Virus record (IMG/VR): IMGVR_UViG_3300037493_002267 | Coordinates: 1-30,934 of that record | Strand: one strand, 5' to 3' | Length of the DNA stretch: 30,934 bases | Source: a virus | Shown: in pieces, positions 1 to 30,934 of the stretch | Layout: each line of letters opens with the position of its first letter | Position numbering within the stretch: position 1 is the first letter of the stretch | The notes under the pieces: generated by a model | The model's input: only the letters and a program-made list of their open reading frames with translations | Told to the model about the DNA's origin: nothing | The model's database searches: none | Program-made: the position numbers and the translations under genes

Positions 1-97
1 CTTTTTCATACACATACGCATTTGAGCGGTTTCTCAGTTAGGCTTTAAACGCGCTGTGTGGCGCTCTAAGCGACTTTGAGAGATTGGGTGTTGGGTT
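1..97. other. Non-coding left end, candidate packaging-site region
   Basis: No gene is visible before the small terminase start at 98. If the molecule is circular or joined through cohesive ends, this 97-bp stretch and the 66 bp at 30869-30934 form one gap of about 163 bp between an HNH endonuclease gene and the terminase genes. That is the usual place of the cos or pac site in HK97-like phages. I see no direct terminal repeat between the two window ends and cannot define the cut site. Confidence 0.35.
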
Positions 98-541
98 ATG
101 GCTAATCAACCTAAGCCGGCTGAATTGAGGCTGCTACAGGGCAATCCTGGCAAGCGCCCTATTCGCACAAATGATGGCATCGCGCCGCTCGAGTATGGGT
201 ATGTTGAGCCGCTGCGCCCTTTGGGTGAGCATGGGAAAGTGTTTTGGGATTCGATCTTTGGCGTTGGCGAGTTGTGGATTTCTATCAAGACGGATACTCA
301 GCTGGTGCAGATGATTTGTGAGCAGATTGACCGCCGCGAAACTTTACGCGATTATGTGGCGGCTCACCCGGATGAGTGGCACATGACTAAGCAGCTCAAT
401 GATGTTGAGGTGTTGATTGTGAAGAATCTGAGTCTGCTCGGGTTTACACCGGCTGATCGCACCAGGCTTGGGCTGATTAGTACTAAGACAAAGACTAAGT
501 TGCAAGAGTTGATGGAGTTGAAAGCCAAGAAGAATGGCTAG
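98..541 (+). CDS. terS: Terminase small subunit, P27 family
   Basis: 147-aa protein of normal length for P27-type small terminases, which bind the packaging site and recruit the large subunit. The N-terminal stretch RLLQGNPGKRP (residues 11-21) is the family signature, and the C-terminal LLGFTPADRTRLG (about 112-124) matches the conserved end of these proteins. The gene overlaps the large terminase by 8 nt, which implies coupled translation. The ATG at 98 gives the conserved MANQPKPAELR start. It lies first in the head operon. Family assignment is by recognised motifs, not by a search. Confidence 0.9.
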   Translation: MANQPKPAELRLLQGNPGKRPIRTNDGIAPLEYGYVEPLRPLGEHGKVFWDSIFGVGELWISIKTDTQLVQMICEQIDRRETLRDYVAAHPDEWHMTKQLNDVEVLIVKNLSLLGFTPADRTRLGLISTKTKTKLQELMELKAKKNG

Positions 542-2048
542 TTGGCCACCAGCCTGGCTAACGCCGGTGGATGAGGCCGCGATGGATCGTGGCGATGGTG
601 ATGTGGCTGCCCTATTTGCTGAGGCTTTTGGCTCGGTTGGGAAAGATGGTGTTGCTGGCCGCGCCGGTGATCCGCTCAGGTTGCGTGATTGGCAGAAAGA
701 TTTGCTCAGGCATTTGTATGCTCGCGATGAAGATGGCGGCCTGGTGCATCAGACTGCGCTGATTGGGATGCCGCGAAAGAATGGCAAGAGCGCGTTATCG
801 AGTGCGGCGATTGGGCTTTATTCGTTGCTGGGTGAGGGCATCAATGGTGGCGAAGTTATCGCGGTGGCGGCTACGCGTGAACAGGCTCGCATTGTTTTCA
901 GCGAGGCTAAGCGAATGGTCGAGAGGTCTGAGCTGAAAGATTTGGTGCAGGTATTTCGCGACTCAATCTTTGTGCCTGAAACAAATTCTGTTTTCAAAGT
1001 TATGTCTGCCGAGAGTTGGGCCGCAGAGGGTTTAAACCCTAGCCGCGTAATACTCGATGAGTTGCACGCTCAGCCCAACCGCGAATTGTTTGATGTTATG
1101 TCGCTGGCGATGGGTAACAGAGGCAAGATTGGGCAGGTTGTCGCGATCACTACTGCCGGTGTGAAGTCTGATGCAAGCGGTCAAGATTCCATTGCTTATT
1201 CGCTCTACAACTATGGCAAGCGAGTTGCTACTGGCGAGATTGATGACCCGGCGTTTTTTATGGCCTGGTGGGAAGCTGCGCCAGAGGCAGATCACCGCGA
1301 GCCGACTACCTGGCAAGCTGCGAATCCGGGCTTTGATGATATTGTTTCGGCAGCCGATTTTGAGTCTGCAGTTAGGCGCACGCCAGAGGCCGAGTTTCGC
1401 ACTAAGCGTTTGAATCAATGGGTTAGCTCGCAGATGAGTTGGCTGCCATCGGGTGTTTGGGAATCTTTGGCCGAGCCGCAACCGCTCGATGTTGATGCCG
1501 AATACATCTTGGGTTTCGATGGCTCTTTTAGTGGCGATACAACTGTGATAGTTGGCTGCACTATCCCGACTGAAGATAAGCCGGCGCACATTTTCTTAGT
1601 CAAGGCTTGGGAAAAGCCGGTAGAGGCTGATGACTCTTGGCGCGTGGACATTCAAGATGCCGAGTTTGAGATTGCCAAGTTTTGTGCAGCTTACAAAGTG
1701 CGCGAGGTGGCATGTGACCCTTTCCGATGGCAACGCTCGATGGAAGTTTTGCAAGATCAGGGCATTCCGATTGTTGAGTATCCGTCTACATCGGCCAGGC
1801 GTATGGTTGCATCGTGCGCTCGGTTTTATGATGCGGTTACTGAGGGCCGTCTGTCGCATGATGGCGATCCGTTGGTTGCCCGACACTTCACTAACGCGGT
1901 TATCAAGATTGATAATTTAGGGCCGCGCATCGTGAAAGAAAACCGCAACTCTAACCGCCGAATCGATGCTGCGGTGGCTGCGGTAATTGCTTATGACCGA
2001 GCATCGGCTAAAATGGAAACACAGGTAGTACCTGAGTTCTTTATGTAA
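534..2048 (+). CDS. terL: Terminase large subunit (ATPase and nuclease)
   Basis: 504-aa Terminase_1-type packaging motor. It couples ATP hydrolysis to DNA translocation into the prohead and cuts the concatemer. Seen in the sequence: Walker A-like MPRKNGKS (residues 79-86), Walker B VILDE (172-176), coupling motif ITTAG (205-209). The C-terminal RNase H-like nuclease has acidic residues D329 and D335 (GFDGSFSGDTT), D395 (ACDPFRW) and D478 (RRIDAAVAAVIAY). All key residues are present and the length is normal. It follows the small subunit with an 8-nt overlap. Confidence 0.95.
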   Translation: MASWPPAWLTPVDEAAMDRGDGDVAALFAEAFGSVGKDGVAGRAGDPLRLRDWQKDLLRHLYARDEDGGLVHQTALIGMPRKNGKSALSSAAIGLYSLLGEGINGGEVIAVAATREQARIVFSEAKRMVERSELKDLVQVFRDSIFVPETNSVFKVMSAESWAAEGLNPSRVILDELHAQPNRELFDVMSLAMGNRGKIGQVVAITTAGVKSDASGQDSIAYSLYNYGKRVATGEIDDPAFFMAWWEAAPEADHREPTTWQAANPGFDDIVSAADFESAVRRTPEAEFRTKRLNQWVSSQMSWLPSGVWESLAEPQPLDVDAEYILGFDGSFSGDTTVIVGCTIPTEDKPAHIFLVKAWEKPVEADDSWRVDIQDAEFEIAKFCAAYKVREVACDPFRWQRSMEVLQDQGIPIVEYPSTSARRMVASCARFYDAVTEGRLSHDGDPLVARHFTNAVIKIDNLGPRIVKENRNSNRRIDAAVAAVIAYDRASAKMETQVVPEFFM

Positions 2049-2058
2049 AGGCGTGTTG

Positions 2059-2199
2059 ATGATTCCAACGATTATGCAAGCAACCGGTATGGCTGTTGTC
2101 GCTATCGGTGTTGGGCTTTGGGCTGTGCCGGCTGGGTTGGTTGTGGCTGGTATTGGTTTGGTTGTTTTCGGGTTGGCCATTGAAAGAGGCGCTAAATAA
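2059..2199 (+). CDS. Small hydrophobic membrane protein between terminase and portal
   Basis: 46-aa ORF beginning MIPTIMQATGMAVVAIGVGL and ending IERGAK. Residues about 10-41 are almost entirely hydrophobic, enough for one long or two short membrane segments, with a charged C-terminus. It fills the gap between terminase and portal, and its stop overlaps the portal start (TAATG at 2197-2201), so it is probably translated and couples the portal to the terminase genes. Function unknown. Small membrane proteins are common at this position in actinophages, but no role can be assigned from sequence. Confidence 0.7.
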   Translation: MIPTIMQATGMAVVAIGVGLWAVPAGLVVAGIGLVVFGLAIERGAK

Positions 2200-3527
2200 T
2201 GCTAAATAAACTTTTCGAGCAACGCGCCATCAGTTTCCAAACTGTTTGGGGATCGGGCATTGAGCCTGGCATTGAGTCAAACGCTGGTGTTGCTATCAAT
2301 GGCCGTAACGCTTTTGAGATTGTCGCTTTCTTTTCGGCAGTTAGCCTAATCAGCGACACCATCTCGACATTGCCGGTTGATGCTTATGTGCGTAGCGATG
2401 GTGAGCGTCGCCCTCTTAGACCTCGCCCGGCTTGGGTCGATCAGCCAGATGTTGATACAACTCGCCAGGCACATTACGGCTCGGTTGTTACCTCGATGCT
2501 GGTGCATGGCAACAGTTTTACGCGCGTATTTCGTGATGGCAATGGCGAGGTTGTAAACCTGGTTGTGCTAGATCCGACAACTGTTGAGGTAAAGCGCGAC
2601 AGTATTGGTCGCAAAATGTTTTATGTTGGCGCAGATAGTCAGCCGCTTACCAGCGATGAGGTTATTCACATCATTGACTTGGCCGAGCCTGGCTCTTTGG
2701 TTGGCATCTCGCGCGTAAATAAACTGAAAGATGCTTTGGGTGTTGCTACCGCGTTGCAAGCCTATGCAGCTCGATTCTTTGGGCAGGGCGCAACTACTCA
2801 GGGCGTGATTGAGTTTCCAGGCGCTCTAACCGCTGAGCAAGCCAAGAATTTGGTTGATGGTTTCGACTCTCGCCACAGAGGTTGGCGTAAAGCGCACAAA
2901 ACTGGTGTATTGTCGGGTGGCGCAAAATACAACCCGACTAGCGTGCCTAATGACCAGGCTCAGTTCTTGGATTCGCGCAGGTTTGCGGTTGAGGAAATTG
3001 CTCGCGCGTTCAACATTCCGTTGCACATGATGGATGTGCCAGGCTCTAACAGTTTCGCGTCTGTCGAGCAGAATGGATTGCAGTTCATAAGTCACACGCT
3101 TAGGCCAATACTCGAGAAAATCGAGTGGAGTTATAGCAAACTTTTGCCATCGCCATCGGCGTTCATCAAGTTCAACTTCAATGCGCTGTTGCGTGGCGAT
3201 CTGCAGTCGCGTATGACCTCTTACAGCATTGGTACTCAGGCTGGTTTCATGTCTGTAAACGATGTGCGCCGCCTCGAAGATCTAACACCAGTTGCCGATG
3301 GCGATCAGTTCAGAGTGCCACTAGCCAACATCGACTTGGCGCAGACCGCTGTTATCGAGCAAGAAAAGCGCGTAAAGATGGCGCAGATGCTTATCCAGGT
3401 TGGCTTTAGCCCTGAAGAAACTCTGTCTGCTCTCAACTTGCCTGAGATTGCTCACACCGGCGTACCATCGACTCAGCTGCAGCCGGTAGCGATGATTGAC
3501 CCGGCAGACCCATCGGCGGTTTACTAA
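2199..3527 (+). CDS. Portal protein, HK97 type
   Basis: 442-aa portal of the Phage_portal family. It forms the dodecameric DNA entry ring at one capsid vertex and docks the terminase and the head-tail connector. Recognisable family features are the N-terminal region rich in SAVSLISDTISTLPV (about residues 47-61), LVHGNSFTRVFRDGNGEVVNL (about 101-121) with the following LDP, and the stretch RRFAVEEIARAFNIPLHMM (about 260-278). It starts at an ATG overlapping the previous stop by one nt and ends overlapping the next gene by one nt. Confidence 0.93.
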   Translation: MLNKLFEQRAISFQTVWGSGIEPGIESNAGVAINGRNAFEIVAFFSAVSLISDTISTLPVDAYVRSDGERRPLRPRPAWVDQPDVDTTRQAHYGSVVTSMLVHGNSFTRVFRDGNGEVVNLVVLDPTTVEVKRDSIGRKMFYVGADSQPLTSDEVIHIIDLAEPGSLVGISRVNKLKDALGVATALQAYAARFFGQGATTQGVIEFPGALTAEQAKNLVDGFDSRHRGWRKAHKTGVLSGGAKYNPTSVPNDQAQFLDSRRFAVEEIARAFNIPLHMMDVPGSNSFASVEQNGLQFISHTLRPILEKIEWSYSKLLPSPSAFIKFNFNALLRGDLQSRMTSYSIGTQAGFMSVNDVRRLEDLTPVADGDQFRVPLANIDLAQTAVIEQEKRVKMAQMLIQVGFSPEETLSALNLPEIAHTGVPSTQLQPVAMIDPADPSAVY

Positions 3528-3784
3528 TGTCTATTATTACTGGGCAACTGAGCGTTACTACAACAAGAGTGCAATTAGATGGCATAAGTCAAAATCCTTT
3601 TAAGTTGGTGTTGCACAATTCAGGCAGTAATTCTGTTTATCTTGGTGGTTCTGATGTTACAGAAAATAATGGATTCAACTTGCATGCAAATTCAACTCTC
3701 ACGCTTGAGTTGCCACCATTGACCGCTTTATTTGCAGTTTCCGGTTCTGGAACACATGAAGTTAGTTGGATGAGGATAGCCTAA
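3527..3784 (+). CDS. Unknown small beta-rich virion candidate
   Basis: 85-aa protein without Cys, predicted mostly beta from its alternating pattern (FKLVLHNSGSNSVYLGG, STLTLELPPLTALFAV). It has no membrane segment or signal peptide. The local sequence is visibly more A+T rich than the portal and protease genes on either side, which may mean recent acquisition. The position between portal and protease and the small beta-sandwich look suggest a capsid decoration or head-fibre protein, but this is inference. Its start overlaps the portal stop (TAATG) and one base separates it from the next start. Confidence 0.7.
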   Translation: MSIITGQLSVTTTRVQLDGISQNPFKLVLHNSGSNSVYLGGSDVTENNGFNLHANSTLTLELPPLTALFAVSGSGTHEVSWMRIA

Positions 3785-3785
3785 A

Positions 3786-5309
3786 ATGCCTTATTTCATT
3801 GCTAAAGACCGCGAGGGTTGTAAAGGTGGCTGGGCCGTAGTCGATGAGGCTGGCGACATTCTTGGTTGCCATCAAGATAAGCAATCTGCCATCGATCAGG
3901 CTGTTGCTGTTTCTATCTCGACTGATGAGCCGTTTGAGGGTGAGCGTGCCGCTGTTGGCAGTTTGCTAGTTGGCGATTATGTGACTTGGGTTGTTGATGG
4001 CGAAACTTTGACTGGTGAGATTTATTCGGTTGATGGCGAAACTGCTCAGGTAAAGATTTATGAAGATATGGGCGGTTTCTTTGTTGAGTCAGTTTTGATT
4101 AGCACTGTGCCTGTTGCCGATTTGACTCGCATTGCTGAGCCAGAAGTTTTTGGCGATGAAGATGAGCTTGATGAGCGTGCAGTAAATCAGGATGCGCCAG
4201 CGTACATGCGTGCGGCTGCCAGGCGCGGCCTCGAGTATTACGCCGATGGTTTGGCTGGCGATGGTTTGGTAGATCGCACAGTTGATGAGGCCAGGCAGAT
4301 GGCTGATGGCACTGTGTCTGATGATAAGTGGATTCGCATCGCTGCCTGGATCGCTCGACACTTGGGCGACTTGGATTCACCGGATGCAGACCCGAGTTCA
4401 GATAACTATCCGAGTGCTGGCGTGGTTGCACATTTGCTTTGGGGTTCAGGCCCAACTAAGCGTGCAGCCGAGCGCACTTTGGCTTACGCCGAGAGCGTGG
4501 TTGCTAGAATTAGGGCAGATGAAGAAAGAGAAACTATGACTGCAGATGTTCGTTCAAAGTGGGTCGATGTTGCGTTTCGCATCAAAGCCCAGCTTGAGGG
4601 TGGCGAGTCTGAGGGCCGTTCTACCGGCAAGCAAGAGCAGCGCATTCACGCTACCGATTTTGAGATTCGCGAAACCGCTGATGGCATGTCGTTTACTGGT
4701 TATGCTGCCGTTTTCAATTCGGACTCTGAGCCGTTGCCATTCATTGAGCGTATTGCGCCTGGCGCTTTCAAGCGTTCACTACAGTCGCGCAATGAGGTCA
4801 AACTGTTGTGGAATCACGATGCTGGCGAGCCGCTGGCATCTGTTCGCGGTGGCACGCTGCGCCTAACTGAAGATGAGATTGGTTTGCGCGTTGAGGCGAC
4901 CCTTGTTAAGACTTCGCGCGGATTTGACGTTGCCGAGCTCATTAGGTCAAAAGTGATTGATTCTATGTCTTTTGGATTTTCAGTTATCAAGGATTCGTGG
5001 TCATCAAATGGTGAGGTTCGCACTCTTGAGGCAGTCAGATTATTCGAGGTCAGTGTGGTTTCGTGGCCGGCATATACCGCTACCGCTGGCACAATCTCTG
5101 TTCGCTCAGCATCTACCGGCATCGATGCCGATCAGTTGGCTGATGCTCTCATGCGCCTGGAGTCGGGCGAGGAATTAGAAGAAAGCCACGCGACACTCAT
5201 TACCGATGTTGTGGCGAAACTTACTAAGACCGAAGAAGTGCAAGAAGTGCAGGGCGACATACTCGCACTGAAGAAGAAGAAACTCGATCTACTACTTAAG
5301 GAAATGTAA
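3786..5309 (+). CDS. Prohead protease (peptidase S78, HK97 type) with two N-terminal extra domains
   Basis: 507 aa, more than twice the usual length of about 200 for an HK97 prohead protease. The C-terminal part (about 285-440) is the S78 protease: GYAAVFNSDSEPLPFIERIAPGAF, then candidate catalytic His344 (LWNHDAGEPLASV) and Ser395 (DSMSFGF). It would trim the capsid delta domain during maturation. Residues 1-45 form a small domain (GGWAVVDEAGDILGCHQDKQSAIDQA). Residues 133-245 form a helical region (APAYMRAAARRGLEYYADGL ... SAGVVAHLLWG) that I recall from other actinophage proteins, with no known function. An acidic linker lies between them. The C-terminus is Lys-rich and helical and may act as scaffold. 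Confidence 0.88.
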   Translation: MPYFIAKDREGCKGGWAVVDEAGDILGCHQDKQSAIDQAVAVSISTDEPFEGERAAVGSLLVGDYVTWVVDGETLTGEIYSVDGETAQVKIYEDMGGFFVESVLISTVPVADLTRIAEPEVFGDEDELDERAVNQDAPAYMRAAARRGLEYYADGLAGDGLVDRTVDEARQMADGTVSDDKWIRIAAWIARHLGDLDSPDADPSSDNYPSAGVVAHLLWGSGPTKRAAERTLAYAESVVARIRADEERETMTADVRSKWVDVAFRIKAQLEGGESEGRSTGKQEQRIHATDFEIRETADGMSFTGYAAVFNSDSEPLPFIERIAPGAFKRSLQSRNEVKLLWNHDAGEPLASVRGGTLRLTEDEIGLRVEATLVKTSRGFDVAELIRSKVIDSMSFGFSVIKDSWSSNGEVRTLEAVRLFEVSVVSWPAYTATAGTISVRSASTGIDADQLADALMRLESGEELEESHATLITDVVAKLTKTEEVQEVQGDILALKKKKLDLLLKEM

Positions 5310-5467
5310 TGCCAACTAAAGAAGAAATTGAGATTGCTGTAAAGGTAATCAATGAGATCGCTGGCGAGCCTGAGATTGGGCTTATCGCCGAGCTAGTCAA
5401 AGACATAAAAGGTTCTTCAGTACCGGCTAAAGAAGTTCGGGTTACTGAGGCCAAAGAAACTCGCTAA
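5309..5467 (+). CDS. Small charged protein downstream of the protease
   Basis: 52-aa ORF starting MPTKEEIEIAVKVINEIAGE with an ATG overlapping the protease stop (TAATG). It is predicted helical and strongly charged, with no Cys and no membrane segment. It is the last gene before the terminator at 5482-5519, so it closes the first head operon. The overlap and the preceding tight gene packing support real translation. Function is unknown. A scaffold or capsid accessory role is possible from position only. Confidence 0.65.
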   Translation: MPTKEEIEIAVKVINEIAGEPEIGLIAELVKDIKGSSVPAKEVRVTEAKETR

Positions 5468-5481
5468 TAATTCGAGTTTTA

Positions 5482-5519
5482 CCCTCTCGGCTTTTTACCC
5501 TTTTGCCGAGAGGGTTTTT
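5482..5519 (+). terminator. Rho-independent terminator after first head operon
   Basis: Perfect 10-bp stem: CCCTCTCGGC at 5482-5491 pairs with GCCGAGAGGG at 5505-5514, with a 13-nt pyrimidine-rich loop and a run of five T at 5515-5519. It lies 15 nt after the stop of the 52-aa gene and before the capsid gene leader. Confidence 0.9.
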
Positions 5520-5558
5520 CTTTCCGCTGTTATATTGCGGTGGCTAAACTTTTATTAG

Positions 5559-5601
5559 GTTCAGCGTTAGCGCGGCCAACTCTGTTCAGCGTTAGCGCGG
5601 C
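5559..5601 (+). repeat. 18-bp perfect direct repeat in the capsid gene leader
   Basis: The sequence GTTCAGCGTTAGCGCGGC occurs at 5559-5576 and again at 5584-5601, centre spacing 25 bp. Each copy contains a small dyad (GCG-TTAG-CGC). It sits between the terminator at 5482-5519 and the capsid start at 5635. A TATATT at 5531-5536 resembles a -10 box, but no convincing -35 lies upstream. A regulatory role (activator binding or mRNA leader) is inferred from position. Confidence 0.7.
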
Positions 5602-5634
5602 AGAAAATTCATCTAACCTATTTGAAAGGAAATC

Positions 5635-6783
5635 ATGTCTGATTTCATCAAGGGTCAGGCTGAAGTTCGCAACAACCTAATTTCACAGATGCGTGAAGTT
5701 TTGGATGACGCTGAAAAGCGTGGCGGCCTTACTGCTGAGGACTCACAAAAGATTGCTCGCCTCGAGGCAGACATTGAGCAGCGCGATGCTGCCATTGCTA
5801 CTGCTCAGAAAGTTGCCCAGCGTTCAGCTGAGGCTGCTGAGGCTGCTGGATCATTCGCACCTGAAGTTGCACCGGCTAACACCGATGCAGAGGTTCTTCG
5901 TGCGATTGCTCGCGGCGAAACTCGTTCATACGAGTTCATGCGTGAAACTCGCGCACCGCTCACACCTAGCTCGGCGACTGTTCCATCGAGCTTTTATGAC
6001 CAGGTATTTCAGATTGCGACCCTAGTTGGCCCAATCCTTACTACCTCAGAGGTGTTCAACACTGCATCGGGTGAAAACCTAGTATTGCCAACTGTTACTG
6101 CAATCAGCACCGCTGGTTCAGTTGCTGCAGCTGGCACTGTTGCAGAGTCAAACCCAACATTCTCATCAATTACTCTCGGGGCAATCAAATATGGCGCGAT
6201 CGTCAATTTGGCCAACGAATTGGTAACCGATGCAGGATTTGATATCACTGGTTACATCGCTCAGCAACTAGGTACTTCACTAGGTGTTCAGACCAACACT
6301 GCACTAACCGATAAGTTGGTTGCTGCTGCTGGTTCAGTTGTTACTGGTGGTACTGGTGTTTCAGGTGCTGCAACTTACGAAAACCTAATTGACTTGGTTT
6401 ACGGAATTGCAGACGGCGCACGCGTTCTACCTGGACTGGGCTTCATGATGGCTAAGAGCGGTATCGCTGCTGCTCGCAAGCTAAAGGATGGCGCAGGAAA
6501 CTACATCTGGCTAGACAATGCAGTAAACGGCCAGCCAGCTCAGTTGCTTGGTTACTCGGTTTACGAAAACCCTGCAATCCCAGCTGTTGGTACTGCTGCT
6601 AAGTCTGTTCTATTCGGACACTTGCCATCATTCAAGGCTCGCGTTGCTGGTGGCGTGCAGGTTGCAAGTTCAACCGACTTCGCTTTTAACACCGATGTGA
6701 CCGCTTATCGCGGCCTAATCCGTGTTGATGGTGGATTGACTCACGCTACACACATTGGCTACTTCAAGGGTGGCGCAAGCTAA
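5635..6783 (+). CDS. Major capsid protein, HK97 fold
   Basis: 382-aa Phage_capsid family protein that forms the icosahedral shell. Residues about 1-75 are a charged helical region (QMREVLDDAEKRGGL ... KIARLEADIEQRDAAIATAQ), the delta or scaffold domain expected to be removed by the protease at 3786-5309. The rest has typical features: SSFYDQVFQIATLVGPIL, the E-loop region, GYIAQQLGTSLGVQTNTALT, and the late FGHLPSFKARVAGGVQVASSTDFAFNTD stretch. The ribosome site GAAAGGAAATC precedes ATG 5635. The gene is isolated between two terminators, consistent with separate high expression. Confidence 0.95.
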   Translation: MSDFIKGQAEVRNNLISQMREVLDDAEKRGGLTAEDSQKIARLEADIEQRDAAIATAQKVAQRSAEAAEAAGSFAPEVAPANTDAEVLRAIARGETRSYEFMRETRAPLTPSSATVPSSFYDQVFQIATLVGPILTTSEVFNTASGENLVLPTVTAISTAGSVAAAGTVAESNPTFSSITLGAIKYGAIVNLANELVTDAGFDITGYIAQQLGTSLGVQTNTALTDKLVAAAGSVVTGGTGVSGAATYENLIDLVYGIADGARVLPGLGFMMAKSGIAAARKLKDGAGNYIWLDNAVNGQPAQLLGYSVYENPAIPAVGTAAKSVLFGHLPSFKARVAGGVQVASSTDFAFNTDVTAYRGLIRVDGGLTHATHIGYFKGGAS

Positions 6784-6800
6784 TCTCGAAGTAACAAACG

Positions 6801-6843
6801 GAAACGGCTCGGCATCGCGTGGATTTGCCGGGCCGTTTCTTTT
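6801..6843 (+). terminator. Strong terminator after major capsid gene
   Basis: 14-bp stem with a single G-T wobble: GAAACGGCTCGGCA at 6801-6814 pairs with TGCCGGGCCGTTTC at 6826-6839, followed by four T at 6840-6843. It is located 17 nt after the capsid stop. Confidence 0.9.
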
Positions 6844-6846
6844 ATC

Positions 6847-6876
6847 TTGCATTTTGTGGCGTTTCTGTGCCATAAT
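6847..6876 (+). promoter_or_regulatory. Candidate promoter for the sugar cassette
   Basis: TTGCAT at 6847-6852 and CATAAT at 6871-6876 are separated by 18 bp and resemble sigma70/SigA boxes. They lie just after the capsid terminator and before the hairpin at 6885-6925, so a transcript would begin near 6883 and run at once into that hairpin. Prediction by eye only. Confidence 0.45.
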
Positions 6877-6884
6877 TTTTTTGT

Positions 6885-6925
6885 AAAACCTCGCCGGATT
6901 CCCCCTATCTTTCCGGCGGGGTTTT
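6885..6925 (+). terminator. Second terminator-like hairpin in the leader of the glycosyltransferase gene
   Basis: 14-bp stem with one wobble: AAAACCTCGCCGGA at 6885-6898 pairs with TCCGGCGGGGTTTT at 6912-6925, with a 13-nt loop. The stem's A/T arms make it work in both directions. It is either a backup for the capsid terminator or, given the promoter-like boxes immediately before it, an attenuator in the leader of the gene at 6960. Confidence 0.8.
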
Positions 6926-6959
6926 GCTATTATTAGGCCATCTACGCGAGAGGCATCTA

Positions 6960-8147
6960 ATGACTAAACTCACCGGCACGATCAGCTGGTTTTCAAATTC
7001 TGCAACCGCGCCAACTGGTTACGGCGTGCAAACTAATCAGGTTCTAAACCGGATGATTCGCGATGGCCTCGATGTTGCGGTGTTGAGCAACTATGGCCGC
7101 GAGGGTGTGAATGGCACTTGGAAATCTGAGTATGGTGAAGTGCCTGAGTATGCTCGAGGCGCTGAGGCTTACTCTCAGGATGTTACGCCGCTGAATCATC
7201 AGGATCATGTTGCCAAAGTAGAAAATGAAAAGGGCAAGCAACCTAACGCGCTTATCACTCTTTACGATGTTTGGATTATGCGCGGCGATAAGTACGCCGA
7301 TCTAAACATTGCATCGTGGACACCGATTGATCACAATCCGATTCCGCCGCTGGTTTTGGAGTGGTGCAAGCGCCCGAATGTTACGCCGATTGCGATGAGC
7401 CGTTGGGGTCAAGAGCAGCTGAAGATTCGCGGTGTTGAGAGTTTGTACATTCCGCACGCTGTTGAGCCGGTTTTTACACCGACTTTCTATCTTGGTGATT
7501 TGGATGTGCGCGAGTATATGGGCATCGATGCAGACACTTTCTTGGTTGGCATGAATTTTGCGAATAAAGCCAGCGGCGCTATTCATCGTAAAGCGGTGGG
7601 CGAGGCGTTTCTTGCTTTTGCTTTGTTTGCGAAAGATAAGCCCAATGCGGTGCTCTATTTACACACAGACATGTTTGGCAGTTTTGGTGGTTGGAAACTC
7701 GATCATCTGCTAATGGCCTGTGGGCTAACTAAGGATCAGGTCATTTTCTGCGATCAGGTCGCTTATCGTTACGGCTACTCTCAGGCTGAGTTAGCGGCGT
7801 TCTATACGGCAATGGATGTTTACCTGGCTATTAGTTATGGCGAGGGTTTTGGTGTTGGCACAATCGAGGCTCAGGCCTGTGGCACGCCCGTTATCGTTTC
7901 GGACATTTGCGCAAGTACTGAGCTGTGCGGTGATGGTTGGCTGGTTGAGTGCCAGCCGTTGTGGGATGATCCGCAAAAGTCTTGGTTTAGCGTGCCTAAC
8001 ATTCCGCAGACTGTGGCGGCTCTCAATGCCGCTTATGAGTCGCCTCGAGGTAAGTCACAAAAGGCGATTGATTTCGCTGAGGGTTATGGCGCTGAGCATG
8101 TTTGGCAAACTTATTGGCTGCCAGCGTTGGCCAAGATTCTAAAGTGA
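6960..8147 (+). CDS. Glycosyltransferase, GT4-like (GT-B fold)
   Basis: 395 aa from ATG 6960, chosen over an upstream TTG because GAGAGG lies at 6948-6953 and the upstream start falls in the hairpin. The C-terminal half carries the Glyco_trans_1 signature: AISYGEGFGVGTIEAQACGTPVIVSD (about 290-315), including the EX7E pair E295 and E303, which bind the nucleotide sugar. The N-terminus SWFSNSATAPTGYGVQT is typical of GT-B acceptor domains with a Gly-rich loop. No signal peptide is seen, so it should act in the host cytoplasm. The next gene overlaps by 4 nt. In this position it probably glycosylates virion proteins, an inference from known actinophage capsid and tail glycosylation. Confidence 0.85.
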   Translation: MTKLTGTISWFSNSATAPTGYGVQTNQVLNRMIRDGLDVAVLSNYGREGVNGTWKSEYGEVPEYARGAEAYSQDVTPLNHQDHVAKVENEKGKQPNALITLYDVWIMRGDKYADLNIASWTPIDHNPIPPLVLEWCKRPNVTPIAMSRWGQEQLKIRGVESLYIPHAVEPVFTPTFYLGDLDVREYMGIDADTFLVGMNFANKASGAIHRKAVGEAFLAFALFAKDKPNAVLYLHTDMFGSFGGWKLDHLLMACGLTKDQVIFCDQVAYRYGYSQAELAAFYTAMDVYLAISYGEGFGVGTIEAQACGTPVIVSDICASTELCGDGWLVECQPLWDDPQKSWFSVPNIPQTVAALNAAYESPRGKSQKAIDFAEGYGAEHVWQTYWLPALAKILK

Positions 8148-8791
8148 TTCCGGTATTGGGGTTCGCAACCCTGAAACGATTTGACCTGGCTGAGCGGTTG
8201 CTGGCCAGCATCGATTACCCGGTTGAGCATTTGGTGATTGTAAACAATTCAGGCTCTCGCACCTGGCAACCTAAGAAACCTGATCTAGTGCAGAATCTTT
8301 GGCACATTGAAGTGCCGTTTGGTTTGGGTTTGGTTGGCGCGTGGAATCTGATTGTGAAAGCCACACCCTATGCGCCGTATTGGGTTTTGGTGAATGATGA
8401 TGCCTGGTTTGAGCCTGGCCAGATGCAGCTCATCCCCGAGCAGGTGGACACTCAGGCGCTGAATTTCTTGGACATTGTGCCTCGATGGTCGGGTGTTGTA
8501 TTTGGCGAGGGCATGGTGGCAAAAGTCGGGCTTTATAGCGAAGATTTTTACCCGCTCTATTTTGATGATGATGATCTCGAGCGCCGGGTTGATTTGGCAG
8601 GTATAGACAAAAAATCTATACATTGCAAGATGGGCCACGATAACAGTTCTACGCTCAATAGCGGCTTTCAGGCATTCAATTCGGTAAGTTATGCCAATAA
8701 CTCTAAATTGCACGCTCAGAGAGCCGCACAGGGCCGTATAGAGGCATCTCTGTGGACACTAGAAACTAGGAGAGCAAACAGATGGGATTGA
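8144..8791 (+). CDS. Glycosyltransferase, GT2-like (GT-A fold)
   Basis: 215 aa from GTG 8144, which overlaps the previous stop (GTGA). A TTG 42 nt upstream is possible, but the family start PVLGFATLKRFDLAERLL fits GTG 8144. Features are VEHLVIVNNSG (about 27-37), the metal-binding-like VLVNDDAWFEPGQM with D85 and D86, and an acidic FDDDDLERRV near 144-153 that corresponds to the ED motif region of GT-A enzymes. It is shorter than most GT2 enzymes (about 250-300 aa). It probably transfers a sugar from a nucleotide sugar, with substrate unknown. It is part of the three-gene cassette 6960-9201. Confidence 0.75.
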   Translation: MIPVLGFATLKRFDLAERLLASIDYPVEHLVIVNNSGSRTWQPKKPDLVQNLWHIEVPFGLGLVGAWNLIVKATPYAPYWVLVNDDAWFEPGQMQLIPEQVDTQALNFLDIVPRWSGVVFGEGMVAKVGLYSEDFYPLYFDDDDLERRVDLAGIDKKSIHCKMGHDNSSTLNSGFQAFNSVSYANNSKLHAQRAAQGRIEASLWTLETRRANRWD

Positions 8792-9201
8792 TTTACACAG
8801 GTGGCACTTTTGACCTATTCCATGCCGGGCATGTGGCGTTTCTGCAACGCGCAGCCGAGCTGGGCGAGGTGGTTGTGGCCCTAAACACAGATGAGTTCAT
8901 TGTGGAGTACAAAAGTAAAGCGCCGGTCATGACTTACGCTGAGCGCCGCGCGGTGTTGCTGGGTTGCAAGTGGGTTAGCCAGGTTGTGCCTAACGCTGGT
9001 GGCGCTGATTCGCGCATTGCCATCGATCAAGTCAATCCCGATTACATCATTGTGGGCAGCGACTGGGCCAGGCGCGACTACTACTACCAGATGGGTTTCG
9101 ATCAGGATTGGTTGGATGAGCGCGGCATTGGTTTGATTTACATTCCGTATACCGATGGCATTTCGACTACCGCCATCAAACAAAGACTTTCTAAGCGGTA
9201 A
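8782..9201 (+). CDS. Cytidylyltransferase-like nucleotidyltransferase (TagD family)
   Basis: 139 aa, the same length as glycerol-3-phosphate cytidylyltransferases. The N-terminus has the family motif YTGGTFDLFHAGH (residues 5-17) with the HxGH pair H14 and H17 that binds the nucleotide phosphates. The C-terminus has GISTTAIKQRL (about 124-134), matching the ISTT motif. The likely reaction is CTP plus a phosphorylated alcohol or sugar to CDP-alcohol plus diphosphate. The substrate cannot be told from sequence, since related enzymes also make ADP-heptose or CDP-ethanolamine. It overlaps the GT2 gene by 10 nt, so it probably supplies an activated donor for the neighbouring transferases. Confidence 0.85.
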   Translation: MGLIYTGGTFDLFHAGHVAFLQRAAELGEVVVALNTDEFIVEYKSKAPVMTYAERRAVLLGCKWVSQVVPNAGGADSRIAIDQVNPDYIIVGSDWARRDYYYQMGFDQDWLDERGIGLIYIPYTDGISTTAIKQRLSKR

Positions 9202-9228
9202 AATAAAAGCAATACTTTAGGAGTCATT

Positions 9229-9834
9229 TTGGCTATTACAAATGGTTATTGCTCACTTGCAGAAATCAAATCTGCACTGCGCATTACAGACAACATCGAT
9301 GATTCACTGCTAGAAACCGCTGTGGAGTCTGCATCGCGCCTGGTTGATGGTTTCGCTGGCCGCAACTTTTACTCTAACGGCTCAGCAACTCGCTACTTCA
9401 CGCCTGAAGATTCTATTGTTTGCGAGATTGATGATTTGATTTCCTTAAGCAGCCTGGTTGTTTCGGCTGACCTTGACGGCGTGTTTGACCAGACTTGGGC
9501 TGCTACCGATTACCAGCTTGAGCCGCTGAATGGTCGCGCTGATGGTTTGACCGGTTGGCCGGCTACTCGCATTAGGGCTGTTGGCGATTTTGTGTTCGGC
9601 ACAAACATTGGTGAGGCCAGCGTGAAAGTGATTGGCACTTGGGGTTGGAGTGCAGCGCCGGTGGCTATCAAACAGGCAACGATTATTCAGGGCAGCCGAA
9701 TCTTCAAACGCCTAGACTCGCCGCTGGGTGTGTTGAGCGCACCAGACTTGGGTTACATTCGCGTTGGCACTCGACTAGATCCTGATGTGCAGCAACTGGT
9801 TGAGCCATACCGCCTAGCAAGGTTTCTCGCATAA
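9229..9834 (+). CDS. Head-tail connector (HK97 gp6-like adaptor)
   Basis: 201 aa from TTG 9229, supported by AGGAG at 9219-9223 and by the usual family start MAITNGYCSLAEIKSALRI. The N-terminal helical part (DDSLLETAVESASRLVDGFAGRNF, about 25-48) is typical of gp6-like adaptors that bind below the portal ring. The later IKQATIIQGSRIFKRLDSPLGV matches the conserved second helical region. It is the first gene after the sugar cassette and resumes the normal head-tail order. It overlaps the following start by one nt. Confidence 0.85.
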   Translation: MAITNGYCSLAEIKSALRITDNIDDSLLETAVESASRLVDGFAGRNFYSNGSATRYFTPEDSIVCEIDDLISLSSLVVSADLDGVFDQTWAATDYQLEPLNGRADGLTGWPATRIRAVGDFVFGTNIGEASVKVIGTWGWSAAPVAIKQATIIQGSRIFKRLDSPLGVLSAPDLGYIRVGTRLDPDVQQLVEPYRLARFLA

Positions 9835-10241
9835 TGGCGCTGATTAGTGATCTACGCGCTGGCATCGCCACTAACCTGGCAACTATTGCAGGTCTGCGCA
9901 CCGGCTCTACCATTCCCGAGAATGTGAATCCGCCGTTTGCGATTGTCGCACCATCATCGATGAGTTATCACCAGTCGTTTGCTAACGGCATGACTACTTA
10001 CAACTTCGTTGTGACTTTGGTTGTGGCCCGCGCTGATGGGCGCTCAGCTCAGAATGCGTTAGATGCTTTCTGCTCTAGCACTGGCTCTAGTAGTATTAGA
10101 GTTGCAGTCGAAAGTAATCGCACACTGGGTGGGAAAGCGTTTGATTGTGTCGTTACCGGGATGCGCAATTATGGCAGCCTGGCTATCGGCGATAACACTT
10201 ACCTGGCGGCAGAATTCGATCTGACTGTTCAGGCTGATTAA
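9834..10241 (+). CDS. Probable tail terminator / head-tail joining protein
   Basis: 135-aa protein, MALISDLRAGIATNLATIAGL then PPFAIVAPSSMSYHQSF and FVVTLVVARADGRSAQNALDAF. This pattern of an N-terminal helix, a mixed beta core and a final AAEFDLTVQAD strand is what I recognise from actinophage proteins between the gp6-like connector and the major tail protein, annotated as tail terminator or head-tail completion. There is no catalytic motif. Position and length support the call. It could instead be a connector stopper. Confidence 0.7.
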   Translation: MALISDLRAGIATNLATIAGLRTGSTIPENVNPPFAIVAPSSMSYHQSFANGMTTYNFVVTLVVARADGRSAQNALDAFCSSTGSSSIRVAVESNRTLGGKAFDCVVTGMRNYGSLAIGDNTYLAAEFDLTVQAD

Positions 10242-10255
10242 GTAAAGGAAATCTA

Positions 10256-10663
10256 ATGGCAAAATTCGTTGCTACTGATTACTCGATTACCCTGAATGGC
10301 ACAGCACTAAGCGATGCGCTACAGTCTGTAAACCTCACCATTCAGAGTGATGAAGTAGAAACTACTACCTTTGGTGGCGGTTGGAAAACTATGGTTGGTG
10401 GTCTGCGCTCAGGTTCATTGCAGCTCAACTTCTTCCAGGATTTCGCTGCCGGCTCTGTTGATGCGACCCTATGGCCGTTGATCAACACTGTAGGTACTGT
10501 TGTTATCAAGCCAACTAGCTCAACTGTTTCATCGACTAACCCGAGCTACAGTGTGCCGGTCTTAATTTCGCAATACCAGCCCTTCGCCTCAACAGTAGGC
10601 GACGCCGCCACGCTTTCGGTTACATTTCCGACAAGTGGCACTGTTACCCGCGCAACGGCCTAG
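10256..10663 (+). CDS. Major tail protein
   Basis: 135-aa tail tube protein. Features are DYSITLNGTALSDALQSVNLTI at the start, EVETTTFGGGWKTMVGGLRSGSLQLNFFQDFAAGSVDATLWPL in the middle and beta-rich Ser/Thr sequence at the end, all typical of small actinophage major tail proteins. The ribosome site AAGGAAATC lies before ATG 10256. It is placed directly before the tail assembly chaperone genes, as in other siphoviruses. It polymerises as hexameric rings around the tape measure. Confidence 0.9.
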   Translation: MAKFVATDYSITLNGTALSDALQSVNLTIQSDEVETTTFGGGWKTMVGGLRSGSLQLNFFQDFAAGSVDATLWPLINTVGTVVIKPTSSTVSSTNPSYSVPVLISQYQPFASTVGDAATLSVTFPTSGTVTRATA

Positions 10664-10701
10664 ACCTAGTTACAAAACAAAACTAAACAAAGAAAGACAC
10701 C

Positions 10702-10956
10702 ATGAAACTAAATCTACGCGTTGAGTTTTTAGATGGTCGGGTACAAGATCCGGTTTCGGTTCAAATGCCAGACATGCTGAAGTTCGAGGAAAAGTTTTCT
10801 ATCTCAATCTCGGCTCTCGAAAAAGAGCAGAAATTGACTTACATTGTGTTTCTCGCGTGGGCCGCGCTCAGCCGCCAGAAACTAACTGATAAGAGTTTTG
10901 ATGACTTCATTGAAACTGTTGAGTTGGTTACTGCGAGTGAGGCCAGCCCAAAATAA
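10702..10956 (+). CDS. Tail assembly chaperone, short (G-type) product
   Basis: 84-aa protein ending ASEASPK at TAA 10954-10956. The sequence MKLNLRVEFLDGRVQDPVSVQMPDMLKFEEKF matches actinophage tail assembly chaperones, which bind the tape measure protein and help nucleate tail tube assembly. The last codons contain the slippery heptamer CCCAAAA, so a minority of ribosomes should make the longer fusion annotated separately. Confidence 0.85.
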   Translation: MKLNLRVEFLDGRVQDPVSVQMPDMLKFEEKFSISISALEKEQKLTYIVFLAWAALSRQKLTDKSFDDFIETVELVTASEASPK

Positions 10957-11102
10957 CGCCGTTGGGCGATGAGTCTGCACATTGGACTATTGCTCAACTA
11001 GCGGTTGAGTTAGGCATTGCACCGAGCGTGCTAATGAATGAGTCGCCGCGAATGCTTTTCACTATGCAGCGTGTTTTGTTAGCGCGTAATAGCCAGGCAT
11101 GA
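10702..11102 (+). CDS. Tail assembly chaperone, frameshifted (G-T type) fusion product
   Basis: A -1 frameshift at CCCAAAA (10947-10953) re-reads the last A (10953) and opens a frame that runs 49 codons to TGA at 11100-11102, giving a 133-aa fusion. The added part reads ITPLGDESAHWTIAQLAVEL and so on to RVLLARNSQA, closely matching the T-domain of other actinophage chaperone fusions. The downstream frame has no good start of its own, which supports frameshifting. Both forms are usually needed for tail assembly, with the fusion as the minor product. Confidence 0.85.
10947..10953 (+). promoter_or_regulatory. Slippery heptamer for programmed -1 ribosomal frameshift
   Basis: C CCA AAA in the zero frame fits the X XXY YYZ rule, with the stop codon immediately after (10954-10956). 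A small hairpin, CGCC 10957-10960 with GGCG 10965-10968, follows. It is close and short, so its stimulating role is uncertain. Confidence 0.85.
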
Positions 11103-11103
11103 A

Positions 11104-11134
11104 GAAAGCCCTAGACACTTGATCTAGGGCTTTC
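11104..11134. terminator. Bidirectional terminator between chaperone genes and reverse-strand island
   Basis: Perfect 12-bp stem: GAAAGCCCTAGA at 11104-11115 and TCTAGGGCTTTC at 11123-11134, with a 7-nt loop. It lies directly after the frameshift product's stop and just before the end of the converging minus-strand gene at 11149. It can terminate both transcripts. Confidence 0.85.
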
Positions 11135-11148
11135 TCATTTTCGGCAAC

Positions 11149-11694
11149 TTAGGGGGTTAGTTGCTCGAATCCGGCGAGGCTGAAGTTGGGGTGTTTCAAT
11201 ACTTCGCCGGCGGCTTTGTCTAGCATCTCTTGGACTGCCTCTACGCCGTACCAGGTGTTTGCAGCTAGGTCTGTTAGAAACTCTGAATCGGTGATGGCGT
11301 TGTAGGCGAGCGATACAACTAGGCGCTGCCAAAATTCAGACTTGAGTGGTATCAGCCCATGATCGAGCCACATCAATACTCTTTCGGCGCTGCTTATCTT
11401 GCCATCTACCAGGCCATCGGGCATCATGCTTGCCTCGAGGCGCATCAGCTCATCGGCCTCTGTGAGTTCAAAGTGTGTTCCATCGATGAAGTTCCAATAG
11501 GCCCATGCGCGTGAGTAGTAGTTGTCTGTGTATAGTTCGCCATCTTCATCTAGGTAGATGGTTTGCGCGACTACCAGGCCATGATCGTCTGTGAATGGTT
11601 TGACCGGGTTGTATAGAAAGAAACCCTCGCTCTCGCCATAGTTGTAGATGTGCGGTCTGCCCAGCGTGGTTTCGATGTATTTGTAGATTCCCAT
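11149..11694 (-). CDS. Unknown protein, reverse-strand island gene 2
   Basis: 181 aa counted from ATG 11694 (MGIYKYIETTLGRPHIYNYG). An in-frame start 42 nt upstream is less likely because it overlaps the preceding gene. The protein is soluble-looking, acidic and rich in aromatic residues, with no signal peptide, membrane segment or recognisable motif. The upstream gene ends 2 nt before this start, so the two are co-translated. It runs against the surrounding tail operon and ends at a bidirectional terminator, which is the layout of a moron (accessory gene). No function can be assigned. Confidence 0.75.
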   Translation of the reverse strand: MGIYKYIETTLGRPHIYNYGESEGFFLYNPVKPFTDDHGLVVAQTIYLDEDGELYTDNYYSRAWAYWNFIDGTHFELTEADELMRLEASMMPDGLVDGKISSAERVLMWLDHGLIPLKSEFWQRLVVSLAYNAITDSEFLTDLAANTWYGVEAVQEMLDKAAGEVLKHPNFSLAGFEQLTP

Positions 11695-11696
11695 GA

Positions 11697-11981
11697 TTAT
11701 GCAAACTCGCCATTTACACAACCGAATAGGTCGCACTCGCCAGCCACATGGCGGTAGTTGCCATCGGGTTCGTGAGTATCGGCGCTACTGAATCCGGTTG
11801 CATCATGCTCGCAACCCTTTGAGCAATGGGCGACTGATGCGCCATCTTTGGTAAATACTTCATCGGTGTAGTGATCGCCGTAACCGCACCAGATGCAGCA
11901 TTTGGTTGTTGCGGTTGTGGTTTCTATTCTTGCCAGCGTAGCTTTTAGGTTTGCGATGGCGGTGAGTGTTGCTGTGGTCAT
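11697..11981 (-). CDS. Unknown small protein with a zinc-binding-like Cys/His cluster, island gene 1
   Basis: 94 aa. The N-terminal third is a Thr/Ala-rich helix (MTTATLTAIANLKATLARIE). The middle has KCCIWCGYGDHYTDEV followed by AHCSKGCEHD, so a CxxC pair and a C-x3-C-x-H group could bind zinc. Two more Cys come near the end (GECDLFGC). It is similar in style to small phage zinc-ribbon proteins, with function unknown. The start at 11981 has the leader GCCGGTAGAAAGATAGG five nt upstream, almost identical to the leader of the gene at 25952. Confidence 0.7.
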   Translation of the reverse strand: MTTATLTAIANLKATLARIETTTATTKCCIWCGYGDHYTDEVFTKDGASVAHCSKGCEHDATGFSSADTHEPDGNYRHVAGECDLFGCVNGEFA

Positions 11982-11986
11982 GATTC

Positions 11987-12050
11987 CCTATCTTTCTACC
12001 GGCGGTTGCCTGGTAATGAAATTATGACCGATAAGCCTGGCTTAGCGCAA
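11987..12050 (-). promoter_or_regulatory. Promoter and leader of the reverse-strand island
   Basis: On the minus strand TTGCGC (12050-12045) and CATAAT (12026-12021) are 18 bp apart. They are followed by leader GCCGGTAGAAAGATAGG (12003-11987), which contains the ribosome site and ends 5 nt before the ATG. The plus-strand promoter at 25883-25946 has the same arrangement: AAATG just before the -35, a 17-bp spacer, and 17-18 nt from -10 to the GCCGG leader, which matches at 16 of 17 positions. The shared order supports both calls. Confidence 0.6.
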
Positions 12051-12071
12051 CATTTGGGCGCAGGTGTTTCA

Positions 12072-12087
12072 TAACGCTTTGGTAACG
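12072..12087 (+). repeat. 16-bp motif copy 1, possible operator
   Basis: TAACGCTTTGGTAACG here matches TAACGCTTTGATAACG at 25842-25857 with one difference. Each contains TAACG twice at an 11-bp step. This copy lies between divergent genes, 21 bp upstream of the minus-strand -35 box and 20 bp upstream of the gene at 12108. Its orientation relative to the promoter is opposite to that of copy 2. Confidence 0.5.
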
Positions 12088-12107
12088 CCGGCGGTAGAAT
12101 TGATGTT

Positions 12108-12746
12108 ATGTCTGAGCCAATTACACTTACCATTGCCAAGTTCACCGGCAGCCTAAGTAACAGGGGTGGCGTAAATGTTGGGGCTAACGATATAAGCGTT
12201 TTGGATGTTCGCGAGCTGCAAAAGCGAATGCGCGATGCTGGGCCTAACTTTCGCGCCGAGTTCATGCGTGATGTAAAAAAAATTGCCAGGCCGCTCGAGA
12301 GCAAAATCAAATCGACTATTCGCAATATTGAGCCGTTGTCGGGTTTCCGTAAGGATCGTGGCCGTTTGGGTTGGGGTACTGCTACGGCTGTGGATAAGAC
12401 CCTAGTGCAGTTCAAAACTTCGATGGGTGGCCGTTCGCTTACAACTACTCTTTTGCGTATCAAGATTTTCTCGCCGGCTGTAATCATTTTGGACATGGCT
12501 GGCCGCACAGGTAAAAGCGTTGGTCAGGGCCGTAGAAACGATAACTCGCCGCCGACTACGCGCCGCCGTAACGCCAACATCAATAAAGGTAACGCTTTTA
12601 TTGCCAGCCTGAATAGAGAGATTGGTGACGGCTCGGCATCTCGTTTTATTTACCCGGCGGCTGAAGATAGTTTGCCAGCGTTGAGCCAAGATGTTCAGAC
12701 AGTGCTTGATGATGCGATGCGCCGATTTAACATGAGAGGCATCTAA
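12108..12746 (+). CDS. Probable minor virion protein between chaperone and tape measure
   Basis: 212 aa. The region DVRELQKRMRDAGPNFRAEFMRDVKKIARPLESKIKS (about 32-68) resembles the N-terminal helices of HK97 gp10-like tail completion proteins. A basic Arg/Asn-rich stretch (SVGQGRRNDNSPPTTRRRNANINKGN, about 138-163) follows. The C-terminus SRFIYPAAEDSLPALSQDVQTVLDDAMRRF also fits gp10-like proteins. The placement after the chaperones and before the tape measure is unusual for gp10, so the specific role is uncertain. It is translationally coupled to the tape measure through TAATG. Confidence 0.6.
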   Translation: MSEPITLTIAKFTGSLSNRGGVNVGANDISVLDVRELQKRMRDAGPNFRAEFMRDVKKIARPLESKIKSTIRNIEPLSGFRKDRGRLGWGTATAVDKTLVQFKTSMGGRSLTTTLLRIKIFSPAVIILDMAGRTGKSVGQGRRNDNSPPTTRRRNANINKGNAFIASLNREIGDGSASRFIYPAAEDSLPALSQDVQTVLDDAMRRFNMRGI

Positions 12747-14941
12747 TGGCTAGTGCGTTATTTATTCCTGTAAAAGCGATCTTTGATGATCGTGGTTTTA
12801 AGAATGCTCAAAAGAGCATGGGGTCACTTGGCCAGACTATGAAGAAAACGCTTGGCGCGGTTGGCCTAACTGTTGGAATCGGTGCGCTGGTGAATCAGCT
12901 CAACAGGGCTGGTAAAGCGGCGGCTGAAGATGCCAAGTCACAGGGTTTGCTTGCGCTTGCGTTGCGTAACACTGTTGGCGCAACTAATGAGCAGATCTCG
13001 GCTGTTGAGAAATCGATTGCCAAGATGGAGTTGATGGCATCTGTACCTGATGATGTTATTCGCCCGGCTTTCGCTGGTTTGGTTCGTGCTACCGGCGATG
13101 TGACTGCGGCGACAGGTTTGATGGAGTTGGCGCTCGATGTTGCTGCCGGCACAGGTAAAGATGTTTCGACTGTTTCGGCTGCGTTGGCTAAGGCTTACGC
13201 TGGGCAGGGTACGGCCCTAAACAAGCTCATACCTGGCATCGCGAATGCCACAGACAAGTTTGGTTTCTTGCAAGAAAAGTTTGCTGGGTCTGCAGCTGAG
13301 GCCGCGAATCTCGATCCGTATCAGCGCCTGAATCTTATCTTTGGCAATTTGCAAGAGGCTATCGGTACTCACCTTTTGCCCTATTTGCAAGATTTTGCTA
13401 AGTGGTTGGCATCGCCGCCGGGTCAAGAGAAACTTCAAGCCATTGCCGCTACTTTCGGTGTGATTGTTGGCGCTGTTGGCAACATGGTTAGTTTCTTGCT
13501 CGATAACACCTGGCTAGTGAAAACTGTTGCCGGTTTGCTGGTGATGTATAAAGTTTGGAAAAACATCTTTCTGGTCACTAAGGCCATCTACGGCGCTCAA
13601 AAGGCTACGGCGCTTGCCACGCTCGCGCTAAAGGGTGCTGAGTCTGGTAAGGGTTGGGCTGCTATTGGTACTGCCGCTGCCGCTGTTGCTGCAGGTCTAG
13701 GTACTTTCGCTCTACTCGATGCGATGATTGGCAGCATTGGCGACAATGTTGAGGCTCTTGATAAGAGTGTTGGCAAACTCAACACTTATGATCCGCCGGC
13801 GATTATTCCGCCTGAAGATCCATCTAAGACTGGCACTAAGGCTAAGACACCGGCTCAGATTGCCGCTGAAAAGGCTGCTAAGGCCGCTGCGACTGCGATG
13901 GCTGCGTATCAGAAACTTGCAGCGAGTATGCAAGAGTTCAAAGCCTCGATGCGTGAAGTGTTGGCTGGTGTTAGGCCGCTTGAAACTGCGATGCGTATTG
14001 TGGGCGACTTTGAGCAAGCCTCGATTGATGCGTTTACCGCTGTTCAAGAAAAGGTTGCCGATGCTCTCAAAGAGGGTCTAATTTCGGCAGCTACTTTCGA
14101 TGCGCTTACCAGGTACGCTGCTCGCGAGGCTAAGGTGCTGAATGAGATCGCTGCTCAGCGTGATGCCATTGCTAAGAAAATCGACATTGCTAAGAATTTG
14201 GTTTCGACTGTTCGCGACTATGTGAGCATCAGCGATTTGGGTGCAACATCTGCCGAGATCACTAACAATTTCAAGGGCATCATTGATAAGACTGTTGCTT
14301 TTGGTAAGAATCTTTTGGCTCTCAAGAAAGCCGGTCTTGACCGCAACCTGTTTGCACAGATTCTTGGTGCTGGCCTCGAGGCTGGTGGGCAGACTGCTCA
14401 GGCGATTGTCGAGGGTGGCGATTCTGCCATTACTGAGCTAAATGGGCTTTTTAAAGAGTTGAATTTGGCGGCTGAGGGTATTGCGCAGACTTCGACTGAT
14501 GTGATGTTTGCGGTGGGCGAGGAAATCATCAGTAATGGTTTCATTCAGGGTTTGATGGCTCAGGATTCGGCTTTGGTGAAAGCGGCTCAGGTTTTGGCTG
14601 ATGCGTTTACATCTACTTTCACTACCGGGCTATCTGTTGGGATGGCTGAGCAGTTGGCTAAGATTCAGCCGCCGAGCGTGAGTGTGCCTATGAGTTCGAC
14701 TGTTACGCCGTTGTCGGGTGGCATGGCTAATCAGTTGGCTGGGTTGGGTTTCAAGAATTCGGCTGATGCGTTTATTCGTAAAGATTCGATGGGTCAGAGT
14801 TTCTTGACTACTCGCGCTGGTATAACTATCAATGTGAATGCTGGTATGGGTACGGATGGTAAGTCTGTTGCTCAGGCGATTGTGGATGAGATCAAGCGTT
14901 ATGAGCGTGCCAATGGTGCGGTTTGGACACCGGCAACATAA
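12746..14941 (+). CDS. Tape measure protein
   Basis: 731 aa, the longest protein in the window. It begins with basic sequence then MGSLGQTMKKTLGAVGLTVGIGALVNQLNRAGKAAAEDAKSQ, and has long Ala-rich helical stretches (about 350-500). Hydrophobic segments lie near 235-285 (FGVIVGAVGNMVSFLL, TVAGLLVMYKVW) and 305-330, as expected for a protein that may insert in the host membrane on infection. Tape measure length sets tail length, and about 730 residues would suggest a tail of roughly 110 nm at the usual 1.5 angstrom per residue. It follows the chaperones and precedes the tail hub. Confidence 0.92.
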   Translation: MASALFIPVKAIFDDRGFKNAQKSMGSLGQTMKKTLGAVGLTVGIGALVNQLNRAGKAAAEDAKSQGLLALALRNTVGATNEQISAVEKSIAKMELMASVPDDVIRPAFAGLVRATGDVTAATGLMELALDVAAGTGKDVSTVSAALAKAYAGQGTALNKLIPGIANATDKFGFLQEKFAGSAAEAANLDPYQRLNLIFGNLQEAIGTHLLPYLQDFAKWLASPPGQEKLQAIAATFGVIVGAVGNMVSFLLDNTWLVKTVAGLLVMYKVWKNIFLVTKAIYGAQKATALATLALKGAESGKGWAAIGTAAAAVAAGLGTFALLDAMIGSIGDNVEALDKSVGKLNTYDPPAIIPPEDPSKTGTKAKTPAQIAAEKAAKAAATAMAAYQKLAASMQEFKASMREVLAGVRPLETAMRIVGDFEQASIDAFTAVQEKVADALKEGLISAATFDALTRYAAREAKVLNEIAAQRDAIAKKIDIAKNLVSTVRDYVSISDLGATSAEITNNFKGIIDKTVAFGKNLLALKKAGLDRNLFAQILGAGLEAGGQTAQAIVEGGDSAITELNGLFKELNLAAEGIAQTSTDVMFAVGEEIISNGFIQGLMAQDSALVKAAQVLADAFTSTFTTGLSVGMAEQLAKIQPPSVSVPMSSTVTPLSGGMANQLAGLGFKNSADAFIRKDSMGQSFLTTRAGITINVNAGMGTDGKSVAQAIVDEIKRYERANGAVWTPAT

Positions 14942-16170
14942 TGGCGCTACCAGTTGAGAAAGTCGAGCTTGGTTTTGATGAGAATGGGCCAGGAAACTTT
15001 TTTATTCTCGATGATGCGGTGCAGGGCCTTTTAGACAATACCGCCTATGTGTTGGGTGGCGGTTCGTTCTTTTACGATGTGAGCGCCTATGTGCAAGAGA
15101 TTTCGGTGCAGCGAGGCAAGTCGCGTGCGTTAGATCGTTACAGTTCGGGCCAGGCTCGAGTTACTTTCAATAACCGCAACCGCTACTTTGACCCGACTTA
15201 CCTGGCATCGCCGTTTTATGGGCAGATTGTGCCTCGCCGCGATGTGCGTATTTGGTCTAACAATCAGATCGTCTATGTGGGTACTACCGATGACTGGGAT
15301 TTGAATTATGCGCCTAATGGTGACTCTGTTGCCGTTTTGAGTGCTTACGATGGGTTCGCGTTTCTCTCTCAGCAAACTTTGACTGCTGCCACTAACCCGG
15401 TTGAGTTGTCGGGTGCGCGTGTGAATCGCATTCTTGATGATCCAGGTGTTGCGTGGCCGGCTGCTGCTAGGTCTGTGAGTGCTGGTGATGAAACTTTGCA
15501 GGGCGATACTGTCGAGCTAGGTGCTAACGCTCTCGAGTATTTGCAGACTATTGAAACTACTGAGCCTGGCGAGTTGTTTATTGGCAAGTCTGGCAACTTG
15601 ACTTTTCAGGCGCGTAACGCTGTTGCGCCGTCTAGCAGTGCGGTGGTTTTGAGTGATGATAATACGGGCGTGCGCTATTCGAGCGTGAGAGTGGTTTACG
15701 GCTCGGAGTTGCTGTTTACTCAGACTGAGCTGCAGCGCCGTAATTCTGTTGTGACTATTCAGACTAACGATACAGATGCTCAAAGCAATTACGGTATCCG
15801 TACGCTTTCTATAACTGATTTGCTCAATGAAACCGATGCAGATGTTGCCGAGTTAGGCAACTGGCTGTTGGGTCAATACGCCGCGCCTGAGTATCGTTTT
15901 GAGGCTGTTGAGGTGCTTATGTCGCAACTCTCAACAGGTGAGCAAGATTCGCTGTTTGGGTTGGAGTTGGGCCAGGTTTGCAAAATCACTTTCACACCTA
16001 ACGGCATTGCGCCGGCGATTGTGAAGTTTGCGCGAGTCATCTCGATCACTCACCAGGCTACTTTGACCGAGCATCGAATGATACTTGGGTTGGGTACGCT
16101 TACAACTAACACATTTGTTTTGGATGACTTGGCGTTTGGTATCCTAGACACAGGGATTCTTGCCTTTTAA
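14941..16170 (+). CDS. Minor tail protein / tail hub
   Basis: 409 aa from ATG 14941 (MALPVEKVELGFDENGPG), which overlaps the tape measure stop. The stretch DRYSSGQARVTFNNRNRYFDP (about 68-88) and the following GQIVPRRDVRIW are typical of actinophage minor tail proteins that act as distal tail or hub proteins. Near both ends a similar segment occurs, FILDDAVQGLLDN (about 19-31) and FVLDDLAFGILDT (about 393-405), suggesting a repeated small motif. It is placed exactly where the tail tip hub is expected. Confidence 0.8.
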   Translation: MALPVEKVELGFDENGPGNFFILDDAVQGLLDNTAYVLGGGSFFYDVSAYVQEISVQRGKSRALDRYSSGQARVTFNNRNRYFDPTYLASPFYGQIVPRRDVRIWSNNQIVYVGTTDDWDLNYAPNGDSVAVLSAYDGFAFLSQQTLTAATNPVELSGARVNRILDDPGVAWPAAARSVSAGDETLQGDTVELGANALEYLQTIETTEPGELFIGKSGNLTFQARNAVAPSSSAVVLSDDNTGVRYSSVRVVYGSELLFTQTELQRRNSVVTIQTNDTDAQSNYGIRTLSITDLLNETDADVAELGNWLLGQYAAPEYRFEAVEVLMSQLSTGEQDSLFGLELGQVCKITFTPNGIAPAIVKFARVISITHQATLTEHRMILGLGTLTTNTFVLDDLAFGILDTGILAF

Positions 16171-16182
16171 TTAGGAGTTTTT

Positions 16183-16713
16183 ATGGCTGGTGCAGGTTGG
16201 CGCACATTCAGTAGCGGTGCGGTTTTGACTGCGGCGCAGGTGCAAACATTTTTACAGGATCAGACTGTTCAGGTTTATGCAACTACGGCTGCCAGGTCAT
16301 CGGCTTTGGGTACGGCTGTTAGTGCTGGCATGGTTTCGTTCATTACAACCGGTGGTTTGATGGACTATTACAACGGCTCGGGTTGGACTGGCCTCAACTA
16401 CACAACTATTACTAATTCGACTGTTTCGGCTTATACCGTTACTGCTAACGATCACAACAAAACTTTCATTTCATCTTCGACTGCAGCTCAAACTATTGTT
16501 GTGCCTGATTTGTTTGAAATTGGTGAGCGTTTTGATATTGTGCGCGATGGCGCTGGCACTGTGAGCATCAATGCTGGTACAGGTGTGACTACTTGGGCTG
16601 GTGCAGGTACTGCCGGTACTGCTAAGAGTTTTGCGATGGGTACTCAGTATTCGGCGGCATCGGTTATCAAGGTTGCGGCTAACTCATACCGCGTTATTGG
16701 TGCGGTGGCCTAA
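16183..16713 (+). CDS. Minor tail protein (tail tip or fibre)
   Basis: 176 aa. The start MAGAGWRTFSSGAVLTAAQVQTFLQDQTVQVY is a signature I recognise from many actinophage minor tail proteins. The second half (YTVTANDHNKTFISSSTAAQTIVVPDLFEIGERFDIVRDGAGTVSI) resembles a beta-rich domain frequent in tail fibres. The ribosome site TTAGGAG lies before ATG 16183. It probably belongs to the tail tip or baseplate. It ends overlapping the first of three tandem paralogues by one nt. Confidence 0.75.
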   Translation: MAGAGWRTFSSGAVLTAAQVQTFLQDQTVQVYATTAARSSALGTAVSAGMVSFITTGGLMDYYNGSGWTGLNYTTITNSTVSAYTVTANDHNKTFISSSTAAQTIVVPDLFEIGERFDIVRDGAGTVSINAGTGVTTWAGAGTAGTAKSFAMGTQYSAASVIKVAANSYRVIGAVA

Positions 16714-17273
16714 TGTCGCTTTTACCGCTGGGCTTGCTCAGTCAGGGTGGCGCTAGTGTTGCGAGTAATTTTGAACTTATTTCAACTAGCTTGCTTTCAA
16801 CTACTACCGCCTCAGTAACTTTTAGCGCAATCCCGGCAACTTACAAACATTTGCAGATTCGTGTTGTGGGCCGTTACACCGCCGCTACTTCGATCAGCAA
16901 TTTGACTTTGCGTTTCAATGGCGATACAGGTTCTAATTATGGGTATCAGTCGATGCGTGGGCAGGGTTCAACGATTACTTCAGCTCAACCTGGTGCATAT
17001 CAAACATCGCTTTTGACTGGCGACATGCCTGGCGCATCAGCCTCAGCCAGCGGTTACGGCTCATCCTTTATTGATGTGATTGACTACACCAATACAAACA
17101 AAATAAAGACAACTAAAACTTTTGGTGGCAACGCGGCTTACCTAGATGTCTTTATTTTCAATGGCACATGGAATAGCACCGCCGCAATCTCATCAATTTT
17201 GGTTAGCGATGCAGTTACCTCAGCATCGTTTGCGGCTGGCACTCGAATTTCGCTTTATGGAAGAGGTAGCTGA
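16713..17273 (+). CDS. Tail fibre/baseplate protein, tandem paralogue 1 of 3
   Basis: 186 aa, beta-rich with no Cys. It shares with the next two proteins an N-terminal ASVTFSAIPATYKHLQIRVV and a C-terminal IFNGTWNSTAAISSILVSDA with LYGRGS at the end. This layout, with an opening strand followed by (S/T)-I-x-F-x-S-I-x-x-x-Y and a closing N-x-T-A-I-S-S-L ending in LYG, suggests a jelly-roll type carbohydrate-binding domain. That is inference, since no family was identified by search. Together with its neighbours it may form host-recognition structures at the tail tip. Confidence 0.7.
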   Translation: MSLLPLGLLSQGGASVASNFELISTSLLSTTTASVTFSAIPATYKHLQIRVVGRYTAATSISNLTLRFNGDTGSNYGYQSMRGQGSTITSAQPGAYQTSLLTGDMPGASASASGYGSSFIDVIDYTNTNKIKTTKTFGGNAAYLDVFIFNGTWNSTAAISSILVSDAVTSASFAAGTRISLYGRGS

Positions 17274-17770
17274 TGCCAAGCGCAATTACCGCATTAGGAA
17301 ATATTGCTTTGACTGGTACTGCTACCAGCATTACTTTCTCAAGCATCAGCGGCTCTTATCGCGATCTTTACATGGTCATTACTATTGCCGGGCTTGGGTC
17401 AGGTGGCATTCCGCTTATCAAAGCTAATAACGATGCCGGCACAAACTACAATGGCACAATTCTTAGATCGAATGGCACAACTCAAAACGGCGTTAATATC
17501 AACGCTTACAACTACGGCACCCAGACAAGTCTTTATGTTTCAAATAGCGGCAGCAATAACACTTTTTTCGATGTTTGGATGCCAGATTATGCGACTACCG
17601 ATAAGCACAAAAATTTCATGATTAGGTCTAATGGTGCTGATTCTGGAGTTGAGATGAATTTAAGCAAGTGGAATAACACAACCGCAATAACTTCATTGGT
17701 TTTGTATTTCGGTAGCGGTCAGAGTTTCGGTATTGGCACAACCGTTGCGCTTTATGGGGTGACTGCATAA
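17273..17770 (+). CDS. Tail fibre/baseplate protein, tandem paralogue 2 of 3
   Basis: 165 aa, beginning MPSAITALGNIALTGTATSI. Shared marks are TSITFSSISGSYRDLYMVIT, W-N-NTTAITSLVLYFG and a final GTTVALYGVTA. The start overlaps the previous stop (TGATG at 17271-17275). It is Asn/Ser/Thr/Gly rich, typical of extracellular phage adhesins. Sequence identity with its neighbours is low outside the ends, so the duplications are old or the middle has diversified under selection. Confidence 0.7.
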   Translation: MPSAITALGNIALTGTATSITFSSISGSYRDLYMVITIAGLGSGGIPLIKANNDAGTNYNGTILRSNGTTQNGVNINAYNYGTQTSLYVSNSGSNNTFFDVWMPDYATTDKHKNFMIRSNGADSGVEMNLSKWNNTTAITSLVLYFGSGQSFGIGTTVALYGVTA

Positions 17771-18291
17771 TGTATGGCACTCTTATCGCATCAAGCACCG
17801 TAGGCTCTGGCGGCACATCGAGCATCGATTTCACCTCGATTCCGCAAACTTATACTGATTTGTTTATTATTCTGTCTGCGCGTACTGTAAATCAGGGCAA
17901 TGTGAGGCTCAACCTAAACTCATCTGCATCGGGTTTCTCTACTCGAACTATGTATGCTACCGGTGGCGGTGGGCCGCTGAGTTTTACTTCTACTGTTGAA
18001 CTTGGCCGAGCAACATTTTCATCAGACACACCCTCTACCAACTTTGGTGCGATGCAGGTGCATTTGCCAAATTATCGAAGTGGCGTATCTAAGCCGTTTT
18101 CGGCTGATTGTTTTGCAGCTAGTTACAACGGTGGTTTCGTTATGATAACCGCTGGTGTTTGGGCTAATAACACCGCAATTTCAAGCCTCTCTTTATTGCC
18201 GCCATCTGGTACTACTTTTCTTGAACATACAACCGCTTATCTTTATGGTATTTTGGTAGGCTCTGGCGGCGCTACAGTTTCTAGCGCATAA
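17770..18291 (+). CDS. Tail fibre/baseplate protein, tandem paralogue 3 of 3
   Basis: 173 aa, with SSIDFTSIPQTYTDLFIILSA near the start and GVWANNTAISSLSLLPPSG and AYLYGILVG near the end, the same pattern as the two preceding proteins. The start overlaps the previous stop (TAATG). The Gly/Ser-rich C-terminal tail after LYG is longer than in the others. It is probably a structural adhesin. The C-terminal position in the operon is typical for receptor-binding proteins. Confidence 0.7.
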   Translation: MYGTLIASSTVGSGGTSSIDFTSIPQTYTDLFIILSARTVNQGNVRLNLNSSASGFSTRTMYATGGGGPLSFTSTVELGRATFSSDTPSTNFGAMQVHLPNYRSGVSKPFSADCFAASYNGGFVMITAGVWANNTAISSLSLLPPSGTTFLEHTTAYLYGILVGSGGATVSSA

Positions 18292-18311
18292 CATCTAACA
18301 AAGGAATGAAA

Positions 18312-18542
18312 ATGGCTCTAACTAAAATTGTTGTAAATTGCGAAACTGGTATTTCTCAAGAGATCGAATTGACCGCTGAAGAAATTGCTGAAGTTGAGGC
18401 AGCTCAGGCTCAGGGTCTTATTGATGATGCTGCACGCCAGGCTGAGGCAGATCGCATCGCGGCCCTAAAGGTTTCTGCGCGCGCCAAGTTGGTTGCTGGT
18501 GAAGTTATGACCGCTGATGAGGCCGCTCTTATCATCGGCTAA
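18312..18542 (+). CDS. Small acidic helical protein at end of tail operon
   Basis: 76 aa from ATG 18312, preferred over ATG 18306 because AAAGGA at 18299-18304 sits at a normal distance. The sequence IELTAEEIAEVEAAQAQGLIDDAARQAEADRIAALKVSARAKL is an Ala/Glu-rich helix, and the end VMTADEAALIIG is typical of small phage proteins after tail fibres that may serve as fibre chaperones or structural anchors. No catalytic motif. Confidence 0.7.
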   Translation: MALTKIVVNCETGISQEIELTAEEIAEVEAAQAQGLIDDAARQAEADRIAALKVSARAKLVAGEVMTADEAALIIG

Positions 18543-18599
18543 ACTAGGTTTAGTTATTCACCGAATCCACGCTTTCGGATCGATAGAAAGTTTGTTTTG

Positions 18600-18803
18600 A
18601 TGGATTCTGGCAACGATAAAATTCTGATTCAGTTGGTTCGCGACATCGCTGAAGTAAAAGCGATGGTGCAGAATTATGCCGACATTGAGTTGCGCGTGCG
18701 CGAGCTAGAAAAGGCGCGTTGGCAGTCTGCCTGGATCACCGGGTTGCTTTCGGCGGCTATTTCTTCGAGCGTGGTTGCTGTGATTCTTAGGTTGGCAATC
18801 TGA
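18600..18803 (+). CDS. Coiled-coil plus membrane anchor protein, XhlA-like lysis accessory
   Basis: 67 aa from ATG 18600. Residues 5-40 form a charged heptad-like helix (LIQLVRDIAEVKAMVQNYADIELRVRELEKA), and residues about 46-67 are hydrophobic (ITGLLSAAISSSVVAVILRLAI), ending at the membrane. This N-terminal coiled coil with a C-terminal membrane span is the pattern of XhlA-type holin accessory proteins. It is placed directly before the endolysin, with the stop overlapping its start (TGATG), which supports a lysis role. Confidence 0.65.
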   Translation: MDSGNDKILIQLVRDIAEVKAMVQNYADIELRVRELEKARWQSAWITGLLSAAISSSVVAVILRLAI

Positions 18804-19276
18804 TGGTGGCCATGCAGTATTTTGAGCCGTTTCCAAAGAATCGCGGCGATGAGTTGGGCAATTTTGCGAGTTATCGCAAGAATCCACATCGCGGCTCTGA
18901 TTGGGGCGCTAAGAAAGCCATCGAGAATAAGCCAATCAAAGCGATCACTAATGGCCGGGTAAAGAAAATCTTTTGGTCTGATGTTTTGGGTCATTGTTTA
19001 GTGCAATCGAGTGGCGATGGTATCAACTGGCTTTATGCTCACCTGGCTGTAAAGCCAACTCTCGAGCTGAATAGTGTTGTGGTTGGTGGCGAAACTGTTA
19101 TTGGTTTGGTTGGTGGCGGTAAGAAGACACCTTCCGGGTCGGCTTCGACTGGCGCTCACCTGCACATGGCTGGTGCAGCTGGAACGCTTGATGTTCACCT
19201 TGCGCCTTACGAAAAATTGGTCGATGTTCACAAACACATAGATGCCAATCTAAAGCCTGTAAATGAGAGAGGTTAG
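18803..19276 (+). CDS. Endolysin, M23-family metallopeptidase
   Basis: 157-aa peptidoglycan endopeptidase that cuts peptide cross-links and causes lysis. The zinc site is visible: H29 and D33 in HRGSD, H80 in LYAHL, and H119 and H121 in GAHLHM. The rest of the LytM fold is present (ITNGRVKKIFWSD, GETVIGLVGGGKK). No signal peptide is seen, so it should need the holin at 19280-19570. No separate cell wall binding domain is evident, so it is a catalytic domain only. Confidence 0.88.
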   Translation: MVAMQYFEPFPKNRGDELGNFASYRKNPHRGSDWGAKKAIENKPIKAITNGRVKKIFWSDVLGHCLVQSSGDGINWLYAHLAVKPTLELNSVVVGGETVIGLVGGGKKTPSGSASTGAHLHMAGAAGTLDVHLAPYEKLVDVHKHIDANLKPVNERG

Positions 19277-19279
19277 CAG

Positions 19280-19570
19280 ATGACTTCAAACAACATCAAA
19301 AGCCGTCTAAGAGCCGTATACGGCGTTTTAGGGGCTATTGCGTGGCGTGGGTTTGGTTTGTTTTTGTTTATTTTGGGTGCATCTGCCGGTACTGGCGCTG
19401 TTGTGGTGGGCAACTGGATGACTGGTGTTTTGATTGCTTGGGCAACTTTGATGCTAGGTGTGATTGGTGCTATCGGTTATGCGATTGCGACTACCGGCGC
19501 AGCTACTGAAGATACTGTGGCTAAAGCGACTCAGGATGCGGTTCAGAAAGCCAGCGACTCTAAGAAATAG
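19280..19570 (+). CDS. Holin
   Basis: 96 aa with two hydrophobic segments (about 15-45, AIAWRGFGLFLFILGASAGTGAVVVG, and 48-72, VLIAWATLMLGVIGAIGYAIATTG) and a charged C-terminus (QDAVQKASDSKK). It sits directly after the endolysin. It would form membrane holes that release the endolysin. It is the last plus-strand gene before the reverse-strand WhiB gene. Confidence 0.8.
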   Translation: MTSNNIKSRLRAVYGVLGAIAWRGFGLFLFILGASAGTGAVVVGNWMTGVLIAWATLMLGVIGAIGYAIATTGAATEDTVAKATQDAVQKASDSKK

Positions 19571-19577
19571 GCAATTT

Positions 19578-19595
19578 CGTACCATAAATGGTACG
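19578..19595. promoter_or_regulatory. 18-bp perfect palindrome between convergent holin and WhiB genes
   Basis: CGTACCAT, AA, then ATGGTACG. No T run follows on either strand, so it is a weak terminator at best. A protein binding site is possible. It lies 11 bp beyond the end of the minus-strand gene. Confidence 0.5.
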
Positions 19596-19605
19596 CTTGC
19601 GCCAC

Positions 19606-19884
19606 TTATGAAATAAGCCGCCCTCGATCTTCAGGGGTTAGGCCGCCATAGATTCCGTACGGCTCGGCAGCCAGGATTGCATAGTTTCGGCATTGCTCGA
19701 TGAGTGGGCAGGTGTTGCACAATTCTTTGGCTATCTTTTCGGCCATGCGTTGCATCACATTATCGGGCTGATCTTCAGGAAAGAATAGATCGGGCGACTG
19801 CTCGCAGGGTACACCGCCAGGCGTTTCTAACACCAATTCCATTAGGCGGTCTTTGGCGTTTTGTATTTGTCGGTGGTCACTCAC
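19606..19884 (-). CDS. whiB: WhiB-family iron-sulfur transcription regulator
   Basis: 92 aa from GTG 19884. The four Cys ligands of the [4Fe-4S] cluster are C27, C56, C59 and C65 (PCEQ and CNTCPLIEQC), followed by the turn GIYGGLTPEDR (about 77-87) that binds the principal sigma factor in this family. WhiB proteins are restricted to actinobacteria and their phages. Phage copies can repress host genes such as whiB2 and affect septation or superinfection. It is divergent from the recombination operon with only 32 bp between starts, so the promoters probably overlap. Confidence 0.92.
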   Translation of the reverse strand: MSDHRQIQNAKDRLMELVLETPGGVPCEQSPDLFFPEDQPDNVMQRMAEKIAKELCNTCPLIEQCRNYAILAAEPYGIYGGLTPEDRGRLIS

Positions 19885-19916
19885 ATAATTAGGGTAATCG
19901 TTGAAAGGGTAATTTT

Positions 19917-20789
19917 ATGGCTAAATTGTTGGGCAACTTTGAGTCGGGTTCGGCTGAGTGGTTGGCGTTGCGCGAGGGCGAGGCGGTGGTTACTGGCACG
20001 CTGGCCGGCATTGTTTGTGGATGGTCACAGTGGGAATCGCCGTTTACTGCGTGGGCGAAAGCGACTGGCAGGATTCCGAGCGAGGTCAAGCAATCGTTGG
20101 CGATGCGTTTTGGCCAGGTGTTCGAGGCTGGCATCAAGCAAGTGTGGAGTGAGCTGAATCCTAGTTTTCTGATTCATGATGAGGTTGGCACTTGGGCGCA
20201 TGATGAGTTTGAGTGGGCTAGGGCCAACCCGGATGGTTTGCTAACTTACCCTGATGGTTCGATGGGTATTTTGGAAATCAAAACTGCTCGAGTGCCGTTT
20301 GATGAGGTGCCTCTGAATTATCGGGCGCAGGTGTTGTGGTATTGCTGGGTTATGGGTGTGCGTAAAGCAAAACTAGTGGCTCTCTTTAGCGGCAACGATC
20401 TGAAAGAGTTTGATATCGAGTTTGATGACTTTGAGTTTGATGCGATTTTGGGTGCTGTGAATCGTTGGCGCGAGTGTGTGCTAACCGGTGTGAAACCTGA
20501 GTGGGATGGTTCTGCCAACACTCTCGAAACGGTCAAATTTATGAATCCGGGCTTATCGGATTCGGGCGTTGATTTGGGCGACTTGGGTATGCATGTACAA
20601 AATGTACAAAATGACTTTGATAAGGCTCAGAATCTGTTATTTGAGTTGAAGTCGCGCACTCTTGATGCGTTGGGTGATTCTAAGTATGGTTATGTCTATG
20701 TCGCAGGTGAGCAGTATGTTGTCTGTACTCGAGCGGTAAACCGCAACGGCGTAGTTTCTCTCAGTATCAAGAAAGGTAAAAATGTCTAA
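19917..20789 (+). CDS. YqaJ-like recombination exonuclease
   Basis: 290 aa. N-terminal GSAEWLALREGEAVVTGTLAGIVCGWS matches the YqaJ (lambda exonuclease-like) start. Nuclease residues are E70 (FGQVFEAG), D106 (NPDGLL), E120 and K122 (ILEIKTA), followed by Q138 (RAQVLWY). It degrades duplex ends to produce single strands for annealing during phage recombination. GAAAGGG precedes ATG 19917. It is the first gene of the recombination-replication region. The partner annealing protein is probably encoded at 21006-21518. Confidence 0.88.
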   Translation: MAKLLGNFESGSAEWLALREGEAVVTGTLAGIVCGWSQWESPFTAWAKATGRIPSEVKQSLAMRFGQVFEAGIKQVWSELNPSFLIHDEVGTWAHDEFEWARANPDGLLTYPDGSMGILEIKTARVPFDEVPLNYRAQVLWYCWVMGVRKAKLVALFSGNDLKEFDIEFDDFEFDAILGAVNRWRECVLTGVKPEWDGSANTLETVKFMNPGLSDSGVDLGDLGMHVQNVQNDFDKAQNLLFELKSRTLDALGDSKYGYVYVAGEQYVVCTRAVNRNGVVSLSIKKGKNV

Positions 20790-21006
20790 CAATGTTTGGG
20801 AATCGCAACTGGAAATCAATCAGATTTTCGATAAGCGTATTGCTTTGGCTGGCGATCAGGTTACGGCTCTCACCGAGCTGGTGATTGCTCAGGGCAAACT
20901 GATTCAAGACTTGGTTGAGTTGGTCAAACCGACAACACCGACAACACCGACAACACCGACAAGCTGCCAGGCACGCCATTGTGCATGTGCAGATGGTGAG
21001 ATGTAA
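20782..21006 (+). CDS. Small protein with Pro/Thr repeat and Cys-rich tail
   Basis: 74 aa. Residues 1-48 are helical and charged (QLEINQIFDKRIALAGDQVT, LTELVIAQGKLIQDLVELV). Then comes a PTT repeat (PTTPTTPTTPTS) and a short Cys/His tail (CQARHCACADGEM). AAGAAAGG inside the upstream gene supports ATG 20782, giving an 8-nt overlap. It lies between the exonuclease and the putative annealing protein, so it may be an accessory factor. The short Pro/Thr linker could vary in length between isolates. Function unknown. Confidence 0.7.
   Translation: MSNNVWESQLEINQIFDKRIALAGDQVTALTELVIAQGKLIQDLVELVKPTTPTTPTTPTSCQARHCACADGEM
20929..20962 (+). repeat. 9-bp tandem repeat (CCGACAACA), 3.8 copies
   Basis: CCGACAACA is repeated at 20929-20937, 20938-20946 and 20947-20955, with a partial fourth copy to 20962. 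It encodes the Pro-Thr-Thr linker of the 74-aa protein. It is in frame, so copy number changes would not disrupt the gene. Confidence 0.85.
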
Positions 21007-21518
21007 TGGCATCTTTCAACCTGGCTGATTACGAAACCGTTGAGCAGCGCCACGCTCGAGTCATCAAGCAATACCCGGATTTGAGGTGCATCTTGGTGAA
21101 TCACACAACACCGGCAGATCGTGCCGTTGGCATGTGGGTGGTCGAGGCTCGGGTTTACCTAAATGCCGCAGATCAGGCCGCCGATTTGCCTAAAGCAACT
21201 GAGTGGGCTTTTGAGATTGACGGCGCTGGAATGGCCAACAAAACATCGGCCCTCGAAAACGCAAACACATCGGCTCTTGGCAGGTGTTTGAGGTGGGCTA
21301 TTGGTGGCTCTAAGGGTGCAAGCCGAGAAGAAATGCAAAAGGTCGCTGGCGGTCAAACACCGGCTAAACGCGACTTTGTGGCAGAGGCAGACAAACTAGC
21401 ATTGACTTATGATGTTGATGGTTTGCGGTTGCTCTACACCGATGCGGTGGCTGCCGGCGCTCAGGCAAAGATTTTAGAGAAAATCAAAGCCTATGGATCA
21501 GAAGTTTCTAAACCTTAA
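21006..21518 (+). CDS. Candidate single-strand annealing or recombination mediator protein
   Basis: 170 aa. A beta-rich N-terminal half (DLRCILVNHTTPADRAVGMWVVEARVYLN) is followed by the segment TSALENANTSALGRCLRWAIGG (about 81-102), a pattern present in phage proteins found beside YqaJ or Cas4-type nucleases. The C-terminus is helical. No confident family name can be given, and ERF, RecT and Rad52-like signatures are not clear. Its position right after the exonuclease module suggests it is the annealing partner. It overlaps the preceding stop by one nt. Confidence 0.55.
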   Translation: MASFNLADYETVEQRHARVIKQYPDLRCILVNHTTPADRAVGMWVVEARVYLNAADQAADLPKATEWAFEIDGAGMANKTSALENANTSALGRCLRWAIGGSKGASREEMQKVAGGQTPAKRDFVAEADKLALTYDVDGLRLLYTDAVAAGAQAKILEKIKAYGSEVSKP

Positions 21519-21660
21519 AATTCTGTTGGCCTCAATTATTGAGCTGCAAGAGTTGATTGATTACGCATTTTTTAGCGGCCAGCATTACCTATTGCCTGGC
21601 TTGATTGATTTACAAAAAGAGAGGTTGGCTCATCTTGATAACACCCGATCAGGTAATTAG
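21493..21660 (+). CDS. Small helical protein overlapping two neighbours
   Basis: 55 aa from ATG 21493 (MDQKFLNLKILLASIIELQE) to TAG 21658-21660. The start lies inside the end of the preceding gene (26-nt overlap), and the stop lies 26 nt after the chosen start of the next gene. Leu/Ile-rich helices dominate, with no motif. It fills what would otherwise be a gap of about 115 nt, which supports it being real. The start codon region has no strong ribosome site, so translation may depend on coupling. Unknown function. Confidence 0.5.
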   Translation: MDQKFLNLKILLASIIELQELIDYAFFSGQHYLLPGLIDLQKERLAHLDNTRSGN

Positions 21661-21970
21661 CGAGATTCAGCGTTTGACTGGTGAGGCATCGAAAGCGCCT
21701 CAAGCCATTTATGAGGCCGAAACTCAGGTGGCCGAAAAGCAACTGGCTTATGACCGCAAATCTGCGCTCGAGTTTATGAATGCTCAGGGTACTGTTGCGG
21801 ATCGTGAAAATTTGGCCAAGTTGAGTGCAGGTACTGAGCGTTTTGAGTTGGAGTTGGCTAAGGCTGAGCTGAATCGGGTCAAGAATAAGGCTAAGCAACT
21901 TGCAGATGCTGGCGTTTTGACGGCGAGCATTGGCCGCCAGGTGGAGTTGATTTACCGCAACGCTGGCTAA
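21635..21970 (+). CDS. Unknown coiled-coil recombination-region protein
   Basis: 111 aa from TTG 21635, with AGAGAGG at 21617-21623. Another TTG at 21605 is possible and would add 10 residues. The sequence is charged and helical (EAETQVAEKQLAYDRKSALEFMNAQGTVADRENLAKLSAGTERF ...) and resembles hypothetical proteins common in actinophage recombination operons with a conserved G-(S/T)-V-A-D-R-E element. Likely role in DNA metabolism, by position only. Confidence 0.65.
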   Translation: MITPDQVISEIQRLTGEASKAPQAIYEAETQVAEKQLAYDRKSALEFMNAQGTVADRENLAKLSAGTERFELELAKAELNRVKNKAKQLADAGVLTASIGRQVELIYRNAG

Positions 21971-21979
21971 TCTTGGATT

Positions 21980-22210
21980 ATGTCTATTAGCAACTCTTGC
22001 GGCTTTTGTGGGTCATCTTTTGAGGTGTCGCACAATCAAGAGGTTAGGTTGTGGCGCGAGTGGCGTGATACTCACAAATGTGAGGCAAGCCCGGATGTGA
22101 CCGAAACTGCAATTATGACTTCAGCGGATACAACTACTGAGCGTATTGGGTTTCAGATGAGATCGCTCAACATCGAGCTGCCGGATAAGCCGGGCTGGGA
22201 TGATGAATGA
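21980..22210 (+). CDS. Unknown small protein with N-terminal zinc-finger-like Cys pattern
   Basis: 76 aa. CGFCGSSFEVSHNQ and later THKC (C7, C10, H32, C34) could form a small zinc finger, and the C-terminal half is acidic. It overlaps the next gene's start by 4 nt (ATGA at 22207-22210). Such small zinc-binding proteins often accompany HNH genes in these phages. No specific role can be named. Confidence 0.65.
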   Translation: MSISNSCGFCGSSFEVSHNQEVRLWREWRDTHKCEASPDVTETAIMTSADTTTERIGFQMRSLNIELPDKPGWDDE

Positions 22211-22566
22211 AACCGAAAGAGTTTCTGCGACTGCTCGAGCGCGATAAGCATTGTTTGCATTGTGGTAGCACCGGCGATGATTTGATTCCGCAACATCGAG
22301 CCAACAGAGGTTTTGGTGGCGCTCGGCCCGACTCGCCGTATAACCGGCCATCGAATTTGATTGTGTTTTGCAGCCAGGCTAATTTTCTGATGGAGTTTGA
22401 TGCCGATTTTGCAGCTCGCGCGCGCATGTTTGGGTGGAAATTGTCGCGGTGGGCTGATCCGAGTGTTGAGCCGGTTTGGGATGGGCCTAAGCAGGTTTAT
22501 GTGATTTTGGGTGATGATTATTCGCGAATTGAGTTGCACAACTATGGCAAGGGTGTATTGTCGTAG
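22207..22566 (+). CDS. HNH-like endonuclease candidate
   Basis: 119 aa. The N-terminal half shows RDKHCLHCGSTGDDLIPQHRANRGFGG, then NLIVFCSQANFLMEFD. This CxxC-x(n)-H-R ... N ... C pattern is the core of HNH-type nucleases, although the final conserved His is not clearly present. The protein could nick DNA at a recognition site, act as a homing-like element, or be an inactive DNA-binding version. It is the last gene before the structured leader at 22584-22680. Confidence 0.55.
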   Translation: MKPKEFLRLLERDKHCLHCGSTGDDLIPQHRANRGFGGARPDSPYNRPSNLIVFCSQANFLMEFDADFAARARMFGWKLSRWADPSVEPVWDGPKQVYVILGDDYSRIELHNYGKGVLS

Positions 22567-22583
22567 CACGATAGAATTAAGGA

Positions 22584-22638
22584 GCGGCCACAGAGCATGG
22601 AAACCCTGTGACCGCAATACCGATAGATAAGGTATCGG
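22584..22638 (+). promoter_or_regulatory. Two consecutive hairpins in the leader of the replication operon
   Basis: Hairpin 1: GCGGCCACAG 22584-22593 pairs with CTGTGACCGC 22606-22615 (one mismatch). Hairpin 2: CCGATA 22620-22625 with TATCGG 22633-22638, then a pyrimidine/T-rich stretch ending CATTTT at 22650. An alternative pairing of ATACC (22617-22621) with GGTAT (22631-22635) would exclude hairpin 2. It is probably a terminator or attenuator. A TAGAAT at 22572-22577 could be a -10, but no -35 is evident. Confidence 0.55.
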
Positions 22639-22656
22639 CTTTCTCATTTTACATGG

Positions 22657-22677
22657 GTTGCCGGTTAGAAAGGCAAC
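22657..22677 (+). promoter_or_regulatory. Small hairpin covering the ribosome site of the replication gene
   Basis: GTTGCC 22657-22662 can pair with GGCAAC 22672-22677. The loop and the second arm hold the ribosome site AGAAAGG (22667-22673), and the start codon is at 22681. Translation could be reduced when the stem forms. The GCCGGTTAGAAAGG part resembles the leaders at 11987-12003 and 25930-25946, more weakly than they resemble each other. Confidence 0.45.
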
Positions 22678-22680
22678 AGA

Positions 22681-23334
22681 ATGAGCATCGAAATTCAAAA
22701 CGCTGTTTGGCGTGAATCAAAATCATCGGGGCGTGCCAGGCTAACGCTGCTCGCAATCGCAGATCATCAAGGCGAAATTGGCGCATGGCCATCAATCGAA
22801 ACTTTGGCCCGAATGGTAAACGCATCTGAGCGGTCTGTGCAGCGCGACATAAAAGAGCTGGCAGATTTGGGTGAGCTGATTGTTTTGGTGCAGCAAGCGC
22901 CATCTCGAGGTCAATACAAATCGAATCTTTACTGGGTCAATTTGCCGTCTGTGGCAAAAGCATCAGGGGTGACAAAAATGCGCTCAGGGGTGACAGAATC
23001 GACTTCAGGGGTGACAGATTTGGCATCAGGGGTGACAACAGATGGCGTACTAACCCTTATAGAACCATTACTTAAACCTAATAGAAACGCAGCTCAAAAA
23101 ACTCTTGATGAATCTTGGCAACCTGGTCAAAACTTATTAGCCATGTTTGCAACTAAATGGCCTCTACTAAAAGCCAATGAAGAAACTGAGGCGTTTATTC
23201 TTTACCATCGAGGCAAAGGGTCAAAGTTTGTGGATTGGGATTTGACTTACCAGGCTTGGATGAATCGGGCGCAAAAGTGGGCTGCCGAAAAGCAACCGGC
23301 TCAACCCGAAAGAAAGATTTTGGGTGATTTCTGA
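22681..23334 (+). CDS. Helix-turn-helix replication initiation-like protein
   Basis: 217 aa. The N-terminal 70 residues match HTH_36-type winged helix domains of phage and plasmid replication proteins: SGRARLTLLAIADHQGEIGAWPSIETLARMVNASERSVQRDIKEL. The C-terminal 110 residues are helical, with FVDWDLTYQAWMNRAQKWAAEK, similar to DnaD- or O-type C-terminal parts. The linker holds SGVT at residues 95-98, 102-105, 109-112 and 116-119, encoded by four perfect DNA repeats that are probably origin iterons. The gene is followed by a DnaB helicase gene (TGATG overlap), like lambda O and P with origin inside O. Confidence 0.8.
   Translation: MSIEIQNAVWRESKSSGRARLTLLAIADHQGEIGAWPSIETLARMVNASERSVQRDIKELADLGELIVLVQQAPSRGQYKSNLYWVNLPSVAKASGVTKMRSGVTESTSGVTDLASGVTTDGVLTLIEPLLKPNRNAAQKTLDESWQPGQNLLAMFATKWPLLKANEETEAFILYHRGKGSKFVDWDLTYQAWMNRAQKWAAEKQPAQPERKILGDF
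22963..23110 (+). repeat. Probable replication origin: four 12-bp iterons and an adjacent A/T-rich stretch
   Basis: TCAGGGGTGACA occurs exactly at 22963, 22984, 23005 and 23026, an unbroken 21-bp period, about two helical turns. The nine bases between copies differ, so selection acts on the 12-mer. Roughly 23050-23110 is about two thirds A/T and would serve as the unwinding region. All lies inside the gene of the probable initiator, next to the helicase gene, the arrangement known from lambda. Because 21 is a multiple of three, each iteron encodes the peptide SGVT. Confidence 0.75.
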
Positions 23335-24575
23335 TGTATGAGGCAAAAGCCGAGAGGCTGATCATCGGTGCCATTTTGCTAAGTCAAGGCGATTTCTTGG
23401 CTGATACCAAACTGATACCAGATGACTTCAGAAACGAAACTGAGCGCGAGATGTTTGTTTTGATGCGCGCCATGCGTGAGGCTGGCGAGGGCATCGATGT
23501 TATTACCGTAACGGCCAAGAAACCGAGCATGTCTGTTTATTTGTGGGAATGCACCGGCGAGGTGGTAACACACAAAAACGCCGATTTCTATGAGCAACTA
23601 ATTCACGATCGCAACGCGCGCATCGCAATGCACTCGGTTGGGTTGTCGCTTTCGGATGCTGCGCAACGGCCTGAAGATCATGTTGATGCGACCATTGATT
23701 TCGCTCGAGTCAAGATTGATGACCTGGCTGAAAAGCGTTTGCATGACCCGGTGCAGTTTGTTTCTGAGCTGGTATTGCCGGCGGTGCAACACTTGGATTC
23801 TGAGCCAGATTTTCACGCATCCGAATGGGCGCATCTCAATGAATTTATTGGCGGTTTTCGACCTGGTGCGCTCTACATCATCGGCGCGCGCCCGGCAGTT
23901 GGCAAATCGGTTGTGGCAGTAAACATCGCATACCAGTTGGCAAAACATGGCGCAGTAAGTTTTCATTCGCTCGAGATGAGTAAGCGCGAGATTGTAAATC
24001 GCCTATTTGCCAGCGTTTGCAATGTGAGCATGGATCACCTCGAAAAGCGCACACTTACCGATTTGGACTGGGAAAGAATCCGCGCGAATCGTGATGCCGT
24101 TGGGCGACCTATCGCCATCGCAGATAAGTCGGGGCAGACTTTGGCTGAGGTGCGAGCATTTGCCAGGCAGGTGAGTCGCAAGAAACCGTTGGCTGCCATA
24201 GTTGTGGACTATCTGCAGCTCATGCAAGATACGGATCGTGGCAAGAGTCGCTACGAATCGGTTACGGCCATCTCTAACGGTCTAAAGATTATGGCGCGCG
24301 ATCTCGAGGTGCCAGTCATTGCGTTGGCTCAGCTCAACCGGCAGATCGAGGGCCGTAAAGATACTTCACCTGGCTTGGCTGATTTGCGCGACTCTGGCTC
24401 GATTGAGCAAGATGCCGATGTGGTTATTTTGCTAAGCCGCGAGCAGTCTGATACTGATGGCAAGGAAGAAAAGTCAAAGCTGGTGCTAAACATTGCCAAA
24501 AATAGGCATGGCAAGACTGGACATTTTGCCCTCAAGTTTGATGGTTTGTTTGCGAGAGTCACACAAATTCGCTAA
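23334..24575 (+). CDS. dnaB: DnaB-type replicative helicase
   Basis: 413 aa with an N-terminal DnaB_N-like domain (EAKAERLIIGAILLSQGDF ... MFVLMRAM) and a RecA-like C-terminal domain. Walker A is GARPAVGKS (184-192), followed by FHSLEMSKREIVNRLFA. Walker B is IVVDYLQLM (289-297). The last motif includes LAQLNRQIEG, LRDSGSIEQDADVVILLSR. Length is normal for phage DnaB. It unwinds DNA at the fork 5' to 3' and is probably loaded at the iterons just upstream. The start overlaps the previous gene's stop. Confidence 0.95.
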   Translation: MYEAKAERLIIGAILLSQGDFLADTKLIPDDFRNETEREMFVLMRAMREAGEGIDVITVTAKKPSMSVYLWECTGEVVTHKNADFYEQLIHDRNARIAMHSVGLSLSDAAQRPEDHVDATIDFARVKIDDLAEKRLHDPVQFVSELVLPAVQHLDSEPDFHASEWAHLNEFIGGFRPGALYIIGARPAVGKSVVAVNIAYQLAKHGAVSFHSLEMSKREIVNRLFASVCNVSMDHLEKRTLTDLDWERIRANRDAVGRPIAIADKSGQTLAEVRAFARQVSRKKPLAAIVVDYLQLMQDTDRGKSRYESVTAISNGLKIMARDLEVPVIALAQLNRQIEGRKDTSPGLADLRDSGSIEQDADVVILLSREQSDTDGKEEKSKLVLNIAKNRHGKTGHFALKFDGLFARVTQIR

Positions 24576-24585
24576 TGTTGGGCCG

Positions 24586-24855
24586 GTGGAAGAAAATCAG
24601 GTGCAATGCCGCAAGTGCGGTTTCATTTGGGTGGTTGTGCCTAAGAAAAAACACTTGGCTCAGTACTGTGGCAGTTGCCGAGCTAGGCCAGCGAAAATGG
24701 TGAAATACAATGGCGAAATCTGTGTACCGTTTCATGGCAAATTTGATCGCTTTGATAGGCCCATTGTTGATGGCGCTCTTTTCATGCCTGGTGATCGTGT
24801 TTGTGGTCATTCCGACTGTGTTGCTACGGCTCATATTGTCGGTGGCAATCAATAG
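24586..24855 (+). CDS. Cys-rich zinc-binding protein with HNH-like motif, paralogue of 29827-30225
   Basis: About 89 aa from GTG 24586. GTG 24601 is equally possible and has GGAAG eight nt upstream. Zinc ribbon CRKCG with YCGSCRARPAK, then GEICVPFHGKFDRFDRPIVDGALFMPGDRVCGHSDCVATAHI. The same order appears in the gene at 29827-30225: zinc ribbon, CxP(Y/F)-x-G, D-x(n)-R-P-I, G-x-L-(Y/F)-x-P-G-x-R-(L/V)-C, S-D-C. The C-x3-SDC-x-x-x-x-H end resembles the HNH_3 core, so it may be a nuclease or a DNA-binding relic. No ATG start is present. Confidence 0.6.
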   Translation: MEENQVQCRKCGFIWVVVPKKKHLAQYCGSCRARPAKMVKYNGEICVPFHGKFDRFDRPIVDGALFMPGDRVCGHSDCVATAHIVGGNQ

Positions 24856-24886
24856 AATCAGAGAATCTCTAAAGAAAAGGTGAATC

Positions 24887-25243
24887 ATGGCTAAAAATCT
24901 AGTTGTAACAATTCAGGGTTATGCCGGCGAAATCAAAGAATCAAAGGCCGGCCAGTATGTAGTTATTCCGGTACCGGTGAATCGTAAGAATGATGCTGGT
25001 GAGTGGGAAGTTGTCGAAAAGCATTACTTCAATGTTGCGCTCGATGACTTGGGTTTGGTAAAAGATAATCTTTACAAAGTCACCGGCGAGCTGAAGATTA
25101 GCAAGTGGAAGAATGATGCTGGCGAAACTCAGGTTTCTTTCTGGGTTACGAAAGCAACCGCTGAGCGCCTGGCTAAGAGTGGCAACCCTAGCGAATCGAA
25201 TGCCGCCGATCTACTTACCGGCTTTGGCGCTACACCGTTCTAA
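24887..25243 (+). CDS. Single-stranded DNA-binding protein-like (OB fold)
   Basis: 118 aa. A beta-rich domain (LVVTIQGYAGEIKESKAGQYVVIPVPV, then HYFNVALDDLGLVKDNLYKVTGELKISKWKN and QVSFWVTKATAERL) fits an OB fold. The C-terminus ends NAADLLTGFGATPF. Host SSB proteins end with acidic residues and PF, and the terminal PF here is similar although the acidic part is reduced. It is in a replication operon downstream of the helicase and before RusA. Annotation as SSB-like is inference from pattern and place. Confidence 0.6.
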   Translation: MAKNLVVTIQGYAGEIKESKAGQYVVIPVPVNRKNDAGEWEVVEKHYFNVALDDLGLVKDNLYKVTGELKISKWKNDAGETQVSFWVTKATAERLAKSGNPSESNAADLLTGFGATPF

Positions 25244-25404
25244 TGATTAAGGCATTTGTTTTAGTTTTCTTTGCCGCTAACGCATTTTTTATGTGGTTGT
25301 CGGTTGATAACTCGGCGCTGCCAATCCCGGTTAGGTTTGTGGCGTTTCTGTTGCTGGCTCTAAACATTTTTACGGCTGCAGGGTTTCTGGCCAAAGGCCG
25401 CTAA
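25243..25404 (+). CDS. Small two-helix membrane protein
   Basis: 53 aa, MIKAFVLVFFAANAFFMWL then PVRFVAFLLLALNIFTAAGFLAKGR, giving two hydrophobic helices separated by a short polar turn (SVDNSALPI). It overlaps the preceding stop (TAATG) and the following start (TAATG), so it lies in an unbroken coupled chain and is probably real. Function unknown. It may be a membrane factor, or an anti-host protein. Confidence 0.65.
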   Translation: MIKAFVLVFFAANAFFMWLSVDNSALPIPVRFVAFLLLALNIFTAAGFLAKGR

Positions 25405-25844
25405 TGTCTGATGAGGTTGGGCGCGACTATGCGTTTCTGTTTGTGGATGGTAGGCCAGCGCCACAGGGTAGCAAGAATGCTTTTGTTATCGGCAAGCGAG
25501 CTGTAATGGTTGAGGCGAGCAAACATTTACCGGCTTGGCGCAACGATGTGGTTTTGGCTGTAAAGAAACTCTTTTACGATACTGAAGATGTGTCGAGGTT
25601 TATTGAGCCGGTCAAGGTGCGAATGACTTTCTACATTGATCGACCTAAGCAACCTAAATACAAAATCTATCCAGGTGGCAAACCCGACCTAGATCACTAC
25701 ATTCGCGCGGTGGGCGATGCGCTCACCATTGGTGGGCTGTTGGCTGATGATGCGCTGATTGTAAAGATTCAGGCTGAAAAGGTCTGGTGCGGCCCTAATA
25801 CCAAGCCCGAGCCTGGCGCTAAAGTCGAAATTTGGCGTTTGTAA
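25404..25844 (+). CDS. rusA: RusA-family Holliday junction resolvase
   Basis: 146 aa. The family core is GGKPDLDHYIRAVGDALTIGGLLADDALIVKIQAEKVW (about 91-128), with acidic residues D95, D97, D105 and D115/D116 needed for metal-dependent cleavage. The N-terminal FVDGRPAPQGSKNAF also matches RusA proteins (usually about 120-150 aa). The enzyme cuts four-way junctions and branched DNA before packaging. It is the last gene of the replication operon before the promoter at 25883. Confidence 0.92.
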   Translation: MSDEVGRDYAFLFVDGRPAPQGSKNAFVIGKRAVMVEASKHLPAWRNDVVLAVKKLFYDTEDVSRFIEPVKVRMTFYIDRPKQPKYKIYPGGKPDLDHYIRAVGDALTIGGLLADDALIVKIQAEKVWCGPNTKPEPGAKVEIWRL

Positions 25845-25857
25845 CGCTTTGATAACG
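25842..25857 (+). repeat. 16-bp motif copy 2, possible operator
   Basis: TAACGCTTTGATAACG overlaps the RusA stop and lies 25 bp upstream of the -35 box at 25883. It matches the motif at 12072-12087 with one difference. Possible site for a phage regulator controlling both promoters. Confidence 0.5.
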
Positions 25858-25882
25858 GCTCGAAATCAGGGCGTGTAAATGT

Positions 25883-25946
25883 TTGACCTGAGCCTGATTT
25901 GTGCCTAATCTGGGTTTTGTCGGTATAGGGCCGGCAGAAAGATAGG
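25883..25946 (+). promoter_or_regulatory. Promoter and leader of the small-gene operon
   Basis: TTGACC (25883-25888), 17-bp spacer, TAATCT (25906-25911), a good fit to the SigA consensus. A leader GCCGGCAGAAAGATAGG at 25930-25946 holds the ribosome site, 5 nt before ATG 25952. The 107-nt gap between RusA and the gene at 25952 is one of the longest in the region and carries no gene. A near copy is found on the minus strand at 11987-12050. Confidence 0.7.
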
Positions 25947-25951
25947 CAGAA

Positions 25952-26137
25952 ATGAAATTTACAGAAATCTTGATGATTTTTGGCGGCATGGGCTTTCTTG
26001 GTTTGTGCTTTTGGTTGGGCGATAACGGATACGCGAAAGTGGTTGGCGCGATCGCCATCATCATCATTGGCGTATTTCTTATTGCAGCTCAGATTCACGC
26101 AATTCGTTCATCACGAATCAAGCGAGGTCGCAAATGA
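25952..26137 (+). CDS. Small two-helix membrane protein, first gene of the small-gene operon
   Basis: 61 aa. Hydrophobic segments are about 6-24 (ILMIFGGMGFLGLCFWLGD) and 28-48 (KVVGAIAIIIIGVFLIAAQI), and the C-terminus is strongly basic (RSSRIKRGRK), placing it inside the cell. It has the best promoter and ribosome site in this part of the genome, so probably high expression. Role unknown. It could act on the host envelope or membrane potential, or in defence against other phages. Confidence 0.75.
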   Translation: MKFTEILMIFGGMGFLGLCFWLGDNGYAKVVGAIAIIIIGVFLIAAQIHAIRSSRIKRGRK

Positions 26138-26322
26138 GTAAAACTGATTTCACTTATGAGCAGGTCGAGTTGGCTGTGCGCGAGGCATCTAACACCGCTT
26201 ATGAGATGGGCAAGCTCGAGGCTGAGCAGCGCATACTCAACTTTCTTGATTCGATGCTTTTGCACCCGGCTAAACCGAGCCTCGATCTCATCATTGAGCG
26301 TTTGCGAGGTGGGCTGAAGTGA
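26134..26322 (+). CDS. Small helical protein of the tandem G-x-ERERI family
   Basis: 62 aa, MSKTDFTYEQVELAVREASN. The part AYEMGKLEAEQRILNFLDSML aligns with the motif Y-x-x-G-x(3-5)-E-(R/Q)-x-R-I-(I/L)-x-x-(L/I) that recurs in the four following family members. No Cys, membrane segment or enzyme motif is present. Genes overlap by 4 nt on each side. The family is widespread in actinophages in my experience, with unknown function. Confidence 0.65.
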   Translation: MSKTDFTYEQVELAVREASNTAYEMGKLEAEQRILNFLDSMLLHPAKPSLDLIIERLRGGLK

Positions 26323-26552
26323 TTGACCTAACTAAACCTGAAGTGCGCCAGGCTTACCTGATTGGTGTTGAGGCCGGCAAAATGAATTACGCTGCCGAGT
26401 TGGATCGGGTGGCGGTTGTGACTGAAACTCGCATTGTGCGCCAACTGGACATGTTTCGCCGCGAGTGTAATGCTCGGCGGTCTACTGCGCGTGGGCGTGT
26501 AGTTGCTCAATGTATTGCCCTTATCAAGGGTGAGGAGTTTGTTGATGATTGA
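26319..26552 (+). CDS. Small protein, divergent member of the tandem family
   Basis: 77 aa from GTG 26319 (GTGA overlap). It contains AYLIGVEAGKMNYAAELDRV and ends RVVAQCIALIKGEEFVDD. The final IALIKG is shared with the gene at 26747, and the Y-x-x-G near the start is shared with the family. Basic Arg-rich segment RRECNARRSTARGRV in the middle. It may bind nucleic acid, but this is only suggested by charge. Confidence 0.6.
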   Translation: MIDLTKPEVRQAYLIGVEAGKMNYAAELDRVAVVTETRIVRQLDMFRRECNARRSTARGRVVAQCIALIKGEEFVDD

Positions 26553-26754
26553 TGTGCATGGCGAGCCGGTTCGCGAGAATTATCGCCGGCAGGGTGAGGT
26601 GCGTGAGCGTGAGCGCATCATTGCACTTATCAAGCGCCGTATTTGTTTTGATGCTTTAGCCGATGATGATGGGCGCTGTTCGCATCATGGCGGCAAGTGT
26701 TATGACTTGCGCGAGCTGATTACCCGACTACAGAAAGAGGCACCAAATGTCTGA
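26545..26754 (+). CDS. Small protein of the tandem family with a Cys/His cluster
   Basis: 69 aa from ATG 26545, with TGAGGAG shortly upstream. YRRQGEVRERERIIALIKRR is the clearest copy of the family motif. It is followed by RICFDALADDDGRCSHHGGKCYDLRELI, where Cys/His residues (ICF, CSHHGGKC) could bind a metal. It overlaps the preceding gene by 8 nt. Confidence 0.65.
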   Translation: MIDVHGEPVRENYRRQGEVRERERIIALIKRRICFDALADDDGRCSHHGGKCYDLRELITRLQKEAPNV

Positions 26755-26998
26755 TAAGAGAAAAGAAATCTGGGAAACCCTAGATAGTGCTTTGGCTAAA
26801 TTTGTTTCTAATGCCTATGCAACAGGTCAAAGTGATGAGCGTGAGCGCATTCTTGAACTGCTAACCGATTTCGATAATGAAAAGTATTACGAATGGCTCA
26901 AGTCAGATAATCAAGATTGGCCTGATTACGCGCAAACTGCTATTGGTTTGCGTTTGGCTATCGCTCTTATCAAAGGGGTAAAAAATGGGAATGTCTAG
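26747..26998 (+). CDS. Small protein of the tandem family
   Basis: 83 aa. AYATGQSDERERILELLTDF is the family motif, followed by aromatic/acidic YEWLKSDNQDWPDYAQTAIG and a final LAIALIKGVKNGNV. It overlaps the previous gene by 8 nt and the 34-aa basic peptide by 14 nt. Function unknown. Confidence 0.65.
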   Translation: MSDKRKEIWETLDSALAKFVSNAYATGQSDERERILELLTDFDNEKYYEWLKSDNQDWPDYAQTAIGLRLAIALIKGVKNGNV

Positions 26999-27089
26999 CA
27001 ACTTCATTCAATGGCCAACACACCGCCGGAAAGCCGCCGTTCGCCGCCGTATGCGCCGATCACGCCGTAAAGGGTTCACTAATGCTTGA
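26985..27089 (+). CDS. Arginine-rich 34-aa peptide
   Basis: 34 aa from ATG 26985 with AAAGGGG at 26972-26978. The second half (THRRKAAVRRRMRRSRRKGF) has 11 Arg/Lys within 18 residues, resembling RNA- or DNA-binding Arg-rich motifs or a ribosomal-like basic peptide. Upstream and downstream genes overlap its ends by 14 and 8 nt, which is consistent with the rest of the coupled chain. The alternative is a non-coding spacer, but the ribosome site and fit are good. Confidence 0.55.
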   Translation: MGMSSNFIQWPTHRRKAAVRRRMRRSRRKGFTNA

Positions 27090-27477
27090 GCCAGAGATGA
27101 ATTGGGATGTGAATCCGGCTTGGTTTCAGCCAACGGTGAATCAGAATGAGTACACTCAGGGTTTCTTCAAGGGCCGCGACTATGAGCGAAAGCGCATCAT
27201 TGCCATCTTGAAAGATTGGGATTTGAATCTGCGCTGGGATTGGGTGGACATTTACCGCCTAATCGATGAGGGCATGGATTACCGCCAACTCACCATGTCG
27301 CCGGCGTTGCTCGAGGATTACAAAGTTAGAGCTGCACAGATCGAGCGTGAGCGCCTATTGGATGCGGTCAAGGGTTACTTTGATTCGATTGCACCGGCTC
27401 ACGATGCTGAGGGCGGCCACGCCCATGCGATCATCGAAACCGCCGTTATGGACTTACTCAAAGGGGCAAATAACTGA
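27082..27477 (+). CDS. Protein with two copies of the ERERI-like motif
   Basis: 131 aa. YTQGFFKGRDYERKRIIAILKDW (about 24-46) and AAQIERERLLDAVKGYFD (about 84-101) each match the small-protein family motif, so the gene may be a fused duplication. A VMDLLKGANN end matches the IALIKG endings of others. It is charged and aromatic (WDLNLRWDWVDIYRLIDEG). No catalytic residues are seen. The start overlaps the basic-peptide gene. Unknown function. Confidence 0.65.
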   Translation: MLEPEMNWDVNPAWFQPTVNQNEYTQGFFKGRDYERKRIIAILKDWDLNLRWDWVDIYRLIDEGMDYRQLTMSPALLEDYKVRAAQIERERLLDAVKGYFDSIAPAHDAEGGHAHAIIETAVMDLLKGANN

Positions 27478-27560
27478 TGGATGTTTTAGTTGTGGGCTTT
27501 TGGTTGTGTGTTGGCTGTGCGTTGATTGCCGGCTGGATTAGGGCTGGTGATGACGAATGA
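27477..27560 (+). CDS. 27-aa single-span membrane peptide
   Basis: MDVLVVGFWLCVGCALIAGW then IRAGDDE. One hydrophobic helix is followed by a charged end. The ATG overlaps the previous stop (TGATG) and the stop overlaps the next start (ATGA), the same coupling as its neighbours. The coding case rests on this and on filling an 80-nt gap. Confidence 0.5.
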   Translation: MDVLVVGFWLCVGCALIAGWIRAGDDE

Positions 27561-27763
27561 GTTGGATTCGCTCGGATCGTGAGATTGTAGCTCGAGCCTA
27601 TGAGCTGGTGAAAGACGATAACTTAGTTTGGTCTGATGACTTCGAGGCGATACGCCAAGACTTATGCCAGGTGTTGCGCCATGAGGCACGCCAGAAAACG
27701 CCTATGCCAACCGTTGTGGTTTTGGCTCAGACTCTGGCAGACTTAGAGCCGTTGAAAGGGTAA
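27557..27763 (+). CDS. Unknown small protein
   Basis: 68 aa, MSWIRSDREIVARAYELVKD, mostly helical, charged, with DDFEAIRQDLCQVLRHEARQ and a final VVVLAQTLADLEPLKG. No family recognised. It is in the coupled chain, 2 bases before the next gene. It may be cytoplasmic. Confidence 0.65.
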   Translation: MSWIRSDREIVARAYELVKDDNLVWSDDFEAIRQDLCQVLRHEARQKTPMPTVVVLAQTLADLEPLKG

Positions 27764-27765
27764 CG

Positions 27766-27996
27766 ATGCTTGATGGATTGCAACCGCCTCAAAGGGTTTA
27801 CAACTGCCGCGTTCGCTCGGTACTGGAAACGCTTGATGCCAAAGATAAGAAAATTCTAGAAACCGCTCTTGACTCTCTCGATCTGTGGCCGGTGCGTACT
27901 CTCAGCATCGAGTTGAAACGGCGAGGTTTGGTTTTATCTGATAGCGCCATTGCGAATCATCGCAGGGGTTCATGCTCATGTGGGAAGATTAACTAA
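27766..27996 (+). CDS. Small helix-turn-helix DNA-binding protein
   Basis: 76 aa. The segment LDSLDLWPVRTLSIELKRRGLVLSDSAIANHRRGSCSCG (about 36-74) matches a small DNA-binding protein common in actinophages: helix, W-P-x-R-T-L-x-x-x-L, turn, recognition helix with S-D-x-x-I-x-x-H-R-x-G and a C-x-C end. The N-terminus MLDGLQPP is close to that of the next protein (MLDDLQPA). Probably a regulator or a DNA-targeting subunit for the neighbouring metallophosphoesterase. Confidence 0.75.
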   Translation: MLDGLQPPQRVYNCRVRSVLETLDAKDKKILETALDSLDLWPVRTLSIELKRRGLVLSDSAIANHRRGSCSCGKIN

Positions 27997-29165
27997 TGCT
28001 TGATGATCTGCAACCGGCACCAAAGATTGATGCGCCAAAGGATTGGCGGCCAGCCCTCGAGTTTGATGGCACGAATGGTACGGCGACTATGCCGGCCATC
28101 CCTGAAGATGAGCTGCCTAACTTTGATGAGTTTCTGATTGAGCAGGGCTTTTCGCCTGATGAGTATGAAGTAATCGGTACGCCTCGCACTAGCCGTTGGC
28201 AGGTCGCGCGCCCATTCCCTCTCGAGCCTCAATGGTTATCTTCATGGCGTTTCCATTTCCGTAAGCGCATCGGGTCTGTGCCTGATCTGCCAACGCTGTA
28301 TGCCAGCGCAAAGAAAACAAAGAAACCGGCAACTAAGCAAACCGAGTCGGGCAAGGTTTTTGTTGTCTGCCTGGCAGATTTTCAGGTTGGCAAGTCGGAT
28401 CACAGGGGCGGTAAGCAAGAGCTGATTTCTCGCATCTTGGAATCTTATGACCGCATCGAGGCGCAACTAAAAGCCGGCAAGTACTCACACATTTATGCGC
28501 TGGACTTGGGCGACATAATCGAGGGCATTGATAACACGGCCAACATGACTCAGTTGCAGACTAACGATCTCTCGGTAATGCAACAGGTCGATTTGGCTGC
28601 ATCTCTGATCTGGGATTTCTTGAAGATGGCCACAAAGTATGCGCCGGTCACTTATGCAAGCATCGGCTCTAATCATTGCCAATGGCGCGTGAATCGCCAA
28701 CAGATTGGCAAGCCTGGCGTGGATGACTGGGGCATTGTGATTCTGCAACAGGTGCGCCGCCTAGCCGTAGAGGTCGGGTTGCCGGTGTCTTTCTTGATAC
28801 CTAACCCTGATGAAGAATCTTTGGTGTTTGATGCGTTCGATGACGGCTTTCACCTGGTAGGCATCGCGCATGGGCATCAGTACTCGAGGCCCGAAAACGC
28901 TCTTACATGGTGGCGGCAAAACACTTTCGGCAATCAAACTATTGCATCAGCATCGCTGCTACTAACTGCACACTTTCACCATCTGCGAGTTGTCGAGGCT
29001 GGCGCAAGTCACAACGGCGGTTCAAGATTCTGGGTGCAAGCATCTACCAGCGACAACGGCTCGGGTTGGTTCAGGCGCATCTCGGGCGAGGATTCTGCAC
29101 CGGGCATCACATGCCTAGAATTGTCTAAGGGCATTCACTATCAAGGCTCGGTCATCAAGCTCTAG
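27996..29165 (+). CDS. Metallophosphoesterase (calcineurin-like), possible nuclease
   Basis: 389 aa. Metal-site motifs in order are LADFQVGK (D128, with Gln at 130 where most members have His), LDLGDIIEG (G172-D173), GSNHCQWR (N226-H227), AHGHQ (H292, H294) and TAHFHHLRV (H326, H328, H329). The set and spacing fit the metallophosphoesterase superfamily, which includes Mre11/SbcD nucleases and phosphatases. In actinophages this gene often follows the small HTH protein, as here. The exact substrate is unknown. Its stop overlaps the first base of the tRNA-like element. Confidence 0.85.
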   Translation: MLDDLQPAPKIDAPKDWRPALEFDGTNGTATMPAIPEDELPNFDEFLIEQGFSPDEYEVIGTPRTSRWQVARPFPLEPQWLSSWRFHFRKRIGSVPDLPTLYASAKKTKKPATKQTESGKVFVVCLADFQVGKSDHRGGKQELISRILESYDRIEAQLKAGKYSHIYALDLGDIIEGIDNTANMTQLQTNDLSVMQQVDLAASLIWDFLKMATKYAPVTYASIGSNHCQWRVNRQQIGKPGVDDWGIVILQQVRRLAVEVGLPVSFLIPNPDEESLVFDAFDDGFHLVGIAHGHQYSRPENALTWWRQNTFGNQTIASASLLLTAHFHHLRVVEAGASHNGGSRFWVQASTSDNGSGWFRRISGEDSAPGITCLELSKGIHYQGSVIKL

Positions 29166-29242
29166 GGTCATAACAGGTTTCGATGGTGGCTAAGGCGCTC
29201 AGGCGCATCCATCAGAGCAGGGTTCGAATCCCTGATGATCCA
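29165..29242 (+). ncRNA. tRNA-like RNA resembling the tRNA-like domain of tmRNA
   Basis: The 7-bp acceptor stem GGGTCAT (29165-29171) pairs with ATGATCC (29235-29241) with one G-T pair, discriminator A at 29242. T arm: CAGGG (29218-29222), loop TTCGAAT, CCCTG (29230-29234). Instead of a D stem there is AACAGGTTTC, very like the GGTTTCGA of tmRNA 5' ends. The anticodon arm is replaced by a helix GATGG (29182-29186) with CCATC (29209-29213) that has a 22-nt interior, and no normal anticodon loop can be drawn. CCA is not encoded. It could be a truncated tmRNA, a decoy, or an att-like copy of a host gene. Confidence 0.6.
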
Positions 29243-29305
29243 CTACAACTGAATATCGTTCGACAATAAGCTACCCAACTAACCCATAGAAAGGTAAGTG
29301 GCCCA

Positions 29306-29827
29306 ATGAAGAAACAACTAATTGCCCTCGCAACTCTGGGGGTTATCTTGGCCGGATGCTCATCATCCGCAACCGCTGCACAAATGCCAGCGCCTAAGCC
29401 CATCGTAAAAACAAACCCTGATTTCATGTCTATCGTTAGGCAAGATGCAATCGAGCATCGAATGATGGGCGTTATCAAGCAGCTCAAGAAACGCATTGGC
29501 AAAACTTGGTATGTGTTTAGCGGTGGCACGCCTCGAGGCTGGGATTGCTCAGGGCTTACCATGTGGGCTTATCAACAGATCGGTGTTGAGTTGCCTCACT
29601 CGGCCAACAAACAGGCTCGCGCCGGCATCAAGGTCGCATCGCCAGCCATCGGCGATCTGGTGCTATTCGGTTATCCAGGTACCAACACTTTCTTTCATGC
29701 CAGCATCTACATTGGCGGCAACAAAGTTATCCATGCCGGGTTCAAGCGAGGGCAGACAACATCGGTACTTGACTTAGATTCGGCCAGCGTAAAGAATACA
29801 AAGATGAGATTCGTTCGAGTGGGCTAA
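29306..29827 (+). CDS. NlpC/P60 peptidoglycan hydrolase lipoprotein
   Basis: 173 aa. The signal peptide MKKQLIALATLGVILAGCSS has a lipobox LAGC (Cys18), so the protein should be exported and lipid-anchored. Catalytic residues are C81 (GWDCSGLTMWAYQ), H131 (FFHASIYIGG) and H143 (VIHAGFKRG), all in NlpC/P60 order. It cleaves D-gamma-Glu-DAP type bonds in the cell wall. It is far from the lysis cassette. AGAAAGGTAAG precedes ATG 29306. It may widen the wall from outside the membrane, assist lysis, or block superinfection. Confidence 0.85.
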   Translation: MKKQLIALATLGVILAGCSSSATAAQMPAPKPIVKTNPDFMSIVRQDAIEHRMMGVIKQLKKRIGKTWYVFSGGTPRGWDCSGLTMWAYQQIGVELPHSANKQARAGIKVASPAIGDLVLFGYPGTNTFFHASIYIGGNKVIHAGFKRGQTTSVLDLDSASVKNTKMRFVRVG

Positions 29828-30225
29828 TGGCCGAGTGTTTGCGTTGCGGTTGTGCAATGAAAGAGGATACTGCCAATCAGCGCGCTAAGCGTGGCCGCGA
29901 CCTTTGGGGTTGCCAAGAGTGCCAGGCTGGTAAGAAAACTAAACTGCAAACCTCTTATGGCGTATGCCAGCCTTATCAGGGTGAGCTGGATGATGAGTGC
30001 CGCCCGATAACTGAGCGCGGTGTTTTGTATCGGCCAGGCATTAGGCTTTGTAATTACTCGGACTGCATCAACCTGGATCACATCGAGGGCCTGATAACGG
30101 CTGGCGTTACTAAACAATGTTCACGCTGCGCTGAAGTCAAACCGCTTGAGGCTTATGGCATAGATCGTAAGAAACGCGATGGGCTGAATTGTGAGTGCAG
30201 AATTTGCCGAGTCGGTAAAGGCTAG
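29827..30225 (+). CDS. Cys-rich HNH-like protein, paralogue of 24586-24855
   Basis: 132 aa. Zinc-ribbon N-terminus CLRCGCAM with CQECQAGKK. The centre YGVCQPYQGELDDECRPITERGVLYRPGIRLCNYSDCINLDHI aligns with the paralogue. The DC-x-N-x-DHI form is close to the HNH_3 core C-x-N-P-x-H. A second zinc ribbon is at the end (CSRCAEVKPLEAYG ... CECRICRVGKG). It may be an endonuclease or DNA-binding factor. The start overlaps the previous stop (TAATG). Confidence 0.65.
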   Translation: MAECLRCGCAMKEDTANQRAKRGRDLWGCQECQAGKKTKLQTSYGVCQPYQGELDDECRPITERGVLYRPGIRLCNYSDCINLDHIEGLITAGVTKQCSRCAEVKPLEAYGIDRKKRDGLNCECRICRVGKG

Positions 30226-30243
30226 GCCAAAGAAAGAAAAGAA

Positions 30244-30360
30244 ATGGATGCTAAACAATTACTCGAGGCACTAAACGCTTATTACATTGAGCTGATGAAA
30301 CTGGGTGCTGAGCGTGAGGCTGTAGCCATCAAAGAGTTTGCTAAGCGTGTACTGAAGTAA
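30244..30360 (+). CDS. 38-aa helical protein
   Basis: MDAKQLLEALNAYYIELMKL followed by GAEREAVAIKEFAKRVLK. The GAEREAVAIKEF part is similar in style to the G-x-ERERI motif of the 26134-27477 genes. AAAGAAAAG is directly upstream, and the stop overlaps the next start (TAATG). Helical, no other feature. Confidence 0.55.
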   Translation: MDAKQLLEALNAYYIELMKLGAEREAVAIKEFAKRVLK

Positions 30361-30545
30361 TGCCGTTGTATGAGTACCGATGTGGCAATGGTCACATCAT
30401 GCAAGAGGTGCGCTCTATCCATGACGATGAGCCGGCACAGGTTATCTGCACCGAATGTGCCAGCCCTATGCACCAGGTGTTAGGCGGTGTCGCAATAAGT
30501 TTTAAAGGAAACGGTTTTTACACAACCGACAAGGGCAAGCCCTGA
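30360..30545 (+). CDS. FmdB-family zinc ribbon protein
   Basis: 61 aa, MPLYEYRCGNGHIMQEVRSI, then ICTECASPMHQVLGGVAISFKGNGFYTTD. Start motif MPLYEYRC, two Cys-containing ends (C8 ... CTEC) and the FKGNGFYTTD end identify the FmdB/CxxC_CxxC_SSSS family, a putative regulatory or assembly protein in bacteria. The first pair is C-x-N-G-H instead of CxxCGH, so one Cys is missing. Unusual in phages. Confidence 0.8.
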   Translation: MPLYEYRCGNGHIMQEVRSIHDDEPAQVICTECASPMHQVLGGVAISFKGNGFYTTDKGKP

Positions 30546-30868
30546 TGGGCCGATTCCCTAAACCCTGCAGAATCTGCGGCAACTTATCGCTCGGCAATCT
30601 CTGTGCCATCCACCAGGCCGAATCAGACAGACTTCACAACATAAGACGCGATCAAGTCAAAAAACAAACCGGTCAATACTCGGGCGACTATCGCAAGCGT
30701 GCAGCCCTAATAAGAGCAACCGCCATCATCTGCCACATCTGCGGTGACGGCTACAAACATAACGATCCGTTCGAGGCCGATCACATCGAGCCAGGCGTTC
30801 AAGCCAGCGAGCTAAAAGCCGCACACCGGTCATGCAACGGCAGTCGCGGCAACAAACCAATCAACTAA
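30545..30868 (+). CDS. HNH endonuclease, packaging-associated
   Basis: 107 aa. N-terminal zinc knuckle CRICGNLSLGNLCAIHQ (C8, C11, C20, H23). HNH core: ICHICGDGYKHNDPFEADHIEPG (C63, C66, D79-H80), AAHRSCNGSRGNKP (H94, C97, N98, N103). In many cos-type siphoviruses an HNH protein encoded next to the terminase stimulates cos cleavage by TerL. Here it is the last gene, and joining of the ends would place it 163 bp before the small terminase. Starts in a TGATG overlap. Confidence 0.9.
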   Translation: MGRFPKPCRICGNLSLGNLCAIHQAESDRLHNIRRDQVKKQTGQYSGDYRKRAALIRATAIICHICGDGYKHNDPFEADHIEPGVQASELKAAHRSCNGSRGNKPIN

Positions 30869-30934
30869 CCCTCTATACCCTGCCGGCATATCACCGGGAT
30901 GGGTCAATTCCTACAGAAACACCACCGAGAACAC
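30869..30934. other. Non-coding right end, candidate packaging-site region
   Basis: The last 66 bp after the HNH endonuclease stop carry no ORF, hairpin with T run or repeat that I can support. With bases 1-97 they would form the terminase-proximal gap. A short dyad (CCGGCATATCACCGG-like, imperfect) near 30882-30898 is seen but not convincing. Confidence 0.35.

Follow-up and report, generated by a model that had tools for sequence, protein, structure and literature searches.

A replication origin very probably lies inside the gene of its own initiator protein in the virus genome analyzed here, a stretch of 30,934 nucleotides (30.9 kb; the window) from IMG/VR record IMGVR_UViG_3300037493_002267. 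The origin would comprise an array of four short direct repeats (iterons), which are the predicted binding sites of the encoded protein, and the A/T-rich stretch that follows them. The evidence comes from sequence comparison: the array itself, its conservation as DNA, a second set of repeats in the A/T-rich stretch, the exchange of iterons jointly with the DNA-binding domain, and a protein linker, encoded at the same place, that is predicted to be disordered.

The 12-mer TCAGGGGTGACA occurs on the plus strand at 22963–22974, 22984–22995, 23005–23016 and 23026–23037, with a constant step of 21 bp and with spacers that differ. Exact matching therefore upheld the original prediction as to the four perfect repeats and the differing bases between them. 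The array is the top tandem repeat of the window (score 86 in Tandem Repeats Finder), and there is no fifth copy with two or fewer mismatches on either strand of the whole window. A repeat detector that uses 11-mers and allows one mismatch was applied to the initiator gene and to controls. Four copies were observed, compared to a maximum of two in 20 codon shuffles and a mean of 1.85 (maximum of three) in 20 shuffles where synonymous codons were permuted and the protein was left unchanged. The DnaB and terminase genes of the window and lambda P each gave two copies or fewer, and three of the four known iterons were recovered from lambda O, the positive control.

The gene at 22681–23334 (plus strand) encodes a protein of 217 residues with a winged-helix N-terminal domain, a disordered linker and a DnaT-like C-terminal domain, as assigned by Pfam, PHROG and an AlphaFold2 model made with 45 relatives as input. 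The N-terminal match is to HTH_36 (PF13730; E 4.5e-10, 39.6 bits versus a cut-off of 25) and spans residues 16–64 (22726–22872). It includes the predicted recognition helix, residues 50–63 (22828–22869), which carries R51 and R55. In the model, the N-domain is confident (residues 1–90), the linker is predicted to be disordered (codons 97–135, 22969–23085; pLDDT < 50) and coincides with the iterons and the A/T-rich stretch, and the C-domain is helical. This last region (residues 141–201, 23101–23283) is the proposed helicase contact, and its match to DnaT (PF17948, E 7.5e-4) is below the Pfam gathering score. The product also matches PHROG families named replication initiation O-like. The start of the phage DnaB-like replicative helicase gene (23334–24575, plus strand; PF03796, E 4.6e-76; PHROG 19) overlaps the end of the initiator gene. 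Both the placement of the array in the linker of an HTH replication protein and the DnaB neighbor had been predicted, and both were confirmed by these matches and the model. A PDB sequence search found no relative, and a PDB fold search returned generic winged-helix matches only, none below E 1e-3; the weak matches include the initiator structures 4pql (E 3.6e-3) and 4pt7 (E 1.4e-2).

The array is immediately followed by a probable DNA unwinding element at 23050–23110 (plus strand), identified by composition and repeat counts. As had been predicted, this stretch is A/T-rich (66%), and it contains AACC(A/C)TTA-type repeats at 23052, 23063 and 23075. In 60 relatives, the mean A+T content is 65% in the stretch, 45% in the array and 51% over the genes as a whole. 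The sequence AACCATTA, with one mismatch allowed, is present at 2.18 copies in the 75 bp past the array in 61 relatives, a 37-fold enrichment over the rest of these genes (0.058 copies per 75 bp). These copies follow one another at steps of 11–12 bp and fall mainly in two reading frames, and weaker forms of the A/T repeat are found in relatives with other iterons.

The comparison of 70 distinct viral relatives shows that what is conserved at the repeats is DNA rather than peptide. Here, the 10-mer AGGGGTGACA, which is at 22965–22974 in the first iteron and is not palindromic, is present in 190 copies, every one of them in the linker. The base before it is C in 183/190 copies and a T one base further out is found in only 133/190, so the first base of TCAGGGGTGACA is less a part of the unit. 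The 12-mer had been proposed to be conserved itself; the repeat is indeed kept as DNA, but its core is the 10-mer and the leading T is variable. The exact 21-bp period likewise stands for the window and is relaxed in the relatives, where most steps are 21 bp and others are 12, 20, 22, 23, 30 and 42 bp, mostly near whole helical turns.

The reading frames of the copies are informative as well. The 190 copies are divided into 181 that read GVT and nine in the second frame; the third frame would create a TGA stop. All 181 GVT copies are written GGG GTG ACA, codons that account for 13%, 28% and 25%, respectively, of the choices elsewhere in the same genes. When the relatives were clustered at 80% identity, 71/71 GVT copies in 20 genes used these three codons, for which the chance per copy is 0.0095. 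Eight relatives have copies in two frames. Across the relatives, copies in other frames encode RGDT, QGGQ, SGWTD and others. Four further relatives, from one clade, carry the variant repeat TCAGGGTGGACA, mostly at 22-bp steps, and because of this step their arrays cycle through all three frames and encode unrelated peptides. In addition, variants are concerted, with most or all copies in an array alike, such as four copies of GGGGAGACA in one relative and mostly GAGGTGACA in another. It had been set out beforehand that free synonymous variation under a fixed SGVT peptide would speak against an origin; this is contradicted, as the DNA is constant even across frame changes. As part of the origin reading, and with the same high confidence, we propose that the sequence of the iteron-encoded linker peptide serves no conserved role.

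Natural swaps of initiator plus probable origin have occurred, in which the sites are exchanged with the DNA-binding domain as one cassette. The window and relative L010 are mostly 77–97% identical over more than 1 kb upstream and 80–87% identical across the C-domain, and only 33–58% identical over the HTH, the iterons and the A/T-rich stretch; the array of L010 consists of AAACCATGAACTCTGT-type repeats. Similarly, the relatives L002 and L089 are 100% identical in the C-domain and 47% identical in the N-domain, and their iterons differ.

The sequence of the recognition helix also varies with that of the repeat. In an alignment of 146 sequences with AGGGGTGACA arrays, which includes a few truncated or non-HTH frames and where the counts ignore relatedness, 143 have R51 and 143 have R55. 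Residues 54–56 are R-R-K with AGGGTGGACA arrays, R-T/L/E with AGGGTGGAAG or AGGGCGGAA arrays, H-D-A with TGAACTCTGT arrays and Q-N-K with AGGGGTGCAC arrays. Small iteron changes, namely TGAGGTGACA, AGAGGTGACA and AGGGGAGACA, occur without a change in the helix. The pairing of helix residues and iterons is a lead and not a demonstration.

The motif was also sought by DNA alone, as two AGGGGTGACA copies 21 bp apart in viral contigs. At least 116 readable viral loci have this pair; among the matches listed all are in an open frame, and nearly all are in the linker of an HTH protein whose helix has the R...R pattern. Many of the listed loci are close relatives and six are not (L152, L157, L181, L192, L218 and L239). 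These six, together with four genome examples, all have a Pfam match to HTH_36 (10/10). Cellular genomes contain 35 paired loci, 11 of them in HTH_36-type genes, with the HTH in some read from the translation rather than from Pfam. These 11 genes come from Shewanella, Jiangella, Microbacterium, Rhizobium, Streptosporangium, Tersicoccus, Phycisphaeraceae and Parvularculaceae, and the HTH_36 genes with AGGGGTGACA arrays from Shewanella, Rhizobium, Streptosporangium and a planctomycete have two arginines in the recognition helix. In the gene from the Parvularculaceae MAG (L302, 1917–2840), the motif is reversed within the coding sequence. The idea that every cellular pair marks an initiator was rejected, as 24 of the 35 loci appear not to lie in HTH_36 genes; seven bacterial pairs are in tandem repeats where no HTH_36 gene was found at the site. 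A protein-alignment scan of cellular genomes found no relative.

Other linker arrays are present in isolated phages with HTH_36 initiators: Vibrio phage Va_PF430-3_p42, Sphingopyxis phage VSN-002, Microcystis phage Mvi-Yong1342-1, Arthrobacter phages KellEzio and LittleTokyo (the latter with CAGGGGTGCAC), Salmonella phage S107 and Klebsiella phage ST13-OXA48phi12.5. A Sphingopyxis phage gene (L304, 1501–2136) and a Microcystis phage gene (L305, 1501–2175) have in common the iteron ACCCCCGNA, which is repeated at steps of 17 and 22 bp and changes frame. In the Arthrobacter phages Decurro and Arielagos, which have related proteins, the repeat detector found no array, a weak negative because the same detector finds only two copies in P22 gene 18. 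Tentatively, and with somewhat less than even confidence, we propose a portable cassette in which HTH_36 initiators with R51 and R55 read about the same iteron, AGGGGTGACA, across phages and mobile elements of several phyla, and in which residues 54–56 predict the changed iterons.

From these features we infer how the origin could function. The winged-helix N-domain of the 22681–23334 product would bind the four iterons through their AGGGGTGACA core and, because the step equals two helical turns, from one face of the DNA. The assembled complex would then open the neighboring A/T-rich stretch at 23050–23110 with its own 11–12 bp repeats, and the DnaT-like C-domain would deliver the phage DnaB, the product of the next gene downstream, to the opened strands. 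GC skew, which had also been proposed as a check, does not mark an origin and is uninformative here: it is positive almost throughout the window, with no switch near 23 kb, and nearly all genes are on one strand.

Sites bound by the initiator could instead be operators, through which the protein represses or pauses transcription of its own operon while replication starts elsewhere. Initiators often autoregulate, and as the sites would be bound by the same protein, their exchange with the HTH domain would be expected in this case too. However, the array lies some 280 bp into the gene, no copy is near a promoter or elsewhere in the window, and an operator would leave the adjacent conserved A/T repeats and the two-turn spacing unexplained; we consider this reading very unlikely. 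Short phased repeat arrays are also known to serve in partition and packaging, which as general knowledge lends something to the idea that a site for packaging, partition or recombination, bound by another protein, happens to be in the initiator gene. Such a coincidence is extremely improbable, as the array goes together with the HTH domain of its own gene across unrelated phages and is exchanged with it.

Two further explanations do without a binding site and are given next to no weight. If selection kept the SGVT linker peptide, with DNA identity being secondary, most copies would share a frame and give SGVT-like units, as they do; but this reading is contradicted by the fixed synonymous codons and by the frame changes described above. 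It also conflicts with the reversed motif in the HTH_36 gene of L302 and with the predicted disorder of the linker. A functionless tandem repeat produced by recent slippage would fit the copy number of three to five in most relatives. It is contradicted by conservation in distant relatives: AGGGGTGACA is kept at approximately 50% protein identity, the 10-mer being invariant while the spacers differ.

Several other features of the window were observed. A WhiB-like transcription factor gene is located at 19606–19884 on the minus strand (PF02467, E 4e-16) and points to an actinobacterial host. Genes for a glycosyltransferase of group 1 and a cytidylyltransferase-like protein are found among the structural genes (6924–9201) and may function in decoration of the capsid or of the host surface. 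A run of short genes at 26134–27477 encodes products with a common E-x-E-R-x-I/L-like motif (GEVRERERIIALIK, GQSDERERILELL, GRDYERKRIIAIL), and by sequence this run looks like a diverged tandem family. Finally, a perfect 9-bp tandem repeat, ACCGACAAC, is present in 3.9 copies at 20928–20962, within a small gene.

If the initiator gene does carry its own origin, then a phased repeat in the initiator linker, followed by A/T-rich repeats, provides a way to find origins in uncultured phages with HTH_36 initiators. Because a single gene holds both the recognition helix and its sites, which are swapped as a unit, the natural variants can serve directly to test how winged helices recognize DNA and whether unrelated phages have replication specificity in common. 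Should the cassette proposal be true, unrelated phages that share an iteron could cross-recognize or interfere with each other's origins.

The repeat had been called undescribed, and no paper in the literature searched ties the motif GGGGTGACA to iterons; however, iterons that are specific to their initiator are an established theme (PMC8022706). Neither the repeat nor its recurrence across phyla in company with HTH_36 initiators appears in that literature. The origin was also called lambda-type, which is correct for the layout, and the mechanism proposed here likewise matches that of lambda ori. In lambda, four iterons are positioned mid initiator gene and are followed by an A/T-rich tract, and the DNA-binding domain is N-terminal (PMC5043065, PMC7466680; annotation of NC_001416). 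Membership in the lambda family fails, as the initiator family differs and the iterons are not inverted repeats. Lambda O and P22 gp18 both match PF04492 in Pfam, whereas the window protein is HTH_36 and has no Pfam match to PF04492. Similarly, lambda iterons are inverted repeats of 18–19 bp that are bound by dimers (PMC5043065), whereas those of the window are non-palindromic direct repeats of 10–12 bp. Lambda uses the loader P and host DnaB, while the window has a phage dnaB downstream.

In module layout, phages P22 and L are even closer to the window than lambda is. There, iterons inside the initiator gene are followed by a DnaB-type helicase gene of the phage (genes 18 and 12). The repeats of P22 measure approximately 20 bp and those of L are TGTCCAACGGA, so that each initiator has its own (PMC8022706).

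For the N-domain, the position of the origin and the exchange, the likeness is to the staphylococcal plasmid pPR9 of the pSK41 family. The N-domain of its Rep is pfam13730 and the origin is in the corresponding part of rep. A unit of approximately 500 bp, comprising N-domain and origin, replaced that of pSK41 while the C-domain stayed, and the mini-replicon replicates (PMC5703833). The window likewise has a PF13730 N-domain, an iteron array in the linker region and co-exchange of domain and origin. Unlike the phage, pPR9 is a plasmid; it belongs to Gram-positive cocci, and its C-domain is of the RepA_N type. RepA of pSK41 has the same layout, with a winged helix, a dispensable linker and four Rep boxes in the middle of its coding region (PMC5703833); its box sequence is different, and the Pfam matches of the window protein up to E 1 include no RepA_N domain (PF06970). 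As a kind, the initiator origin located within its gene is already known, from lambda, P22, L, pSK41 and pPR9.
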